NCBI GenBank assembly: GCA_945883235.1
Contig: CAMCXF010000007.1
Location: 62,001 to 126,000, forward strand
Length of the DNA: 64,000 nt
Direction: 5' to 3'
Source of the DNA: Phenylobacterium deserti
GTDB taxonomy: Bacteria; Pseudomonadota; Alphaproteobacteria; Caulobacterales; Caulobacteraceae
Shown here: positions 1-64,000 of the stretch, in pieces
Layout: every line of letters begins with the position of its first letter
Position numbering within the stretch: position 1 is the stretch's first letter
Program-made: the position numbers and the translations under genes
Notes under the pieces: generated by a model
What the model was told of the DNA's origin: nothing
Seen by the model: the letters and a program-made list of their open reading frames with translations, nothing else
The model's database searches: none

Positions 1-1
1 G

Positions 2-598
2 CCCTTCAAGACCCGCGAGGGTGGAGTCCTGAAGCTGAACGATCTGATCGAGATGACCCGGTCAAAGGCGCGCGAGCGGCTGACCGAAGCCGGCCTCGGC
101 GAGAACATGGCCCCCGCCGAATTCGAGGACATCGCCGGCAAGGTGGCCGTCGCGGCACTGAAGTTCGCCGACCTGCAGAACTTCCGCGGCACGTCCTACG
201 TCTTCGACCTGGACCGCTTCACCAGCTTCGAGGGCAAGACCGGTCCCTATCTGCTGTATCAGGCCGTCCGCGTAAAAAGCCTGCTGCGCCGCGCCGCCGC
301 CGAAGGGTTCGGACAGGGCGTGATCATCATCTCCGAGCCCGCCGAGCGCGACCTCGTGCTGACCCTCGACGCCTTCGACAGCGCGCTCACCGAGGCCTAC
401 GACAAGAAGGCTCCCCATGCGCTGGCCGAACACGCCTACCGGCTTTCCCAGGCGTTTTCGAAATTCTACGCCGCCTGCCCGATGCTCTCGGCGGAGCCGG
501 CTATCCGGTCCTCGCGCCTGACGCTGGCGGCCACCACGCTCAGTCAACTGGAGCTGACCCTGGATTTGCTGGGGATCAGCGTCCCGGAGCGGATGTAG
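2..598 (+). CDS. argS: Arginyl-tRNA synthetase, C-terminal part (5' end outside window)
   Basis: This is the C-terminal ~198 residues of class I arginyl-tRNA synthetase, which charges tRNA-Arg in the cytoplasm. The reading frame is open from base 2, so the gene begins upstream of the window and its HIGH-type motif is not visible. The visible part carries the helical DALR anticodon-binding domain. Recognisable pieces are [15 protein letters not shown], the [20 protein letters not shown] stretch and the extreme C-terminus [10 protein letters not shown], which is typical of ArgS (family ends in ..PERM). The stop codon lies inside the 3' end of the convergent hydrolase gene, a 23-bp overlap. Confidence 0.93.
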
Positions 599-1532
599 CA
601 CTCAGCGAAGTCAGCACCTTCTCCAGACCTGCCACAACGCGGTCGCCATAGGTCAGGCCCAGCATGGTCGTGTGACTGGCGGCGTCCACGTTGTCGATGA
701 AGCCTGCCCGCGATTCTCGTGCCGGGGCGTGCCGTACTTCGTTCCAGACGTCCATCTGTGGGGACGGTGGTCCGGCCGTAATCACAGCGACGGGCCAGTC
801 CGGTGAGAGCGGGCCGGCGACCAGCGCCTGTTCCCCGGCTGCCCGCCAGCTCACAACCTCGGCATAGGCCGTGCGGCTCTGGCGGCCATTGATAAACCCC
901 CGCCGCTTCTCGGCGCGACCCTCCACCGGCAGGCCCACGCGGTCGCCCATCAGGTAGAACGGCTTGGTTAGACCCAGGCTCCCGGCGATCGACCCCAGCC
1001 GTGCCAGGGTCGTCATCCGGTTCACGAACACAGCGGCACCCGGCAACCCGATCATCTCCGGCGTGACGGCGTCCAGCAGCACCAAGCCCGCCACCTTGTC
1101 CGGGTTCTGCGCCGCAAACTGCCGCAGATAGAGCCCCGCCATGGAGTGACCCATCAGGATGAACGGCCCGCGCTCCCCCGACGACGTAATCAACGCGCCA
1201 AGGTCCTTGACGATGGCAGTGCCGTCGCGCGGCTTCGGGCCTGGATCGGAATAGCCCATCCCTGCCCGATCGTAGGCGCACGAGCGCAGGCCCTTCACCG
1301 CCAGTTTCTGCTGCAATGCCGCGAAATCCGCTGCGCCACTGAACGCACCCGCCTCCATCCAGATCACCGGCCGGTCCGACTTCGGCCCCTCGCAGACCAG
1401 CCGCAGACTGCGGCCGCCCACGTCGATCATGGCACCGCGCGGCTTCTGAAAGCGGCTCAACAAATCGGCTGCCACGGCAACCGTGGCGAACAGCGAAACC
1501 AGACCGAGGATGGCGAACAGGAGAATGCGCAT
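576..1532 (-). CDS. Alpha/beta-hydrolase with N-terminal membrane anchor or signal
   Basis: An alpha/beta-hydrolase fold protein of 318 residues, probably exported or membrane-anchored. The chosen ATG at 1532 gives a hydrophobic N-terminus ([20 protein letters not shown]) and is preceded by GGAG at a good distance. The longer frame upstream runs towards the tRNA and was rejected. The nucleophile elbow is GHSMAG (Ser), the acid is probably in LVLLDAVTP, and the catalytic His is in DAASHTTM near the C-terminus. The substrate cannot be told from sequence; esterase or lipase-like activity is a family-level inference. It lies downstream of tRNA-Leu on the same strand and converges on argS. Confidence 0.8.
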
Positions 1533-1595
1533 GGCGTCTCCGTAAATCGGAAACCCCGTCGTGGCGAGAGGGCCTTCACGGCATCCCGCCCCTGT

Positions 1596-1679
1596 TGGTG
1601 CCCCAGGCCGGACTCGAACCAGCACGTCTCTCGACAATAGATTTTGAGTCTACCGCGTCTACCATTTCGCCACTGGGGC
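1596..1679 (-). tRNA. tRNA-Leu (anticodon CAA), CCA encoded
   Basis: On the minus strand this 84-nt stretch folds as a class II tRNA. The 5' arm GCCCCAG pairs with CTGGGGC before discriminator A and an encoded CCA. The anticodon loop reads CTCAAAA (anticodon CAA), there is a long variable arm around GTCGAGAGAC, and the T loop is GGTTCGAGTCC. The long variable arm and A73 fit tRNA-Leu. It reads UUG codons. Confidence 0.93.
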
Positions 1680-1752
1680 AGCGGGGGCGGAACATAGGCG
1701 CCATTCGCCCGGCGTCAACGCGCGCCTTGCATTGGGAAGGGAGTAGTCTTAA

Positions 1753-1769
1753 TTGAGAATTGTTCGCAA
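1753..1769. promoter_or_regulatory. Fur-box-like inverted repeat upstream of feoAB
   Basis: TTGAGAA-TTG-TTCGCAA is an inverted repeat with 6 of 7 matching arm positions. It ends 26 bases before the feoA start. Its shape and AT-rich core resemble alphaproteobacterial Fur boxes, and the gene it precedes is a ferrous-iron importer. Repression by Fur under iron sufficiency is inference. Confidence 0.55.
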
Positions 1770-1795
1770 AAATGGCGGCCGCCTAGAGATCTTGA

Positions 1796-2116
1796 ATGTC
1801 CGACGCCCTCGCCACCCATGCGCCGATGACGCCGTCGCCGGTTGTAGGCGCAGTTCGGCTGAGCGCGGCCCATCCGGGTGACCGGGGCATAATTGTCGAC
1901 GTCCGCGCCGAAAGCCAGGTTGGAGACCACGGTGTCGACAATGAGGAATTGCTGCGGCGGTTGCTGGAGTTCGGCTTTGTTGAGGGCGCCATGATCGAAG
2001 TGCTGCACGAAGGCCTCTTCGGCCACGATCCGATTGCCGTGCGACTGGACGACATGCGTGTGGCGCTGCGCCGCCGGGATGCGGAAGACGTCTGGATCAA
2101 GATGGACGCCCTATGA
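1796..2116 (+). CDS. feoA: Ferrous iron transport protein A (FeoA)
   Basis: A 106-residue FeoA protein, the small SH3-like cytoplasmic partner of the FeoB ferrous-iron permease. The C-terminal half shows the FeoA pattern: LLEFGFVEGAMIEVLHEG followed by DPIAVRLDDMRVALRRRDAEDVWI. The N-terminus is about 25 residues longer than the minimal FeoA core. The stop overlaps the feoB start by 4 bp (ATGA), indicating translational coupling. A Fur-box-like dyad lies just upstream. The Shine-Dalgarno is weak, so the exact start is less certain than the frame. Confidence 0.88.
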   Translation: MSDALATHAPMTPSPVVGAVRLSAAHPGDRGIIVDVRAESQVGDHGVDNEELLRRLLEFGFVEGAMIEVLHEGLFGHDPIAVRLDDMRVALRRRDAEDVWIKMDAL

Positions 2117-3987
2117 GTGAGGCTGTCCTGCAGGCCGCCCGCGTGGCGCTGGTCGGCAATCCCAACACCGGCAAGACCGCGCTGTTCAACGCCCTGACCG
2201 GTGGACGGCAAAAGGTGGCCAACTATGCCGGTGTGACGGTCGAACGCAAAGAAGGCCAGCTGACGACTGCGTCGGGACGGGCGCTCTCGATCCTCGACCT
2301 GCCGGGGACTTATTCCTTGCGCGCGCGCAGCCCGGACGAAGTGGTGACCCGCGATGCCGTGCTCGGCCGGCTGACCGGTGAGATTGAGCCGGACGTTGTC
2401 ATCGCGGTCGCCGACGCCACGAACCTGCGCCTCGTGCTACGGTTGATCCTTGAGTTGAAGGCCGTGGGGCGACCCATGGTGCTGGCGCTGAACATGTTCG
2501 ATATCGCCCAACGCCAGGGTCTTCGCATCGATATCGAGGGCCTGCAGCGCGAACTGGGCTGCCCGATTGTCGCCACCGTGGCGACCCGCAAGCGCGGGAT
2601 CGATGATCTGACTGCCCAGGTTGAAGGCCTGATCGCGTCGGGTGCCCTTTCGACTACAAATACCTGGCGTGAGCCTTCGGCGATGGAAATCCGCGATGCC
2701 CATCGCAATGCGCAGCGAATCCTCAGGGCCTATGTGCGCCCGCCGGAACGGCCCGATACCCTGACCGGACGGATCGACTCGGTGCTGCTTCATCCAGTGG
2801 CCGGGCTGACAATCCTGCTCAGCCTGCTGTTCCTGATGTTCCAGGCCGTGTTCACCTGGGCCGCGCCGTTGATGGATGGCATCGACGCCGGGTTCACCTG
2901 GCTCAGCCTATTGGTAAGCCAAGGTCTGCCCGACGGTCTGATCAAGGACTTCATCGCAGACGGCGTGATCGCCGGGGTCGGTAGTGTTCTGGTGTTCCTG
3001 CCGCAAATCCTGATCCTGTTCTTCTTCATCATCCTGCTGGAAGACTTCGGCTACATGGCCCGGGCGGCGTTCCTGATGGACAAGATCATGGGCGGCGCGG
3101 GCCTGCACGGGCGCGCGTTCATCCCCCTGCTGTCCAGCTTTGCCTGCGCAATCCCCGGCATCATGGCAGCGCGCGTCATCGACCAGAAACGGGACCGAAT
3201 CACGACGATCCTGGTCGCGCCGCTGATGACCTGTTCGGCGCGGATCCCCGTCTACACCTTGATTATTTCGGCGTTCATTCCGGATCGCGTTGTGGGGCCG
3301 GGGCTGAACCTGCAGGGACTGGTGATGTTCGGGCTATATGCGACGGGAATCCTCGGCGCGTTGAGTGTCTCGTTCCTGATCCGCAAGGTGTTCTGGCGCG
3401 GTGCTGTCGAACCGTTCCTGATGGAATTGCCCACTTACAAGCTGCCGTCGACCGAGAGCGTTGCGCGCAATCTTTGGCTACGCGCGCAGATATTTCTGTC
3501 CCGCGCCGGTCGCATCATCCTGCCGCTGATGGTGCTGGTCTGGTTCCTCTCCACCTTTCCCGGCCCGCCCGCAGGCGCGTCGGGACCCGCCATCGACTAC
3601 AGCTTCGCCGGCCTGATCGGTCACGCCATCCAGCCGCTGTTCGCTCCCATCGGCTTCAACTGGCAGATGGTGGTGGCGCTGATCCCCGGTTTCGCGGCGC
3701 GCGAAGTGGCCGTGGCGGCTTTGGGGACCGTCTATGCCGTCGCCAATGTCGATGCCAATGTCGGCGCGCTGGGTGCGCGGCTGGCCGAGCAGTGGTCACT
3801 GGCGACCGGGCTGTCGTTCCTGGCCTGGTACGTCTTCGCACCCCAGTGCGCTGCGACCCTGGCGGTCGTAAAAAGGGAGACCAACTCGTGGATCTGGGCC
3901 GGGGTTATGCTGGTTTATATGACGACGCTGGCTTACCTGACATCGTTCGTGGTCTATCACGCTGCTGTCGCGATGGGCGCGGGCTAA
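2113..3987 (+). CDS. feoB: Ferrous iron transport protein B (FeoB)
   Basis: FeoB, the inner-membrane Fe(II) permease with a cytoplasmic GTPase domain, 624 residues. The G domain is clear: G1 GNPNTGKT at residues 15-22, a switch region NYAGVTVERKEG, G3 DLPG and G4 NMFD. It is followed by Gate-type membrane segments including FLPQILILFFFIILLEDFGY and the conserved LLSSFACAIPGIMAARVI, where the Cys typical of FeoB core motifs is present. No FeoC-like gene with a CxxC cluster follows. It is the second gene of a two-gene iron-import operon and is probably iron-regulated through the box upstream of feoA. Confidence 0.95.
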   Translation: MSEAVLQAARVALVGNPNTGKTALFNALTGGRQKVANYAGVTVERKEGQLTTASGRALSILDLPGTYSLRARSPDEVVTRDAVLGRLTGEIEPDVVIAVADATNLRLVLRLILELKAVGRPMVLALNMFDIAQRQGLRIDIEGLQRELGCPIVATVATRKRGIDDLTAQVEGLIASGALSTTNTWREPSAMEIRDAHRNAQRILRAYVRPPERPDTLTGRIDSVLLHPVAGLTILLSLLFLMFQAVFTWAAPLMDGIDAGFTWLSLLVSQGLPDGLIKDFIADGVIAGVGSVLVFLPQILILFFFIILLEDFGYMARAAFLMDKIMGGAGLHGRAFIPLLSSFACAIPGIMAARVIDQKRDRITTILVAPLMTCSARIPVYTLIISAFIPDRVVGPGLNLQGLVMFGLYATGILGALSVSFLIRKVFWRGAVEPFLMELPTYKLPSTESVARNLWLRAQIFLSRAGRIILPLMVLVWFLSTFPGPPAGASGPAIDYSFAGLIGHAIQPLFAPIGFNWQMVVALIPGFAAREVAVAALGTVYAVANVDANVGALGARLAEQWSLATGLSFLAWYVFAPQCAATLAVVKRETNSWIWAGVMLVYMTTLAYLTSFVVYHAAVAMGAG

Positions 3988-4086
3988 GGGGCCAGGACCG
4001 CGCTAAACCGCCGCGTGCATTAGTACTTCCTTTTCCCTGCGCCTTAACCGTCCGATAAAGCCCTTGAGCGCAAGCTCTGCCTTATC

Positions 4087-4410
4087 ATGCAGTCCCCGCA
4101 AGAAACCGCCCCAGAAGTCCCCGTCGCCAAAAAGCCGATACGGATCAAGACAACTCTTTGTCGGCGCGTCCGGGAGGCACTCCTGTCCCTCGGTGGGGAA
4201 GCGCACCGATCGATGGTGATTGAACATGTGGCGCGCAATATGGGCCACGACGTCCGTCAGATCCCGGAAGATCTCCAGCACGAGGTGATCGTTTCGTTCG
4301 AGGCGACCTGGCGCGACGAACGCAAGCGTGCCACCTTCGGCTTCCATCTGCCCTTCGGCGAGGGTTCGCACCGCTGGGGTATCGTGCGCGAGGATTTGCT
4401 GGCCGCCTGA
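4087..4410 (+). CDS. Conserved-looking hypothetical protein, possible winged helix
   Basis: A 107-residue protein I do not recognise. Third codon positions are strongly G/C, as in neighbouring genes, which favours this strand over the overlapping minus-strand frame. A helical stretch VREALLSLGGEAHRSMVIEH followed by an Arg/His-rich beta-like segment could be a small winged-helix fold, but that is a guess. It follows feoB by 99 bases without a clear ribosome site and converges on the marR gene. It lacks the Cys cluster of FeoC, so a role in iron transport is not supported. Confidence 0.6.
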   Translation: MQSPQETAPEVPVAKKPIRIKTTLCRRVREALLSLGGEAHRSMVIEHVARNMGHDVRQIPEDLQHEVIVSFEATWRDERKRATFGFHLPFGEGSHRWGIVREDLLAA

Positions 4411-4420
4411 GGATGTGGGG

Positions 4421-4894
4421 TCAGTCGGGCGAGCGTGGGCTGTCTCCGGAGAGTTGCCCCGCCGCAGACTGCAGCCGTCCCAGCAGCCGCTTCAGCAGAT
4501 TTACCTCGTCTGGTGTCAGTCCCGCGATCAGGGCGGCCTCGTAAGCCAGCGCCATCGGCGCGATCTCGAAATGGAGTTCCCGGCCGGCCTCGGTCAGGGC
4601 CAGTAGGTGGCTGCGTGCGTCCATGCGGTTCTGCGAACGCGCGACCAGGTGCCGCTTAACCAGGCCCTGGGCTGCCCGGCTTACTGTCACCTTGTCCATT
4701 ACGGTTCGTGCGACAATCTGGACGGGCGTCAATCCCCCGTCCTCGGCCAGTACGCAGACCAGCCGCCATTGCGGGATCGACAGTCCGAAGCGGTCCTCAT
4801 AGGCCCGGGCGATCAGACCGGAAACCGCATTGGACGCCACCGACAGCCGGTAAGGCAGATAGCTGTCGAGTTGCAGTCCGCCGTCGGTGCTCAT
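4421..4894 (-). CDS. MarR-family transcriptional regulator of the homogentisate operon
   Basis: A 157-residue MarR-type repressor. The winged helix-turn-helix is visible in LTPVQIVARTVMDKVTVSRA, the recognition region AAQGLVKRHLVARS, and the wing NRMDARSHLLALTEAG. It is the last gene of the hppD-hmgA-orf87-fah-marR operon and overlaps fah by 4 bp (ATGA). By analogy with other aromatic-degradation clusters it probably senses a pathway intermediate and controls the operon from upstream of hppD; the ligand is not visible. The operator was not identified with confidence. The palindrome at 8500-8514 is one candidate. Confidence 0.88.
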   Translation of the reverse strand: MSTDGGLQLDSYLPYRLSVASNAVSGLIARAYEDRFGLSIPQWRLVCVLAEDGGLTPVQIVARTVMDKVTVSRAAQGLVKRHLVARSQNRMDARSHLLALTEAGRELHFEIAPMALAYEAALIAGLTPDEVNLLKRLLGRLQSAAGQLSGDSPRSPD

Positions 4895-5895
4895 CCGGCG
4901 GCGACCTCCTGTTCGATGGCACCGAAGATCGAGCTGCGTTTGGGGTCGACCATCTCGATCCGCACCACGTCGCCGGCTTTGAGGAACGGCGTCTTGGGCG
5001 CGCCGCCCAGCAGTGTCTCGACGGTGCGCACCTCGGCCAGGCAGGAATAGCCCACACCGCCGTCGACGATCGATTTTCCGGGGCCGCCGTCAGCGCCGCA
5101 ATTGGATACTGTGCCGGACCCGATGATGGTGCCAGCGCCAAGCGCACGCGTTCTGGCGGCATGAGCGACCAGAGTGCCAAAGTCGAAGGTCATGTCGACG
5201 CCGGCGTCGGCCTCTCCCATGGGTTTGCCGTTCAGTTCGACCTCAAGTCTTCCCCCGAGCTTGCCGTCCTTCCAGGTCGGCAGGGCTTCGGGCGTCACGG
5301 CGACCGGTGAGAATGCGGACGCTGGCTTGGACTGGAAGAACCCGAAACCCTTGGCCATCTCATCCGGGACCAGATTGCGCAGGGACACATCATTGCACAA
5401 CATCACCAGGCGGATCGCAGCGAGGGCCTCGTCGCGGCTGGCGCCCAACGGTACATCGCCCGTGATCACGGCGATCTCGCCTTCCATGTCACAGCCCCAG
5501 GCCGCGTCGGCCAGCGGGATCGGATCCCGGGGACCAAGGAACACATCCGAGCCTCCCTGATACATCAGCGGATCCGTCCAGAAGCTGGCGGGTACTTCAG
5601 CGCCGCGTGCCTGTCGCACCAGGGCCACGTGGTTCACATAGGCAGAGCCATCCGCCCATTGATAAGCGCGCGGCAGAGGGCTGGCGGCCTCGTGTTCGTG
5701 GAACCGGGCCTTGGGGACCGAGCCGTGCTCAAGGCCCTCGGCCAGACCACGCAGTTCCGGCTCGCACCGCGCCCAGTCGTCCAGGGCCGCCTGCAGCGTC
5801 AAGGCGATCCGATCCGCTGGCGAGTACCAGGCAAGATCATTGGAGACCACGACAAGGCGGCCATCCCGGCCCCCTTTGAGCGACGCCAGCTTCAT
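4891..5895 (-). CDS. fahA: Fumarylacetoacetase (FAH-family hydrolase)
   Basis: A fumarylacetoacetate hydrolase-family enzyme of 334 residues, the last step of tyrosine degradation (fumarylacetoacetate to fumarate plus acetoacetate). Family signatures are the metal-binding CDMEGEIAVITGDVP region (E-x-E), CNDVSLRNL, a KPASAFSPVAVTP substrate loop, and the TIIGSGTVSNCG motif. Its N-terminus (KLASLKGGRDGRLVVVS) matches the bacterial short FAH type. It lies between orf87 and marR in the homogentisate operon, which fixes its likely substrate. The start has reasonable spacing from a GAGG-type site. Confidence 0.92.
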   Translation of the reverse strand: MKLASLKGGRDGRLVVVSNDLAWYSPADRIALTLQAALDDWARCEPELRGLAEGLEHGSVPKARFHEHEAASPLPRAYQWADGSAYVNHVALVRQARGAEVPASFWTDPLMYQGGSDVFLGPRDPIPLADAAWGCDMEGEIAVITGDVPLGASRDEALAAIRLVMLCNDVSLRNLVPDEMAKGFGFFQSKPASAFSPVAVTPEALPTWKDGKLGGRLEVELNGKPMGEADAGVDMTFDFGTLVAHAARTRALGAGTIIGSGTVSNCGADGGPGKSIVDGGVGYSCLAEVRTVETLLGGAPKTPFLKAGDVVRIEMVDPKRSSIFGAIEQEVAAG

Positions 5896-5906
5896 TCGTT
5901 TCTCCC

Positions 5907-6170
5907 TCAGTTTTCTTTTTCGACAGACCGCGTCGACCGGACGCCGCCCTCAAAGTCCCGTGCCTCATAGACGTTCACTTCGACGCGAATGTCACCGCCC
6001 GTTTCCGTGTTCCACAGATACGAACGTTCGAAACAGACCTCGCGGCCTTCGGGCGTGAGGCCCTCGTAGATATCGCCCCATGGTGTCAGCCTCGCGAGTT
6101 CAGCCCAGCCCAAGGTCAGGGCGCGGTCAATCTCGTCCTTGGCGGCGGTAAGGTCCGCCTCGAAACTCAT
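5907..6170 (-). CDS. Small conserved-looking protein in the homogentisate operon
   Basis: An 87-residue protein I cannot assign to a family. It is translationally coupled to hmgA (4-bp ATGA overlap) and lies 11 bases before fah, so it is clearly part of the homogentisate operon. It is acidic, with no membrane segment and no Cys pair, and is rich in aromatic residues around LGWAELARLTPWGDIYEGL and EVCFERSYLWNTETGGDI. That mix suggests a small soluble domain, perhaps an accessory or binding protein. It cannot be the missing maleylacetoacetate isomerase because it lacks any GST-like N-terminal motif. Confidence 0.72.
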   Translation of the reverse strand: MSFEADLTAAKDEIDRALTLGWAELARLTPWGDIYEGLTPEGREVCFERSYLWNTETGGDIRVEVNVYEARDFEGGVRSTRSVEKEN

Positions 6171-7300
6171 CCCGCGTTCCAGCTGTTCACGTAGTCGTGG
6201 TTCTCGACCGCGCCTGCCGTTTCACCCACGTCCAGGGGATCGCGGGTGTCGATCATCACCGCATACTCATCCGTGGCGGCCTTGGGCTGCACAAACATGT
6301 TCTTGAGTGCCTTGGGGTGCGGGCCGTGGGTGAAACCTGAGGGGTGGAAGGTCATCATCCCGGCTTCGATGTGGTCACGGCTGAAGAAATCACCAGCGTG
6401 ATAGAACAGCACCTCATCGAAATCGTCGTTGTTGTGAAAGAACGGTACCTTCAGAGCGCCGGGATCGGTCTCGAACGGTCGCGGCGCAAAAGTACAGACC
6501 ACAAAGCGGTCGCTCACAAAGGTGGAGTGCACGCTGGGCGGCAGGTGATAGCGGTGGCTGACCACGGGCCGGATATCGCGGACGTTCAGTCGCACGGGTG
6601 CCAGATCACCGTGCCAGCCGATGGCGTCCAGGGGGTTGTAGCTATAGGTCACCGTCGAGACGGTGCCGCGTTTCTTGATCTCGACCCTGACCTCACCGAG
6701 CTCGTCCTGGTGGGCCTTGAAGACAGTGTCCATGACGGGCGTATCAAGGATGGCGGGGTCGAACTGGGCGTGCGCGCCCATCAATCCACGGTCAGCTAGG
6801 CGGAAGTGGCTGTTGGTCGCCTCGATCATCAGGACCTGGGTTTCGGCAACCGGCCGCAATCGCCACATCGTTCCGCGCGGCAGATAGAGATAGTCACCGG
6901 CGTGATAGTGGATGCGGCCATAGTCACAGAGCAGGTCACCTTCGCCCGAGTGGACGAACAGCAACTGGTCGCCGTCTGCGTTGCGAGCCAGCGCCGGCAT
7001 GGCCCGGCTCAGCTTCCAGAACCGGACCTCGACGGCCTTGTTATGCAGCACCGTTGGCGCCGCCCAGGGCGAAGGGTCGGCGTCACCCAGCCGGGTAAGG
7101 TCAAAGGCGCGAGGTCTTAAGGGGCCCTCAAATGCGGTCCAGCTCGTCGGCGGCCGCCGATGGTGCAGGAAGGCGGCGGGACCAAAGGAGCCTTCCTTCG
7201 AAATCTCACGCTCATAGGTGCCTTCCGGCAGATCGGCATGAGCCTGGCGCGAGTGAACGCCTTGCGCCGCCCTCACGGGAATCCAGTCGCCTTTGGACAT
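6167..7300 (-). CDS. hmgA: Homogentisate 1,2-dioxygenase
   Basis: Homogentisate 1,2-dioxygenase, a non-haem Fe(II) cupin-like enzyme that opens the homogentisate ring to maleylacetoacetate. Typical segments are PFFHNNDDFDEVLFYHAGDF and MTFHPSGFTHGPHP, which hold the His/Glu iron ligands, plus LYLPRGTMWRL. The ATG at 7300 was chosen: it has GGGAA upstream, starts at MSKGDWIPV and leaves a 19-base gap to hppD, whereas the longer frame would overlap hppD. The length of 377 residues is slightly shorter than the ~430 of the human enzyme but usual for bacterial short forms. Confidence 0.93.
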   Translation of the reverse strand: MSKGDWIPVRAAQGVHSRQAHADLPEGTYEREISKEGSFGPAAFLHHRRPPTSWTAFEGPLRPRAFDLTRLGDADPSPWAAPTVLHNKAVEVRFWKLSRAMPALARNADGDQLLFVHSGEGDLLCDYGRIHYHAGDYLYLPRGTMWRLRPVAETQVLMIEATNSHFRLADRGLMGAHAQFDPAILDTPVMDTVFKAHQDELGEVRVEIKKRGTVSTVTYSYNPLDAIGWHGDLAPVRLNVRDIRPVVSHRYHLPPSVHSTFVSDRFVVCTFAPRPFETDPGALKVPFFHNNDDFDEVLFYHAGDFFSRDHIEAGMMTFHPSGFTHGPHPKALKNMFVQPKAATDEYAVMIDTRDPLDVGETAGAVENHDYVNSWNAG

Positions 7301-7319
7301 CAGATGGTTCCCATTGGTG

Positions 7320-8417
7320 TCAGGTCTTCTGCGGGAGTACGCCCCGGCGAATCTGGTCCAGTTCGATGGACTCAAACAGCGCCTTGAAGTTTCCCTCGCC
7401 GAACCCCTCGTTGCCCTTGCGCTGGATCAACTCGAAGAAGATCGGGCCGATCATGTTCTCGGTAAAGATTTGCAGCAACAGGCCCTGACCATCCGTGGGC
7501 GCGCCGTCGACAAGAATCCGGTCGGCCCTGAGCCGCTCGACATCCTCGCCGTGGCCCGGCACACGGGCGTCGATGCCGTCGAAATAGGTGTCGATGGTGT
7601 CCTGAAACCTTACACCCCGTTCAGCCATCGTTTCGACAGAGGCAAAAATATCGTTTGTACCCAACGCCACGTGCTGGATGCCCTCGCCCTTGTAGTCGCG
7701 CAGGAATTCCTCGATCTGCGAGTGCTCGTCGCGGCTCTCATTGAGCGGGATGCGGATCTTGCCGCAGGGGCTGGTCATGGCCTTGGAGATCAGCGCGGTT
7801 TGCTGACCCTCGATGTCGAAGTAGCGGATCTCGCGGAAGTTGAAGATGTCCTCGTAGAACGCGGCCCAGGTCGCCATCTGGCCGCGCCGGACGTTGTGGG
7901 TCAGGTGGTCCAGATAAGTCAGGCCCATGGCATTCGCAGCCGCCGAGTCAGCGGCACCTTTGATCGGAACAAAGTCGACGTCGTAGATCTCCTGTGCACC
8001 GTAGCGGTCTACAAGATAGAGGTTCGAGCCGCCGATCCCCTCAATAGCAGGGATGTTCAGCTCCATAGGTCCCACCGGGCCTGCGACGGCCTTGGCGCCA
8101 CGCGCGACGGCCAGTTCCAGAGCCTTTGCAGCATCGCGCACCCGGAACGCCATGGCGTTGGCCGAGGGCCCGTGGATGTCGCGGAAAGCCGCTGCCTGGC
8201 CGGACGGCTCCATATTGAGGATGAAGTTGATATCGCCCTGACGGAACCGCAGCACGTTCTTGGAGCGATGCCTCGAAACCGCTGTGAACCCCATCTTTTC
8301 GAACAGGTCCTTCAGTCGCGTTGGTTCCGGGGAGGTGAATTCCACGAACTCGAAACCGTCCGTGCCCAAGGGGTTGTCAAACAGGTCTCGGGTGCTGTCG
8401 ACCGATTCAGCATTCAT
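7320..8417 (-). CDS. hppD: 4-hydroxyphenylpyruvate dioxygenase
   Basis: 4-Hydroxyphenylpyruvate dioxygenase (365 residues) converts 4-hydroxyphenylpyruvate to homogentisate. It has two vicinal-oxygen-chelate domains. The Fe(II) ligands are visible as His in LDHLTHNV, His in GIQHVALGTNDI and Glu in IGPIFFELIQRKGN, with the substrate-binding RIPLNESRDEHSQIEEFL loop between. It is the first gene of the five-gene minus-strand operon. The Shine-Dalgarno is AGGAGA. The promoter must lie in the 116-bp region shared with the divergent yqaA-like gene. Confidence 0.95.
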   Translation of the reverse strand: MNAESVDSTRDLFDNPLGTDGFEFVEFTSPEPTRLKDLFEKMGFTAVSRHRSKNVLRFRQGDINFILNMEPSGQAAAFRDIHGPSANAMAFRVRDAAKALELAVARGAKAVAGPVGPMELNIPAIEGIGGSNLYLVDRYGAQEIYDVDFVPIKGAADSAAANAMGLTYLDHLTHNVRRGQMATWAAFYEDIFNFREIRYFDIEGQQTALISKAMTSPCGKIRIPLNESRDEHSQIEEFLRDYKGEGIQHVALGTNDIFASVETMAERGVRFQDTIDTYFDGIDARVPGHGEDVERLRADRILVDGAPTDGQGLLLQIFTENMIGPIFFELIQRKGNEGFGEGNFKALFESIELDQIRRGVLPQKT

Positions 8418-8499
8418 GTCGGGTCTCCTGTCGCTCCCAATTGGTATCAGATGTAACTAAACTGCGGAAGGGCGAAGACATCCCGTGCGACCCCTGCTA

Positions 8500-8514
8500 G
8501 CTGAAGCCTTCAGC
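8500..8514. promoter_or_regulatory. Perfect 15-bp palindrome between hppD and yqaA-like gene
   Basis: GCTGAAG-C-CTTCAGC is a perfect inverted repeat with a single central base. It lies 19 bases upstream of the yqaA-like start and about 83 bases upstream of the divergent hppD start. It could be an operator, for example for the MarR protein of the operon. Its position nearer to the yqaA-like gene makes that uncertain. Confidence 0.35.
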
Positions 8515-8533
8515 CTCCCGCCGCGGACCCCGA

Positions 8534-9112
8534 ATGTTCAAGAAGCTCTATGACTGGATCATGGCCCTGGCCCGATCCCGCAACGCGCCCTGGGCCTTGG
8601 CCATTGTCTCTTTCACGGAAAGCTCGTTCTTCCCGATCCCGCCTGACGTAATGCTGGCACCGATGGTGGCCGCCCGTCCCAACAAAGCGTTCGTCTATGC
8701 CGGCATCTGTACCGCCGCTTCGGTCGTCGGCGGTCTGCTTGGCTATGCAATTGGTGTCTACCTGGAGCCGGTGGGGCAGGCCATCCTCAGCCTGTTCGGC
8801 CACTCGGATGGGCGGGCGCAGTTCCAGGCCTGGTTCGACCAGTTCGGTCTCTGGGTCATCCTGGCGAAGGGGGTCACACCAATCCCCTACAAACTGGTGA
8901 CGATCACTGCCGGCTTCGCGCGGTTTGACCTGTTTACTTTCATGTGGGCCTCGGTCCTTACCCGAGGCATCCGGTTCTTCGCCGTTGCCGCGGTGCTGAA
9001 GTTCTACGGACCGCAATTGCTGGAAGAGTTTGAAAAGCGCATCAATCTCTATGCCATCCTGGGCCTGGTCGTGTTGGTTGGTGGGTTCGTGGCGATCAAG
9101 TATTTTGGCTGA
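8534..9112 (+). CDS. YqaA/DedA-type membrane protein (VTT domain)
   Basis: A 192-residue integral membrane protein of the YqaA branch of the DedA/VTT superfamily. Recognisable features are the re-entrant-type SFTESSFFPIPPDVMLAPMV segment, a glycine-rich membrane helix VVGGLLGYAIGVYLEP, and the conserved FAKGVTPIPYK-like motif LAKGVTPIPYKLVTITAGFA. Known relatives are implicated in lipid translocation or membrane homeostasis; the role here is inferred only from the family. It is divergent from hppD and begins a plus-strand run with the DsbB-like gene 30 bases downstream. Confidence 0.88.
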   Translation: MFKKLYDWIMALARSRNAPWALAIVSFTESSFFPIPPDVMLAPMVAARPNKAFVYAGICTAASVVGGLLGYAIGVYLEPVGQAILSLFGHSDGRAQFQAWFDQFGLWVILAKGVTPIPYKLVTITAGFARFDLFTFMWASVLTRGIRFFAVAAVLKFYGPQLLEEFEKRINLYAILGLVVLVGGFVAIKYFG

Positions 9113-9142
9113 CGGCGGGTTTGGGACCATAACATCAGGCAG

Positions 9143-9658
9143 ATGATCGACGCTCTCCGACCCTTCCTGGAACGCTGGCGGCTTTGCGCTGTCGTGATCG
9201 CCGCGGCCATGCTGGCGACGGCTCACGCCTTCGAGACGTTTGGCGGACTGGCACCTTGCACGCTCTGCCTCAGGCAGCGCGAGGTCTACTGGGCAATCCT
9301 GGGCCTGGGCCTGGTCTCCATGGTGGTTGTACGGATGCCGGGGGGACCACGCTGGCGGCAGGCCACTTGCTGGGCCCTGGCGGCGCTCTTTCTGCTGAGC
9401 GGCGGCGTGGCTTTGTATCACGCCGGCGCCGAATGGAAATTCTGGCCGGGGCCACAGGCGTGCGCCTCGGGAGACACCACGGTGACCGCGGCCGACATGG
9501 CCGCGTTCCTGGGCGGCGAAAAGGTAAAACCTCCGGCCTGCGACCAGGCACCCTGGGTGTTCGCCGGTCTGTCAATGGCCGGGTGGAACGCGGCGCTGTC
9601 GCTGGTGTTCGCCGGCATCAGCGCGAGCGCGGCGCTGCGGGAACGGAGCAAGCGCTGA
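9143..9658 (+). CDS. dsbB: Disulfide bond formation protein B-like
   Basis: A DsbB-family quinone-linked oxidoreductase (171 residues, four membrane helices) that would reoxidise periplasmic DsbA. The first redox pair is the CTLC of LAPCTLCLRQREVYW, immediately after helix 1. The periplasmic loop holds a second pair of Cys (in PQACASGD and KPPACDQAPW). Helix 4 follows as FAGLSMAGWNAALSLVFAG. No dsbA is visible nearby. The stop codon overlaps the start of coq7 by one base, so the two are likely co-transcribed. Confidence 0.85.
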   Translation: MIDALRPFLERWRLCAVVIAAAMLATAHAFETFGGLAPCTLCLRQREVYWAILGLGLVSMVVVRMPGGPRWRQATCWALAALFLLSGGVALYHAGAEWKFWPGPQACASGDTTVTAADMAAFLGGEKVKPPACDQAPWVFAGLSMAGWNAALSLVFAGISASAALRERSKR

Positions 9659-10218
9659 TGGACAAGCCAATCCCGCCCCGGCCCGGCCGTGGTGCCACGT
9701 CGGCGCGACTGGCCGAAATCCTGCGCGTTGACCACGCCGGCGAACTGGCCGCCGTCCAGATCTATCGTGGCCAGAAGGCCGTCTTCGGAGCCACGCCGGG
9801 ACCAGGCCGCATCGCAGGCCAGATGGCCGAAATGGAGGCACAGGAGGCGGCGCACCTGGCCCGTTTCGACAGCTTGCTGACCGAACACCGCGTACGTCCG
9901 ACCGTGATGGCCCCGTTCTGGCGGCTGGCCGGGTTTGCGCTGGGCGCCGGGACGGCGTTGCTGGGCGAAAAGGCTGCGCATGCCTGCACTGAAGCCGTCG
10001 AAACGGTGATCGAGGCGCACTATGCTGCCCAGATCGAGGAACTGGCGGACCGCGACCCCGCGCTGGCAGCAGAACTGTCAACGTTCCGCGACGAGGAACT
10101 GGCCCACCGCGACCTGGCCATTGAGGAAGGAGCGCACTCCGCGCCCGGATATGCCCTGCTGGGCGCGGTTATCCGCACCGGATGTCGCGCCGCGATCCGG
10201 ATCAGCGAGAAGCTTTGA
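9658..10218 (+). CDS. coq7: Demethoxyubiquinone hydroxylase (Coq7)
   Basis: Coq7, a di-iron ferritin-like monooxygenase of 186 residues that performs the last hydroxylation in ubiquinone synthesis. The duplicated ligand helices are clear: ILRVDHAGELAAVQIYRGQ, EMEAQEAAHLARFD, CTEAVETVIEAHYAAQIEEL and FRDEELAHRDLAIEEGA provide the Glu and ExxH ligands. An amphipathic hydrophobic segment FALGAGTALLGEKAA would sit on the membrane. The ATG overlaps the dsbB-like stop by one base. A stem-loop follows the stop at 10232-10265. Confidence 0.93.
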   Translation: MDKPIPPRPGRGATSARLAEILRVDHAGELAAVQIYRGQKAVFGATPGPGRIAGQMAEMEAQEAAHLARFDSLLTEHRVRPTVMAPFWRLAGFALGAGTALLGEKAAHACTEAVETVIEAHYAAQIEELADRDPALAAELSTFRDEELAHRDLAIEEGAHSAPGYALLGAVIRTGCRAAIRISEKL

Positions 10219-10231
10219 TCACGATCCTTGA

Positions 10232-10265
10232 GGCGACTCGAAAAAACTTCCGCTAAAGAGTCGCC
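10232..10265. other. Stem-loop downstream of coq7
   Basis: GGCGACTC and GAGTCGCC form an 8-bp perfect stem around an 18-base A-rich loop. No T-run follows, so it is a weak candidate terminator or an RNA-stabilising 3' structure for the dsbB-coq7 transcript. Confidence 0.4.
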
Positions 10266-10276
10266 AGACGTACAAA

Positions 10277-10291
10277 GTTCTGCGTTTGTTC
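10277..10291 (+). promoter_or_regulatory. SOS (LexA) box of alphaproteobacterial type
   Basis: GTTC-TGCGTTT-GTTC matches the alphaproteobacterial LexA operator GTTC-N7-GTTC exactly. It ends 18 bases before the start codon of the 94-residue CxC protein and just before its AAGGAG ribosome site. By composition one or two such matches are expected by chance in 64 kb on both strands, so the promoter position is the main support. Confidence 0.55.
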
Positions 10292-10309
10292 GCATCAAGG
10301 AGTCGGATC

Positions 10310-10594
10310 ATGGCGGACGGAAGCAGACAACTGGCGGGGAGCATGGCGTTCGGAGAGGCGCGCCTCGGCTGGGCAACGGCGGCGCGGTCCAGCCTCTGGG
10401 CGCGGTGTGGTTGCGGGCGGGAAGCGGCGATCAACCCAAGGCCCTGGATCGCCCAGGGCCTGAGCAGACAGATGCTGTTCGAACTGGAGGATCGCCTGCG
10501 CTGCACCTGCGGTGCCCGGCGCGCAGAGCTTGAAATCCGTGGGCTGGCAGAAGCCCCCGGCGCAGGCGCCGGGGGAATTCACGTCTTTCGTTAG
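10310..10594 (+). CDS. Small CxC/CxC (putative zinc-binding) protein with SOS box
   Basis: A 94-residue protein of unknown function. Cys33 and Cys35 (RCGCG) and Cys65 and Cys67 (RCTCG) form two C-x-C pairs 30 residues apart, a layout that suggests a zinc-ribbon-like fold. Between them is NPRPWIAQGLSRQMLFELED, predicted helical. Start ATG 10310 was chosen for AAGGAG at ideal spacing; an earlier in-frame ATG lies inside the SOS box. The upstream GTTC-N7-GTTC box suggests LexA control and DNA-damage induction (inference). The 3' end overlaps the convergent PEP-CTERM gene by 4 bp. Confidence 0.78.
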   Translation: MADGSRQLAGSMAFGEARLGWATAARSSLWARCGCGREAAINPRPWIAQGLSRQMLFELEDRLRCTCGARRAELEIRGLAEAPGAGAGGIHVFR

Positions 10595-11388
10595 GCGGCG
10601 ACGCCCGGTGACATCAGACGGCGGCGACGCAGCATGGCACCGATGGCCGCAAATCCACCAATCATCATCGCCCAGGTCGCAGGCTCAGGTACGGCCGCAA
10701 TCACGAAGGACTGGGTCCCGCGAGCGCCCGGATAGATGGTCGGGGTGATGAACGTGAAGCTGGATCTGATCGGTCCGTAATTGCCAACAAAGAAACTTTG
10801 GTAGTTGGCACCTGACAGGTTGTCGATCAGGCCATCGAGGCCGGCACCGGTCACATTGCGACCTGAGGCCAGCTGCCAGATGGCACCCTGCACGGCGGCG
10901 AGACGATCATTTTTCGTATTGCCCGAAAGCAGAATATCCTTGGCCACCAATGTTCCGTAGTTGGCCAGGACGCCAATCTTCGTAACGTTCGCAACGCCAA
11001 GACCCGCCGGCCCTGCATAGTGATTGGTTTGACCGTTTACGTTGGAATCGTAGGTCAAGGCATTGGCATCTGTATAGGTCAAATCCGGCGAGTAGTTGCC
11101 CAATGAAATGTGGTGGTAGATGTCGACGCAAAACGCCACCAAGTCCACGAAGCCGGGCCCGTTCGCACCATAAGTGCCATCGAAAAGAATTGGACCTGCC
11201 CAGACGTTGCCGAGACCTGAAATGTTCAGTGTCCGATGATTAGGCATGTCGCCGCGATCCAGGATGTAGGTGGTCGCCGCGTTCGCAGGGACCGAGGACA
11301 GCACGAATGCTGCAGCCAGGGCCGGCAAGGCGAATTTGAAAATGCCGGCAGACTTGGGTCGCATCGCTTGTGCTTCAGTTTGATACAC
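10591..11388 (-). CDS. PEPxxWA-CTERM sorting-signal surface protein
   Basis: A secreted protein of 265 residues. An N-terminal signal peptide (hydrophobic core FALPALAAAFVLSS, cleavage near ANA) and a C-terminal sorting signal PEPATWAMMIGGFAAIGAML followed by RRRR define the PEPxxWA-CTERM class. Exosortase/archaeosortase-type processing at the inner membrane is expected. The middle, rich in Asn/Gly/Thr (residues ~40-235), is not a domain I can name; it includes a FVDLVAFCVDIYHHI segment common in such proteins. GTG 11388 is chosen because GAGGA precedes it; ATG at 11364 is the alternative. No exosortase gene is in the window. Confidence 0.88.
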   Translation of the reverse strand: MYQTEAQAMRPKSAGIFKFALPALAAAFVLSSVPANAATTYILDRGDMPNHRTLNISGLGNVWAGPILFDGTYGANGPGFVDLVAFCVDIYHHISLGNYSPDLTYTDANALTYDSNVNGQTNHYAGPAGLGVANVTKIGVLANYGTLVAKDILLSGNTKNDRLAAVQGAIWQLASGRNVTGAGLDGLIDNLSGANYQSFFVGNYGPIRSSFTFITPTIYPGARGTQSFVIAAVPEPATWAMMIGGFAAIGAMLRRRRLMSPGVAA

Positions 11389-11423
11389 GTTGGGTCCTCA
11401 CTACGCTTTACAGGGTACAAGTT

Positions 11424-11439
11424 CGCAATTCTCAGGCCA
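11424..11439 (-). promoter_or_regulatory. Sigma-54-type (-24/-12) promoter for the PEP-CTERM gene
   Basis: Read on the minus strand the sequence is TGGCCTG-AGAA-TTGCG, matching the RpoN consensus TGGCnnG-N4-TTGC. Transcription would start about 12 bases downstream (~11412), placing GAGGA and the GTG start 15-25 bases into the transcript. PEP-CTERM genes in other bacteria are known to be linked to RpoN and PrsK/PrsR control; extending that to this gene is inference. Confidence 0.55.
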
Positions 11440-11811
11440 GCTGGACTCGTACAGCAACAACTTGATTGAATCGTTGATGACCCAATAGCGTGATCACAAG
11501 AGCCTGCAACTCCATTCCCCTGGATGGCGAGTTTTACAATCGTCTCGCGCGAACTCTTGGACGGTCGATGCGGAATTGCGTCGCAGGAATGTGGCGGGGT
11601 CGAGATGACGGTGCCGCACCTCGCGGCAAGAAGCCCTTTGATTGTAATTGGGCTTTCTGGCCCCTGCCCGCCGAATTCTGGTCGTACATCAGTCCGCAGA
11701 TCCCATAAATCTCACTTCCCATCTATCGGCACAAACCATGCCACTATATAGCAATGGACGGGGCGCTTCCCGCGCGGTGAAAAGCCGGCACGGAAGCCCG
11801 GGAGGATGTAG
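11440..11811. other. Intergenic region between PEP-CTERM gene and sulfatase operon
   Basis: This 370-bp gap holds the upstream activator region of the PEP-CTERM promoter and the promoter of the sulfatase operon. Short open frames here lack ribosome sites and family features. A 6-bp inverted repeat (GCTTCC..GGAAGC, near 11765-11793) precedes the sulfatase start. I see no RNA gene. Confidence 0.45.
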
Positions 11812-13491
11812 ATGAAGATGCGGGCCTGGCTGCTGGGCGCAGCTGTCGTCACAACTGTCGCCATCGGCGGTGCCTATTTGAACCGCGCGACCATCCTGTC
11901 GATGATCGCACAATCCAGGTTGCCTCACGTCGAGCCCAATCGGGATGTCACCTGGGCCACCGGACCCTCGGCCGCTCCGTCCGGCGACCGCCCTCCGAAC
12001 GTGATCTTCATTCTGGCCGACGATCTGGGATATAATGATATCACGTTCAATGGCGGCGGAATCGCCAATGGCGCGGTTCCGACCCCCAACATTGATGCCC
12101 TCGGCAAGGAAGGCGTGAATTTCGCCGCCGGTTATGCGGGCAACGCCACCTGCGCACCGTCCCGCGCCGCGCTGATGACCGGACGCTACGCCACCCGTTT
12201 CGGCTTCGAATTCACCCCGGCCCCGGTCGCGTTCGAGCGCATGGTCGGCACCGCGTCTGAACCCGGCGCGATCCACAAGCCCAGATTCTTCAAGGACAGG
12301 CTGAAGGACATGCCCGAGGGCAGCACGGCAGCGTCGTCAGGCGCTGTGAACACGCTCAGCGTGCCGACCGGCGAAATCACCATCGCCGAAGTCCTCAAGG
12401 CTCGTGGATACCACACCGTACATCTGGGAAAATGGCATCTCGGCGGCAAGGAGGGCTCCCGTCCCGAGCAACAGGGCTTCGACGAGAGTCTGGGCTTCAT
12501 TTCCGGCGCCTCCATGTTCCTGCCCGAGAAGGACAAGACCGTCGTCAACGCCAAGCAGCCCTGGGATCCGATCGACCGCTTCCTGTGGCCCAACCTGCCC
12601 TACGCGGTGCAGTTCAACGGCTCGTCGATGTTCGCGCCAAAGGGCTACATGACCGACTATCTGACCGATCAGGCGGTGGCCTCGATCAAAGCCAACAGGA
12701 ACCGACCCTTCTTCATGTATTTCGCGCCGAACGCGATCCACACACCGCTGCAGGCCAAGAACGAAGACTACGACGCCCTGCCGCAGATCAAGGATCATCG
12801 CCTGCGGGTGTACGGCGCCATGGCGCGGAACCTGGATGCCAATGTCGGCCGCATCCTGCAGACCCTGAAGGACGAGGGCCTGGACCAGAACACCCTGATC
12901 GTGTTCACCAGCGACAATGGCGGCGCCGGTTACATCGGCCTGCCTGACGTCAACAAGCCCTATCGCGGCTTCAAGTCGACCTTCTTCGAGGGGGGCATCC
13001 ACACACCGTTCTTCATGCGCTGGCCGGGCACGATCGCGCCCGGAACGCGGTTCCCCTATCCTGTCGGCCACGTGGACCTGTTTGCCACGGCGGCGGGCGC
13101 GGCGAAGGCCAGTGTGCCGACTGACCGCAAGATCGACGGGGTAGACCTGCTGCCCTATGTACAGGGCCGCGCCAAGGGCCGCCCGCACCAGACGATGTTC
13201 TGGCGTTCCGGACAGTACAAGGTGGTCCGCGACGGGGATTGGAAGCTGCAATCCAATGAGTCGCGCAACAAGGTCTGGCTCTACAATCTGGCTGTCGACC
13301 CCACCGAACGCAACGATCTGTCCAGGGCCGACCCGGCGCGGACACAGGCCTTGCTGGCCATGCTGAAGACCCAGGACGCAGAAACCGCCAAACCGATGTG
13401 GCCCTCGCTGCTGCAGGGACCCGTCATGATCGACAAACCTAGTGGCGTGAAGCAGGCGGCGGCAGACGAATACATCCTGTGGGATAACTGA
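11812..13491 (+). CDS. Type I (formylglycine-dependent) sulfatase
   Basis: An arylsulfatase-family hydrolase (559 residues) with an N-terminal membrane segment or signal (residues ~4-22). The formylglycine site is Cys114 in C-A-P-S-R followed by AALMTGRY, the Cys-type motif recognised by FGE. Metal ligands are probably Asp70/Asp71 in ILADDLGYND. Further family motifs are HLGKWHLGG and VFTSDNGGAG. The substrate (sulfate ester or sulfonated compound) is unknown. GGGAGG precedes the ATG. An FGE homologue at 30771 could activate it. It is the first gene of an operon with the hydrolase at 13517 and the membrane protein at 14515. Confidence 0.93.
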   Translation: MKMRAWLLGAAVVTTVAIGGAYLNRATILSMIAQSRLPHVEPNRDVTWATGPSAAPSGDRPPNVIFILADDLGYNDITFNGGGIANGAVPTPNIDALGKEGVNFAAGYAGNATCAPSRAALMTGRYATRFGFEFTPAPVAFERMVGTASEPGAIHKPRFFKDRLKDMPEGSTAASSGAVNTLSVPTGEITIAEVLKARGYHTVHLGKWHLGGKEGSRPEQQGFDESLGFISGASMFLPEKDKTVVNAKQPWDPIDRFLWPNLPYAVQFNGSSMFAPKGYMTDYLTDQAVASIKANRNRPFFMYFAPNAIHTPLQAKNEDYDALPQIKDHRLRVYGAMARNLDANVGRILQTLKDEGLDQNTLIVFTSDNGGAGYIGLPDVNKPYRGFKSTFFEGGIHTPFFMRWPGTIAPGTRFPYPVGHVDLFATAAGAAKASVPTDRKIDGVDLLPYVQGRAKGRPHQTMFWRSGQYKVVRDGDWKLQSNESRNKVWLYNLAVDPTERNDLSRADPARTQALLAMLKTQDAETAKPMWPSLLQGPVMIDKPSGVKQAAADEYILWDN

Positions 13492-13516
13492 TCGAACAGG
13501 TTCCGGAAGCAACCTC

Positions 13517-14518
13517 ATGGCTCATATCCTGACCACCGCGGATGGCGTCGCGTTCCTGCGTACGCCGGAGTCACACTTCGCCGACCTTCCCGACTTTGCC
13601 CATCCGCCGTCGTTCCTCGATATCGACGGGTTGCGGATGCACTATCTTGATGTCGGGCCGCGCGACGGACCGGCGGCGCTGCTGATGCACGGGATGCCCA
13701 CGTGGAGCTTCCTCAATCGCGGCATCATCGCTCGACTGACCGCCGCGGGCTGGCGTTGCATTGCCGCCGACCATTTTGGTTTTGGCCGTTCCGACAAGCC
13801 GCTGGAGGATGACTGGTACTCCATCGCCAGGCATACCGCCGCCCACCGAACCCTGATCGAGCACCTGGATCTGCAGGACATTACCCTCTTCTGCCAGGAC
13901 TGGGGCGGTCCGATCGGCCTGGCCCAGGCCGCCGAGATGCCCGAGCGCTTCGCCCGTCTGGTGGTGATGAACACCTGGCTCCACCATCAGGGGTACGGCT
14001 ATTCCCCGGCGATCCACCGCTGGAACGCGGGCTGGCAGCCGGACGGCATGTTCGTCGCCAACATCCCCGAACGGCTCACCCTGGGCTGGTTCATGATGAT
14101 CTCGCTCGGTCACATGAGCGCCAAGGACATGTTCACGATCATCCAAGAGGGGATCTACCCGCCGCTCTCGCCCGAGGCTGACGCCGTGCGTCGAGGTTAT
14201 GACGCGCCATTCGAAGGGCTGGGCCGGGCCGGACACGCCGGCCCACGGCGGTTCCCGCTCAGCCTCCCATTCACCAACCCGGAAGGTGGCAATGCTATCG
14301 CACAGCAGCGCCACTTCGACACTTTGCTCAATTGGAAAAAGCCGGTTCACTTCATCTGGGGCGGCACCGACAACATCTTCACCGAAGCCTGGGGCCGCCA
14401 ATGGGCGGGACGGTTCCCGCAGGCGACGTTCGACCTGCTGCCAGATGCCGGCCATTTCCTGCAGGACACCCACGGCGACGCCATCGCCGACCTGTTCTTT
14501 GAGAGGATCGCCGGGTGA
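13517..14518 (+). CDS. Haloalkane dehalogenase-like alpha/beta-hydrolase
   Basis: An alpha/beta-hydrolase of the haloalkane dehalogenase/epoxide hydrolase group, 333 residues. The nucleophile is Asp128 followed by Trp129 in FCQDWGG, the halide-side Trp of dehalogenases, and the general base is His313 in DAGHFLQ. The oxyanion-loop motif reads HGMPTWSFLNR. The position where true dehalogenases have Glu or Asn (HGEP/HGNP) is Met60, so dehalogenase activity is uncertain. It follows the sulfatase by 25 bases and overlaps the next gene by 4 bp. It is distinct from the second dehalogenase at 15376. Confidence 0.82.
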   Translation: MAHILTTADGVAFLRTPESHFADLPDFAHPPSFLDIDGLRMHYLDVGPRDGPAALLMHGMPTWSFLNRGIIARLTAAGWRCIAADHFGFGRSDKPLEDDWYSIARHTAAHRTLIEHLDLQDITLFCQDWGGPIGLAQAAEMPERFARLVVMNTWLHHQGYGYSPAIHRWNAGWQPDGMFVANIPERLTLGWFMMISLGHMSAKDMFTIIQEGIYPPLSPEADAVRRGYDAPFEGLGRAGHAGPRRFPLSLPFTNPEGGNAIAQQRHFDTLLNWKKPVHFIWGGTDNIFTEAWGRQWAGRFPQATFDLLPDAGHFLQDTHGDAIADLFFERIAG

Positions 14519-14952
14519 GCTTCCTGCCACCTTCGACCAACGCCGAATATCGCGGCACCGGGGCCTCAGCCTGGTTCCTGACGTTTGCCGCGGTCATGAC
14601 CCTGGTTCCCGGGATGATCCACAGCTTCCTGCCCGATGGCGGCGCCGGGGTGATTGCGGGCCTCGACATGGGCGATCGTCGCGATCTGGTGATCGGCCTG
14701 TTCCGCTGGGAGGGTTCAACGCAGATCGCCATGGGCATTGCGATGCTGGTGGTTTCGCTACGATACCGGCCGTTGACGCCGCTGTTCCTGGCGCTGATCG
14801 TCGTCGAGCGCGGCCTAATGTCCCTGCACGGCTGGATCCTGTCGCCACCGATCACTGGCCATCACCCGCCCGCGCATTACGCCAGCCCGGTCACCGTCGT
14901 GCTGGCGCTGTTGTTTTTGGCCCTGTCGCTGCGCGGTCGCCGCGTCGCCTAG
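14515..14952 (+). CDS. Four-helix hypothetical membrane protein
   Basis: A 145-residue integral membrane protein with about four hydrophobic helices (around residues 20-40, 63-83, 88-105 and 122-140). I do not recognise the family. It starts at GTG, overlapping the preceding dehalogenase-like gene by 4 bp (GTGA), so it is the third gene of the sulfatase operon. Conserved-looking features are FRWEGSTQIAMGIAMLVV and a periplasmic or cytoplasmic loop SPPITGHHPPAHYASP rich in His and Pro. Function unknown. Its 3' end overlaps the convergent DUF1330 gene by 4 bp. Confidence 0.72.
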   Translation: MSFLPPSTNAEYRGTGASAWFLTFAAVMTLVPGMIHSFLPDGGAGVIAGLDMGDRRDLVIGLFRWEGSTQIAMGIAMLVVSLRYRPLTPLFLALIVVERGLMSLHGWILSPPITGHHPPAHYASPVTVVLALLFLALSLRGRRVA

Positions 14953-15365
14953 AAGCCCGCGCCAGGCTTGGTTCGGATGTTGAGTTGACCCGCCAGTCCC
15001 GCCTTACGGTGATGCTCGATGGCGTGCATCGCGGGCGACATGGCCATTTCGCGGAACGCCGCCAGCGACGGATATTCGGCCAGGGCGACCATGTCCCAGA
15101 GGTCCTCGACCTCGCCCAGTAGCAGGCCGGTGACGTCGCCGGAGTAGCGCACCTTGCCGCCCAGGCCCTCGACCAGCTTGCGCACTTCCTCGCCGTAGCG
15201 GGCATAAGCCTCAGCACCGCTGAGGTCGGGCTCGGAGCCGTCCGCGTACTCGGCCTTGGCCTTGAACTTCAGCAGGTTGACCATCACGAAGGGCCCATTC
15301 TCGGTCCCGCCGAAGAAGGCCATGGCCTGTTGCATGGGCGGAATGACGGCGTTCTCGACCTTCAT
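14949..15365 (-). CDS. DUF1330-family protein
   Basis: A 138-residue protein with a dimeric alpha-beta barrel-type DUF1330 domain. The family pattern PFVMVNLLKFKAKAEYADG, then SGAEAYARYGEEVRKLVEG and VALAEYPSLAAFREMAMSP is plain. The biochemical role of DUF1330 proteins is not established. The gene follows the haloalkane dehalogenase by 10 bases with GAGGA before its ATG, so the two form one TetR-controlled unit. That suggests a role connected with the dehalogenase substrate or product, which is inference from context only. Confidence 0.85.
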   Translation of the reverse strand: MKVENAVIPPMQQAMAFFGGTENGPFVMVNLLKFKAKAEYADGSEPDLSGAEAYARYGEEVRKLVEGLGGKVRYSGDVTGLLLGEVEDLWDMVALAEYPSLAAFREMAMSPAMHAIEHHRKAGLAGQLNIRTKPGAGF

Positions 15366-15375
15366 GAGCGTGTCC

Positions 15376-16275
15376 TCAGCTACGGGCGATCAGGGCGTCG
15401 AGGATCTCGACGATATCGTTGGGGCAGTCTTCCTGCAGGAAGTGGCCGCCGCTCAGGGTCACGTGCGGTTGGCCCTTGGCGCCTGGAATGCGCGCCTGGA
15501 TCGGAATGTCGCCGCCCTTGCTGACGGGGTCATTGTCGCTGAAGGCGGTGACGACGGGTTTGGCAAACTGCTCCAGCACCTTCCAGGCGGCGATGTTCTC
15601 GGCCACCGACCCGTGTTCGGGCGTTACCGGCACCAGGGTCGGAAACTGGCGCGCGCCCTCCTTGAAGGTCTCGTCCGGAAACGGCGCATCATAGGCGGCA
15701 ACTTCGGCCTCGGTCAGGTTCCGCGTCGTGCCCATGTTGACGATGCCGCCGATCGGCATCTGTGGAACGTTCTGGCTGAACTCCAGCCAGTTCTTGAAGC
15801 CTTCGGACAAGCCGGTTCCCACAGGCATACCCGTGTTGGCAATCACCAGTCCGGCGAACCGCTCAGGGAAGGCGGCCACCAGGCGCAACCCGATCAGACC
15901 GCCCCAGTCCTGGCAGAACAGGCGCAGATTCTTCAGGTCGAGGCCGGTGAGCCATTGGCTCATCCAGGCCACGTGACGCTCATAGGTATAGTCCGTGCGT
16001 TTCGATGGCTTGTCGGAGCGGCCGAAGCCGATCAGGTCGGGGGCGATTACCCGATGCCCTTTGGCCACAAGCCCGGCGATGATGTTGCGGTAAAGATAGG
16101 CCCACGACGGTTCACCGTGCATGACCAGCACCGGAGCGCCGCCGCGCGGCCCCTCGTCGACGTAGTGAAGCCGCATCACCGTGCCGTCCGCGTCCGTAAT
16201 GTCGAAATATTTCGGCGCATAAGGCCAGTCGACCAGACCTTCGAAGCGGTCGTCAGGTGTTCTCAGAATCTGCAC
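15376..16275 (-). CDS. Haloalkane dehalogenase (HLD-I type)
   Basis: A haloalkane dehalogenase-type hydrolase of 299 residues that would cleave carbon-halogen bonds to an alcohol plus halide. Asp123-Trp124 in CQDWGG are nucleophile and halide-binding Trp; His278 in GGHFLQ is the base. The [14 protein letters not shown] motif (Glu after HG, Trp in the loop) is the HLD-I pattern seen in DhlA-type enzymes. The length of ~300 residues is usual. It starts at GTG with AGGGG upstream. A perfect 11-bp inverted repeat lies 20 bases upstream, and a TetR gene is divergent. DUF1330 follows in the same operon. Confidence 0.88.
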
Positions 16276-16295
16276 TTGGACAGCCCCTTGGTCCT

Positions 16296-16324
16296 ATATA
16301 GTGACACTAATAATGTCACTATAT
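16296..16324. promoter_or_regulatory. 29-bp operator for the divergent TetR/dehalogenase pair
   Basis: ATATAGTGACA and TGTCACTATAT are perfect 11-bp inverted arms separated by CTAATAA. The site lies 20-48 bases upstream of the dehalogenase GTG and 60 bases upstream of the divergent TetR ATG. This is the expected place for a TetR-family repressor to block both promoters. It is clearly AT-rich against the local background. Confidence 0.8.
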
Positions 16325-16384
16325 CCCGCCGTCAAGGCGTGACAGCCCCTCGACAGTCCGGGGCGTTTCAGGCGACATGAGATC

Positions 16385-17008
16385 ATGAATCCTTCCGCGC
16401 AACCCCTGCCCGCCGAAGCCCTCGATGGTCGTCGTCGGCGCGGCCGGGACAACCGTGCGCGGATCGTGGCGGCCATGATGGAAATTGTCCGCAACGGTCA
16501 GATAGCGCCCAGCGCCGAGCAGGTGGCCGCCCAGGCCGATGTCGGGCTGCGAACGGTCTTCCGGCATTTTCAGGATATGGACAGCCTCTATCGCGAGATG
16601 TCGGTGGTTATCGAGGCACAGCTGCGCACCATCATTGAACGCCCCCTGAAGAACAGCGCCTGGCCAGAACGCATCTACGAACTGATCGGTCGCCGCGCCC
16701 TGGCTTTCGAGACCATCGCCCCTTACCGCCGTGCAGCAGATGCTTTTCGCCACCGATCAAAATTTCTGGGCGCCGACGCCGACCGGTTGGCGATCGAGCT
16801 ACGTGCGAAACTGGTGAAGGCCCTGCCGCCAGAGACGGCAGGCGATCTGCCGACACTCGAAGCACTGGACCTTCTGATGAGTTTCGAGGCCTGGTCCCGA
16901 TTGCGTCGCGAGCAGGGGCTGAGTGTAGAAAGAGCCCGTGCTGTAGTCGACATGACCGTTCGGAAGATCGTCGCTCAAGCCTCCAGTTCGATGTCCCAGT
17001 ACAGGTAG
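16385..17008 (+). CDS. TetR-family regulator of the dehalogenase operon
   Basis: A 207-residue TetR-type regulator. The N-terminal helix-turn-helix is RIVAAMMEIVRNGQIAPSAE followed by QVAAQADVGLRTVFRHFQDM. The C-terminal ligand domain is not assignable. It is divergent from the haloalkane dehalogenase with a 29-bp perfect-arm palindrome between, so it most likely represses the dehalogenase-DUF1330 operon and itself. The inducer may be a halogenated compound, but nothing in the sequence proves that. Its last 34 bp overlap the convergent HNH endonuclease gene. Confidence 0.87.
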   Translation: MNPSAQPLPAEALDGRRRRGRDNRARIVAAMMEIVRNGQIAPSAEQVAAQADVGLRTVFRHFQDMDSLYREMSVVIEAQLRTIIERPLKNSAWPERIYELIGRRALAFETIAPYRRAADAFRHRSKFLGADADRLAIELRAKLVKALPPETAGDLPTLEALDLLMSFEAWSRLRREQGLSVERARAVVDMTVRKIVAQASSSMSQYR

Positions 17009-17535
17009 TCCAGCCAGCTCTCATGCAGGTGGTGCGGCGGGAAGCGGCGGCCGCGGTTCTGGAGGTCGTGAGCGGTGGGACGGCGGGGCTTCTGGCGAGG
17101 CTGCATCTGCGCCTGCGCCGGCATCCGGCCACCCTTGGTCAGATTGCAGCGTGCGCACGCCGTGACGATGTTTTCCCAGGTTGTCCGCCCGCCCCGCGAG
17201 CGCGGGATCACGTGGTCGAAGGTCAGGTCATCGGTGGACGGGCAATACTGGCAGATGAAACCGTCTCGCAGGAAGAGGTTGAACCGTGTGAAGGCGGGCG
17301 GGCGGTCTTGTGTCACATACTGCTTCAGCGACACAACGCTGGGCAATTGCATGGCGAATGAGGGTGAGTGCACGACCTGATCGTAGGTCGACACCACGTC
17401 GACCCGGTCCAGGAACACCGCCTTGATCACGTCCTGCCAGGGCCACAGTGACAGAGGATAATAGCTGAGCGGCCGGAAATCGGCATTGAGCACGAGACAG
17501 GGCCAGCCTGACGGCGCGTGACTAACCACCTGCAT
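16975..17535 (-). CDS. HNH endonuclease family protein
   Basis: A 186-residue HNH nuclease-fold protein. The zinc/nuclease core is ICQYC (first CxxC), LTFDHVIPRSRGG (DHVIPRSRGG is the canonical HNH segment) and ENIVTACARCNLTKGG (second CxxC). The N-terminal ~75 residues (CLVLNADFRPLSYYPLSLW) are typical of a widespread chromosomal HNH group in alphaproteobacteria rather than of homing endonucleases. The biological role of that group is not established, and there is no partner methylase here. It converges on the TetR gene at 16385. Confidence 0.88.
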   Translation of the reverse strand: MQVVSHAPSGWPCLVLNADFRPLSYYPLSLWPWQDVIKAVFLDRVDVVSTYDQVVHSPSFAMQLPSVVSLKQYVTQDRPPAFTRFNLFLRDGFICQYCPSTDDLTFDHVIPRSRGGRTTWENIVTACARCNLTKGGRMPAQAQMQPRQKPRRPTAHDLQNRGRRFPPHHLHESWLDYLYWDIELEA

Positions 17536-17682
17536 GGAGACACCCGATGCAGCGGAGACAGCTGTAGAAGAGGTTCAGCGTGGTCCTGAAGACGAACACC
17601 CTCTGTATATAATTGGACAGTTTCGAAAACTATAGGCCCGATTCGGAGACAACTCTACGACGACGCGAGCCGGGTGCCTGTA

Positions 17683-17712
17683 GCCTCGCCCGGGACCATG
17701 TCCGGACGAGGC
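17683..17712. other. GC-rich stem-loop downstream of miniprotein A
   Basis: GCCTCG..CGAGGC with inner CCGG pairing forms a stem of about 12 bp with one bulge. It lies 18 bases beyond the miniprotein A stop codon on its strand. No T-run follows, so it may be a 3'-end structure rather than a classic terminator. Confidence 0.45.
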
Positions 17713-17730
17713 GCTAGCTGCGCAACATGT

Positions 17731-17832
17731 TCAGGCACCGAGGAAAGCGGTGGCACCGGCAATGGTCAGGGTAAGACCCAGGACCGCAAAGGATACGGTC
17801 AGGTCGAGGACCCGGTTCATCAGGTTGGTCAT
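17731..17832 (-). CDS. Miniprotein A: 33-residue single-span membrane protein
   Basis: A 33-residue open frame, too short for routine annotation but well supported. The ATG at 17832 is preceded by GGAGG with a 6-base spacer. The product starts MTNLMNRVLDLTVS and continues as one hydrophobic helix ending GATAFLGA. It aligns without gaps to miniprotein B (18055-18159) at about 12 of 30 positions, sharing R..D, LxL and the C-terminal AxTAxLGA. A 45-bp near-perfect palindrome lies 51 bases upstream. It probably sits in the inner membrane. Function unknown; the locus suggests control by the TetR at 18295. Confidence 0.72.
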   Translation of the reverse strand: MTNLMNRVLDLTVSFAVLGLTLTIAGATAFLGA

Positions 17833-17882
17833 TTTCAGCCTCCTTTTTGCTTTGGGACCGGTTGATCCGGCACCCCGCGCCC

Positions 17883-17927
17883 ATCTGGACAATGTTTAGA
17901 TAGCACTTATCTAATCATCGTCCAGAT
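17883..17927. promoter_or_regulatory. 45-bp near-perfect palindrome upstream of miniprotein A
   Basis: Two 20-base arms (17883-17902 and 17908-17927) match as inverted copies at 18 of 20 positions around the 5-base centre GCACT. The core TTAGATA-GCACT-TATCTAA is perfect. A related element, TCAGATAGGCACTGATCTGA, lies at 18224-18243 beside the TetR gene, so both probably bind the same TetR protein. Confidence 0.75.
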
Positions 17928-17989
17928 AGTAATTCTAATGGTACTGATATACAATTTTGCATGCCAACAGATGTTGCAGCGCGCGCACG

Positions 17990-18014
17990 AAAAAGGGGCC
18001 CGCATGGGGCCCCT
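17990..18014 (-). terminator. Rho-independent terminator of miniprotein B
   Basis: On the minus strand AGGGGCCC-CATGC-GGGCCCCT forms a perfect 8-bp GC-rich stem with a 5-base loop, followed by a run of five T. It lies 41 bases after the miniprotein B stop codon and supports that gene as a real short transcript. Confidence 0.8.
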
Positions 18015-18054
18015 CCTCGAAGGTTTCGATAATTAGATAGCCAGGCGGAGAGGC

Positions 18055-18159
18055 CTAGGCTCCGAGAGCCGCCGTGCCGAAGGCCGCAACAAGACCGAGC
18101 GACAGGAGGAACACAGGGACGAAACGATCGAAGAACCGTTCGAACTTCACGAGAGACAT
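18055..18159 (-). CDS. Miniprotein B: 34-residue single-span membrane protein
   Basis: A 34-residue open frame with its own terminator (17990-18014) and an operator-like palindrome upstream (18224-18243). The product begins MSLVKFERFFDRFVPVF and ends in a hydrophobic helix with LGLVAAFGTAALGA. The amphipathic, charged N-terminus (K5, E7, R8, D11, R12) before one membrane span resembles known small regulatory membrane peptides, but no family is recognised. It resembles miniprotein A closely. It is divergent from the TetR gene at 18295. The ribosome site is weak (GGAAAG). Confidence 0.7.
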   Translation of the reverse strand: MSLVKFERFFDRFVPVFLLSLGLVAAFGTAALGA

Positions 18160-18223
18160 GACACACACTTTCCAGTTTCAGGGCCCCTCATCGATGTGAG
18201 GGTGTTTCTAATTTGAACGATGT

Positions 18224-18243
18224 TCAGATAGGCACTGATCTGA
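18224..18243. promoter_or_regulatory. Operator-like palindrome between miniprotein B and tetR
   Basis: TCAGAT-AGGCACTG-ATCTGA is an inverted repeat in the 135-bp divergent region. Together with its flanks (ATGT before, GACGTC after) it matches the sequence of the 45-bp palindrome at 17883-17927, differing mainly by one inserted base. This indicates a shared regulator. Confidence 0.7.
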
Positions 18244-18294
18244 GCGACGTCAAGATCGGTGTACAGCGCGCGAATATGAACTTATGGTAATGAG

Positions 18295-18924
18295 ATGAGC
18301 GAAGCCAAAACCATTGGACCCCGCCCCTACCATCACGGCGACCTGACGCGAGCCCTGGTCGACGCAGCGCGGAGACTGCTGGAAGCCGAGGGTCCCAGCG
18401 CGCTATCGCTACGCGCGGTGGCCCGGGAAGCCGGGGTCAGCCCGGCCGCCCCCTATCACCACTTCAAGGACAAGGCTGAACTGCTGGACGCGGTCGCCAA
18501 TGTGGGTTGGGATCTGCTGGGCGTTCAAATGTCGACAGCCAAGGCCGCGACCACCGGCATGCAGCAATTGACGGCGCTGGGCATCGCCTATGTCTGCTTC
18601 GCCCGCGAAAACCCGGCCCTCTACCATGTGATGTACGACGCGGCCCGCGAGAAGGACGAGATGCCCGAGGGTGTGCAGGGGAACAAGGACAGCGCCTACT
18701 GCATGGTGCGCGACACCATGATTGAAAACGGTGCAGACCCCTCTCAGGACACGCATCTGGAACTGGCCGGCGTGGCCGCCTGGTGCGGTGCGCACGGCTT
18801 GGCCGAGATGGCCAGCTTCAAACAGTTCGATCACCTCAAGGAACAGCTTGGAGGCGAGGTTCCTTTCTTCGAGGCGGTTTTGAGCCATATGGGCCTGTTC
18901 CCCAAGCCGCACCACGACTGCTAG
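18295..18924 (+). CDS. TetR-family regulator, likely controlling miniproteins A and B
   Basis: A 209-residue TetR-type repressor. The DNA-binding domain shows PYHHGDLTRALVDAARRLLE, then LSLRAVAREAGVSPAAPYHH and FKDKAELLDAVA, the standard helix-turn-helix with recognition helix. The C-terminal ligand domain has several His and Cys (WCGAHGLAEMA, and a final HHDC), perhaps relevant to its ligand. It is divergent from miniprotein B with a palindrome between, and a stronger related palindrome precedes miniprotein A. It probably represses both genes and itself. Ligand unknown. Confidence 0.88.
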   Translation: MSEAKTIGPRPYHHGDLTRALVDAARRLLEAEGPSALSLRAVAREAGVSPAAPYHHFKDKAELLDAVANVGWDLLGVQMSTAKAATTGMQQLTALGIAYVCFARENPALYHVMYDAAREKDEMPEGVQGNKDSAYCMVRDTMIENGADPSQDTHLELAGVAAWCGAHGLAEMASFKQFDHLKEQLGGEVPFFEAVLSHMGLFPKPHHDC

Positions 18925-18934
18925 ACCTGCCGGG

Positions 18935-19759
18935 GTGTTCGTCACCCGCTTCGCCCCGTCTCCAACCGGATATCTCCACCGCGGCCATGCGCTGTCGGCC
19001 CTGACCGCCCACGCCGCCGCGCGCCAGGCTAAGGGACGGTTTCTCCTGCGCATTGAAAATATTGACGCCACGCGCTGCCGCCCGGCGTTCGAAATGGCGT
19101 TGCTGGAGGACCTGGCGTGGTTGGGCCTGGAGTGGGAGACACCTGTTCGCCGACAGGCTGATCACTTCGATGACTACCGCGCCGCCCTGTCACATTTGGT
19201 GGGTGATGGGCTGCTCTACCGCTGCTTCCGCACGCGCAAGGAGGTAGCGCTGGCCAGCGCGTCCGCCCCGCATGGGGATATGGAGGTATTCACTGGCGGC
19301 CCGCTTTCCGCCGCCGACGAGGCTCAGCGTCTGACTGCCGGCGAGCCCTTCGCCTGGCGCCTATCCCTGGGTGCGGCTGAGAGCAAGCTGGGTGGGTTCA
19401 GTAGCCTGACGTTCACAGACGATGCCATTCCGGTGACTGCCCGGCCGGATCTTGGCGGCGACGTTGTGCTGGCCCGAAAAGACGTGGGCGTCGCCTACCA
19501 TCTGGCGGTCGTGGTCGATGACGCGCTGCAGGGGATTACCCACGTTGTGCGCGGCGACGACCTGAGGGACGCAACCCACGTTCAGCGTCTGTTGCAGGCG
19601 CTGCTGGGCCTTCCGACCCCGAGCTATCGCCATCACTCCCTGTTGCTCGACGCCGGGGGGTGCAGGCTGGCCAAGCGCAACAACGCCGAAACCCTGCGAA
19701 GCTTGCGCGAACGCGGTATGAGCGCTGTCGATCTTCGCGGGGAGCTGGGGTTTGACTGA
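18935..19759 (+). CDS. gluQ: Glutamyl-Q tRNA(Asp) synthetase
   Basis: GluQ-RS, a truncated glutamyl-tRNA synthetase paralogue (274 residues) that attaches glutamate to queuosine in tRNA-Asp. It keeps the catalytic core with TRFAPSPTGYLHRGHALSAL (HIGH-like) and the KMSKS-like RLAKRNN near the C-terminus. It lacks the anticodon-binding domain, which separates it from GltX. The start is GTG, 10 bases after the TetR stop. It overlaps the EamA transporter by 8 bp. Confidence 0.9.
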   Translation: MFVTRFAPSPTGYLHRGHALSALTAHAAARQAKGRFLLRIENIDATRCRPAFEMALLEDLAWLGLEWETPVRRQADHFDDYRAALSHLVGDGLLYRCFRTRKEVALASASAPHGDMEVFTGGPLSAADEAQRLTAGEPFAWRLSLGAAESKLGGFSSLTFTDDAIPVTARPDLGGDVVLARKDVGVAYHLAVVVDDALQGITHVVRGDDLRDATHVQRLLQALLGLPTPSYRHHSLLLDAGGCRLAKRNNAETLRSLRERGMSAVDLRGELGFD

Positions 19760-20642
19760 GGGGGTTGTCGCGCCGCAAACGAGGACAGACTGGCGCGCGG
19801 TAGGGGTGCTGCTGTTCGGTGCCTGCGTCATTGGGCTGTCGCCGATCCTGGTGCGATTGACCGAGGCCGGCCCCGCCGCAGCCGGCTTCTGGAGGCTGGC
19901 TTTAGCCCTGCCGCTGCTGGCGATGCTGACGGTGCGCACGACCAGGCGGATTGGCCGACCCTCGCGGATCGCCGTTTGGGCTGGCGTGTTCTTCGCCCTG
20001 GATCTCGGCTTCTGGCACTATGCCGTGCACTACACCTCCGTCACCAACGCCACCGTGCTGTCCAACCTGACCCCTGTGGTGGTGACAGCCTTCGCCTGGA
20101 TATTCCTGAAGCAAAGACCGGCCAGTCTGTTCCTCGTGGCGGTCGCCGCCGCCACGGGCGGTGCCTGGTTGATGGCCTTCGAAAAAGGTGGTGGTGCCTT
20201 GGTCAACCAACCACTTGGCGACGCGCTCTCGGTGCTGACGGCGCTCTGGTACTCGGCCTACTTCCTGTGCATGGCGCAGGGCCGCAAAACCGAAGGGGCC
20301 AGCCAGCTGATGTTCTGGGTCAGCATCATCGGCGCGCCGCTGCTGTTGATCGCAGCAATCGTCGCAGGCGAGCCGATCCTGCCATCCAGTGTGTTGGGCT
20401 GGTCCGCTCTGGCGGGGCTGGGCCTGATGCATGTTGCCGGACAAGGTTCTCTGGCCTGGGCCATGGGACGGCTGCCGACATCGACAGCGTCGGTCGTGGT
20501 GCTGGTCCAGCCGGTCGTGGCGGCCTGGCTCGGCTGGCTGTTGTTTTTCGAGCCCATTGGTCGCTTGCAGGCTGTTGGCGCGGTCGTGACCCTTCTCGGT
20601 GTGATCCTGGCACAATGGGCATCGCGGCCTAAGCCGGAGTGA
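19752..20642 (+). CDS. EamA-family (DMT) transporter
   Basis: A ten-helix drug/metabolite-type transporter of 296 residues with two EamA repeats. The first covers about residues 20-145 (e.g. VRLTEAGPAAAGFWRLALAL, YTSVTNATVLSNLTPVVVT). The second covers about 160-290 (GLGLMHVAGQGSLAWAMGRL, STASVVVLVQPVVAAWLGW). Substrate unknown; relatives export amino acids or metabolites. TTG at 19752 overlaps gluQ and is the only start that keeps the first helix. It converges on selO with a 14-bp overlap. Confidence 0.88.
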   Translation: MTEGVVAPQTRTDWRAVGVLLFGACVIGLSPILVRLTEAGPAAAGFWRLALALPLLAMLTVRTTRRIGRPSRIAVWAGVFFALDLGFWHYAVHYTSVTNATVLSNLTPVVVTAFAWIFLKQRPASLFLVAVAAATGGAWLMAFEKGGGALVNQPLGDALSVLTALWYSAYFLCMAQGRKTEGASQLMFWVSIIGAPLLLIAAIVAGEPILPSSVLGWSALAGLGLMHVAGQGSLAWAMGRLPTSTASVVVLVQPVVAAWLGWLLFFEPIGRLQAVGAVVTLLGVILAQWASRPKPE

Positions 20643-22050
20643 GACCCCACGCCAGCCGAGCGGCCTCGATACGATCCAGTTTCTGGTTGAAGACCGACCA
20701 GTCATCGGTCCCGGCGATCGGTGCCCAGATCGATTCGATTTCGTCGATCAGCAGTTCTTCCGGCTCGGTGCGGGAGAAGTAGGGGTGCGTCAATCGCTCT
20801 GATCGTACAGGGCGGTGAACGGCGAGGCACTGGCGGAACGTGACAAACGGCTGGGTCGCATAGTGGCTTGCCCGGGGTCCCGCCAGGGCTCGGTCCTCCC
20901 GGCCGCAAAACCAGTCGAAGAAGAAGGGTTCCCATCGCAGCATCTCACCGCCATCAGCCATGGCCTGGAATGCGGCCTGGACCAGGATCGCATCCGCTTC
21001 ATCGCCTTCCGAGCCAACGCCCAGCCGCGCCAGCATGGCGGCTATCAGTTCTCGCCGATATGCCGGTCCAAATCCGTTCAGGGCCTCGACCAGTGTGTCG
21101 CTGTTGCCGACCAGCGAGAAACACCCGGCCAGCTGTTGCAGGTTCCAGTTTACCGCCTCGGGCTGACGACCGAAGCTGTAGAGCCCCTGGTGGTCAAAGT
21201 AGGCGGCGGTGAAGTTGGGGTCGGAGTGCGGAAGGAACCGGTAGGGCCCGTAGTCGAAACTCTCACCCGTCAGGTTCATGTTGTCGGTATTGAGCACGCC
21301 ATGGACGAACCCGGCCGTCATCCAGCCGGCGGTCATCGTCGCCACACGACCAACGACCGCTTCCAGCAAAGCGGCGGGCCGGTCATTCGCCCCCTCGAGT
21401 TCCGGGTAGTAGTTGGCGATCACATGGTCGATCAGCGCGCTGACCCGCTCCGCGCTTTCGAAAAACGCGTGCCGCTGGAAGCTGCCGAAGCGGATGTGGC
21501 TGTGCGATAGGCGCACCAGAACGCCCGCGCGCGTCGGGCTGGGCTCATCACCACGCTCAAGCGCCTCACCGGTCTCGATCAGAGAGAGCGACCGGGAGGT
21601 CGGCACGCCCAGGGCCTCCAGCATCGCTGTGGCCAGCACTTCACGCATCCCCCCCTTCAGCGTCAGCCGACCGTCGCCCCCGCGGGACCACGGTGTCTGA
21701 CCCGACCCCTTGGTGCCCAGATCCAGCAGGCGGCCGGTCCCAGCCTCGCGAAGTTGGGCGAACAGGAACCCGCGCCCATCGCCCAGGTCGGAGTTGTAAG
21801 TGCGAAACTGGTGACCGTGATAACGCTGGGCGAGGGGCGGATCGATGTTGCCCGGCAAGGGCTGGAAGCGGCCAAAGTGGGCGACCCATTCGGCGTCGCT
21901 CAGCGTCTCCAGGCCGACGGTGGCCGCCGCACGGTCATTGCGAAACCGCAGGATCGTCTGCGGAAAGTCAGCCGCCGCCACAGGATCGCCGAATTCAGGC
22001 CCCAGGGTCGGAAACTGCGGATCAGGTCGATAGATGGCGGAAGGTGGCAT
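20629..22050 (-). CDS. selO: Protein adenylyltransferase SelO
   Basis: SelO/YdiU, a pseudokinase-fold enzyme that transfers AMP to Ser, Thr or Tyr of target proteins, 473 residues. Family features include the Gly-rich DLGTKGSGQTPWSRGGDGRL, the nucleotide-binding LKGGMREVLATAMLEALGVP, and the catalytic FVHGVLNTDNMNLTG. No Sec/Cys tail is present; bacterial forms without it are common. The ATG at 22050 starts MPPSAIYRPD four bases after the ilvE stop, so the two are probably one operon. A longer frame would overlap ilvE and was rejected. Confidence 0.92.
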   Translation of the reverse strand: MPPSAIYRPDPQFPTLGPEFGDPVAAADFPQTILRFRNDRAAATVGLETLSDAEWVAHFGRFQPLPGNIDPPLAQRYHGHQFRTYNSDLGDGRGFLFAQLREAGTGRLLDLGTKGSGQTPWSRGGDGRLTLKGGMREVLATAMLEALGVPTSRSLSLIETGEALERGDEPSPTRAGVLVRLSHSHIRFGSFQRHAFFESAERVSALIDHVIANYYPELEGANDRPAALLEAVVGRVATMTAGWMTAGFVHGVLNTDNMNLTGESFDYGPYRFLPHSDPNFTAAYFDHQGLYSFGRQPEAVNWNLQQLAGCFSLVGNSDTLVEALNGFGPAYRRELIAAMLARLGVGSEGDEADAILVQAAFQAMADGGEMLRWEPFFFDWFCGREDRALAGPRASHYATQPFVTFRQCLAVHRPVRSERLTHPYFSRTEPEELLIDEIESIWAPIAGTDDWSVFNQKLDRIEAARLAWGLTPA

Positions 22051-22054
22051 GCCC

Positions 22055-22942
22055 TCAGGCCGCCACCAGCTCCCGGCGGACCAGACGTGCGTAGTCATCC
22101 ATCAGGCCCAGCGAGATGGCGTCCGGCTTGAAGTTGTACTCGCCGATCTGCGACACCGGCGTCACCTCGGCGGCAGTGCCGACCACAAAGCACTCGGTGA
22201 AGCCCGCCAGTTCCTCCGGCTTGATGTGCCGCTCAACGACCGTGAGGCCCTTGTCCCGCGCCAGCTTGATCACTGTCTGCCGGGTGATCCCGTTCAGGAA
22301 GCAGTCGGGGGTCGGCGAATGAATCACGCCATCCTGCACGAAGAACACGTTCGAGCCCGTGCTCTCGGCGATATAGCCGCGGTAGTCGAGCATCATCGCG
22401 TCGGTGTATCCGGCCTTCTCCGCCGCGTGCTTGGAGATGGTACAGATCATGTAGAGGCCCGTGGCCTTGGCGTGGACTGGCTCGGTTTCGGGCGAAGGCC
22501 GCTTGTACTTCGCCCAGCACATCCGGACACCCTTGGCCCGCTCGGCAGGTGAGAAATAGGAAGGCCAGTCCCAGACCGCGATAGCCACGTGGATCTTCGT
22601 GTCCTGAGCCGACACGCCGATCATCTCTGAACCACGCCAGGCAATGGGGCGGACATAGGCATCGGTGAGGCCATTCCGCGCACAGGTATCGCGACAGGCC
22701 TGATCGATCTCTGCGACAGTGAACGGGATTTCGAAATCGAGGAGTTCGGCCGAGTTGAACAGGCGTTGGGTGTGCGCCGTCAGCTCAAAGATCTCGCCGC
22801 CGTACATCCGCTCGCCCTCGAACACGGCAGAGGCATAGTGAAGGCCGTGGGTCAGGACATGTACCTTCGCGTCGCGCCAGGCCACGAACTGGCCATCCAG
22901 CCAGATCCATCCGTCGCGGTCGTCAAAGGGAACAAGTGCCAT
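22055..22942 (-). CDS. ilvE: Branched-chain amino acid aminotransferase
   Basis: A fold-type IV PLP transaminase, 295 residues, for the last step of Val, Leu and Ile synthesis. The PLP lysine lies in VHAKATGLYMICTISKH, and further signatures are DYRGYIAESTGSNVFFV and GITRQTVIKLARD. ATG 22942 (MALVPFDDRDG) is chosen because GAGGAGG precedes it by nine bases; an upstream in-frame ATG lacks a ribosome site. It is followed by selO after 4 bases and divergent from the response-regulator gene. Confidence 0.93.
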   Translation of the reverse strand: MALVPFDDRDGWIWLDGQFVAWRDAKVHVLTHGLHYASAVFEGERMYGGEIFELTAHTQRLFNSAELLDFEIPFTVAEIDQACRDTCARNGLTDAYVRPIAWRGSEMIGVSAQDTKIHVAIAVWDWPSYFSPAERAKGVRMCWAKYKRPSPETEPVHAKATGLYMICTISKHAAEKAGYTDAMMLDYRGYIAESTGSNVFFVQDGVIHSPTPDCFLNGITRQTVIKLARDKGLTVVERHIKPEELAGFTECFVVGTAAEVTPVSQIGEYNFKPDAISLGLMDDYARLVRRELVAA

Positions 22943-23107
22943 GTAATGCGGCCTCCTCTCAGAAGTCCTCTTGAACCGTTCTGTCATCGTCCAGTCAAAC
23001 GAATTGGCTTTCCAGGCAGGTTCGGCTCGCTGTTTTACGCTATCATCTCGCGTTCGCTCGCAGCCTCCTGCACACTCGCGGGGACGTTTCGAGCGTTGAG
23101 GATTTCA

Positions 23108-23815
23108 ATGAGTGCTGCGGATGCCCCGCCCAGAAGCCGCCACCTGCTGGTTGTCGACGACGACGATCGGATTCGCGATCTTCTGAAGGAATACCTGAGC
23201 CGCGCCGGGTTCCGGGTGACGGCGGCGGCCGGCGGCAGCGCGGCGCGGCGGCTACTGGCGACCCTCGACTTTGATCTGGCTGTGTTCGACGTGATGATGC
23301 CCGGTGAGGACGGCTTCTCGCTGACAAAATGGCTGCGCGAACAGCGCGGACAGGCGGGCCGCACGCCGGTGTTGATGCTGACCGCGCTGGGCGAGGCCGG
23401 AAACCGGATCGAAGGCCTGAAGCTCGGCGCTGACGATTACCTTGGCAAACCCTTCGAGCCCGAGGAACTGCTGCTGCGGATCGAGGCCATACTGCGTCGA
23501 TCTCACGATCCTCAGCCTGCGAGCGGCGCGCTGCGGCTCGGTCGCTGCCTGTTCGATACTGATCGTGGCGAACTGACCTGTGACGGAGAGCCGGTCAAGT
23601 TGACTGAGGCAGAGGTGCTGCTGTTGCGACATCTGGCACGCACGCCGCACGAAGCCGTGGACAGGCTGGAACTGGCGCGGGATTCAGTGGATCCATCCGG
23701 CCGCGCTGTCGATGTTCAGGTGACGCGCCTGCGCCGGAAGATCGAGACTGACGCCAAGTCGCCACGCTATCTGCAGACCGTTCGCGGAGTGGGCTACAGA
23801 CTGGCGCCGGATTGA
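23108..23815 (+). CDS. OmpR-family response regulator
   Basis: A 235-residue OmpR/PhoB-type response regulator. The receiver domain has VVDDDDRIRDLLKEYL with the acidic pocket, phospho-acceptor Asp61 in LAVFDVMMPGEDG, TALGE and the conserved Lys in LGKPFEPEELL. The C-terminal winged helix has LTEAEVLLLRHLARTPHEAV and RRKIETDAKSPRYLQTVRGV. ATG 23108 is preceded by GAGG; the longer frame overlaps ilvE and was rejected. The sensor kinase gene follows 13 bases later. The signal is unknown. Confidence 0.93.
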   Translation: MSAADAPPRSRHLLVVDDDDRIRDLLKEYLSRAGFRVTAAAGGSAARRLLATLDFDLAVFDVMMPGEDGFSLTKWLREQRGQAGRTPVLMLTALGEAGNRIEGLKLGADDYLGKPFEPEELLLRIEAILRRSHDPQPASGALRLGRCLFDTDRGELTCDGEPVKLTEAEVLLLRHLARTPHEAVDRLELARDSVDPSGRAVDVQVTRLRRKIETDAKSPRYLQTVRGVGYRLAPD

Positions 23816-23828
23816 TGGGAGGCAAGGG

Positions 23829-25193
23829 TTGAAGCTCCCCTCGTCCGGTCGGGTCTTTCTGCGCTGGCTGAAGCGGCGGCTGCCAGTGACATTGTTCGGG
23901 CGGTCGTTGCTGATCATCGTGTTGCCCGTCGCGATCATGCAGATCGCCGTGACTTACGTGTTCTTCGATGCCCACTGGCAGACGGTTACGGCGCGACTGT
24001 CCGAGGGGCTGGCCGGCGACATCGCCTGGGCCGTCGAAAGCTATCAGGAGGATCCGCGGCCGGAGAGTTTCGCGAAGCTGTCCCGGAGGGCCGAGGACTC
24101 CATGAGCCTTTCCATCGCCCTGCAACCGGATCGCAGACTGCCTTTGCGTCGGCGAGACCCGCCGCCACTGATCGAGCCGTTCTTTGCGCCCATCGACCGG
24201 TCGCTGGAGCGGGCGCTGTCGGACCGTCTCGATTTGCCCTTCTGGTTCGATACCACCCGCTATCCCGCCTATGTCGATATCCGCGTCAGCGTGCCCGGAG
24301 GGGTGATGCGGGTGCTGGCCCCGCGTGAGCGCGCTTTCGCAACGCAAGGCCACATTTTCGTGCTCTGGATGACCCTGGCGACAGTACTGCTGACGGCTGT
24401 CGCGATCCTGTTCATCCGCAACCAGGTGCGCGCCATAGAGCGCCTGGCCAACGCCGCAGAAACCTTTGGTCGCGGCGGCGATGTCGCAGCCTTCAAACCG
24501 CATGGTGCCAAGGAGGTTAGACGCGCGGCCACCGCCTTCCTGGACATGCGCAGCCGCATTCAGCGACAAATTGAACAGCGCACCGCGCTGTTGGCCTCTG
24601 TCAGCCACGACCTCAGGACACCCCTCACCCGCCTCAAACTGACCCTGGCACTCGCCGAGCCCACCAGCCGCACCGCGGACATGAAACGCGACATGGCAGA
24701 GATGGAGCACATGATAGACGAGTACCTGGCCTTTGCGCGTGGCGAAGGTGAGGAAGCCGCCGCGTCCCTCAAGCTTCGTCCCCTGATCGAGGCTGTCAGC
24801 CAGGGTGCCGCACGAACCGGCGCGCAGGTGCAGGTCAGCGCTGATCCGGAGCTGATGGTAACTGTGCGGCCCAACGCCCTGAAGCGAGCCCTCGCCAACC
24901 TGGTCATGAACGCCGCTGCACACGGCACACACGTCGAAATCTACGCGAGCCGCGTCGCGGGTGGCGCACTGGAAATCGTGGTCGATGATGACGGTCCGGG
25001 CATTCCCCCCGATCAGTATGAAGATGCCTTCAAGGCGTTTGGCCGTCTCGATGAAAGCCGCAATCAGAACCTCAAGGGCGTCGGCCTGGGCCTGGCCATC
25101 GCCCGCGACGTCGCAAGAGGGCAAGGCGGCGATATCACACTGGCACCGTCGCCAATGGGCGGCCTGCGGGCTATCGTCAAATTGCCGGGATGA
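23829..25193 (+). CDS. EnvZ-like sensor histidine kinase
   Basis: A 454-residue membrane sensor kinase paired with the upstream regulator. Helix 1 (~26-46) and helix 2 (~178-198) flank a periplasmic domain of about 130 residues; a HAMP region follows. Phospho-acceptor His260 lies in SVSHDLRTPLTRLKLTL. The N box is NALKRALANLVMNAA, the G1 box DDDGPGIP and the G2 box GVGLGLAIARDVARG. It starts at TTG with GGAGG upstream. The layout resembles EnvZ, but the periplasmic domain gives no clue to the stimulus. Confidence 0.92.
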   Translation: MKLPSSGRVFLRWLKRRLPVTLFGRSLLIIVLPVAIMQIAVTYVFFDAHWQTVTARLSEGLAGDIAWAVESYQEDPRPESFAKLSRRAEDSMSLSIALQPDRRLPLRRRDPPPLIEPFFAPIDRSLERALSDRLDLPFWFDTTRYPAYVDIRVSVPGGVMRVLAPRERAFATQGHIFVLWMTLATVLLTAVAILFIRNQVRAIERLANAAETFGRGGDVAAFKPHGAKEVRRAATAFLDMRSRIQRQIEQRTALLASVSHDLRTPLTRLKLTLALAEPTSRTADMKRDMAEMEHMIDEYLAFARGEGEEAAASLKLRPLIEAVSQGAARTGAQVQVSADPELMVTVRPNALKRALANLVMNAAAHGTHVEIYASRVAGGALEIVVDDDGPGIPPDQYEDAFKAFGRLDESRNQNLKGVGLGLAIARDVARGQGGDITLAPSPMGGLRAIVKLPG

Positions 25194-25208
25194 CGGATTG
25201 AGGCGCGC

Positions 25209-26006
25209 TCAGGCCCCGAGCTCTTTCGAGCGACGGACTGCGGCACCGACCGCTTCACGCATCAACACCTGAAGTCCCTTGTTGCCGAGCAAGACATTGA
25301 GCGCCGCCTCGGTCGTACCGCCCGGAGACGTGACCTGCCGACGGAGTTCAGTCGGCTCGTCACCGCTGGCGGCCAACAGAGCGGCCGCCCCGGTTACGGT
25401 GGACCGCGCCAGATGGCGTGCATCCTCCGGCGACAGTCCAGCAGTGATCCCCGCTGCCTCCAGCGACTCGATGAAGGCGTAGAGGTAGGCCGGCGCCGAG
25501 CCGGACACTGCCGTCGCCGCATGCATGGCGTTCTCGTCTGCCAGCGGCACCACCACGCCCAAGGGTTGAAACAGCGCCAGAGCCGTCGCCCGTGCAACGG
25601 GATCGTCCGCGTAGATGCTGGCGGTCCCCTGCCCGATCGCCACGGCAGTGGTCGGCATCGCCCGCGCCACACGGCGACCCGCAAAAGCCGAGGCGATATC
25701 CTCGGCCTTCACGCCGGCCGCGATCGAGACCACCACGGCATCCGCCGCCAGCCGCGGCGAAATCTCGGCGGCGGCATCGCGCCAGAGCTGAGGTTTAACG
25801 GCCAGCACAATCGTCTTGGCGGCGGCGGTTTCGGCGTCAGACGGATTGAGATTCGCGCCCGCCTGTCCCGCTGCCAGCGCCGCCGGACCCGGCGACGGAT
25901 CGCATATTATCAGGTCGGAAGCCTTGAACGCGCCTGCGGCGAGCCAGCCCTCCAGCATCGCCCCGCCCATACGTCCGGCACCCAGCATCAGTATCGGTGT
26001 GATCAT
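25209..26006 (-). CDS. proC: Pyrroline-5-carboxylate reductase
   Basis: ProC, the NAD(P)H-dependent last enzyme of proline synthesis, 265 residues. The N-terminal Rossmann motif is LMLGAGRMGGAMLEGWLAAG. The C-terminal family signature is RRQVTSPGGTTEAALNVL. The core KPQLWRDAAAEISPRL and MPTTAVAIGQG are typical. It is a single gene on the minus strand, converging on the histidine kinase. The 144 bp upstream of it, between this gene and the membrane protein at 26151, shows nothing I can name. Confidence 0.92.
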   Translation of the reverse strand: MITPILMLGAGRMGGAMLEGWLAAGAFKASDLIICDPSPGPAALAAGQAGANLNPSDAETAAAKTIVLAVKPQLWRDAAAEISPRLAADAVVVSIAAGVKAEDIASAFAGRRVARAMPTTAVAIGQGTASIYADDPVARATALALFQPLGVVVPLADENAMHAATAVSGSAPAYLYAFIESLEAAGITAGLSPEDARHLARSTVTGAAALLAASGDEPTELRRQVTSPGGTTEAALNVLLGNKGLQVLMREAVGAAVRRSKELGA

Positions 26007-26150
26007 ATGCCAGCTTTAGAGACCAGCCTCAGCGGCGTCATCTCAAAGCTTCCCGTCAGCGCCAAGGGTCTGGAGCGCTCGCCTGGAATGAGACCACGAG
26101 GGTGTCGGTCAAGCATCAGCCGTTTGCGGAGTTTGGGTGTTCCCTGGCTT

Positions 26151-26954
26151 TCAGCCGGCTGCGCCTCGACCGGCAAGCGGTGCCCCCCCGGGCAGAGCCG
26201 GAAAAGCCAAGGGCGCCACTGCCGCCCCGGGGGATCCCGCCGAGATCGCATTGTAAATCGCCGCGCCGGCCGGACTGTAGGTGATCAGCTCCGTCAACAG
26301 CAGGGCTCCGACCGTGGCGCCGACGCCCCAGCGCCAGGCCGGGTGAACGCGGCCGGCGCGCCGCTTGTCTGCCCACATCCCCGCAAGAGGGAAAATCAGG
26401 CAGGCCGCAAAGGTCGCTTCAAACGCCCATGGAATGAGAAGTGGCATGGGCAGGAGCCGTCCGAAACCGGGACCCAGCAGAAGCGCCATGGCGCAGAAGT
26501 GCAGACGCCGGTGCCAGTCAGTCTGACTGCGCATCAGGATCGCCGCCGTGGTCAAGCCGGCAAAGGCCAGGAGCGTTACGGGGTCGAAGACGAGGAAGTG
26601 GAGCGGCCGGAAGAAGACCGGGACCTCGCCCCGGCGCACCAGAGCGATTGTCACGGCGCATCCCAGGGCCAGCATCATAGGCACCCAGATCGTGGCTATC
26701 CAACCGAGGCGTCGGTGCACGGCGACTCGACCTGTCGCCACAAAGGTGTTCTGCAGCAAATAAATCGCGACCCAGCCCATGAATACGACAGCATGAGCGT
26801 GCACAAGGGGTGGAGCAGAAAAGCTGGACCGGCTCATCGCCAGTTGCACCGAAAACCCGGCCACCAGCACCAGCGCCATCACGATTGCGGCGCCCTGGAA
26901 AAAACCTTCATCCCGCCCGGCCGACGCCAGCGATCCGTCAGACAAAGTTGCCAT
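26151..26954 (-). CDS. Polytopic membrane protein with conserved His residues
   Basis: A 267-residue membrane protein with about seven hydrophobic helices; family not recognised. His residues lie at helix ends: VHAHAVVFMGWVAIYLLQ, VHRRLGWIATIW and DWHRRLHFCAMALLL. Such a pattern occurs in haem- or quinone-associated membrane proteins, but that is a guess. The C-terminal tail is Pro/Gly/Ala-rich. ATG 26954 has GGGGGGAG upstream. It is divergent from the SUV3-type helicase. Confidence 0.7.
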   Translation of the reverse strand: MATLSDGSLASAGRDEGFFQGAAIVMALVLVAGFSVQLAMSRSSFSAPPLVHAHAVVFMGWVAIYLLQNTFVATGRVAVHRRLGWIATIWVPMMLALGCAVTIALVRRGEVPVFFRPLHFLVFDPVTLLAFAGLTTAAILMRSQTDWHRRLHFCAMALLLGPGFGRLLPMPLLIPWAFEATFAACLIFPLAGMWADKRRAGRVHPAWRWGVGATVGALLLTELITYSPAGAAIYNAISAGSPGAAVAPLAFPALPGGAPLAGRGAAG

Positions 26955-27071
26955 GTGCGCTCCCCCCAAAGTCAACGTATTGCCAAACTCAAGTCCCGGC
27001 TATCCGGTTTTCCCACCGGCCGCGCTCAGCCCCCGCTTGCCCGACTCTCCAGTCCATCCCACCTTGAGCTC

Positions 27072-29612
27072 ATGAGCCATCGCCCGACGGGTGCCGCGTC
27101 GTCACGATTGGTGGCGGTGCTGGGTCCGACCAATACCGGCAAGACGCACCTGGCGGTGGAACGCATGCTGGGGCACGCGTCCGGCATGATCGGCCTGCCG
27201 CTCAGGCTGCTGGCGCGCGAGATCTATGACCGGATCGTCCGCGTGCGCGGCGCACGCTCGGTGGCGTTGATCACCGGCGAGGAAAAGATTGTGCCGCCCC
27301 GCGCGGTCTATTTCGTCTGCACGGTCGAGGCGATGCCGCTGTCTCGCGAGGTCGAATTCCTGGCGGTTGACGAGATCCAGCTTTGCGCTGACCCGGAGCG
27401 TGGGCACGTGTTCACGCAGCGCCTGCTGCACGCGCGCGGCACGGCCGAGACCATGTTGCTGGGCGCCGGGACCATGGCGCCGCTGGTACGGCGGCTTTTG
27501 CCACACGCCGAGATCGTGACGCGGGAGCGGTTCAGTGCGCTGACCTATGCGGGGCCGAAGAAACTGACTCGCCTGCCGCGCCGCACCGCCGTGGTGGCGT
27601 TCAGCGCCGACCAAGTCTATGCGATCGCCGAGTTGATCCGCCGCCAGCGAGGCGGCGCCGCTGTCGTGATGGGCTCTCTCAGCCCACGAACCCGCAACGC
27701 ACAGGTGGCGCTCTATCAGTCGGGCGAGGTCGACTTTCTGGTCGCTACCGACGCCATAGGCATGGGCCTGAACATGGACGTCGACCATGTAGCGTTTGCC
27801 GGGCTGCACAAGTTCGACGGCAAACGGAGCCGGTTCCTTCACGCTCAGGAGATCGGCCAGATTGCCGGGCGCGCCGGCCGCTACATGACCAACGGCACCT
27901 TCGGCGTTACCGGCGAGTGCGACGACATGGACCAGGATCTGGTCGAGGCCGTCGAGAACCACCAGTTCGAGCCGGTGGTGGCCGCCGAGTGGCGCAACTC
28001 AAAACTCGATTTCACCGCCCTGCCCCTGTTGCTGAAGTCGCTGGCCCAGTCGCCCCAACGCCAGGGCCTGAACCTGTCGGCCGAGGCGCTGGACGAGAAG
28101 ACGCTCAAGGCGCTGGCCGGCGATGAGGAGATCGCACATCGGGCGCGGGACAAGGTGGCGCTGGCCCGACTGTGGGAGGTCTGCCAGACGCCGGACTTCC
28201 GCAAGCTGGCTCTGGACGAGCACATCAGCCTGGCCAAGGGGTTCTTCCTGGCCCTGACCAGCGGACGCAGGCGGATTGGAGACGACTGGATCGCCCGCCA
28301 GTATGCCCATCTGGACCGAAACGACGGCGAGATCGACACCCTAGCCACCCGGTTGGCCAATGTCCGAACCTTGGCCTATGTGGCCAACCGGCCGGACTGG
28401 CTGGTCGACCCCACCGGCTGGCAGGGCCAACTTCGGACCCTGGAGGAACGGCTCTCCGACACGCTGCACCAGCAACTGATGGCCCGCTTCGTGGATCGGC
28501 GGACCAGTGCGCTGATGCGGGGCCTCAGGGTTCGCGAGGAGATGCTGGCGGGGGTCGCCGACGACGGGACTGTTACCGTCGAGGGCCATTATGTCGGCAA
28601 GCTGGCGGGTGTCGCCTTCGAGGCGGCCAAGGGCGCGACGATCCTGGAGGACAAGGCGCTGAGGGCTGCGGCTCTGCATGCGGTCGGTCCGGAGATCGCC
28701 AAACGGCTCGGCAGGATGGCCGCCGATAGCGACGCGGCTTTTTCGCTCACCCCTGATGGCGCGGTGCTGTGGAACGGCGCTGTGGCGGGTGTGCTGTCGG
28801 GTGGTGAGCCCTTCCGTCCGCAGGTGCGTTTGCTGGGCGAACTGGGACCAGAATCGGCCCGGCAACGGGCGTGCCAGCGGCTGGAGTCGTTTCTGGTCGC
28901 CGAGGCAGGACGGCGTCTGACAGATTTTCGGAAGCTGGAGACCGCCGTCGCGGACGGCCGGATCAAAGGGCTTGCACGTGGACTGGCCTACCGGCTGATC
29001 GAGGCCGGCGGTGTCCTGGATCGGGCCGAGGTGCGCAATGAGGCGCGGTCCCTGAGCCAGGTCGAGCGGCGGACCCTGCGTGGATTGGGCGTGCGGCTCG
29101 GTGCCTTCTCGGTGTTTGTGCCCGGCCTGCTGCGGCACGAGGCGCAGGTCCTGACCCAGGCGTTGACCGCACGCGACCTCCCCGGCTGGCGTCCACCATC
29201 GGACCAGCCCAGCCGGATGCCGGCTGAGACTCCCTCCCCCCGCGCCCTCGCCGCCTTCGGCCTGCGCGCCGTGCGCAGCTGGTCCGTGCCGGTGGAACAG
29301 CTTGAACGGCTGGACGAGCTGCTGCGGGCTGGCGTCAAGCGTGGTGGCGGCGTTTTGCTGTCAACAGAGGCCCAGGCCGAGCTCGGCTGGACAGACGATC
29401 AGGTGCGCGACATCCTGAAAGGCCTGGATTTCGCCGCCATCCGTCGCCCGGGGGAACCCATCGTCTGGCGACGCCGGGCAGAGCGTGAATTTGCCGTAGA
29501 GAAACGCCCGATTATCCCCCCCAATTCGCCTTTTGCCGCCCTGGCTGCCCTGCGAAACGACCCAGTTCCCGCGCGAAGACCCCACCGCCGCCGCCGGACC
29601 GCCAAGGCATGA
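27072..29612 (+). CDS. SUV3-like superfamily 2 helicase
   Basis: An 846-residue SF2 RNA/DNA helicase related to mitochondrial SUV3, a group widespread in alphaproteobacteria. Motif I is GPTNTGKT (residues 18-25), motif II VDEIQLC, motif III GAGTMAP, and motif VI region EIGQIAGRAGRYM. SUV3 partners RNA decay in mitochondria; a role in RNA turnover here is inference. The long C-terminal region (after ~residue 400) ends in a basic tail RRPHRRRRTAKA. ATG 27072 begins MSHRPTGAASSR. The open frame extends far upstream, but that part reads antisense to proC and the membrane protein and was rejected. Confidence 0.9.
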   Translation: MSHRPTGAASSRLVAVLGPTNTGKTHLAVERMLGHASGMIGLPLRLLAREIYDRIVRVRGARSVALITGEEKIVPPRAVYFVCTVEAMPLSREVEFLAVDEIQLCADPERGHVFTQRLLHARGTAETMLLGAGTMAPLVRRLLPHAEIVTRERFSALTYAGPKKLTRLPRRTAVVAFSADQVYAIAELIRRQRGGAAVVMGSLSPRTRNAQVALYQSGEVDFLVATDAIGMGLNMDVDHVAFAGLHKFDGKRSRFLHAQEIGQIAGRAGRYMTNGTFGVTGECDDMDQDLVEAVENHQFEPVVAAEWRNSKLDFTALPLLLKSLAQSPQRQGLNLSAEALDEKTLKALAGDEEIAHRARDKVALARLWEVCQTPDFRKLALDEHISLAKGFFLALTSGRRRIGDDWIARQYAHLDRNDGEIDTLATRLANVRTLAYVANRPDWLVDPTGWQGQLRTLEERLSDTLHQQLMARFVDRRTSALMRGLRVREEMLAGVADDGTVTVEGHYVGKLAGVAFEAAKGATILEDKALRAAALHAVGPEIAKRLGRMAADSDAAFSLTPDGAVLWNGAVAGVLSGGEPFRPQVRLLGELGPESARQRACQRLESFLVAEAGRRLTDFRKLETAVADGRIKGLARGLAYRLIEAGGVLDRAEVRNEARSLSQVERRTLRGLGVRLGAFSVFVPGLLRHEAQVLTQALTARDLPGWRPPSDQPSRMPAETPSPRALAAFGLRAVRSWSVPVEQLERLDELLRAGVKRGGGVLLSTEAQAELGWTDDQVRDILKGLDFAAIRRPGEPIVWRRRAEREFAVEKRPIIPPNSPFAALAALRNDPVPARRPHRRRRTAKA

Positions 29613-29905
29613 GCGAGGGAGACGCCTGCCGCGTCGACCTCTGGCTCTGGCGCGCCCGATTCTTCAAGACCCGTACGCTGGCGGCCGAGTTTGTGGAAAA
29701 GCGCCGCGTTCGCGTGACCCGGAACGGCCAGGAACACCGCCTCGACAAGCGCGCGCGGCCGGTGAGGGTCGGTGACCGACTGGTGTTTGCCTTGGGCGGT
29801 CGTGTGGTGGCTGTTGTGGTCGAGGGGCTGGGCGAGCGCCGGGGGCCGGCGGAAGAGGCCCGCACGCTCTACTCCACGTTGGAAATGGACGAAGGCGCCG
29901 GGTGA
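29609..29905 (+). CDS. S4-domain RNA-binding protein (Hsp15-like)
   Basis: A 98-residue S4-domain protein. CRVDLWLWRARFFKTRTLAA, VEKRRVRVTRNG and VRVGDRLVFALGG match the S4/Hsp15 pattern. Hsp15 (HslR) in other bacteria rescues stalled 50S subunits with nascent chains; here this is family inference. It overlaps the helicase stop by 4 bp (ATGA), pointing to a joint role in RNA metabolism. Confidence 0.88.
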   Translation: MSEGDACRVDLWLWRARFFKTRTLAAEFVEKRRVRVTRNGQEHRLDKRARPVRVGDRLVFALGGRVVAVVVEGLGERRGPAEEARTLYSTLEMDEGAG

Positions 29906-29906
29906 T

Positions 29907-30650
29907 TTATCCCGCCACGTAAGCCCCGCCGTTTGCATGGATCACCTGGCCCTGGACGAACTCGGCCGCCGGACTGAGCAGGAACGCGACCACGCTGGCG
30001 TAGTCGGAATCCTGGCTCATCCGGCCTGACGGGTTGGAGCGGGCGGCGCGCTCGAACACCCGGGTGGCGGCCTCTTCGCCCCCCACCATGCCCGCTACGG
30101 ACGTCGTAGCGACCAGGCCCGGCGCGACCGCATTGATGCGGATGCCACGCGGCGCCAGTTCGGTGACGAAATATCGCATAAGGCTCTCGGCCATCGCCTT
30201 GCCGACGCCCAGCGCGGCATAGTTGGCGGATGCCGTCTTTGCGCCGGCGCTTGAGATCAGCACGATGCTGCTGCCGCGCGACAGTTTCGGCAGGGCCATT
30301 CGGACCAGATAAAACAGCGACAACCCATTGATCTGCATTGCTTCGCCGAACCGGTCGATGTCGGCCTCCAGCAACGACGTCGGGTAGATCATCGCGGCGC
30401 TGTGGACAATGTGCAGCGGCCCACCATCATCCTCCAGCCCATCCATCAGCCGCCCGACGTCCTCGACGTCACCGACATTGGCCTGGACCGTACTGACCCT
30501 GGCACCCGTGGCGGCAAGCTTGGCCGTGGCCGCGGTCGCCGCAAGCTCATCGGATCGATAGGCCAGCACCAGCTGCTGCTCCGGCCGCGCCAGATACTCC
30601 GCTATGGCCAGGCCGATGCCCTTGGTGCCGCCGGTAATCAAAGTCGTCAT
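29907..30650 (-). CDS. SDR oxidoreductase with FabL-like Y-x6-K motif
   Basis: A short-chain dehydrogenase/reductase of 247 residues. The NAD(P) motif is TGGTKGIGLAIAEYL, the catalytic Asn is in QINGLSLF, and Ser is in VLISSAGAKTAS. The active Tyr is in NYAALGVGKAM, where Lys comes seven positions after Tyr (Y-x6-K) rather than the usual Y-x3-K. That spacing is known from the enoyl-ACP reductase FabL. So this may be an enoyl reductase of fatty acid synthesis rather than a generic alcohol dehydrogenase. It converges on the S4 gene. Confidence 0.85.
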   Translation of the reverse strand: MTTLITGGTKGIGLAIAEYLARPEQQLVLAYRSDELAATAATAKLAATGARVSTVQANVGDVEDVGRLMDGLEDDGGPLHIVHSAAMIYPTSLLEADIDRFGEAMQINGLSLFYLVRMALPKLSRGSSIVLISSAGAKTASANYAALGVGKAMAESLMRYFVTELAPRGIRINAVAPGLVATTSVAGMVGGEEAATRVFERAARSNPSGRMSQDSDYASVVAFLLSPAAEFVQGQVIHANGGAYVAG

Positions 30651-30770
30651 GAGTGCGCCGTTCCTGTTGCGAGGACTATACTAGGCGGCGGTATCCATCT
30701 GCGGCTATGCCTGTTGTGATTTGGTGTGGCCAACGGCATGCCTTGGCGAGACTAACGGAGCTCTGACCTG

Positions 30771-31712
30771 ATGACGCCAGCGGCCCGCGACCTGACGCAA
30801 GACATGCGGCTTTTGACCGGCGGGTCATTCGCCATGGGGTCGGACCAGTACTATCCCGAGGAACGCCCGCAGCGGCAGGTTCGGGTCGACCCGTTCTGGA
30901 TCGACGAGACACCCGTGACCAACCGGCAGTTCGACGCCTTTGTCCGCGCGACCGGTCACAAGACGCTGGCCGAGATCGCGCCGGACCCCAAGGACTATCC
31001 GGGGATGTTGCCGCACATGGCTCGCCCCGGATCTTTGGTGTTCACGCCGCCTGGCGAACCCGTGCCGCTCGACAATCCGGGTGGTTGGTGGGCGTTTCAC
31101 TTCGGGGCCTATTGGCGCAGGCCCTATGGTCGGCATGGACCCAAGGCGGCGGACGACCATCCTGTGGTCCATGTGGCCTATGCCGACGCCGAAGCGTATG
31201 CCCGCTGGGTCGGCAAGGACCTACCCACCGAGGCCGAATGGGAGTTTGCCGCGCGCGGCGGTCTGGAGGCCCGGGAGTTTGCCTGGGGTGACGAGTTGGC
31301 ACCGGATGGGAAGATGCTGGCCAACTACTGGCAAGGACAGTTCCCTTCGGAGAACCTGGAACTGGACGGTTGGGCGCGCACCTCACCGGTGCGGTCTTAT
31401 CCCGCCAACGGCCACAGCCTGTTCGACATGATCGGCAACGTCTGGGAGTGGACCTCCGATTGGTACGCCGAAGGGGCGGCGCTGAAATCTCCCAGCCCCT
31501 GCTGCCTGCCGCAGAACCCGCGCGGCGGGCCGCTGGAGGGCAGCTATGACCCGCAGATGCCCGACATCCCGATCCCGCGCAAAGTCATCAAGGGCGGCTC
31601 GCACCTATGCGCCGAGACCTATTGCCAACGCTATCGCCCGGCGGCGCGTCACCCTGAGTCCATCGACAGCGCGACCACGCATCTGGGCTTCCGTTGCGTG
31701 GTGCGGAAATAG
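30771..31712 (+). CDS. Formylglycine-generating enzyme (sulfatase-modifying factor)
   Basis: An FGE-family protein (313 residues) that oxidises the active-site Cys of sulfatases to formylglycine. The fold motifs are GGSFAMGSDQYYPEERPQ, VDPFWIDETPVTNRQFDAFV, LPTEAEWEFAARGG and NVWEWTSDWY. The catalytic pair Cys280 and Cys285 lies in KGGSHLCAETYCQRYRPAAR, matching the C-x4-C of true FGE (human Cys336/Cys341), so it is probably active. It would activate the Cys-type sulfatase at 11812. A GST-like gene follows 41 bases downstream, likely in the same operon. Confidence 0.92.
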   Translation: MTPAARDLTQDMRLLTGGSFAMGSDQYYPEERPQRQVRVDPFWIDETPVTNRQFDAFVRATGHKTLAEIAPDPKDYPGMLPHMARPGSLVFTPPGEPVPLDNPGGWWAFHFGAYWRRPYGRHGPKAADDHPVVHVAYADAEAYARWVGKDLPTEAEWEFAARGGLEAREFAWGDELAPDGKMLANYWQGQFPSENLELDGWARTSPVRSYPANGHSLFDMIGNVWEWTSDWYAEGAALKSPSPCCLPQNPRGGPLEGSYDPQMPDIPIPRKVIKGGSHLCAETYCQRYRPAARHPESIDSATTHLGFRCVVRK

Positions 31713-31753
31713 GTCTCTATGGTTCCGAGGCTTATGACGCAGGAGAGATCGCC

Positions 31754-32779
31754 ATGATCGCGCCGGATTCCCGTATCACCCTCAGTGGCGCGCCGGGTTC
31801 GCCGTACACCCGAAAAATGCTGGCGGTTCTACGCTACCGGCACATTCCATATCGACTGGCGCTGGGCCTCTATGGCGCGGAGGAACTGCCCAAGCCCAAG
31901 GTCACCCTGCTGCCGACGTTCTATTTCCCCGATGCGGATGGTCGGCTGCAGGCGGTGACGGACTCCACGCCAATCATCCGCCGGCTGGAGGGCGTGGTTT
32001 CGGGGCGCTCGGTGCGACCGTCCAACCCTGCCCTCGCCTTGTTGGACGCATTGCTGGAAGACTATGGCGACGAGTGGCTGACCAAGGCCATGTTCCACTA
32101 CCGCTGGCACTATGCCGATGACATCGCCAAGTCGTCGGCAGTGCTGCCGTCCTGGCGGGGCCGCCTGACCGACGACCAGCTGAAGTCAGCAGGCGCGGCG
32201 TTCGCCGGCCGCCAGATCCCCCGGCTGCGCTATGTCGGGTCAAACGAGGCCACCTGGAGCGTCATTGAAGCCAGCTACACGCGTTTTCTTGACGCGATGG
32301 AAAAGCACCTGATCGAGCACGCCTTCCTGTTAGGCGCTCGACCAGGCACCGGAGACTTCGGGATGTTCGGCCAGCTGACCCAGCTGGCGCTATTTGATCC
32401 AACTCCAATGGCGCTTACCGTCCTGCGCGCGCCTCGCGTCCTGGCATGGACAGCCGCCGTTGACGATCTGACCGGACTTGAGCCAACTGAAGCCGACTGG
32501 TTCGCTATGACCGCCCTGCCCGACACACTGAAGACTATCTTGGGCGAGGTCGGTCGCGTGTACGCGCCGCTGCTGATCGCCAATGCCAAGGCAGTGCAGT
32601 CTGGGGCCGAAGAGGTTCGGACCGAGATCGACGGTGGGGTCTGGGTGCAACAGCCGTTCGCCTACCAGGCCAAGTGCCTGACGTGGTTGCGCGATGAATA
32701 TGGTGCGCTGGACGCCGAGTCGCGCGTTCAGGTCGATTCGGCATTGGCTGGAACCGGGTGCGAGGTCCTGTTCGCCTAG
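31754..32779 (+). CDS. Glutathione S-transferase-like protein
   Basis: A 341-residue protein with a thioredoxin-fold GST N-terminal domain: [20 protein letters not shown], then [20 protein letters not shown], where the cis-Pro strand and Ser-Thr of the glutathione site would be. A long helical C-terminal region follows, including [18 protein letters not shown]. It is longer than a classical GST (~210), so its substrate is unclear, and it does not show the SSCxxWRVRIAL motif of maleylacetoacetate isomerase. ATG 31754 has AGGAGAG upstream. Its last 4 bp overlap the convergent glutaminase. Confidence 0.82.
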
Positions 32780-33708
32780 AAAACTGACCATCTGGTGGCG
32801 GCAGCCAGACGCTTCAGCGCCATTGCGCCAACATAGGAGGTGCCAGCCTCGTCAAGACCCGGCGACCAGACGGCGATAGAGGCCTTTCCCGGCACGATCG
32901 CCAGGATGCCGCCCCCAACACCGCTCTTGCCGGGCAATCCGACATGGAAGGCAAACTCACCCGAGGCGTCGTAGTGGCCGCAAGTCATCATGACCGCAGC
33001 GATGCGGCGCGCGCGTTTCGACGTCGTGACCACATCCCCGCTGATCGGGTCCGTCCCGGCACCAGCTAGGAACAGGCCCGCCCGGGCCAGCTGGCGGCAG
33101 GTGATCCGCAGGGAGCACTGGTTGAAGTAGACCTTGAGGACGTCGTCGACCGGACTGTTCAGATTGCCGAAGCCGCGCATGAAGTTGGCGAGGCTCTGGT
33201 TGCGAAAGCCGGTAGCCGCCTCGGATGAGGCCACTTCGGTGTCGATGTCGATGGTCTCGACGTCGGCCAGCTTGCGTACGTAGTCCCGGATCTCGGCGAT
33301 GCCTGCGGCCGGAGCACGTCCCGCGAGCAGGGCGTCTGTGACTACGATGGCACCGGCGTTGATGAAGGGGTTACGCGGTATACCGTGCTCATGTTCCAGC
33401 TGGACGATGGAGTTGAACCGTGAGCCCGAGGGCTCTCGCCCGACCCGCTTCCATAGATCGTCACCCAGGCGCTCCAGCGCCATGGTCAGGGTGAAAACCT
33501 TGGAGATGCTCTGGATGGAAAACGGGATCCAGGCGTCGCCTGTCTCCGCCACCTCGCCATCCGTGGTAATCACTGCCATGCCAAACCGGCGCGCATCAAC
33601 CCTGGCCAGCGCCGGGATGTAGTCGGCGACTTTCCCGCCGCCCAGGTGATCGGCCATATCACGCCCGATAGTGGCAACGATCTCGGAGAGGTCAGCGTTG
33701 GACGGCAT
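32776..33708 (-). CDS. glsA: Glutaminase
   Basis: A serine-dependent beta-lactamase-fold glutaminase (310 residues) releasing ammonia from glutamine. The S-x-x-K catalytic motif sits in [19 protein letters not shown], and other family segments are [33 protein letters not shown] and [14 protein letters not shown]. The length is standard. It is a lone minus-strand gene. The 120-bp region upstream, shared with the ATP-grasp gene, contains a short GACCC..GGGTC inverted repeat but no operator I can name. Confidence 0.92.
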
Positions 33709-33845
33709 GATGGACGATTTCCAGACGCCGCGGCTTGCGGCCCAGCAAGATTAGTTTGTCTATACCGTGACCCGCTCAAAGGGTCGCGTCTATGATGCCG
33801 CAACAGTGCATGAGTCTCCAGTGAACCCTGATGCGAGGATGGCCC

Positions 33846-36365
33846 TTGGCCACTGACACTTCCACGGAAACGCGACCGCCGGCGGGGCGCGAGCAGGCGG
33901 CGGCCAAGCGGCTGTCGGGCTGGCTGAAGGGCTATCGTCCATTGCCGGGCGTTCCGGACGAACTGTTCGACGCCGCCGGCCGACCCCGTGACCACTGGAT
34001 CGCCTTCCTGGGTGAATTCGCCGCCCACGCCGAAGGTGCCTTTGGCCTGGCGACGCGCCACCTGCGCGACACCGGGGCCACGCATCGGGTTTATGGCGAG
34101 GAAACCGAACAGAGCTGGCCCATCGATCCCATGCCGCTGATCCTGCCTCAGGGCGAATGGCAGCAGATCGTCGACGGCGTCACCCAGCGCGCCAGGCTGA
34201 TGGAGGCGGTGCTCCAGGACATCTACGGCGAGGGCCGACTGGTTGCGGAGGGGGCCATTCCTGCCGCCGCCCTGACCGGCAGCCCGGACTTCCTGCGCGC
34301 GATGCGCGCTGCGAAACCGCCGAACGGACAGTTCCTTCAGATCTATGCTGCGGACCTGGGGCGTGGACCCGACGGACGCTGGTGGGTGCTGGATGACCGC
34401 ACCCAGGCACCCTCAGGTGCCGGATATGCGCTGCAGAACCGGCTGGTGGTGTCGCGGGCCTATCCCACGCTCTACAACACGATGAATGTGCACCGGCTGG
34501 CGCCGTTCTTCGACGCGTTCCGGCGGGGCCTGGCGCAGGCCGCCGATCGCAGTGACCCTCGCATCTGCCTGCTGACGCCGGGTCCGTTCAGCGAAACCTA
34601 TTACGAACAGGCCCACCTCGCCCGTTATCTGGGCTTCCTGCTGGTCGAGGGCGACGACCTGGTGGCCCGGGACGGCAAGGTCTATGTCCGCACCATCGCC
34701 GGCCTGAAGCGCGCCGATGTGATCCTGCGCCGGGTTGACGCTGATTTCCTCGACCCCCTGGAACTGAACACGACATCGAGCCTGGGCACACCCGGGATGC
34801 TCGAGGCAATCCGCGAGGGCGGCGTCGCGGTGATGAACATGCCCGGGTCGGGGGTGATGGAATCGCGGGCGCTGCTGGCCTTTCTGCCCCAGCTGTGCCG
34901 CCGCCTGCTGGGCGAGGATCTGCAACTGCCCAACCTGGCAACCTGGTGGTGCGGGCAGCCTCGCGAGCGTGAACTCGTCGAGTCCCGGCTCGACGAGTTG
35001 ATCGTCGCGCCGGCGTTCAACATTCCCAACGCTGCCGGCCAGTTCTCACGCCAGCGCCTGGTCGCTGAAATGACCCCAGACGAGCGCACTGAGCTGTTGC
35101 ACAAGCTCACCGATCGGCCCGGTGATTTCGTGGGTCAGGACGTGGTCCGGCTGTCGACCATGCCGGTCCTGCGCGACGGAAAACTGGAACCAGCGCCGTT
35201 TGTCCTGCGGGTGTTTGCCGCGGCCACGCCGGACGGAATCAAGATCCTGCCCGGCGGTTTCTGCCGGATGTCGGACCGGACCGACGTGCGCGCCATATCG
35301 ATGGGGGAAGGCGCCCGCACCGCCGATGTGTGGGTCATTGACGATAAGCCTGTCGAGCGGCTGACCCTCATCCCCAGCCGGGAAGACGTGAAGGTGCGCC
35401 GGATTCTGGGCCACCTGCCCAGTCGCGCGGCGGATAACCTGTTCTGGCTGGGCCGCTATATCGAGCGCGCCGAGGCAACGCTGCGGCTGGTCCGCAGCCT
35501 GTGCACCAGCCTGATGGCTTCGGAAGCCGCCGTTCACGCCAGCGGCGAAACCTTCGGCTCGTTGCGCAAGCTGCTGGTTGAGTGGGGCGCGCTGGATGAG
35601 AAGGCCATGTCAGGCAGCGTACTGGAGGCGGCCCGCGCCAGCCTGCATGACGTGGCGGCGTGGGGGTCGGTGATTGCTCTGGTCCGGTCCGCCAAACGCA
35701 CTGCGTCCGGTATGCGTGAGCGCCTGTCACCGGACTTCTGGGCCCTGTTGCTGGAACTCGAAGCGGACCTGAGCGGCGACGAAGAGCTGGTGTCCGAGGC
35801 CGGCGCGCTCAAACAAGTCGAGGACGCCCTGCAGCATCTGGCAGGCCTGTCGGGGCTGGCGCAGGAAAACATGAACCGCGTGGCCGGCTGGCGCTTCCTG
35901 GACATGGGTCGACGCGTGGAGCGCGGCGTCAATATCTGTCGCTTCAGCCGCATGTTTGCGCACGACACCGCGACGTTGGATGATCTGGATCTACTGCTCG
36001 ATCTGGCCGATAGCCAGATTACCTATCGGGCCCGCTACCTGGTCGGACTGGCACTGACACCAGTGCGCGATCTGGTGATGTTGGACCCCTACAACACACG
36101 ATCCCTGGCTTTTCAGCTTTCGGCGCTGAAAGAGCATCTGAGCGTCCTGCCCAACTTGCAGGATGACGGAATTCTTGAGGAGCCCAGCCGGATCCTGCTG
36201 CCGCTCGCCACCGATGTGGAAACCGAGGATGCAAAGCGATTGGATGGCGACAAGATGCACCGCTGGGAGCGCGCGTTGATGCGGGCCTCTGGCGCCATCG
36301 CTGATCGATACTTCCTTCAGGGTGCTCACGCGGTGCCCACGATAAAACTGGTCGGTCTGGCGTGA
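33846..36365 (+). CDS. Circularly permuted ATP-grasp / alpha-E fusion protein
   Basis: A large two-part protein of about 839 residues. The N-terminal ~480 residues are a circularly permuted ATP-grasp domain, with segments AYPTLYNTMNVHRLAPFFDA, LLTPGPFSETYYEQAHLARY and FVGQDVVRLSTMPVL. The C-terminal ~330 residues are an alpha-E domain starting SRAADNLFWLGRYIERAEAT. Such proteins occur with transglutaminase-like genes in predicted peptide-ligating or tagging operons, and their substrates are undescribed. The preferred start is TTG 33846, which has GAGG 8 bases upstream; ATG 33831 has none. It overlaps the transglutaminase gene by 4 bp (GTGA). Confidence 0.9.
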   Translation: MATDTSTETRPPAGREQAAAKRLSGWLKGYRPLPGVPDELFDAAGRPRDHWIAFLGEFAAHAEGAFGLATRHLRDTGATHRVYGEETEQSWPIDPMPLILPQGEWQQIVDGVTQRARLMEAVLQDIYGEGRLVAEGAIPAAALTGSPDFLRAMRAAKPPNGQFLQIYAADLGRGPDGRWWVLDDRTQAPSGAGYALQNRLVVSRAYPTLYNTMNVHRLAPFFDAFRRGLAQAADRSDPRICLLTPGPFSETYYEQAHLARYLGFLLVEGDDLVARDGKVYVRTIAGLKRADVILRRVDADFLDPLELNTTSSLGTPGMLEAIREGGVAVMNMPGSGVMESRALLAFLPQLCRRLLGEDLQLPNLATWWCGQPRERELVESRLDELIVAPAFNIPNAAGQFSRQRLVAEMTPDERTELLHKLTDRPGDFVGQDVVRLSTMPVLRDGKLEPAPFVLRVFAAATPDGIKILPGGFCRMSDRTDVRAISMGEGARTADVWVIDDKPVERLTLIPSREDVKVRRILGHLPSRAADNLFWLGRYIERAEATLRLVRSLCTSLMASEAAVHASGETFGSLRKLLVEWGALDEKAMSGSVLEAARASLHDVAAWGSVIALVRSAKRTASGMRERLSPDFWALLLELEADLSGDEELVSEAGALKQVEDALQHLAGLSGLAQENMNRVAGWRFLDMGRRVERGVNICRFSRMFAHDTATLDDLDLLLDLADSQITYRARYLVGLALTPVRDLVMLDPYNTRSLAFQLSALKEHLSVLPNLQDDGILEEPSRILLPLATDVETEDAKRLDGDKMHRWERALMRASGAIADRYFLQGAHAVPTIKLVGLA

Positions 36366-37246
36366 TCTACGGGCTTCGCCACAGAACGACCTACAGCTAT
36401 GGCAACTCGGTCAGTTTTGCGCGCTGTGTCCTGCGCCTGACGCCACGCTCGTCCTTCAGCCAGACGGTTCTCGAAAGCTCGATCAAGGTCTCGCCCCGAC
36501 CGACCCTGCGACAGGAACGGACCGGGCCCTTTGGCGCCGAGATGGTGACGGTGATGGTGGACAAGCCGCACGATACTCTGGTGATTGACGCCCGGTCGCG
36601 CATCGATGTGCATACGCCCGCACCGCCGGAGGCCTCAGCCAGTCTGCCCTGGGAAAGTGTCCGGGCGCGGGCGTTTGAGAACCGCGAGATCGGACCGGAT
36701 GGACCCGCGGCCTATCTCTACCCGACCCACCGCACGCCATTGGTGTCGCGGATCACCGATTATGCCCGCGAAAGCCTGGCGCCTGGCCGACCGATCGTGG
36801 CCGCAGTGTCGGAGCTCATGACCCGCGTCTACAAGGATTTCCGCTACGACCCAGGCGCCACCGAGGTTTCGACCCCCGTGTGGCAGGCCTTCGATGCCCG
36901 CCACGGGGTCTGCCAGGACTTTGCCCAGATCATGATTACCGGACTGCGCGGGCTGGGCATATCGACGGCCTATGTCAGCGGCTATCTGCGCACTATCCCG
37001 CCCGAGGGTCGGCCCAGACTGGAAGGCGCCGACGCCACTCACGCGTGGATATCCGTCTGGTGCGGTGACGGCACCGGGTGGATCGGCTTTGATCCGACCA
37101 ATGACATCCTTGCCGCCGACGATCATATCGTGCTGGCCACAGGTCGCGACTATGCGGACGTGGCCCCGATTGACGGCGTCATTCTGGCCACGGGTGCCCA
37201 GACGCTGAAAGTCGAGGTGGATGTGGTGCCCGAAATCGGGAGCTGA
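36362..37246 (+). CDS. Transglutaminase-like cysteine protease family protein
   Basis: A 294-residue transglutaminase-core protein. The catalytic triad is Cys in ARHGVCQDFAQIMI, His in DATHAWISVW and Asp in WIGFDPTND. The N-terminal beta region IYGLRHRTTYSYGNSVSFAR is the usual bacterial transglutaminase N-domain. In bacteria such proteins are mostly peptidases or amidases. GTG start overlapping the ATP-grasp/alpha-E stop couples the pair. Together they fit the known ATP-grasp/alpha-E/transglutaminase gene neighbourhood, whose product is unknown. Confidence 0.92.
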   Translation: MIYGLRHRTTYSYGNSVSFARCVLRLTPRSSFSQTVLESSIKVSPRPTLRQERTGPFGAEMVTVMVDKPHDTLVIDARSRIDVHTPAPPEASASLPWESVRARAFENREIGPDGPAAYLYPTHRTPLVSRITDYARESLAPGRPIVAAVSELMTRVYKDFRYDPGATEVSTPVWQAFDARHGVCQDFAQIMITGLRGLGISTAYVSGYLRTIPPEGRPRLEGADATHAWISVWCGDGTGWIGFDPTNDILAADDHIVLATGRDYADVAPIDGVILATGAQTLKVEVDVVPEIGS

Positions 37247-37253
37247 GTCGCCG

Positions 37254-37505
37254 TCAGGCGTCGCAGGCGCGCAGCGTGTGAGCGACGTGGAATCGGCCCG
37301 AGTGGGACAGCACGATCCAGTCGCCGCTATGAGCCACTACCGGACCATCGGGCGTATGGACCTGAACTGCTGACGCCTCGGCGACCGAGCGCGCTTCGTC
37401 CCCCAGCCATTGCCAGAGCACCGCCCAGTTCTTTCGATCGTGCGCCGGTGGAACCCGCAAAGCGGCTCCGTGATCGAACGGCGGATGTAGACGTGTGACT
37501 GACAT
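37254..37505 (-). CDS. Small hypothetical protein with SGDWIV..G motif
   Basis: An 83-residue protein, no signal or membrane segment. A segment GPVVAHSGDWIVLSHSGRFH resembles the PGDY/PGDW-type domains seen in small bacterial proteins of unknown function. The ATG has GAGG only 3-4 bases upstream, which is close, so the start is uncertain. It converges on the transglutaminase gene. Coding bias is consistent with a real gene but the evidence is moderate. Confidence 0.6.
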   Translation of the reverse strand: MSVTRLHPPFDHGAALRVPPAHDRKNWAVLWQWLGDEARSVAEASAVQVHTPDGPVVAHSGDWIVLSHSGRFHVAHTLRACDA

Positions 37506-37832
37506 TGGCCTCGGTAATCGTGACGCGCTTCTGAAGGTGAGTTCCGGGGTGCTTCGGTCACCAAGAGCTTAATTGCTCCAGATGAATCGCATACGGCGCA
37601 GGTTGATCGGCACTCTCCTGAGGGATGAAATGTCTTGGCAGATCCGAGAAAAAGCCTTTAGTCGCAACTAGGACTTGCGGTGGCCCGGTTGGGCATCGCA
37701 CTGGAATGTGACAGCGTCAGGCCGGGTTCGGGCCGCGCAATCGTGACATTTCAGATCAGTGTAAACTCGCCTGCCTCTTCATTCCGGACCATTTTTCCGG
37801 GACCGGGCCGGCTGTAAATGAAGGACGACGCG
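37506..37832. other. Intergenic region before the XRE regulator
   Basis: This 327-bp gap between divergent genes has no supported open frame or tRNA. It is AT-richer than its surroundings near 37555-37680 and should hold the promoters of both flanking genes. A direct repetition of CCGGACC/CCGGGACC occurs near 37785-37808. I see no clear operator. Confidence 0.4.
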
Positions 37833-38264
37833 ATGTCGGAGGTATCAACAAAGGCCCCGGATCCGATGGATATCGCGCTCGGGGCTGCGGTTCGCATTCG
37901 TCGCCGGACCATCGGCATGTCGCAGGAAGCCCTGGCCGATCAGTGCGGCGTCAGCTTCCAGCAGATCCAGAAGTATGAGAACGGCACGAACCGCATCTCC
38001 TTCTCGCGTCTCGTCCAGATTTCCCGCGCTCTGCGCTGCCGCGTCACCGATCTGATGGACGTGTTCGACGGTGCCGACATGGAGACTGCCGAGGACTTGA
38101 ACCTGCTGAACCGGATGCGGACGCCGGGTGCCCTGGAGCTCCTGACCGGGTATGAAAAGCTTGCGCCCGAGGTTCGCAGTTCAATCCTGAACCTCGTGCG
38201 CACCCTGACGGCCCAGCAGGACACAGCTGTATCGACGTCCCAGAAACAACCGGTCGCCGCTTAG
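37833..38264 (+). CDS. XRE-family helix-turn-helix regulator
   Basis: A cytoplasmic Cro/CI-type regulator of 143 residues. The helix-turn-helix is AVRIRRRTIGMSQEALADQC followed by GVSFQQIQKYENGTNRIS, with a helical C-terminal extension LLTGYEKLAPEVRSSILNLV. This size and layout are common in Caulobacterales and Rhizobiales regulators of the PraR/SinR-like sort; its targets cannot be read here. ATG 37833 is preferred over 37818 because AAGGA precedes it. Two hairpin repeats follow its stop codon. Confidence 0.9.
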   Translation: MSEVSTKAPDPMDIALGAAVRIRRRTIGMSQEALADQCGVSFQQIQKYENGTNRISFSRLVQISRALRCRVTDLMDVFDGADMETAEDLNLLNRMRTPGALELLTGYEKLAPEVRSSILNLVRTLTAQQDTAVSTSQKQPVAA

Positions 38265-38270
38265 GGCCTG

Positions 38271-38300
38271 TCCGTTTCAGATGGACTCATCTGAAACGGA
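38271..38300. repeat. Perfect 13-bp inverted repeat hairpin
   Basis: TCCGTTTCAGATG and CATCTGAAACGGA are perfect inverted copies around GACT. It begins 7 bases after the XRE stop codon. It could terminate the XRE transcript although no T-run follows. It sits next to a second, different hairpin, suggesting a short palindromic repeat family. Confidence 0.75.
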
Positions 38301-38325
38301 TAAACAGGCTCGCTTTCATACATTT

Positions 38326-38375
38326 AGAGCGTGACGGGCGCCTGAACCGGTATCCACTTCAGGCTGTCACGCTCT
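38326..38375. repeat. 50-bp intergenic palindromic repeat (REP-like)
   Basis: Outer arms AGAGCGTGAC and GTCACGCTCT are perfect 10-bp inverted copies. Inner arms CCTGAA and TTCAGG add a second stem. The form (AGAGCGTGAC..GTCACGCTCT with an inner stem) resembles short intergenic palindromes that recur in alphaproteobacterial genomes. The TAG stop codon of the tlpA-like gene lies at its right edge. Confidence 0.7.
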
Positions 38376-39012
38376 AGCCAGCCGCCAGCACCTTATCGAT
38401 CAGGGCGCGGGCTTCGGGGCCCGACCAATCCGCCTCGCCGGCCACCCGCGCCTTCTCCAGGCCGTCGCGACCGTAGATGACCGTCGTTGGCGCACCCGGG
38501 GCGTTGATCTTGAACGGCAGCTTCATCTCGCGGTCGTGATAGAATTTCAGCGGGTCATGACCGGCGATAAACAGACGGGCCTTGGTCGCCGAGGTCTCGG
38601 AATCAATACTGACGGCCACCACCTCCACATCCTTGCTCGCATAGGTGGCTTGCAGTTTGGCCAAGGTGGGCATCTCAGCCACACACGGCGCGCACCAGGT
38701 CGCCCAGATGTTCATCACCACGACCTTGCCCTTCAGGTCGGCGATCTTCATCGCCTTTCCGGCGGAATCGTAGAACGTGTAGTCGGGGGCCGGCCGCGGC
38801 TCAGCTGGAATCTGAACCTTGGCGACGAAGGACTTTCGCAGTTCCGCCGAGGTCGATACGCCAGGTCCTGCAGGCGCGGTCTTGGTAGATGACTGGACCA
38901 TGATGTAGAGAAAGCCCGCGCCGCCGACGACGACGGTGCTCCAAAGGGCCAAGTTGAGGATCCCTCTCCTGGGCTTTGCAACCGCCTCAGCCACCTGCGG
39001 ATCTTCGCTCAT
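38374..39012 (-). CDS. TlpA/ResA-like thioredoxin-family protein
   Basis: A membrane-anchored thioredoxin-like protein of 212 residues facing the periplasm. One N-terminal helix ([20 protein letters not shown]) precedes a TlpA domain with the redox motif WCAPC in [20 protein letters not shown] and the cis-Pro region [14 protein letters not shown]. Such proteins reduce apocytochrome c or copper-site Cys; the partner is unknown. Its start codon abuts the divergent argH start (CAT|ATG), leaving no intergenic DNA. Its stop codon lies in a palindromic repeat. Confidence 0.9.
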
Positions 39013-40434
39013 ATGTCTGACTCGTCCTCTGTCCCGCCCGCGCGCCCCACTACTGCGGGACAGGCCATTTGGGGGGGCCGTTTCTCGGGGAAACCCGCCG
39101 AGCTGATGCAGGCGATCAACGTCTCAATCAGCTTCGACAAGCGGCTTGCAGACCAGGATCTGGCCGGGTCCCGCGCGCACGCCGCGATGTTGCTCAAGAG
39201 CGGCGTGATTTCAAGCGAAGACGAAGCGGCAATCCAGGGCGGACTGGCGGCCATCGCCGCCGAGATGGCCGCCGGGACCTTCCCGTTCCGCGACGAGTTC
39301 GAAGATATCCACATGAATGTGGAGGCACGGCTGCGCGAGTTGATCGGCTCGTCGGCTGGTCGGTTGCATACGGCGCGATCCCGCAACGATCAGGTGGCGC
39401 TGGATTTCCGGATGTGGGTGCGTGACGCCTGCGACCGGACTGCAACCCAGATTTTGGCGCTTCAGACTGCGTTGTTGGCCAAGGCTGAGGCGCACGCCGA
39501 CGCGGTGATGCCGGGGTTTACCCACCTGCAGCCGGCCCAGCCCGTCACCTTCGGGCACCATCTGATGGCCTATGTGGAAATGTTCGGCCGGGATGCTTCG
39601 CGATTCGCTGATGCGCGCGCGCGGATGAATGAAAGCCCCTTGGGCGCTGCGGCTCTGGCTGGATCACCGTTTCCCATTGACCGCGAGATGACGGCCACTG
39701 CGCTGGGGTTTGCCAGGCCTACCGCCAACTCGCTGGACAGCGTTGCGGACCGGGACTTTGCGCTGGAATCTCTTGCCGCCGCGACGATCTGCGCGACGCA
39801 CCTCTCGCGACTGGCTGAGGAAATTGTAATCTGGATGACGCCGCAGTTTGGCTTCATCACGCTGAGTGACGCCTTCACCACCGGCTCCTCGATCATGCCG
39901 CAGAAGAAGAACCCCGATGCCGCTGAACTGGTCCGCGCCAAGGTGGGCCGCTTGCTGGGCAGTTTCACCCAGCTGACCGTGGTGATGAAGGGCCTGCCGC
40001 TGACCTATTCCAAGGACATGCAGGAGGACAAGGTTCCCACCTTCGAGGCGTTCGACGCCCTGGAACTGAGTCTCGCGGCCATGGCCGGGATGGTCGCCGA
40101 CCTCGAGCCCTATCGCGCCAGGATGGCGGCGGCAGCGGGTGCCGGATACTCCACCGCCACCGACCTGGCCGACTGGCTGGTACGCACACTCAATCTGCCG
40201 TTCCGTGACGCCCACCATATCACGGGTGCGGCCGTGAAGCGGGCCGAACAGCTGGGCGTTGGCTTGCCTGAGCTGCCTATCGCGGACCTGCAGGCCCTTG
40301 ATGCGCGTATAACGCCCGCAATTTTCGATGTGCTGAGCCCGGAAGCCTCCGTAGCCAGCCGGACGAGCTATGGCGGCACGGCACCCGATCAGGTACGGGC
40401 CCAGATCAAGCGTTGGAAGGACATCCTGGCATGA
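39013..40434 (+). CDS. argH: Argininosuccinate lyase
   Basis: ArgH splits argininosuccinate to arginine and fumarate, the last step of arginine synthesis. The fumarase/aspartase-superfamily signature [20 protein letters not shown] is intact, with [17 protein letters not shown] and [20 protein letters not shown]. The length of 473 residues is standard. It starts immediately after the divergent tlpA-like start, so its promoter must lie inside that gene. It overlaps the lptM-like gene by 4 bp (ATGA), and lysA follows, forming an amino-acid synthesis operon. Confidence 0.95.
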
Positions 40435-40733
40435 CCCGCACTGTCGCAATGACCCTCACCCTGCTCCTGGCCACAAGCCTCGGCGGCTGTGGCAAGGTCG
40501 GCCAGTTGGAGCGCCCAGGCCCGATGTTCGGTCGCACGGGCCCGACCGACGCAGACGCGGCGCTAGGCAAACCCCAGGATCCCAGCCGTCCCATGGAAAC
40601 GGTCGACCCGCGCGACCGCTCCACCGAACCCTCACCCGCGCGCACTGTTCCGATCCCCGGGACCAGCCCCGGTGCCACCGGCGTCGCGCCGCAGAGCGCC
40701 CTGCCTGACCCCTACGCCAACCCGCGTCGATGA
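40431..40733 (+). CDS. lptM: LptM/YifL-type small lipoprotein
   Basis: A 100-residue lipoprotein. Signal peptide [19 protein letters not shown] leads into a lipobox-like LGGC, and the mature N-terminus [12 protein letters not shown] matches the CG.(K/Q)G.L..P pattern of LptM (YifL), which helps the outer-membrane LPS translocon LptDE mature. The remainder is a Pro/Asp/Arg/Thr-rich disordered tail of about 60 residues, longer than in enterobacteria. It overlaps argH and lysA by 4 bp each; in E. coli the gene lies beside dapF, so linkage to lysine/DAP genes recurs. Confidence 0.85.
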
Positions 40734-41998
40734 ACCACTTCGAGGTCCTGAACGGCGAGCTCGCGTGTGAGGTCGTGCCGCTCCGCGCCATCGCCGAGGC
40801 CGTAGGGACGCCGGTCTACGTCTATTCAACAGCCACCCTGGAGCGGCACTACACAGTGCTGCGTGACGCGCTGGTGGCCGAGGGCCTTGGCAACCCGCTG
40901 ATCGCCTACGCCGTCAAAGCCAACTCCAATGTAGCGGTGCTCAGAACCTTGGGAAACCTGGGTGCCGGAGCCGACACCGTCTCGGTCGGCGAGATCAAGC
41001 GCGCGTTGGCCGCGGGTATCTCTCCCGACCGGATCGTCTTCTCCGGCGTCGGCAAGACCGAGGCCGAGCTGGCTTTCGCCCTTGATGTCGGGGTCGGCGA
41101 GATCAACGTCGAGTCCGAACCCGAAATGCGCCTGGCCTCGACCGTGGCCCAGGCCAAAGGAACCCGCGCCACCATAGCCATCCGCGTTAACCCCGATGTC
41201 TCGGCCGGCGGCCACGCCAAGATTTCAACCGGCAAGTCCGACAACAAGTTCGGGGTCTCGTTCTCCGAAGCCGAGCGGCTCTATGCTCAGGCGTCCAACA
41301 ACGCCGGGCTGAAGCCGGTCGGGGTCACCTGTCATATCGGCAGCCAGATCACCGAACTGGCCCCGCTCGAGCAAGCCTTCACCAAGATGCGCGGGCTGGT
41401 GGAACGGCTCCGCGCCGAGGGCCTGAGCGTCGAGCGTCTGGATCTGGGCGGTGGACTGGGGGTCCCATATTTCAACATGCCGACCCCGGCGACCCCCGCC
41501 GACTATGCCGCCATGATCGCGCGCACCTTCAAGGGCATGGATGTACAGTTCGCCTTTGAGCCGGGCCGGGTGATCGCTGCCAACGCTGGCGTACTGCTGG
41601 CCACCGTTCAGCACATCCATGAGCGGCCGGAGGGGCGCAAGTTCGCTGTACTGGACGCCGCGATGAACGACCTGATCCGCCCGGCCATGTACGACGCCTG
41701 GCACGATATCCGGCCCATAAAGGCCCGGACCGGCGCGTCGGTCACCTACGACGTCGTAGGTCCGATCTGCGAGACCGGCGATACGTTTACCCGCGACCGC
41801 GAGATGCAGGCGCTGCAGGCCGGCGACCTGGTGGCCTTCATGAGCGCCGGTGCCTATGGGGCCGTGATGTCCAGCGAATACAACTCCCGTCTGCTGGTCC
41901 CGGAGGTGCTGGTAAAGGGCGACCAGTTCGCCGTGGTGCGGCCCAGGCCGACCTACCAGGACATGCTGGACAGGGAGCGCTCGGCACCCTGGCTATGA
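40730..41998 (+). CDS. lysA: Diaminopimelate decarboxylase
   Basis: LysA, a fold-type III PLP enzyme (422 residues) making lysine from meso-diaminopimelate. The PLP lysine is in LIAYAVKANSNVAVLRTLG. Other signatures are GVTCHIGSQITELAPLEQAF, LDLGGGLGVPYFN, FEPGRVIAANAGVLL, GPICETGDTF and GAYGAVMSSEYNSR. Third gene of the argH-lptM-lysA operon, coupled by ATGA overlap. Confidence 0.95.
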   Translation: MNHFEVLNGELACEVVPLRAIAEAVGTPVYVYSTATLERHYTVLRDALVAEGLGNPLIAYAVKANSNVAVLRTLGNLGAGADTVSVGEIKRALAAGISPDRIVFSGVGKTEAELAFALDVGVGEINVESEPEMRLASTVAQAKGTRATIAIRVNPDVSAGGHAKISTGKSDNKFGVSFSEAERLYAQASNNAGLKPVGVTCHIGSQITELAPLEQAFTKMRGLVERLRAEGLSVERLDLGGGLGVPYFNMPTPATPADYAAMIARTFKGMDVQFAFEPGRVIAANAGVLLATVQHIHERPEGRKFAVLDAAMNDLIRPAMYDAWHDIRPIKARTGASVTYDVVGPICETGDTFTRDREMQALQAGDLVAFMSAGAYGAVMSSEYNSRLLVPEVLVKGDQFAVVRPRPTYQDMLDRERSAPWL

Positions 41999-42098
41999 TG
42001 CGGTGCCCGCGACATTAGGCCGCACACTCAAACTGCATCACTGCCATTCATCCTTAACACCCCCGGCTGAAACTTGCCTCCAGACAAGGAGCCGGGTT

Positions 42099-42524
42099 GT
42101 GGGCGAGACAACGGGACTGTGAATTCTGCACGTCGATGACGTCGAGATAAATGTGCTGGTGCTGGACCAGATGCTGTCGATGCTGGGTCACACGCCGGTC
42201 GGCGCAGCGTCCGGCTTCGAGGCGTATGCACTGATGGAAACGTCGGCCTTCGATCTGGTGCTGACAGATTTCCATATGCCGGACGTCACAGGCCTCGACT
42301 TCCTGAAAAATGTAAAAGCGCTGCGTGAACCCGCCCGTTCCACCCCGGTCGTCGTGGTCACGGCAGACGTCATGAGCTTCACGAACGCCGCCTTGCGCGA
42401 GATGGGTTTCGCCGGCGTGCTGGCCAAGCCGATCACTGCCGACGCGCTACGCCGCGTAATCGCCACGGCAACCGGCGGACAGTTCATCGGCGACGGCTTC
42501 CCAAAGGCTGCGTCGGGGGGCTAA
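42099..42524 (+). pseudogene. Single-domain response regulator with in-frame stop at codon 8
   Basis: A CheY-like receiver domain. All key residues are present: acidic pocket in ILHVDDVEIN, phospho-Asp in FDLVLTDFHMPDVTG, Thr in PVVVVTADV and Lys in GVLAKPITADALR. However, the only well-placed start is GTG 42099, with AAGGAG seven bases upstream, and its frame meets TGA at 42120-42122 just before ILHVDD. Codons ATT (42123) or CTG (42126) would be needed to restart; the next GTG at 42153 loses the acidic pocket. So it is either a recent nonsense mutant, a restart case, or a sequencing error. Confidence 0.6.
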
Positions 42525-42985
42525 AGCGCCAGGTGCATGAACTGGTTGAACGCGCTGGCTTGATAGTTCGAGAACGCGCCGCCTGACTGGAATCCGCGCT
42601 TGCGGTACATCGCCAGCGCTGGCTCGAACGACGGGCCGCTGCCTGTCTCCAGGCTGAGGCGCCACAGGCCTCTGACCCGGGCGTCTTCGATGATCCGGTC
42701 CAGAATGGCCGCGCCAACACCCTTGCGAAGATGATCGGGGTGGGTGCGCATCGACTTGATCTCGCCCCCTCCGTCACCAAAGTCCTTCAGCGCGCCGATG
42801 CCGGCGATGGCTTCACCCACCCACGCGCTCCAGACGGTGACTTCCGGAACCTCGAGCCCGGAAAGATCCAGGGCGAACACATGATCCGCAGGCGAGTTCG
42901 CCTGCATCCCCGACAGGTGCAGGGTCAACAGCGCACGAGTTGGCCCGCTCGACAGGTCGTCTACCCGGACGATCAAGTCGCTCAA
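42521..42985 (-). CDS. GNAT-family N-acetyltransferase
   Basis: A 154-residue GNAT acyltransferase. The acetyl-CoA binding motif A is IKSMRTHPDHLRKGVGAAIL (R-x-x-G-x-G/A variant RKGVGA), followed by LSLETGSGPSFEPALAMYRK and RGF, the usual motif B. Resembles putative acetyltransferases of the YncA/YafP type; acceptor unknown. It overlaps the upstream phosphoribosyltransferase gene by 4 bp (ATGA) and is the last gene of a three-gene minus-strand operon. Confidence 0.9.
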   Translation of the reverse strand: MSDLIVRVDDLSSGPTRALLTLHLSGMQANSPADHVFALDLSGLEVPEVTVWSAWVGEAIAGIGALKDFGDGGGEIKSMRTHPDHLRKGVGAAILDRIIEDARVRGLWRLSLETGSGPSFEPALAMYRKRGFQSGGAFSNYQASAFNQFMHLAL

Positions 42986-43509
42986 TCCATCGCTCCGATG
43001 TAAGGCAGGCCCCGCATCTTGCCGGCAACGTCCATGCCGTAGCCCACCAGGAACCTAGAGGGAGCTTCCCAGGCCACGAAATCAGGCTCCATGGCTCTTG
43101 GCGTCAGCCAAGGCTTGCGCGCGAAAACGGCGGTCAGCACCTTGCCGGCTCCGGAATCTCGCACCAGTCGCGAGGCCTCTGACAGCGAGAGCCCGGTGTC
43201 GAACACATCATCGACGACCAGGGCCGTACGGCCTGCGATCGGCCGCTGGAGATCGGCCCGAACCTCGCAGCGACCGCTGGATTGCCGCTCATCCTTGTAG
43301 GACGCCAGCCAAAGGGCGTCGAAAGCAACCAACCGTCCGAGCCGGGCGAGCGCGCGCGTCAGGTCCGCCGCAAACCAGATCCCGCCCGACAGCAGGCAGA
43401 CGACCACCGTGTCGTCATCGATACGCGGCGCGATTGTCTGGGCCAAGGCTTCCACGCGCCGGGCTACGTCAGCCTCGGAGATCAGGACGACGGGTTCAGT
43501 GTGACTCAT
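42982..43509 (-). CDS. Purine (hypoxanthine) phosphoribosyltransferase
   Basis: A type I phosphoribosyltransferase of 175 residues, most like hypoxanthine/guanine phosphoribosyltransferase of purine salvage. The PRPP motif is TALVVDDVFDTGLSL, preceded by VVCLLSGGIWFAADL and followed by FLVGYGMDVAGKMRGLPYIG, which is the C-terminal Hpt signature. ATG 43509 (MSHTEPVVL) is taken as start; it overlaps the DUF3426 gene by 14 bp. Exact base specificity is not provable by eye. Confidence 0.87.
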   Translation of the reverse strand: MSHTEPVVLISEADVARRVEALAQTIAPRIDDDTVVVCLLSGGIWFAADLTRALARLGRLVAFDALWLASYKDERQSSGRCEVRADLQRPIAGRTALVVDDVFDTGLSLSEASRLVRDSGAGKVLTAVFARKPWLTPRAMEPDFVAWEAPSRFLVGYGMDVAGKMRGLPYIGAMD

Positions 43510-44320
43510 GCGGGGCAATGGCATCCGGTGAATTGGCGGGAAGGGGTTTGGCGTCGACGGTCTCAGGCGCGGGGTCTGCAGCTACGGCATGGGTCGCGGG
43601 TGCCTTTGCCGTCAGGTCAAAGGCGATCTCAAGCTCACGAGCGGAAGCTGGTGGATCGGGCAGCGACACGGCAAAGTACCGGCGCGCGCCGGGCGGGATA
43701 CCGGCGTTCAGGGGCTGCGCCAGCAGGCCGGCCACCGGCACGCCCTCCTCGTTCAACAGGCTGATGCGGATCGGCGGCGCCTCAGACGCAGTTTCATTTT
43801 TGTTGTGGATAACACCCGTGATGGACAGCACCGGCCGTCCTCCCTGCATCACGGCCTTGGACGTCACGTTCTCGATCACCAGGCCGAGGGTGTCGACCTT
43901 CAGGCCCACAGCCGAGAATACCGGCACGCTGGCCGGCACCAGCTCGACAATCTGTTGGCGAAACACGACGGCTGCGCCGATGCCCGCGACAACCGCGGCG
44001 GCGATCGCCACCGCGATTATAAGGCCAACGCGCGACTTGCCGGTCTTCGCGGGCTTTTCCCGGGCCTTCGCCTCGCGCTCTGAAAGCGGCGCGATGATCT
44101 CCAGGTCATCCACCATCGGTGGCGATCTTACGATGGGTTCGCCCGGATCCTCGATTTGTACAGGCTTACGGGGTGGTGTGATCACAGGCTCGGCTGCGCC
44201 CTCCGGCGTCGCGTGCCAGCGGTTGCCGCAGCTTGAACACTTGACCGTACGCCCCTGGGCCGGGACGCGGTCGTCGTCCACAAAATAGCTGGTGGCGCAG
44301 TCGGGACAGGTCAGTATCAT
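43496..44320 (-). CDS. MJ0042 zinc-ribbon / DUF3426 membrane protein
   Basis: A 274-residue protein with an N-terminal zinc ribbon, a cytoplasmic linker, one membrane helix and a periplasmic DUF3426 domain. The ribbon has CPDC (6-9) and CSSC about 20 residues later. The helix is VGLIIAVAIAAAVVAGIGAA (~residue 97-117). The C-terminal domain holds VTSKAVMQGGRPVLSITGVI and GARRYFAVSLPDPPASA. The function of this family is not settled. It is divergent from ftsE with a 57-bp gap, and heads an operon with the phosphoribosyltransferase and GNAT genes. Confidence 0.88.
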   Translation of the reverse strand: MILTCPDCATSYFVDDDRVPAQGRTVKCSSCGNRWHATPEGAAEPVITPPRKPVQIEDPGEPIVRSPPMVDDLEIIAPLSEREAKAREKPAKTGKSRVGLIIAVAIAAAVVAGIGAAVVFRQQIVELVPASVPVFSAVGLKVDTLGLVIENVTSKAVMQGGRPVLSITGVIHNKNETASEAPPIRISLLNEEGVPVAGLLAQPLNAGIPPGARRYFAVSLPDPPASARELEIAFDLTAKAPATHAVAADPAPETVDAKPLPANSPDAIAPHESH

Positions 44321-44377
44321 GATAGTCGAATCGGACGCTCCAGCACCCTCACTCCGAGGTCGCCGATTTCGGCCCCC

Positions 44378-45103
44378 ATGTCCAGAAACGCCAACGCCGC
44401 GGCCGGGGATGCATCGGCTGACGAAATCCTCCGGTTCACCAACGTGTCCATGCGATATGGCCGCGGCCCCGATGTGCTGAGCGACGTTTCCCTAAGCCTG
44501 CCGCGCGGATCGTTTCACTTCATCACCGGTGTTTCGGGGGCCGGCAAGAGCTCGCTGCTCAAGCTGATCTATCTGGCTGCGCGGCCATCCACCGGGGCGT
44601 TCCGGCTGTTCGGCGAGGATGTGACCCGGATGTCGGCGCGCGATCTGCCGATGGCACGGCGAAAGATCGGCGTGGTGTCGCAGGATCTGTTGCTGCTCGA
44701 TCACCTTTCGGCGTTCGACAACACGGCGCTCCCCCTGCGCATCGCCGGTCACAAGCCGGCCGAGTATCGCAACGATGTCGCCGAATTGCTGACCTGGGTC
44801 GGACTTGGCGCAAGAATGCAGGCCCTGCCGCCGACGTTGGCCGGTGGAGAGAAGCAGCGCCTCGCCATTGCCCGTGCCGTCGTGGGCCGACCGGAAATCC
44901 TGCTGGCAGACGAGCCCACCGGCAATGTCGACCATGAAATAGCACTGCGTATCTATCGCCTGTTCGTTGAGCTTAACCGCCTGGGAACGACCGTTATCAT
45001 CGCGACCCACGATCAGGATCTGGTGGCTCGCTCGGGCCGTCCCGTGCTGCATCTAGACAAGGGTCGGCTGACACCGCTGGCCTCGCAAGGGCCGGTGGCA
45101 TGA
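44378..45103 (+). CDS. ftsE: Cell division ATP-binding protein FtsE
   Basis: FtsE is the ABC ATPase that with FtsX activates septal peptidoglycan hydrolases. Walker A is GVSGAGKSSLL, the Q loop is VVSQDLLLLDHLSAFDN, the signature is LAGGEKQRLAIARAVVGRPE (LAGGE instead of LSGGE) and Walker B is ILLADEPTGNVD. The F..NT.LPLRIAG stretch is FtsE-specific. An N-terminal extension of about 17 residues precedes the ABC core. It overlaps ftsX by 4 bp and heads the ftsE-ftsX-YdcF-plsC operon. Confidence 0.93.
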   Translation: MSRNANAAAGDASADEILRFTNVSMRYGRGPDVLSDVSLSLPRGSFHFITGVSGAGKSSLLKLIYLAARPSTGAFRLFGEDVTRMSARDLPMARRKIGVVSQDLLLLDHLSAFDNTALPLRIAGHKPAEYRNDVAELLTWVGLGARMQALPPTLAGGEKQRLAIARAVVGRPEILLADEPTGNVDHEIALRIYRLFVELNRLGTTVIIATHDQDLVARSGRPVLHLDKGRLTPLASQGPVA

Positions 45104-45990
45104 GCGACGTCTTCGACATCACCCGCTGGCGACCGGCTCCCTATCTGCCGCAAGCCGAGGCCCGCGATCCGGCGCTGATTTTTGTGATCGCGGTGCTCTG
45201 CTTCCTGGCCTGCCTGACGGCGCTGGGTGCCTTGGCCGGGGATCGCGGTGCGCGCGGCTGGACAGGCCAGCTGGTGGGCGAGGCGACGGTCATTGTCCGC
45301 GCCCGCGGCGGCGAGACCCCGGACGCAGCAGCTGCTCGCGCTGCGGAGGCTCTGGCCGGCCTGCCCGGCGTCACCGAGGTCCGCGCCCTTGAGCGTGAGA
45401 AGGCCTATGAACTGATCCGGCCCTGGCTGGGCGACATCGCCGATCTTGACGACCTGCCGGTGCCCAGGCTGGTAGCGGTCACTCTGGATCGCAAACAGCC
45501 CGCGACCGCCACCGCGCTGGACAAGGCTCTGAAGGCCCAAGGCCTGGACGCTGTGGTGGATGACCATTCGATGTGGATCAAGGATATCCGCCGCGCCGCT
45601 GGCGTGGTGCGCGGAACGGCCATAGCGATCTTCGTGCTGATCGCCGGTGCCGCTGGTGCTGTTGTGGCGTTCGCCACCCGGGCCGGTCTGGCGGCACGGC
45701 GCGATGTGGTTGAGGTGATGCATCTGATCGGGGCGGAAGACAGCCAGATCTCCAGCCTGTTCGAACTCAGGTTCGCCAGGATCGCGGCGCTGTCAGGGGC
45801 GATCGGCGCGGCTTCGGCCGGGCTGCTGGGCGCTGTCCTGCGCATGATCGGGGGCGGTGCAGGCATCACCCCGGCCCTGCCCATCGCCTGGATTGACTTG
45901 CTGGCCGTCCTGCCCTGCCCGGTCTTGGCCGCCCTGGTGGCGGCGCTCGCCGCGCGCGTCACGGCGCGAAGGCTGATCAAGGGCCTCTGA
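45100..45990 (+). CDS. ftsX: Cell division protein FtsX
   Basis: FtsX, the four-helix membrane partner of FtsE (296 residues). Helix 1 is at ~25-45 (ALIFVIAVLCFLACLTALGA), a periplasmic loop follows with VTEVRALEREKAYELIRPWL and LPRLVAVTLD-like segments, and three C-terminal helices include FVLIAGAAGAVVAFAT. The FtsX motif DVVEVMHLIGAEDSQISSLF before helix 3 is clear. Coupled by overlap to ftsE upstream and sharing one base with the YdcF gene. Confidence 0.93.
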   Translation: MSDVFDITRWRPAPYLPQAEARDPALIFVIAVLCFLACLTALGALAGDRGARGWTGQLVGEATVIVRARGGETPDAAAARAAEALAGLPGVTEVRALEREKAYELIRPWLGDIADLDDLPVPRLVAVTLDRKQPATATALDKALKAQGLDAVVDDHSMWIKDIRRAAGVVRGTAIAIFVLIAGAAGAVVAFATRAGLAARRDVVEVMHLIGAEDSQISSLFELRFARIAALSGAIGAASAGLLGAVLRMIGGGAGITPALPIAWIDLLAVLPCPVLAALVAALAARVTARRLIKGL

Positions 45991-46619
45991 TGAAGTCGGT
46001 TGCCGCCTTCCTGGTTGTGGCGCTGATCTGGTTTTCCGGCCTGCTGGCGTTTGCAGATCGGGTGCAGGGCTCGACCCCCAATCGGGCACCGGCGCAGGCG
46101 CAAGGTATCGTGGCCCTGACGGGCGGCAACTCCAGCGAACGGCTGTCAGCCGCCATGGGGTTGCTGGAAGACGGTTACGGCCGGCGGGTGCTGGTCTCCG
46201 GTGTGGACCCGATCGCGAGCCGGGCCGATATCCGCCGGGTCTCGCGTGCGGTTCGCAGGCTCTATGATTGCTGCGTGGACCTGGGGTTTACCGCCGCCGA
46301 TACGGTAGGCAATGCCCGTGAGACCGCGTCCTGGTCCGCCGCCATGCGGTACGAAAGACTGATCATCGTGACCGCTGACTATCATATGCCCCGCGCCATG
46401 CTGGAACTGAACGCCGTCCTGCGAGGCTCCGGGATCACCGCCCAGACCTACGCCGTACCCACCCGTTCGCTCAAAGCGCGCAACTGGTGGCGCAATCCGG
46501 GTGCCGCGCGCTTGATCGTGGTGGAGTATTGCAAGTATCTGGCGATCCTGGGACGCGAGACTGTGCTGGGTCTGGGCCCGCGCGACCCGCCATCCGCACA
46601 ACCGAAGGCACCCGCTTGA
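45990..46619 (+). CDS. YdcF-family (DUF218) membrane-associated protein
   Basis: A 209-residue YdcF/DUF218 protein with an N-terminal membrane helix (VAAFLVVALIWFSGLLAF). The core has IVALTGGNSSERLSAAMGLL, VLVSGVDP and the motif TADYHMPRAMLELN, typical of the SanA/ElyC/YdcF group that acts in cell-envelope polysaccharide metabolism. TVGNARETASWSAA is the conserved N.xET region. Its place in the ftsEX operon supports an envelope role. Confidence 0.88.
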   Translation: MKSVAAFLVVALIWFSGLLAFADRVQGSTPNRAPAQAQGIVALTGGNSSERLSAAMGLLEDGYGRRVLVSGVDPIASRADIRRVSRAVRRLYDCCVDLGFTAADTVGNARETASWSAAMRYERLIIVTADYHMPRAMLELNAVLRGSGITAQTYAVPTRSLKARNWWRNPGAARLIVVEYCKYLAILGRETVLGLGPRDPPSAQPKAPA

Positions 46620-47323
46620 CCACGCTCCGCTCGCTGATTTTCGTGGCGCTCTTCTACATCTGGTCGCTGGTCTATGTGACCACGATCTTGCCGCTGATGT
46701 TCGCCCCGCGCCGGGTGATGATGCGGGCCTGGATTCCATGGTCGGTGGGCATTCGCGTGTTGCTACGGGTGGTGTGTGACATCCGCGTCGAGCTTCGGGG
46801 ACGCCAGTTCATGCCGACCGGCGCGGCCATCGTAGCGCCCAAGCATCAATGCATGCTCGACGTCTTCGCTCAGTTCGCGTGGCTGCCGGATAGCTGCTTT
46901 GTGACCAAGAAGGAGCTGATGTGGATCCCGTTCCTCGGCTGGTACGCCTGGAAGGGCCACATGATCGTGGTGGACCGATCCGGCCATTCGGCGGCATTGA
47001 AGAAGATGGTCCGCGACGCCAAGGAGCGTTTCGTCCACGACCGCCAGCTGGTGATCTTTCCGGAAGGCACGCGTGGGCCGCCCGGCGTCCCGGGGGACTA
47101 CAAGCCCGGCATCGCCGCACTCTACCGCGAGCTGGACGTGCCGGTGCACCCCGTGGCCACCAACGCCGGCGTGCACTGGCCGGCGCACGGCTTCCTCCGA
47201 AAGCCCGGCATCATCGTGTTCGAGTATCTGGAACCCATCCCACCGGGGCTGAAACGCGCCGAGTTCATGCGTATCCTGGAAGAACGCATCGAAACCCGGT
47301 CCATGGAACTGCTGCCGCTCTAG
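46616..47323 (+). CDS. plsC: 1-acyl-sn-glycerol-3-phosphate acyltransferase
   Basis: A PlsC-type acyltransferase (235 residues) making phosphatidic acid at the inner membrane. Motif I H-x4-D is in APKHQCMLDVFAQFAW, motif III VIFPEGTRGPPG, and motif IV PVHPVATNAGVHWP. An N-terminal helix (RSLIFVALFYIWSLVYVTT) anchors it. The start is TTG 46616, overlapping the YdcF stop by 4 bp (TTGA). The longer frame upstream is antisense-like and was rejected. Last gene of the ftsEX operon, overlapping the convergent ChaC gene by 4 bp. Confidence 0.9.
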   Translation: MTTLRSLIFVALFYIWSLVYVTTILPLMFAPRRVMMRAWIPWSVGIRVLLRVVCDIRVELRGRQFMPTGAAIVAPKHQCMLDVFAQFAWLPDSCFVTKKELMWIPFLGWYAWKGHMIVVDRSGHSAALKKMVRDAKERFVHDRQLVIFPEGTRGPPGVPGDYKPGIAALYRELDVPVHPVATNAGVHWPAHGFLRKPGIIVFEYLEPIPPGLKRAEFMRILEERIETRSMELLPL

Positions 47324-47841
47324 TCTCCGACCATCGCCAGCAGCCGCTCCATCGCGCTGTCCCGAACCCCCATCTCGCGCAAGTGGGTCACCAGATCTAC
47401 CAGGTAGTCCTCGTTGCGCCCTGACAGGCCAGTGGCACCCGCGATCAGCTCAGCCTGCCGCTCCAGGGTGAGCGCGCCGGCCCACTGGGGATGGTTCACA
47501 TCCGACAGAAACGTCAGCGCTTCGACCCGCCGGCCATCATCCAGCCGAACGTGGCGGCGCGCCTCGACATAGGTCTCGGTCGGCTGCTCGCGTTCCAGCA
47601 GATAGGCGTAGGTATCGGCCCATTCGCCCGGGTCCACGCGATAGGCCGCGCCCCGCGTCGCCCCGCCCGGCGCCAGCCCTAGGACCAGGCCGGGCCGCTC
47701 ATAGGTGCCGCGATGGTGGACGGAATAGATGCAGAAAGCGCGCCGGCGACCGTGTAGTGTCGCGCTGCGGCGCTCGGCGAAGGGGAACCCCGGTCGCCAC
47801 ATTAGCGATCCGTATCCGAAGACCCAGTGTTCCGTCACCAT
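47320..47841 (-). CDS. Gamma-glutamylcyclotransferase, ChaC type
   Basis: A 173-residue ChaC-like enzyme that cleaves glutathione to 5-oxoproline and Cys-Gly. The N-terminus VFGYGSLMWRPGFPFAE has the YGSL substrate loop; the catalytic Glu is probably in YLLEREQPTETY. HRGTYERPGLVLGLAPGG is the ChaC central motif. ATG 47841 (MVTEHWVFGYGS) is chosen; the longer frame adds a non-conserved segment. Divergent from the DUF2125 gene with 25 bases between starts. Confidence 0.88.
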   Translation of the reverse strand: MVTEHWVFGYGSLMWRPGFPFAERRSATLHGRRRAFCIYSVHHRGTYERPGLVLGLAPGGATRGAAYRVDPGEWADTYAYLLEREQPTETYVEARRHVRLDDGRRVEALTFLSDVNHPQWAGALTLERQAELIAGATGLSGRNEDYLVDLVTHLREMGVRDSAMERLLAMVGD

Positions 47842-47866
47842 ATCCGACCTGATAGCCAAGCAAGCC

Positions 47867-48916
47867 ATGTCTCTGCCTGATCCTGAACCACGTCGCAAAC
47901 TGAGCCGCCTCGGCCTCTATGGCCCCATCGCAGCGCTGGTGATCCTGGTCGCCGGGTTCAGCGGGGTCTGGCTTTGGGCCAGGGGGGAGACGGAACGGCA
48001 GATCGATGCCACCGTCGCCCGCCTCAAGGCCGCCGGCTACGAAATCGCCTGGAAGGATCGCGCGATCAGTGGCTATCCGTTCCGGCTCAACGTGACCCTG
48101 AGCGAGCCCACCCTTCGCCACAACTCTGGCTGGGCGTTGGAAGCCCCGCGCTTTGAAGGCCAGGCCTTCATGCATGCGCCCACTACCTGGGTCATCGCCG
48201 CGCCTGATGGATTGACCTTCGTCCGCCCGGAAAGCGGCCCTGTGCGGGTCACCGGCAAACTGATGCGGGCCAGCCTCAACCGCCTGACCGCTTCACCGCC
48301 CAATCTTTCCTTCGAAGGCACGGGCCTCAGCTTCCAGGCCACAGCAGGCGCTCAACCGTTCGGACTGTCGAGCGCCGAGCGTGTGGAGATCCACCTGCGC
48401 CGGGCACCGAAGGAAGTGGGCGACGAGGCAGGACTCTGGTTTTCGGTCAAGAACGGCAAGGCGCAGCTATCTGGCCTCTTGGGCCGGATCGCCAGCGACA
48501 AGCCAATTTCCATCGAATGGGACGGGCGCCTCTCCGAAATCGACGCCTTCAAGGGCCGCGACTGGCCCGATGCAGTTCGCAACTGGGTGACGGCCGGCGG
48601 ACGCATGAGCGTCAAGCGCGCAGGTCTGACCGCCGGGGAGGCAGTGATTGGCGTCAATTCCGGGAACCTCGGCGTGGGCTCTGACGGCCGCCTCTCTGGC
48701 GTGCTCGATGTCTCGCTCCGCCAGGCACCCCGCGCGCTGGGTGTCATGGGTGCGAACGGAACCATCCCGCAGGACCAGGCCGCCGCCGCCGCCGCGGTCG
48801 CCGAGGCCCGCACCACCGGCGACCTGGCCCGCGCGACACTGAACTTCGAGGCCGGTCAGACAACGCTGGGCCCGGTCGCCATCGCCCCCGCACCCCGGGT
48901 GTACGGACCCGGATAA
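47867..48916 (+). CDS. DUF2125 family envelope protein
   Basis: A 349-residue protein with a single N-terminal membrane helix (PIAALVILVAGFSGVWLWAR) and a large periplasmic DUF2125 domain. Typical segments are GYEIAWKDRAISGYPFRLNV, then LSEPTLRH and WVIAAPDGLTFVRPESGPVR. DUF2125 proteins are common in alphaproteobacteria and resemble AsmA-like or lipid-transport beta folds, but function is unproven. ATG 47867 is chosen for its Met-Ser-Leu start before the helix; the longer upstream frame overlaps the ChaC gene. Confidence 0.86.
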   Translation: MSLPDPEPRRKLSRLGLYGPIAALVILVAGFSGVWLWARGETERQIDATVARLKAAGYEIAWKDRAISGYPFRLNVTLSEPTLRHNSGWALEAPRFEGQAFMHAPTTWVIAAPDGLTFVRPESGPVRVTGKLMRASLNRLTASPPNLSFEGTGLSFQATAGAQPFGLSSAERVEIHLRRAPKEVGDEAGLWFSVKNGKAQLSGLLGRIASDKPISIEWDGRLSEIDAFKGRDWPDAVRNWVTAGGRMSVKRAGLTAGEAVIGVNSGNLGVGSDGRLSGVLDVSLRQAPRALGVMGANGTIPQDQAAAAAAVAEARTTGDLARATLNFEAGQTTLGPVAIAPAPRVYGPG

Positions 48917-48933
48917 CGGCGCCATGATGGGTC

Positions 48934-49554
48934 ATGGCTACGCTTTACGACCGCTTCGTCCTGCCCGTGATGCTCAAGTGCGCCTGTTCGTCGCCGGGGA
49001 TCATGAAGCAGCGCGCCAAGATCGTGCCGCTGGCGTCAGGGCGGGTGCTGGAGCTGGGGATCGGCATGGGGCTGAACCTGGCGCTCTATGACGCCGACAA
49101 GGTTCAGAGTGTCACCGGCGTCGATCCCGCAGCTGCGCTGCGCGACATCGCCGTGGCTGCGCCCCGGGATCCGCGACTGACGGTATTTGTAGAGGACGGG
49201 ACCGCCGAAGCGCTCCCCTTCGAGAACGGCAGTTTCGACTGTGTCGTCTGCACTTTTACCCTCTGCTCGGTGCATACGCCGGCAGCGGCTCTGTCAGAAG
49301 CCAGGCGTGCGCTGAAGCCAGGCGGGCGGTTTTTGTACTGCGAGCATGGATTGGCACCGGACGCCGAGGTCGCCAAATGGCAGCGGCGCATTGAGCCGGT
49401 ATGGAAGCGGATCGCGGGCGGATGTCACTTGACCCGCCCGATCACAACCGCGATCGCTGCCGCCGGGTTCAGCATCACCCGTCAGGACAGCATGTACATT
49501 CCCAAGGCTCCCCGCTTCGCGGGCTGGAGCGAGTGGGGAGAAGCGACGCCCTAG
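48934..49554 (+). CDS. Class I SAM-dependent methyltransferase
   Basis: A 206-residue Rossmann-fold methyltransferase of the UbiE-like group. Motif I is VLELGIGMGLNLALYD, motif II LPFENGSFDCVVCTFTLCSV, and motif III ARRALKPGGRFLYCEHG. The N-terminal LYDRFVLPVMLKCACSSPGI has two Cys but no clear metal site. Substrate is not predictable. It follows the DUF2125 gene by 17 bases and converges on the small protein at 49551. Confidence 0.88.
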   Translation: MATLYDRFVLPVMLKCACSSPGIMKQRAKIVPLASGRVLELGIGMGLNLALYDADKVQSVTGVDPAAALRDIAVAAPRDPRLTVFVEDGTAEALPFENGSFDCVVCTFTLCSVHTPAAALSEARRALKPGGRFLYCEHGLAPDAEVAKWQRRIEPVWKRIAGGCHLTRPITTAIAAAGFSITRQDSMYIPKAPRFAGWSEWGEATP

Positions 49555-49745
49555 GCGTGCATCACCGGCAGAGCGAAGGCCCGGAACCGGCTGGGCAGAC
49601 GCATGGCAGCGCGAGTTGCGTCCCGCACCGTGACAAAGTGCTGTGCCAGATCGGAAGCCTCGGTCCATGAGACGCGCGCGTCGCAATCGGTAAGGTATTC
49701 AAGTCGGTCCGCATTGGTGCGGACCACAACAACGGAAGACGCCAT
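49551..49745 (-). CDS. Small conserved hypothetical protein (64 residues)
   Basis: A 64-residue protein starting MASSVVVVRTNADRLEYLTD and ending RLPSRFRAFALPVMHA. The ATG has GGAGAG upstream. The layout (short beta start, DARVSW, then a basic helix RDATRAAMRLPSR) suggests a small soluble domain, and I believe similar proteins occur in Caulobacterales, though I cannot verify this. No function can be given. The upstream extension to 49826 has no ribosome site. Confidence 0.68.
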   Translation of the reverse strand: MASSVVVVRTNADRLEYLTDCDARVSWTEASDLAQHFVTVRDATRAAMRLPSRFRAFALPVMHA

Positions 49746-49862
49746 CGGCTCTCTCCATCGAACAGTGTTCCGTTCTGGACCACCTGACCTCCAACCCACC
49801 AAAGCTCGTGCCAAAGACCGAATCACCCTGAATTCCTAACGGAGATATTTGAGGAGTCCGCC

Positions 49863-50078
49863 GTGCCGGAGGTTTGCTACGTGGTCGACGCTGTGGATGG
49901 CGTCTGGGGCGTCAGCCTGAACGACAAGCGCTTCGGTCCCTATTCCAGTCTCGACGCCGCCATGGCCGCAGCGTCAGGCGCGGCCCACAAGGCCGAGGCG
50001 CAGGGTTACGACGCCTCGGTGATCATCAATACGCCCGATGAGGTCCCGGTCGAAGACGACATGGGCCGCGTGGCCTGA
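49863..50078 (+). CDS. Small DUF2188-like protein (71 residues)
   Basis: A 71-residue protein starting at GTG with GAGGAG upstream. The pattern YVVDAVDGVWGVSLNDKRFG then ALMAAASGAAHKAEA-like helix and ASVIINTPDEVP resembles DUF2188-type small domains that bind unknown partners. Acidic and soluble. The 117-bp gap between it and the divergent small gene at 49551 holds both promoters. Confidence 0.75.
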   Translation: MPEVCYVVDAVDGVWGVSLNDKRFGPYSSLDAAMAAASGAAHKAEAQGYDASVIINTPDEVPVEDDMGRVA

Positions 50079-50104
50079 CACGGGAAATTCGCGCGAGCGA
50101 CCTA

Positions 50105-50181
50105 TGGTAGCTGGAGGCGGACTTGAACCGCCGACCTGTGGGTTATGAATCCACCGCTCTAACCAGCTGAGCTACCCAGCC
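50105..50181 (-). tRNA. tRNA-Met (anticodon CAT), CCA encoded
   Basis: On the minus strand a 77-nt cloverleaf: acceptor GGCTGGG, D arm TAGCTCAGCTGGTTAGAGC, anticodon loop TTCATAA (CAT), T loop GGTTCAAGTCC and encoded CCA. The D arm and overall sequence match elongator tRNA-Met rather than initiator. A lysidine-modified tRNA-Ile2 is the alternative for CAT, less likely by sequence. Confidence 0.9.
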
Positions 50182-50277
50182 ATAGGTCCGCTCGCGCGAG
50201 GCGGGTTTATAGGGGCGAAGCCGTCGCGCTTCAAGCGCTTGGGAAACTGAGCGGCAACGGCTAGGTTTCACATTGCA

Positions 50278-51306
50278 ATGAGCGTTCTGCACCTTTTGGG
50301 AACGGCCGGCGAGGGCGGGGCGGAGACCTACTTCGTCGACCTCGTTCAGGCGTTGAACCGGACGGGCCTGACCGGGGCCTGCGCCCTGCGCGGCAATACG
50401 GCCCGTGAGGCGCTTTTGAAGCAGGCGGGCGTGGCGGTGAAGGTCCTGCGCTTCGGCGGCCCCATCGATATTTTGACGCGACCTGCTGTTCGCCATTTCG
50501 CCCGAATTATGGATACCCGGGTCGCCGTCGCCTGGATGAACCGGGCCGCGCGACACACTCCGTCAGGTCCCTGGGCGCGGGTCGGTCGACTGGGCGGCTA
50601 CTATAATCTAAAATATTACAAGGGCTTCGACCATCTCGTTGCCAATACAGAAGATATCGCCGACTGGATCGTTGGCCAAGGCTGGCCGGCGGGCAAGGTC
50701 TCCTGCATCCCTAATTTTGCCGCCACGCCGCAGAATGGGATCGCCGTGGACCGCGACAGCCTGGCCACGCCCGCCGGTGCTCCACTGCTCTTGGCCATGG
50801 GGCGACTGCACGAAAACAAGGCCCACGACATCAGCCTGCAGGCTCTGGTCCAGATCCCTGATGCCTACCTCTGGATCGCCGGCGTGGGACCTATGGAGGG
50901 AAAGCTGCGGGGGCTGGCCGAGGCCCTGGGCGTCGCCGATCGGGTCCGGTTCCTGGGCTGGCGGACGGACACCTCGGCGCTCTATCGCACGGCAGACGTC
51001 TGCGTGTTCCCGTCCCGCTACGAGCCGCTGGGCAATGTGGTGATCCAGGCCTGGGCGCATGGCCTGCCCGTGGTTGCCGCTGCCAGTCAGGGGCCGGGCG
51101 CGCTGATCCGGGAAGGCGATGATGGCTTGCTGGTGCCCATAGACGACGCCGAAGCGCTGGCCGGTGGGGTACAACGACTGCTGTCCGACCCCGCGTTGCG
51201 CAAGCGAATGGCCGCTGCGGGCACGGCACGGGTGGCCGCCGAATTCTCCGAGGCCGCCGTTGTGGACCAGTGGAAGAGCTTGTTCGCAGACTTCGGCGCC
51301 GCCTGA
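50278..51306 (+). CDS. Glycosyltransferase family 4
   Basis: A GT4 (GT-B fold) glycosyltransferase of 342 residues. The N-terminus VLHLLGTAGEGGAETYFVDL is the Gly-rich acceptor-side loop; the donor side has LLLAMGRLHENKAHDISLQA, VRFLGWRTDTSALYRTADVC and PSRYEPLGNVVIQAWAHGLP. The usual E-x7-E motif reads E-x7-Q here. Probable role in capsule, LPS or exopolysaccharide assembly; sugar unknown. It shares one coupled stop/start (TGATG) with the asparagine synthase, hinting at a shared polysaccharide role. Confidence 0.9.
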   Translation: MSVLHLLGTAGEGGAETYFVDLVQALNRTGLTGACALRGNTAREALLKQAGVAVKVLRFGGPIDILTRPAVRHFARIMDTRVAVAWMNRAARHTPSGPWARVGRLGGYYNLKYYKGFDHLVANTEDIADWIVGQGWPAGKVSCIPNFAATPQNGIAVDRDSLATPAGAPLLLAMGRLHENKAHDISLQALVQIPDAYLWIAGVGPMEGKLRGLAEALGVADRVRFLGWRTDTSALYRTADVCVFPSRYEPLGNVVIQAWAHGLPVVAAASQGPGALIREGDDGLLVPIDDAEALAGGVQRLLSDPALRKRMAAAGTARVAAEFSEAAVVDQWKSLFADFGAA

Positions 51307-53096
51307 TGTGCGCCATCGCAGGCCAGCTGGGCGGCTCGGGCGTCGCCGTCGACCCCATGATCCGTGCGCTGCGCCACCGGGGTCCGGACGGTCTCCGGAC
51401 GGAACAACTCCCGGGCGCCACCCTGGCCCACGCCCGTCTCTCGATCATCGACCTGGAAGGCGGCTGGCAGCCTCTGCATGCCGCAGGCGGCTCCGTCGTC
51501 GGTAATGGCGAGATCTACAACTACGTCGAACTGGCCCACGACCACGATCTGACCGACCAGTTGGCCACTGGCTCCGACTTTGAGCCCTTGCTCCATCTCT
51601 ATGCCCGCGAAGGTGAGCGCGCATTCCAGCGCCTGCGGGGCATGTATGCCCTGTGCCTGATCGGCCCTGATGGAAAGGCATGGCTGGCCCGAGACCCCTT
51701 CGGGATCAAGCCGCTCTACATCATGGAGCATGACGCCGGGCTGGCGTTTGCGTCAGAACCACACGCTTTCTTTGCCGCCGGTCTGATGCAGCGGGTCCTC
51801 GACGACTGCGCGGCCCGCGAACTGCTCGAGTTGAACTATGTGCTCGGCGAGCGGACTCCCTATCAGGGTCTCCGCCGCGTCGCGCCAGGCGAGGTGTTGG
51901 AAGTCCGCGATGGGCGGATTGTATCGAGCCATCGAAGATCGCCCTTCCCTCCCTTAATGGGGAGGGACAGCTCGCCGAAAGCGAGCAGGGTGGAGGGTTC
52001 GCGATCAATTCCCGCGCCTGGTCGCGACCTCCCCACCTTGCCCGCTTCGCGGGCTGTCCCTCCCCATGAAGGGGAGGGAAAAGACTTGCTCACCCGCCTC
52101 GACGCGGTCCTCGAAGACAGCGTGCGCGTCCACCAGCGCGCCGACGTCCCCTATGGCCTGTTCCTGTCCGGCGGGATCGACAGTGCGGCCATCGCCACGA
52201 TCATGGCCAGGCTGAACACCCGGCCGGTCACCGCCTTCACCTGCGGTTTCGACGCCCCCGGCGCCAAGGACGAGCGCGCCCAGGCCGAAAAAGTCGCCCG
52301 GGCGCTCAACCTCGACTGGCGCGAGACCAGCTTCGGCGAGGCCGACTTCTGGCGCATCCTGCCGGAAGTCGCCTGGTCGCTGGATGACCCGACCGCGGAC
52401 TACGCAATCCTGCCCACCTACAAGCTCGCCGAAGCCGCCAAGGGCACGCTCACCGTTGTCCTGACCGGCGAAGGCGGCGACGAACTGTTCGGCGGCTATG
52501 GCCGCTACCGCCGCGCCTTGCGACCCGCCTGGCTCGGGGGCCGGCCCGCCGAACCCCGCGGCACGAGCCCGCAAATGCTGGCCGCCTGGCGCGACGCCGC
52601 CCGCGCACCCCGGGGCGCCACACCGCTGCAGGCCGCCCAGTGGGCCGACATCGCCACGTGGTTGCCCAATGACCTGTTGCTGAAGCTCGACCGATGCCTG
52701 ATGGCCCACGGCCTGGAGGGTCGCACGCCCTTCCTTGATCCTGAGGTCGCCGCCTTTGCCTGGGCTTTGCCCGACCGGCTCAAGGTAAGCGGCGGCTACG
52801 GCAAATGGATCCTGCGCAAGTGGCTGGAGCGCACCTGCCCCGCGGCAGAGCCCTGGGCGAAGAAGCAGGGTTTCACCGTACCCGTGGATACCTGGATCGC
52901 GCCACGAGCCGCCGACATTGCTGGGAACCTCGGCAAGGTAGCGGCCGTCAGCCGCCTGCTGGGCGACGAAGCTGCCGCCCGGATGCAGACGCCGGGCGCA
53001 GGACGCTGGCCGCTGTTGTTCTTCGCAGTCTGGTCGTTGATCCACCTGGAGGGGGCGACACCGAGGGAGGCACTGGCGGCGGTTTGTCCGGGCTGA
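51306..53096 (+). CDS. asnB: Asparagine synthase (glutamine-hydrolysing) with in-frame palindromic insert
   Basis: AsnB-type enzyme, 596 residues: an N-terminal glutaminase domain with Cys2 (MCAIAG), RHRGPDG and NGEIYNY, and a C-terminal synthetase domain with the PP-loop LFLSGGIDSAAIATIMAR and LTGEGGDELFGGYGRYRR. Between them residues 214-258 (SPFPPLMG..HEGEGK) are encoded by a 136-bp palindromic element (51945-52080) that keeps the frame open. The surrounding linker otherwise fits the family. Starts in the GT4 stop (TGATG). Such AsnB proteins also occur in polysaccharide clusters, so asparagine may not be its only product. Confidence 0.93.
   Translation: MCAIAGQLGGSGVAVDPMIRALRHRGPDGLRTEQLPGATLAHARLSIIDLEGGWQPLHAAGGSVVGNGEIYNYVELAHDHDLTDQLATGSDFEPLLHLYAREGERAFQRLRGMYALCLIGPDGKAWLARDPFGIKPLYIMEHDAGLAFASEPHAFFAAGLMQRVLDDCAARELLELNYVLGERTPYQGLRRVAPGEVLEVRDGRIVSSHRRSPFPPLMGRDSSPKASRVEGSRSIPAPGRDLPTLPASRAVPPHEGEGKDLLTRLDAVLEDSVRVHQRADVPYGLFLSGGIDSAAIATIMARLNTRPVTAFTCGFDAPGAKDERAQAEKVARALNLDWRETSFGEADFWRILPEVAWSLDDPTADYAILPTYKLAEAAKGTLTVVLTGEGGDELFGGYGRYRRALRPAWLGGRPAEPRGTSPQMLAAWRDAARAPRGATPLQAAQWADIATWLPNDLLLKLDRCLMAHGLEGRTPFLDPEVAAFAWALPDRLKVSGGYGKWILRKWLERTCPAAEPWAKKQGFTVPVDTWIAPRAADIAGNLGKVAAVSRLLGDEAAARMQTPGAGRWPLLFFAVWSLIHLEGATPREALAAVCPG
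51945..52080. repeat. 136-bp palindromic element inserted in frame in asnB
   Basis: Terminal inverted repeats of 27 and 28 bp (51945-51971, starting TTCCCTCCC and ending GGGACAGC; 52053-52080, its inverted copy) differ at one base and one indel. Inner arms (AAGCGAGCAGGGTGGAGGG against CCTCCCCACCTTGCCCGCTT) also pair, so nearly the whole element folds on itself around ~52012. It is GC-rich and different in composition from the flanking asnB codons. No other copy is seen in the window. Confidence 0.8.
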
Positions 53097-53105
53097 CAGA
53101 CAGGC

Positions 53106-53912
53106 CTAGCTGCCGAAGATCCAGTCCCCGGTCAGGCTGGACTGCTGCACGCCCACCAACACCATCTGCGTGCCGCCGGTCAGGTCGATGACCACGTCGG
53201 AGCCGACCTGGCTGACGGTGTAGGTTCCCAGCACGAAAACCCGGTCTCCCTCGGCGCGGCTGAAGTCGGTCACCCGGTCGAGGCCAGCGCCGGAGAAGGT
53301 GTGGAATATGTCCGCGCCGGGGCCGCCGGTCAGGGTGTCCGAACCGCGATCTCCGGACACGAAATCGTTGCCGGCCCCGCCCAGGACAACGTCATTGTCC
53401 TTGCCGCCACGCACCACGTCGACGCCGTCGCCGCCCGACAGGGTTTCGTCGCCCATGTTGCCGTTCATGACGTCGAGACCGCCGCCGCCGCTCAAGCTGT
53501 CGGCCCCGGCGAAACCTTCCAGCAGGTCGTCAAGGCCTGCACTCGTCAGCACGTCAGCCCCTGCCAGGAACACCTCCAGGTCAGTGAAGTCCGGTGCCCC
53601 GGCGCCGTACGGGAGGGAGAAGTCAGTCAGAGACACCAGCGTCTGATTGTTGAGGTCGACGCGAAGGCTGGTGAACGTCCCGCCCGTTGGGAAGCCGCCC
53701 AACAGGGTGAAGGTCCCACCGAAGATCACGTCCAGGGTACCGTTGATCGATCCTGATATCGTCGCGCGGATGGCCAGCGTCGTCGCGTTCGACGTGACGA
53801 TGGTTCTCGCGCCGATCGTCAGCGAGGCGATATCGCCGTATGTAATGGTGGCTGAGCCAGGATTGAATGAAACTACGGCCACTGTCTGTTTCCCTTTGGC
53901 GCCATGAGACAT
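53106..53912 (-). CDS. RTX-type calcium-binding protein
   Basis: A 268-residue protein ending in hemolysin-type (RTX) nonapeptide repeats: GGGGLDVMNGNMGDETLSGG, then GGKDNDVVLGGAGNDFVSGD and RGSDTLTGGPGADIF, roughly residues 145-220, which bind Ca2+. The C-terminus (FSRAEGDRVFVLGTYTVSQV) is the usual RTX end domain and probable type I secretion signal; no Sec signal is present. The N-terminal 140 residues form a Thr/Ser/Gly-rich beta region of unknown role. ATG 53912 is used; TTG 53933 is possible. No type I exporter is nearby. Confidence 0.87.
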   Translation of the reverse strand: MSHGAKGKQTVAVVSFNPGSATITYGDIASLTIGARTIVTSNATTLAIRATISGSINGTLDVIFGGTFTLLGGFPTGGTFTSLRVDLNNQTLVSLTDFSLPYGAGAPDFTDLEVFLAGADVLTSAGLDDLLEGFAGADSLSGGGGLDVMNGNMGDETLSGGDGVDVVRGGKDNDVVLGGAGNDFVSGDRGSDTLTGGPGADIFHTFSGAGLDRVTDFSRAEGDRVFVLGTYTVSQVGSDVVIDLTGGTQMVLVGVQQSSLTGDWIFGS

Positions 53913-54021
53913 CACGTTGGCCGTCGGCGGCAACGCACCGAGAAAAGCGGCGCGAAGTGGTCAACAACCTTCAATGCAGCGCTGACGCGGCACGCGCCTC
54001 CCCCATTTGGGGGCGTCGCAC

Positions 54022-54054
54022 GCATGCTGACCCATGCTGACAGTCTCCTGTCAG
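54022..54054. other. Direct repeat and hairpin upstream of uvrB
   Basis: CATGCTGAC occurs twice (from 54023 and 54033), and CTGACAG-TCTC-CTGTCAG (54037-54054) is a perfect 7-bp hairpin. It lies 46 bases before the uvrB start. No GTTC-N7-GTTC SOS box was seen in this divergent region. It may be an operator or 5'-leader structure. Confidence 0.35.
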
Positions 54055-54099
54055 CAGCCCCATGCGCAGATGTAGCGGTCTCAGCCGGGAGCGCCTAAG

Positions 54100-56346
54100 T
54101 TGGACATCATGCCTCGCACCGCCGAACCTGCGGGCGTTTCGGATATGTCCGCGACGTTCGACTATGACGAAAACACCATGCCCATGCTCTGGAAGCCGCA
54201 CCGCCCGGTGCGCCCGGACAAGAGCGAGGGTGGGCGGCCGTTCAAGCTGGTATCGGCCTATGACCCGGCCGGCGACCAACCCACCGCGATCCGGGAATTG
54301 GTCGGTGGCATTGGCGGCGGTGAACGCGATCAGGTGCTGCTGGGGGTCACTGGCTCCGGCAAGACCTTCACCATGGCCAAGATCATCGAGGAGACCCAAC
54401 GACCGGCTCTGATCCTGGCGCCCAACAAGACTCTGGCCGCCCAGCTCTACAGCGAATTCAAGAGCTTCTTTCCCGAGAACGCCGTCGAGTTCTTCGTCTC
54501 CTACTACGACTACTACCAGCCCGAGGCCTACGTCCCCCGGACCGACACCTACATCGAGAAGGACTCATCCATAAACGAGCAGATCGACCGGATGCGCCAC
54601 TCCGCGACCCGGGCGATTCTGGAGCGCGATGACGTCATCGTCGTGGCCTCGGTGTCCTGCATCTACGGCATCGGTTCCGTAGAAACCTATTCGGCCATGA
54701 CCTTCTCGCTGAAACCGGGCGACCGGGTCGATGAGAAGAAGCTGATGGGGGACCTGGTGGCCCTTCAATACAAACGCAATGATGCGGCCTTCGAGCGTGG
54801 AACGTTCCGACGGCGCGGCGACACGCTGGAGATCTATCCCGCCCACTACGAGGATCGCGCCTGGCGCATCAGCCTGTTCGGCGACGAGGTCGAGGCCATC
54901 ACCGAGTTTGACCCGCTGACTGGCCGGAAGTCCGCAGATCTCCAGGGCATAAAGATATACGCCAACAGCCACTATGTGACGCCGCGTCCGACGCTGCGGC
55001 AGGCGGTCAACCTGATCAAGTCGGAGCTCAAGGAACGGCTCGACTGGATGGTGGCCAACGGCAAGCTGCTGGAAGCGCAACGGCTCGAACAACGCACCAC
55101 CTTCGACATCGAGATGATCGAGGCCACCGGCTCCTGCGCCGGAATCGAGAACTACAGCCGCTACCTTACCGGCCGCCGCACGGGCGAGCCGCCGCCGACC
55201 TTCTTCGAATACATCCCCGACAACGCCCTGCTGTTCGTGGACGAGAGCCACCAGACCGTGCCCCAGATCGGCGGCATGTACCGGGGTGACTATCGCCGCA
55301 AATTCACCCTGGCGGAGTACGGCTTCCGCCTGCCGTCGTGCATCGACAACCGCCCGCTCAAGTTCGAGGAATTTGACGCCATGCGGCCGGACAGCGTGTT
55401 CGTCTCCGCCACCCCCGGCCCTTGGGAAATGGAACGCACCGGCGGCGTGTTTGCCGAACAGGTGATCCGCCCCACCGGCCTGATCGACCCGCCGGTGGAG
55501 ATCAAGCCGGTCCACAAGGACGGCTTCAGCCAGGTGGACGACGTGATCGATCAGGTCCGTCAGGTGGCCGCCCAGGGCTATCGGTCCCTGATCACGGTGC
55601 TGACCAAGAAGATGGCCGAAGACCTGACGGAGTACATGCATGAACAGGGCCTGCGGGTGCGTTACATGCACTCCGACGTGGACACCCTGGAGCGGATCGA
55701 AATCATCCGAGACCTGCGGCTGGGTGCCTTTGACGCCCTGGTGGGGATCAACCTGCTGCGCGAGGGCCTCGATATCCCCGAGTGTGGGCTCGTGGCCATC
55801 CTGGACGCCGACAAGGAGGGGTTCCTGCGCTCGGAGACCTCACTCATTCAAACCATCGGCCGGGCAGCCAGAAACATCGACGGCCGGGTGATCCTCTACG
55901 CTGACCGCATCACCGGCTCGATGGAGCGCGCCATGGCCGAAACCTCGCGTCGCCGCGAGAAGCAGGAAGCCTACAACCTCGAGCACGGCATCACCCCGGC
56001 CAGCATCAAGTCGTCGATCAAGGACATCCTGGCCTCGCCGTACGAGAAGGACCGGGTCACCGTGCCGGTCGGCGTCGCCGAGGACGGCAAACCCTTCATG
56101 GGCGACAACTTCAAGACCACGCTGAAGGACCTCGAAGCCCGCATGCGCGAGGCTGCAGCGAACCTGGAATTCGAGACAGCCGGCCGTCTGCGCGACGAGA
56201 TCAAGCGCCTGAAGATGCTGGACCTGGAATTCGCCAACGAGATGCTGACCCCCGCCGGCGAAACCGCCGACCGGGGCGCGGTAAAACGCGTGAAGGCCGA
56301 AGCGCGGGCCGAGGCTGCGGAGCGGTTCCGAAAGGGGCGGCTTTAG
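54100..56346 (+). CDS. uvrB: Excinuclease ABC subunit B
   Basis: UvrB, the damage-verification helicase of nucleotide excision repair, 748 residues. The Walker A is [16 protein letters not shown], the beta-hairpin [12 protein letters not shown], motif [12 protein letters not shown] and motif [22 protein letters not shown]. The C-terminal UVR domain [20 protein letters not shown] binds UvrC. An N-terminal extension of about 45 residues precedes the core, as in Caulobacter-like forms. TTG 54100 is taken because GGGAG lies eight bases upstream; ATG 54109 is the alternative. Confidence 0.95.
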
Positions 56347-57125
56347 TCGAACACCTCGCCCAGCCGCTGCGGAGCCCCCACCAGCCGCAGATACATCACT
56401 GCGTTCAACGCCGCACTCAGGGCCGCCATCGCCATGGCCATCAGCTGGGCTGCAATCCGGGCCCCGGCGGTCAGCTCGCCCTCGGCCCCGCCGAACGCGC
56501 TTACGGCGATTATTCCGACCATCACAACGGGCAGGCTGAGCAGCAGTGACGCCAGGATGTAGGGCACGAGTTGCCCCCGCATCCGTCCCCAAGACCCCGC
56601 AGGCGTCGCCCCGGGATCACCCACCAGCCAGGCCATTGGCAGCAACATCAGCCGGGTCAGCACAATCGCCCCGCCCACGCCACCGATCGCCACCAGCGCG
56701 AACCTCGGCAACAGCTGGGCTGGCGCTGCTGTGGGCGCGCCCTGGATCACACTCATCATCACGTTCGCCATCAGGGTGACCGCGGCGGTCCAGACCACGA
56801 AGCCGACAAACCCGGCACCCAGCCCACGTGGCCCCCGCCCCGTCAGCAGGATATGCAGAACAACCCCCACCACCGACGACGTCATCAACGACAGCACCGC
56901 CAGATAGCCCCAGGTCGACGCCGTAAACTGAGGCCCGTCCAGCGGCACGCCCATCTGTCGCGCGACCAGATCCATACCCAGACTGATGACCGCCAACACC
57001 GCCAGGATCGGCCAGATCGTCCGCGGTGCCGCCCGCAGCAGCTTGACCGCGGCCATGGCCAGCGGCCCTTGTCCTATCTCTGCAGGAGGGTGCCATGGGG
57101 CGTTTGACGAGGATGGGTCGCTCAT
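56343..57125 (-). CDS. Six-helix hypothetical membrane protein
   Basis: A 260-residue integral membrane protein with an N-terminal cytoplasmic segment and about six helices, e.g. [40 protein letters not shown] and [20 protein letters not shown]. The layout is like YIP1/DUF2189-type proteins but I cannot assign it firmly. It converges on uvrB with a 4-bp overlap. Start GTTTCC-like context without a strong ribosome site; the frame is clear from length and composition. Confidence 0.72.
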
Positions 57126-57367
57126 CGCGTTTCCCTACGACGGGTCGCGGGCGCGCGCCAGACCTCGCCCCGCCCCCTTAACCAAACACCGTGTCCGCCG
57201 CGCCGCGCCGTCCACATGAACAGCCTTAACTGGCGCCGTTCATGCGGCGGACAGGCAACCTGTGTTGTTTCGGGGCGTATCTTGAGACAGCGCGGCAGGG
57301 CTCGAAGTGGACCATTCCGGACCACAGGCCCGCAAGCGAACTGGTTAGAGACTTGAGGATCATTAGG

Positions 57368-57655
57368 ATGTCACCGACGCTCAGCGTGGTTACGGACAAC
57401 AACCTGAAGACCGCTTTCCCGATGGCCGAAACCGTGGCCCAGAAGGTCCGCCGCTTACAGGCCGAGGCCCGCCAACTGGCCAAGGATCACGTCAAGGCGT
57501 TCACCGAGGCCATGACCGACCTGGAGCATCTTGCCGCCGAAATCGCCGACGGCGGCGAGGCCTATTCCCCCGGCATCCGCGACATCGCGCGACGCCTGGC
57601 CGAAGACCTCGACAGCCGCGCCCAGACCGTGGAAGCGATCTCCGCGCGAGGATGA
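57368..57655 (+). CDS. Small helical hypothetical protein (95 residues)
   Basis: A 95-residue, mostly helical soluble protein. TVAQKVRRLQAEARQLAKDH and VKAFTEAMTDLEHLAAEIAD read as amphipathic, possibly coiled-coil helices; a Gly-rich turn GGEAYSPGIRD follows. ATG 57368 has GAGG upstream; the longer frame is unlikely. The 240-bp gap before it shows no other gene. Function unknown. I believe similar proteins exist in Caulobacterales but could not check. Confidence 0.68.
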   Translation: MSPTLSVVTDNNLKTAFPMAETVAQKVRRLQAEARQLAKDHVKAFTEAMTDLEHLAAEIADGGEAYSPGIRDIARRLAEDLDSRAQTVEAISARG

Positions 57656-57783
57656 GCTGATCCTGAACTACGGACGCGAGACACTTGACGAACCCCTGCG
57701 GCTTGGTGCTGCTACACGTTTTCTTCCAATGAGTTCGTCATTTCGATGCGCGCGCGGCTAACTGGCGTCCTGAGTCCTGGAGT

Positions 57784-59511
57784 TTGGCGTCCGCGCCAGA
57801 GAACTGCCCCAAGCAACGGACCCCGAGCTTGAACGGCCCTCCGGGTGTTCAGGACGGTTTTGCGCGGTCCGCCGGGCGGCAACTGCTGTTGATCGCGGTT
57901 GTCTCGGTTGTCGGCATAGCTTTGCTGATGTTCGGACTATCCTGGCTATCCGGCGGGGCCCGGATCAGCAAAGGCATTGATGCGGCGACCGGGACCGTCA
58001 CGCTGGCGCTGGCTGACGAGCCGCCGCAACTCGACAGCACCCGCAGCACCGACACCATCAGCGGAATGGTGCTGGGACACGTTACCGAGGGCCTGATCCG
58101 GAACGGCGATGGCGGCAAGCTGCTACCGGGCGTCGCGGAACGTTGGGAGATTACAGAGACCGGCGCGACCTTCTGGCTTCGCCCCGACGCGCGCTGGAGC
58201 GACGGCAAGCCTGTCACAGCGCATGACTTCGTGTTCGCCTGGCGCAAGACCGTCGATCCCAAAACGGCCAGCGAGTACGCCACCATCTTCTTCGCCATCA
58301 GGAACGCCGAGGCCATAAACAAGGGCCAGATGCCGCTGACCAGCCTTGGTGTTCAGGCTCTGGGGGACCACGTTCTGCGGGTCGAGCTGATCCGACCCAT
58401 TCCCTATTTCGACAAGCTGATGGTCTTCAAATCCTTCAATCCCATTCGGGAAGACTTCTTCAACGCCACCAACGGTCGCTATGGCGCGGACGCCGACACG
58501 CTGCTGTACAACGGCCCGTTCAAGATCACGCGCTGGGTGCATGGCGCGCATCTTCGAATGGAGAAGAACGAGACCTACTGGGACAAGGCGCGCGTGAAGG
58601 TCAATGTCCTCGACTTCCCCTATTTCAGCAGCGACCCCAACGCGTTGATCAACCTCTACAAGGACGGGAAAATTGCCGTCGCGGGCCTGAACCAGGAGAA
58701 CCTCAATGAGGCCTTGGTGAAGCGGTGGCAGATCAACCGCTTCCAGCGGGGCTCGGTCGCCTACATGGAATTCAACCATCGCAAGGGCCGCCCCACTGCC
58801 AACCTCCACCTGCGCAAGGCCATCCAGCTGGTGGTCGACCCTGATGAGGTGGTCTACCGGGTTATCAAACTGCCGGGCAATCTGCCGGGGCGGTCGTTGT
58901 TCCCGGTCTGGCTGGATGGGGTAGAGGGCAAGTTCCGGGAAGAGTACCCGGCCAAAAAGATCGTGCCTGATCCCATCGAAGCGCGCCGCCAGCTGGCCCT
59001 CGCCAAGAAGGAACTTGGACTGAACAAAATTCCGCCTCTGACCATGTTGTCGGACGACGGAGCGCTGGGTGACAAGTTGACCGAGTATTTTCAGGAGACG
59101 CTCCGGCGCGAGCTCGGCCTCGAGATTCGTATCGACAAGCAGATTTTCAAACAGCGGCTGGCCAAGATGACGGCCGGTGACTTTGACGTCGTGCTGGCGG
59201 GCTGGAATCCGGATTATCCTGATCCGCTGACGTTCGCTGACCTCTTTGCCTCGTGGAATTCCAACAACCGGGGTCGGTACAACAACCCGAAACTGGATCA
59301 GCTGGTCGCGGTGGCGCAGAATTCGACAGACGTCCAAACCCGGATGGATGCTTTCGGTGAAATCCAGCGCATTCTGATCGAAGACCCTCCGATGGTGCCC
59401 ACCTATGAACCCGGCGTGGTCTTTGTCGTCGATCCCAGGCTCAAGGGCGTGGTCAGGCGGGTAGCGGGTTCAGATCCGGACTACACCAACGTCAGCATCG
59501 TCGAGAAATAG
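57784..59511 (+). CDS. oppA: Oligopeptide-type ABC transporter, substrate-binding protein
   Basis: A family 5 solute-binding protein (575 residues; OppA/DppA type). Instead of a lipobox it has an uncleaved-looking N-terminal helix LLLIAVVSVVGIALLMFGLS, so it may be membrane-tethered. The binding domain has VTLALADEPPQLDSTRSTDT, LLPGVAERWEITETGATFWL, RPDARWSDGKPVTAHDFVFA and GWNPDYPDPLTFADLF, all typical. Peptides are the usual ligands of this family. The start is uncertain: TTG 57784 is used, TTG 57829 is possible. First gene of a five-gene importer operon. Confidence 0.9.
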   Translation: MASAPENCPKQRTPSLNGPPGVQDGFARSAGRQLLLIAVVSVVGIALLMFGLSWLSGGARISKGIDAATGTVTLALADEPPQLDSTRSTDTISGMVLGHVTEGLIRNGDGGKLLPGVAERWEITETGATFWLRPDARWSDGKPVTAHDFVFAWRKTVDPKTASEYATIFFAIRNAEAINKGQMPLTSLGVQALGDHVLRVELIRPIPYFDKLMVFKSFNPIREDFFNATNGRYGADADTLLYNGPFKITRWVHGAHLRMEKNETYWDKARVKVNVLDFPYFSSDPNALINLYKDGKIAVAGLNQENLNEALVKRWQINRFQRGSVAYMEFNHRKGRPTANLHLRKAIQLVVDPDEVVYRVIKLPGNLPGRSLFPVWLDGVEGKFREEYPAKKIVPDPIEARRQLALAKKELGLNKIPPLTMLSDDGALGDKLTEYFQETLRRELGLEIRIDKQIFKQRLAKMTAGDFDVVLAGWNPDYPDPLTFADLFASWNSNNRGRYNNPKLDQLVAVAQNSTDVQTRMDAFGEIQRILIEDPPMVPTYEPGVVFVVDPRLKGVVRRVAGSDPDYTNVSIVEK

Positions 59512-59520
59512 GCCGGAGCC

Positions 59521-60453
59521 ATGTGGCGCTATACGCTCAAGCGACTGATCCAGGGGATCATAACCGTCTGGTTTATTGCCACGGCGACATTCCTGGCCAT
59601 GCATGCCGTTCCTGGCGACCCGATGAGCGGCGACCGGGCGGTTTCGGCTGAGATCCGCAAAAACCTGGAAGCCAAATACGGCCTCGATAAGCCGCTCTCG
59701 CAGCAGTACGTCATCTACCTGGGAAACCTGGCCAGAGGTGACTTCGGAATCTCGTTCACCCAGCAGAACCGGGAGGTGAACGATATCATCAGGGAGCACT
59801 TCCCCGTTTCGGCAACGCTCGGAATTCTGGCCATTGTGTTTGCGTCCCTCGGCGGCATTCTCTGGGGTGCACTGACGGCGCTCTACCGCAACAAGCTGCC
59901 CGACATCGTGATCATGTTCTTCGTCATTCTTGGCATCTCGGTGCCGAGTTTTGTCTTTGCCGCCGTCGGACAACTGGCGTTGGTCAAGCTCAACGACCTG
60001 CTGGGGTTCTCTCTGCTGCCCGTGGCGGGCTGGGGGACGGTGTCGCACATGCTGGTCCCTTCCCTGGTGCTGGGCCTTGGGACCATGGCCTACCTGACGC
60101 GGCTGATGCGCAGCTCGATGCTGGAGATTATCAACTCGGACTATCTGCGCACGGCCAGGGCTAAGGGCCTGCCGGCCACCCGGATCTTCACGCGGCACCA
60201 GCTCCGAAACGCCATCTTGCCCGTTGTCACCGTCCTGGGTCCCTCGATCGCGGGGATCACGACGGGGAGCTTCGTGGTGGAGTCGGTGTTCGCGATCCCC
60301 GGTCTGGGACGATACTTTGTCCAGGCGGTCCAGCAACTGGACTACACCGTGATCATGGGTACAACCGTGTTCTTCGGATCGTTCCTGGTGTTGATGGTGA
60401 TCATCGTGGACCTGCTTTACGGGTTCATCGATCCTAGGGTCAGGTTGGCGTAG
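59521..60453 (+). CDS. oppB: Oligopeptide ABC transporter permease (OppB type)
   Basis: A 310-residue permease with six helices. The N-terminus MWRYTLKRLIQGIITVWFIA and the binding-protein-dependent transport signature YLRTARAKGLPATRIFTRHQ followed by RNAILPVVTVLGPSIAGITT are canonical (EAA-type loop). It begins 9 bases after the substrate-binding gene. With OppC it forms the membrane channel. Length and composition are standard for OppB. Confidence 0.94.
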   Translation: MWRYTLKRLIQGIITVWFIATATFLAMHAVPGDPMSGDRAVSAEIRKNLEAKYGLDKPLSQQYVIYLGNLARGDFGISFTQQNREVNDIIREHFPVSATLGILAIVFASLGGILWGALTALYRNKLPDIVIMFFVILGISVPSFVFAAVGQLALVKLNDLLGFSLLPVAGWGTVSHMLVPSLVLGLGTMAYLTRLMRSSMLEIINSDYLRTARAKGLPATRIFTRHQLRNAILPVVTVLGPSIAGITTGSFVVESVFAIPGLGRYFVQAVQQLDYTVIMGTTVFFGSFLVLMVIIVDLLYGFIDPRVRLA

Positions 60454-60456
60454 CTC

Positions 60457-61842
60457 ATGACCCCCTCAAACCCGAACCTCGAAACCACCATCGACGACTT
60501 CGCCCCCCTGGCGGCTGAACAGCGTCGGCAGCAGCTGTCCCGGCCTTCGCTGTCCTACTGGCAGGACGCCTGGATCCGGCTTCGGGCCAACCGCCGCGCC
60601 ATCCTGTCGCTCTACATTGTTATCGCCCTGTTGCTGTTCACACTGCTGGGCCCTTTGCTGTGGCGAGTTGATCCGTCGGCGCAGGATCTGGATCAGGTAA
60701 GCCGCCCGCCTGGCGCAGAGCGGATGATCACCCTTGCGGCACCCTACCGCTCCTGGAACGGCGAGGCGGTTCTCCCAACCGCGACGGGCCTGCGTCTTGC
60801 CTACCCGGCCAGTACCCAGTCGGTGCGGCTGATCTGGGACCCCGCGCCCGGTGCCGCCGCCTATCGCGTCTATCGCAACATCGTGCCGACCCTGCCCGGC
60901 GAGTCCCTCGGACTGCCGATTGCCCAGACCCTGACGGGTACGGAGACCCGCTACGAAGATCGGCTGGACCTTCGGGCGGAGACCTATTTCTACACGGTCG
61001 TGGCGCTTGACGAGACCGGTGCCGAATTGACTGCGCGGCAAGCGCTCTCTGTCGATCCGGTCGCCGTCATCACGGTCGCAGAGGCCCGGTCCCGAGGTCT
61101 GCAGTCGGCGTCTGGCCCGCTCAAGATCGGCGACAAGGTCCGCTTCAAGCTGCACCCGCTGGGCACCGACTATCTGGGCCGCGACATGCTGGCGCGGCTG
61201 ATGCACGGTGCCAGGGTTTCCCTCTTCATCGGCATCGTCGCGCCATTGCTGTTTGTGGGTTTCGGCGTCGCCTATGGCAGCATGGCCGGTTTCCTGGGTG
61301 GCCGTGTCGACCAGATCATGATGCGGTTCGCCGACTTCGTGATCGCCCTGCCGTTCCTGCTGTTCATGATCCTGTTCAAGATCGCCTTCGGCATCGGGCC
61401 GGGCCAGAGCGGCATCCTGCCGATGATCGTGGCCCTGGTGATGCTGTCCTGGCCCGGAACAGCCCGACTGGTCCGCGGACAAATCCTGCAGGTCCGCGAG
61501 GAAGGCTACGTCAACGCAGCGCGCCTGCTGGGGGCCCGCACCAACTATCTCGTGATGCGCCACATGATCCCCAACACCATGGGCGTAATCCTGGTCACTC
61601 TCACCTTCGCGGTGCCCAGCGCGATCTTTACCGAGGCATTCCTGTCGTTCATCGGCATGGGCGTGGCACCACCCACGCCGTCCTGGGGTGGGATGAGCAA
61701 TGAGGGCATCAAGTCGATGCTGATCCATCCGCACGAGCTGCTGTTCCCGGCGGTGCTGATCAGCATCACGGTGCTGGCGTTCAATCTGCTGGGGGACGGT
61801 CTCCGCGACGCCCTCGACGCCAAGATGAGGTCGCGCGAATGA
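60457..61842 (+). CDS. oppC: Oligopeptide ABC transporter permease (OppC type) with extra periplasmic domain
   Basis: A 461-residue OppC-type permease, about 150 residues longer than usual. Helix 1 is at ~47-68 (AILSLYIVIALLLFTLLGPL), then residues ~75-230 form an insertion before the conserved HPLGTDYLGRDMLARLMHGA. The insert contains a fibronectin type III-like stretch (TQSVRLIWDPAPGAAAYRVY then YFYTVVALDETGAELTARQA, ~118-200). The EAA loop EEGYVNAARLLGARTNYLVM is normal. So the transporter carries an extra periplasmic binding-like domain of unknown role. Starts 3 bases after oppB stop; overlaps oppD by 4 bp. Confidence 0.92.
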   Translation: MTPSNPNLETTIDDFAPLAAEQRRQQLSRPSLSYWQDAWIRLRANRRAILSLYIVIALLLFTLLGPLLWRVDPSAQDLDQVSRPPGAERMITLAAPYRSWNGEAVLPTATGLRLAYPASTQSVRLIWDPAPGAAAYRVYRNIVPTLPGESLGLPIAQTLTGTETRYEDRLDLRAETYFYTVVALDETGAELTARQALSVDPVAVITVAEARSRGLQSASGPLKIGDKVRFKLHPLGTDYLGRDMLARLMHGARVSLFIGIVAPLLFVGFGVAYGSMAGFLGGRVDQIMMRFADFVIALPFLLFMILFKIAFGIGPGQSGILPMIVALVMLSWPGTARLVRGQILQVREEGYVNAARLLGARTNYLVMRHMIPNTMGVILVTLTFAVPSAIFTEAFLSFIGMGVAPPTPSWGGMSNEGIKSMLIHPHELLFPAVLISITVLAFNLLGDGLRDALDAKMRSRE

Positions 61843-62900
61843 CCACCGTTCAGCCTCAGGATATTGCGGCGGGTCCGCCCCTGCTGGAAGTCGATGACCT
61901 GCGCGTCGAGTTCGACACCTATGGCGGTTCAGTCAAGGCCGTGCGGGGCGTCAGCTTCTCGGTGGCGGCCGGCAAGACCCTGGCCATCGTGGGCGAGTCC
62001 GGATGCGGCAAGTCGGTGACCGTTCAGACCCTGATGGGCTTGACGCCGATGCCGCCGGGCCGGATCACCTCCGGCCGGGCGCGGCTGCGCGGCGTCGACA
62101 TCCTGGGTCGCACGGAAATAGGCGGCAGGGAAATCCGTGGCCGCGAGATCGGAATGATCTTCCAGGATCCGATGACGTCGCTCAACCCGACCATGACCAT
62201 CGGCCGCCAGATCGCAGAGACCCTTGAGGTGCACCGTGGCTGGAGCCGCAAGCGCGCGCTGGACCGAGCCGTCGAATTGCTGGACATGGCCCGCATCCCC
62301 GAGGCCGCCCAGCGCGCCAATCAGTACCCGTTCGAGTTCTCCGGCGGCATGCTGCAGCGAGCGATGATTGCGGTGGCCATCGCCTGCGAACCGGCGATCC
62401 TGATCGCCGATGAGCCGACCACGGCCCTTGATGTGACCATCCAGGCCCAGGTGCTCGATCTGTTGTCCGACCTGCAGCGCGACATCGGCACGGCCATCAT
62501 TCTGATCACCCACGACCTGGGCGTGGTGGCGCGCATGGCCGATGACGTGGTGGTGATGTACGCCGGGCAGGTGGCCGAACAGGGCAGCGTCGAGGACGTG
62601 TTCTACCGCTCTGCACACCCCTACATGCTGGGTCTGCGCGCTGCCATGCCCAGCAACAGTTCGGACCGCCGCCATCGCCTCCTGCCCATTGAAGGCAGCC
62701 CTCCCGACCTGTTTTCACCGCCTACAGGCTGCGCCTACGCCGCGCGCTGTCCTCACGCCATGCGGATTTGCAGCACAACCGATCCCGGTGCCTTTTCGCT
62801 GGGCGGCGGGCACACGGCCCGATGCTGGCTTCACGGCGACAAGGCCCCGCGCGTGCCACAGCTTGCCTATGCTGGCGCCGCTCCAGGATTGAAAGCATGA
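61839..62900 (+). CDS. oppD: Oligopeptide ABC transporter ATPase (OppD type)
   Basis: A 353-residue ABC ATPase. Walker A is VGESGCGKSVTVQTLMGL, the signature FSGGMLQRAMIAVAIACEPA and Walker B LIADEPTTALDVTIQAQVLD. The C-terminal OppD/F domain has the typical Cys cluster: GCAYAARCPHAMRIC then C in TARCWLHG, which in relatives may bind an iron-sulfur cluster. Overlaps oppC and oppF by 4 bp. Confidence 0.94.
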   Translation: MTTVQPQDIAAGPPLLEVDDLRVEFDTYGGSVKAVRGVSFSVAAGKTLAIVGESGCGKSVTVQTLMGLTPMPPGRITSGRARLRGVDILGRTEIGGREIRGREIGMIFQDPMTSLNPTMTIGRQIAETLEVHRGWSRKRALDRAVELLDMARIPEAAQRANQYPFEFSGGMLQRAMIAVAIACEPAILIADEPTTALDVTIQAQVLDLLSDLQRDIGTAIILITHDLGVVARMADDVVVMYAGQVAEQGSVEDVFYRSAHPYMLGLRAAMPSNSSDRRHRLLPIEGSPPDLFSPPTGCAYAARCPHAMRICSTTDPGAFSLGGGHTARCWLHGDKAPRVPQLAYAGAAPGLKA

Positions 62901-63871
62901 CCGCTGCTCCGCCGCTCGTTGTGGCTGACAAGCTGACCAAGTACTTCCAGCTATCGGGAGGGCGTCAGATCCATGCCGTCGATCAGGTCACCCTCACCGT
63001 CCACGAGAAGGAAGTCGTCGGTCTGGTGGGCGAGTCCGGCTCGGGCAAGTCGACGCTTGGCAAGACCCTGATCGGCCTGCATCCCAGGACGTCGGGCACC
63101 GCAAGCTATCGAGGCGAAGCTCTGCCGCAACGCTATCAGCCTGAAGACTTCCGCCGCTGGGCGAAGAAGACCCAGATGATCTTCCAGGATCCGTACTCAT
63201 CGCTCAATCCGCGCATGACGGTGGGCGAGATCGTGGGGGAGGGGCTGAAACTCCACAGCACCTGTTCCGCCACGGAGATCCGGGACCGCGCCGGGGACTG
63301 GCTGAAGCGCGTCGGGCTCGAGCCCGACCACATGTCCCGTTACCCCCATGAGTTCTCCGGCGGACAACGCCAGCGAATCGGTATCGCCCGGGCACTGATC
63401 CTGGAGCCCGAATTTGTGGTCTGCGACGAACCGATCTCGGCACTGGACGTCTCGGTTCAGGCCCAGGTCGTCAACCTGCTCGACGAGCTGAAGACGTCCA
63501 TGGGGCTGACGCTGCTGTTCATCGCCCATGACCTGTCGATGGTGCGCTATGTCAGTGACCGGATGGCGGTGATGTACCTGGGCGTGATTGTCGAGATCGG
63601 CCCGGCATCGGACGTGTTCTTCAGCCCGAAGCACCCCTACACCGAGATCCTGGTCGCTTCGAACCCGGAGCCGGACCCCTTGCGCGAACGCCATCGCAGG
63701 TCGGAGACCATTGCCGGAGAGATCCCGTCCCCCGTTGATGTGCCGGCCGGCTGCCGGTTCTCAGGGCGCTGCCCCCGCGTGATGGACGTCTGCCGAAGCG
63801 TCACCCCGCAGCTGCTGCCGCTGGCCGATGCAACGGATCGACAGGTCGCCTGCCATCTGTTTGCGACCTGA
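62897..63871 (+). CDS. oppF: Oligopeptide ABC transporter ATPase (OppF type)
   Basis: A 324-residue ABC ATPase, second nucleotide-binding subunit of the importer. Walker A is VGESGSGKSTLGKTLIGL, the signature FSGGQRQRIGIARALILEPE, Walker B VVCDEPISALDVSVQAQVVN. The C-terminal cluster reads GCRFSGRCPRVMDVC with a further Cys near the end. ATG 62897 overlaps the oppD stop (ATGA). Completes a full A-B-C-D-F peptide-type importer. Confidence 0.94.
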   Translation: MTAAPPLVVADKLTKYFQLSGGRQIHAVDQVTLTVHEKEVVGLVGESGSGKSTLGKTLIGLHPRTSGTASYRGEALPQRYQPEDFRRWAKKTQMIFQDPYSSLNPRMTVGEIVGEGLKLHSTCSATEIRDRAGDWLKRVGLEPDHMSRYPHEFSGGQRQRIGIARALILEPEFVVCDEPISALDVSVQAQVVNLLDELKTSMGLTLLFIAHDLSMVRYVSDRMAVMYLGVIVEIGPASDVFFSPKHPYTEILVASNPEPDPLRERHRRSETIAGEIPSPVDVPAGCRFSGRCPRVMDVCRSVTPQLLPLADATDRQVACHLFAT

Positions 63872-63981
63872 GGCATGACGAGGCGGTTGGGACGTCAGCC
63901 ACCGCCGCCTTGCCCCAAACTGCCCGGACGGGCACGGTGAAGCCAACGTACACGAATGACAAATCCGGGAGACCTCGCCAC

Positions 63982-64000
63982 ATGACCAACCTGAAACGCT
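63982..64000 (+). CDS. Start of next gene, truncated by window end
   Basis: An ATG with GGGAG about 12 bases upstream begins MTNLKR and runs off the window. It lies 110 bases after oppF and could be the next member of the operon or a new unit. Nothing can be said about its product. Confidence 0.35.

Follow-up and report, generated by a model that had tools for sequence, protein, structure and literature searches.

Among the short membrane proteins described in bacteria, several play regulatory or accessory roles: AcrZ is a small accessory peptide of AcrAB-TolC, while MgtR and SidA are peptides that regulate another inner-membrane protein, and TisB is a single-transmembrane SOS peptide. At the RNA level, the α-proteobacteria also produce small RNAs with C-rich loops of the CCUCCUCCC type. 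DinQ is an SOS-regulated toxic single-span peptide. One report counts 94 CDSs of under 50 aa in C. crescentus and regards their role as largely unexplored (PMC4117421).

The locus considered here lies in a 64-kb stretch of DNA, referred to throughout as the window, and consists of a TetR/AcrR-family gene (tetR) and two very short genes, miniA and miniB. It looks like an apparently undescribed switch common to Phenylobacterium and Caulobacter, in which one repressor would control a family of predicted single-helix membrane proteins of approximately 34 residues. No description of the locus was found in the literature searched, which lay mostly outside subscription papers and included the accessible parts of PMC4117421, PMC12559287, and PMC8277102.

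Comparison with the described systems reveals both similarities and differences. Local TetR/AcrR repressors carrying the TetR_C_33 domain (PF13305) share the domain composition, the divergent layout and the presence of palindromes over a putative promoter; here, however, the neighboring target is a micropeptide rather than an enzyme or transporter, and the operator recurs before unlinked copies of that micropeptide. Like AcrZ, the mini proteins are short, apparently single-span membrane peptides that may be co-regulated with a tripartite pump, but this pump is of the Emr/MFS type, is unlinked, and carries a strict form of the operator in only 4 of 101 genomes of the genus. The resemblance to EmrAB-type tripartite MFS operons lies in a NodT-EmrA-EmrB arrangement in one genome (G074), where an operator-like site precedes the first gene by about 100 nt; here, however, the gene of the candidate regulator is not linked to the pump and has micropeptide genes as its neighbors. 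As with DinQ and TisB, single-span peptides would be controlled by a repressor; unlike those peptides, the mini genes have operators of TetR rather than LexA type, occur as multiple dispersed copies, and encode a conserved charged motif. Finally, the miniB leader resembles the CCUCCUCCC-type small RNAs in forming a hairpin with a conserved C-rich loop, but the loop is CUCCCC, is located in the 5' leader of a coding transcript, and is without an Rfam match.

The tetR, miniA and miniB genes

The genes of the locus, and the terminator assigned to miniB, are as follows.

17731..17832, minus strand: miniA, encoding a 33-aa paralogue of miniB, MTNLMNRVLDLTVSFAVLGLTLTIAGATAFLGA (ORF list, relatives, pN/pS, homology)
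17990..18013, minus strand: putative intrinsic terminator of miniB, a GC stem followed by TTTTT (read from the sequence; not returned by the consensus scan)
18055..18159, minus strand: miniB, encoding a 34-aa predicted single-helix peptide, MSLVKFERFFDRFVPVFLLSLGLVAAFGTAALGA (ORF list, relatives, pN/pS, AlphaFold)
18295..18924, plus strand: tetR, encoding a predicted TetR/AcrR-family repressor of 209 aa (ORF list; TetR_N and TetR_C_33)

An earlier note on this DNA had drawn much of this layout from the sequence, and its account of the genes held up: two minus-strand open reading frames encode peptides of 33 and 34 residues, tetR, with its TetR_N and TetR_C_33 domains, is divergent from both, AAGGAGG stands 6 nt ahead of the miniA ATG, and miniB is followed by GGGGCCCCATGCGGGCCCC-TTTTT. 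The note's estimate of about 12 matches in 30 aligned positions is likewise in agreement with an alignment of the two families over 30 columns at 40% identity, and the miniA and miniB families are homologous (hhalign probability 95.7, E 1e-8). Profile searches place miniB relatives in 96 of 101 genomes of the genus (E<=0.01) and miniA matches in 65 of 101, though some of the latter are miniB genes, since the homology of the two families allows the miniA model to catch both.

Equal change at synonymous and nonsynonymous sites had been named as an outcome that would speak against these genes. When the comparison was run, the opposite pattern was obtained. Differences at codon positions 1, 2, and 3 number 58, 48, and 173 in miniB (19 of 25 independent pairs usable) and 46, 25, and 74 in miniA (9 of 13 usable); pN/pS is 0.26 for miniB and 0.48 for miniA, whereas the two remaining forward frames give 1.7 and 2.4 for miniB and 1.2 and 2.3 for miniA. 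The independent pairs were chosen by TetR identity and pairs of unequal length were left out, as were 8 of 76 miniB loci, namely one at which the wrong ORF had been picked (L179) and seven at which an ATG further upstream in the same frame ('MCVM') had been taken. For the antisense frame with the same wobble positions, the values are 0.32 (miniB) and 0.72 (miniA), as symmetry predicts; they are not independent proof of the strand on which the mini genes lie. On these substitution patterns, miniA and miniB are judged to be real genes under codon-level purifying selection, and they display the combination of such selection with conservation that marks a functional short-protein gene.

AlphaFold predicts a single helix spanning residues 3-33 of miniB (mean pLDDT 93.7), and the hydrophobicity of both peptides suggests a membrane location. 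No variation was seen at D11 or R12 among 34 miniB sequences, and E7, R8, P15, L21, and A26 are nearly invariant; a conserved E-R-x-x-D-R motif flanks the helix, and small residues are found at the helix end. Neither peptide matches a Pfam or NCBIfam family at E<=1e-3, a search of PDB sequences with the miniB profile returned no match at E<=1, and a tRNA scan of positions 15000-22000 found none. Relaxing the Pfam threshold to E<=0.1 gave two of 35 miniB members one marginal DUF match each (E 0.043 and 0.051), matches that were set aside as noise.

The tetR product matches PF00440 (E 7e-16) and PF13305 (E 1e-11) in Pfam, and its AlphaFold model is helical, with 3on2 as the best PDB match (TM 0.71-0.72). 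Because 3on2, the closest solved TetR, is without stated function or ligand, the class of inducer is a guess. The helix-turn-helix region is nearly invariant in an alignment of 28 members, which fits a fixed operator, and the closest tetR sequences among named records belong mostly to Phenylobacterium, Caulobacter or unclassified relatives. The plus-strand neighbor downstream of tetR is a GluQRS-type tRNA synthetase gene. The window contains a second tetR at 16385-17008, beside two hydrolase ORFs of opposite orientation and a DUF1330 gene (13517-16275); of the two ORFs, 15376-16275 matches Abhydrolase_1 while 13517-14518 was called a hydrolase by eye, and the DUF1330 gene lies between them.

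Conservation of the peptides and operators beside orthologous tetR genes, which the earlier note had set as a test, is borne out by the family genomes. Among 299 family genomes, 175 contain both tetR and miniB, 6 tetR only, 1 miniB only, and 117 neither, and none of the 75 usable tetR-miniB regions lacks operators. The search for tetR (E<=1e-40) found a relative in 181 of the 299, with one match each, and that for miniB (E<=1e-3) in 176. The sole genome with miniB only is a fragmented assembly, and both of the tetR-only genomes inspected hold mini genes and operators, the mini genes being diverged in one (G092) and represented by miniA only in the other (G114). Outside the family, an order-wide search of 398 genomes gave only weak partial matches. 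At the level of individual loci, a miniB candidate was obtained at 76 of 81 (80 named loci and the window), one of which had been picked wrongly (L179, where the right ORF is visible). Two mini genes beside tetR, as the earlier note described, are indeed present in the window, but the Caulobacter loci inspected have a single one. The proposal of one repressor governing two micropeptides and itself stands insofar as these genes are conserved together and share operators, and falls in limiting the set to two peptides.

Operator units at the locus

Alignment of the intergenic regions identified the conserved operator unit as a tandemly repeated 19-bp palindrome, ATCTnnRCRnYGYnnAGAT. In the window, the units and the putative miniB promoter are placed as follows.

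17883..17901, no strand: operator unit A1, ATCTGGACAATGTTTAGAT, upstream of miniA; exact match to ATCTNNNCRNYGNNNAGAT
17909..17927, no strand: operator unit A2, ATCTAATCATCGTCCAGAT, 26 bp from A1; exact match
18211..18229, no strand: operator unit B1, ATTTGAACGATGTTCAGAT; one mismatch
18225..18230, minus strand: putative miniB -10, TATCTG, 17 nt from the -35 and overlapping unit B1 (sequence, alignment)
18238..18256, no strand: operator unit B2, ATCTGAGCGACGTCAAGAT, holding the putative miniB -35 of the minus strand; exact match (orthologue alignment)
18248..18253, minus strand: putative miniB -35 hexamer, TTGACG, inside unit B2 (sequence; conserved in alignment)

These units replace the palindromes that had been proposed at 17883-17927 and 18224-18243, which were mis-drawn as the conserved element. 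The AGAT...ATCT palindrome drawn there was rejected as the operator: it is the junction of adjacent units, and its spacing and sequence vary between species while the 19-bp units are constant. An exact unit is found in every one of the 75 usable tetR-miniB regions, and when one mismatch is allowed each region has two or more units, spaced mostly 26-27 or 19-21 bp apart. A script located 38 second mini genes, of which one (L114) is B-type and the other 37 are A-type; 36 have an exact unit within 150 nt, 37 a unit with at most one mismatch, and 35 two such units.

With a putative -35 in one unit and a putative -10 in the next, the arrangement at miniB fits repression, although a generic consensus promoter scan did not report this promoter. 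Only three exact operator matches are present in the entire window, all of them at this locus, together with two one-mismatch matches elsewhere; the matches at the locus are thus more than would be expected by chance. In the genome as a whole, a one-mismatch scan yielded 82 matches against 7 for a reversed-pattern control, and the matches listed were mostly not at mini genes. As the reversed pattern contains TAGA, which is probably rare in such genomes, this control understates the background, and the argument for the operator is therefore one of location. TetR paralogues could share the operator.

Dispersed miniB cassettes and efflux promoters

Of the five miniB copies in the genome containing the window, four lie on other contigs; another genome has up to nine miniB matches, some partial at contig ends. 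An exact operator unit precedes all 24 of the unlinked copies tabulated, a set that comprises the four of this genome and 20 from 13 other genomes, hand-picked rather than random. In the 20 copies from other genomes, the unit lies 86-98 nt ahead of the start used. A second unit (at most one mismatch) is present in 12 dispersed copies, always 25 bp from the other, GGTGTGTGTC is found directly ahead of the start in 15 of 24, and a perfect stem of at least 5 pairs followed by TTTTT after the stop in 20 of 24. One further copy (L243) stands outside this table; its contig ends 83 nt upstream, and a one-mismatch unit is located at -68.

In total, 11 exact operator sites occur in the genome, seven at mini genes, one at the end of contig C41 in a fragment of a cassette, and three (on C11, C29, and C64) within long ORFs, on which ground these last were rejected as targets. 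The fragment on C41 (near 29249) is a cassette promoter/operator segment that runs into the 3' end of an ORF; its upstream part matches the copy on C54, and it could reflect either a true insertion or a chimeric assembly. In two other genomes (G062 and G009), about 60 bases or fewer separate several mini matches from a contig end, which suggests that near-identical repeats broke the assemblies.

The dispersed cassettes also share an upstream element, TGCGAAAACGCAT...TGTGAAATCGCTG, that was not seen in the tetR-linked regions aligned. The element has been read as TGCGnAAACGCAT, with TGTGAAATCGCTG following about 20 bp later, approximately 35 bp upstream of the cassette operators (L035-L038, L242-L261). 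Its presence suggests a second regulator, possibly an activator site. By eye, dispersed mini genes in three genomes (L248, L253, L254) lie near an ORF for a glycine-zipper-like membrane protein, and two of these (L253, L254) have a further TetR-like ORF close by.

An origin of the cassettes in mobile elements was considered and rejected. No tetR relative at E<=1e-40 was found in 72,556 plasmid records, and in five viral contigs that match a cassette operator, no mini gene was present in the 330 nt inspected, which lay on one side of the match. Moreover, several dispersed cassettes share downstream flanks between genomes, as judged by eye, and so look inherited in place rather than freely mobile.

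Beyond the mini genes, a strict form of the operator, ATCTTGACRNYGYNNAGAT, occurs at 72 sites in 65 of 101 genomes of the genus, with no site for the reversed control. Coordinate comparison assigns 68 of the 72 to the tetR/mini locus, the assignment in G097 resting solely on how far the site lies from miniA. The remaining four sites (in G074, G014, G006, and G031) precede an efflux operon or abut one truncated by a contig end. In G074, G006, and G031 the site is 102-113 nt ahead of the start of an outer-membrane lipoprotein gene, which in G074 and G006 is followed by EmrA- and EmrB-type sequence, the EmrA-type frame of G006 being short and apparently interrupted. The G031 contig ends inside the outer-membrane gene, the N-terminus of which is identical to that of G074 at 45 of 77 residues, while the G014 contig ends before the gene, in an upstream region common to G074 and G006. 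The four sites represent two genomic contexts, three genomes sharing one. The earlier note's mention of an efflux-modulating switch, which was a guess, gains indirect support from these operator-like sites beside an Emr-type operon in 4 of 101 genomes of the genus. Among the proteins of G074 (L241), NodT (TIGR01845) and EmrB/DHA2 (TIGR00711) score above the NCBIfam cut-offs and EmrA (TIGR00998) just below (340.8 vs. 390.8), such that a tripartite Emr-type operon is recognized by its domains at this one of the four loci and by motifs or in part at the other three. At the efflux promoters, as at that of miniB, the hexamer TTGACG lies inside the operator. In G031 (L240, on C56), the outer-membrane efflux gene has another TetR-type gene divergent from it, and the efflux promoter there may have its own local regulator.

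Scanning of nine Caulobacter-type genomes for operators, in which three off-locus sites were inspected, revealed no efflux target, indicating that a link to the pump is not needed for the system to persist. A site recurrent in these genomes, ATCTTGGCGCCGTTTAGAT, lies inside a reading frame in both cases inspected (L220, L221) and is for this reason treated as chance. In a single Caulobacter-type case (L222, around 1466), an operator-like site stands before a short secreted-type ORF with a signal-peptide-like start and Cys residues.

Candidate mechanism and rival readings

Judged from these comparative data, a regulon joining one repressor to the micropeptides is likely. A single autoregulated TetR-type repressor would hold this regulon of single-span membrane peptides, its dimer binding the tandem 19-bp palindromes at distances of mostly 25-27 or 19-21 bp; the bound units would overlap the putative miniB -35 and -10 and also stand ahead of tetR and miniA. 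The same repressor would act at the dispersed miniB cassettes, each with its own promoter region, a leader that forms a hairpin and, in most cases, a terminator; some species would have a further operator for it ahead of the NodT-EmrA-EmrB efflux operon. The repressor would be freed by a small molecule of hydrophobic character, probably a toxic amphiphile or aromatic compound, upon which helices of about 34 residues would be made and insert into the inner membrane, there to modulate an envelope transporter (most likely the Emr-type pump, in the manner of AcrZ and AcrB) or the membrane itself. This pump-accessory or envelope-modulating role is a working hypothesis with a little under an even chance of being right, and the explanation as a whole, in which an autoregulated TetR repressor and a micropeptide regulon serve such a role, is put forward just as tentatively. 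More doubtful is an extended version in which one repressor commands dispersed, interchangeable cassettes (up to approximately nine per genome, each composed of the operator, the second upstream element, a covarying CUCCCC-loop leader, a short ORF and mostly a terminator) together with the Emr-type pump, such that one signal would flood the inner membrane with accessory helices and the transcripts may also be regulatory RNAs.

The leader of miniB bears on a different reading, in which the main product is a regulatory RNA.

18185..18202, minus strand: hairpin in the miniB 5'-UTR, CCCTCA-CATCGA-TGAGGG (leader comparison)

Here the CUCCCC loop would pair with G-rich ribosome-binding sites and the peptide would be secondary, as in a dual-function RNA. 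CTCCCC is present in 69 of 99 leaders of relatives, the transcript is compact and has a terminator, and in 39 distinct 20-mers centered on CTCCCC the stem covaries: 7 of 7 pairs are changed on both sides, with 35 covarying cells, compared with 11.1 +/- 2.9 after shuffling (0 of 500 reach 35) and at most 5 in slid controls. Since the leader sequences are related and anchored on the loop, these figures support the hairpin and are not to be read as a measured probability. Against an RNA as main product, 30 of 99 leaders lack CTCCCC, the window copy keeps the stem but has CATCGA as its loop, and the leader of C. vibrioides forms a different hairpin. In addition, the full-length window transcript shows no significant folding (z -0.93), an Rfam search of 17500-18400 returned, at E up to 1, two matches that fall far short of their gathering scores, and the codon constraint on the mini genes is strong. 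The RNA reading is therefore improbable.

Two further possibilities, the main rivals of the pump-accessory or envelope-modulating role, retain the peptide as the active product. The micropeptides may be membrane-active effectors resembling TisB and DinQ, lowering membrane potential or slowing growth so as to protect the cell under stress, with additional copies raising the dose; a single hydrophobic helix, tandem operators over the promoter, the expansion in copy number, and the precedent of DinQ all accord with such a role. The charged residues E7, R8, D11, and R12 beside the helix are, however, invariant or nearly so, and together with long-term purifying selection they point to a specific partner, leaving the effector reading unlikely. 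Alternatively, the peptides may specifically regulate another inner-membrane protein, such as a protease, a respiratory enzyme or a division protein, in a manner unrelated to efflux. The conserved E-R-x-x-D-R and the small residues at the helix end would suit this function, as would the presence of the system in Caulobacter-type genomes without an efflux target seen among the sites, which were inspected in part, and one report mentions a small protein of C. crescentus by which division is delayed upon DNA damage (PMC4117421). Yet the only recurrent off-locus target of the strict operator in the genus is the efflux operon, and this reading, too, is considered unlikely, if slightly more so. Short ORFs and AT-rich palindromes are common, and the mini genes are without a database family, as would be the case if chance ORFs and chance palindromes lay beside an ordinary tetR; conservation, co-occurrence, the codon-position test, the operators, and the homology of miniA and miniB refute this reading, which retains almost no probability.

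For the preferred reading of a TetR-controlled micropeptide regulon, the implications extend beyond a single locus. The role of many short bacterial proteins is an open question, and here a micropeptide family absent from Pfam and NCBIfam can be given a probable regulator, together with an operator and a genomic definition that is conserved. The operator found at an efflux operon in some species provides a concrete hypothesis for the role of single-span peptides, and a TetR regulon in which most members are paralogous membrane micropeptides encoded at scattered sites would be unusual in its design. As the genera with the system include the model Caulobacter vibrioides, its function is testable at once.
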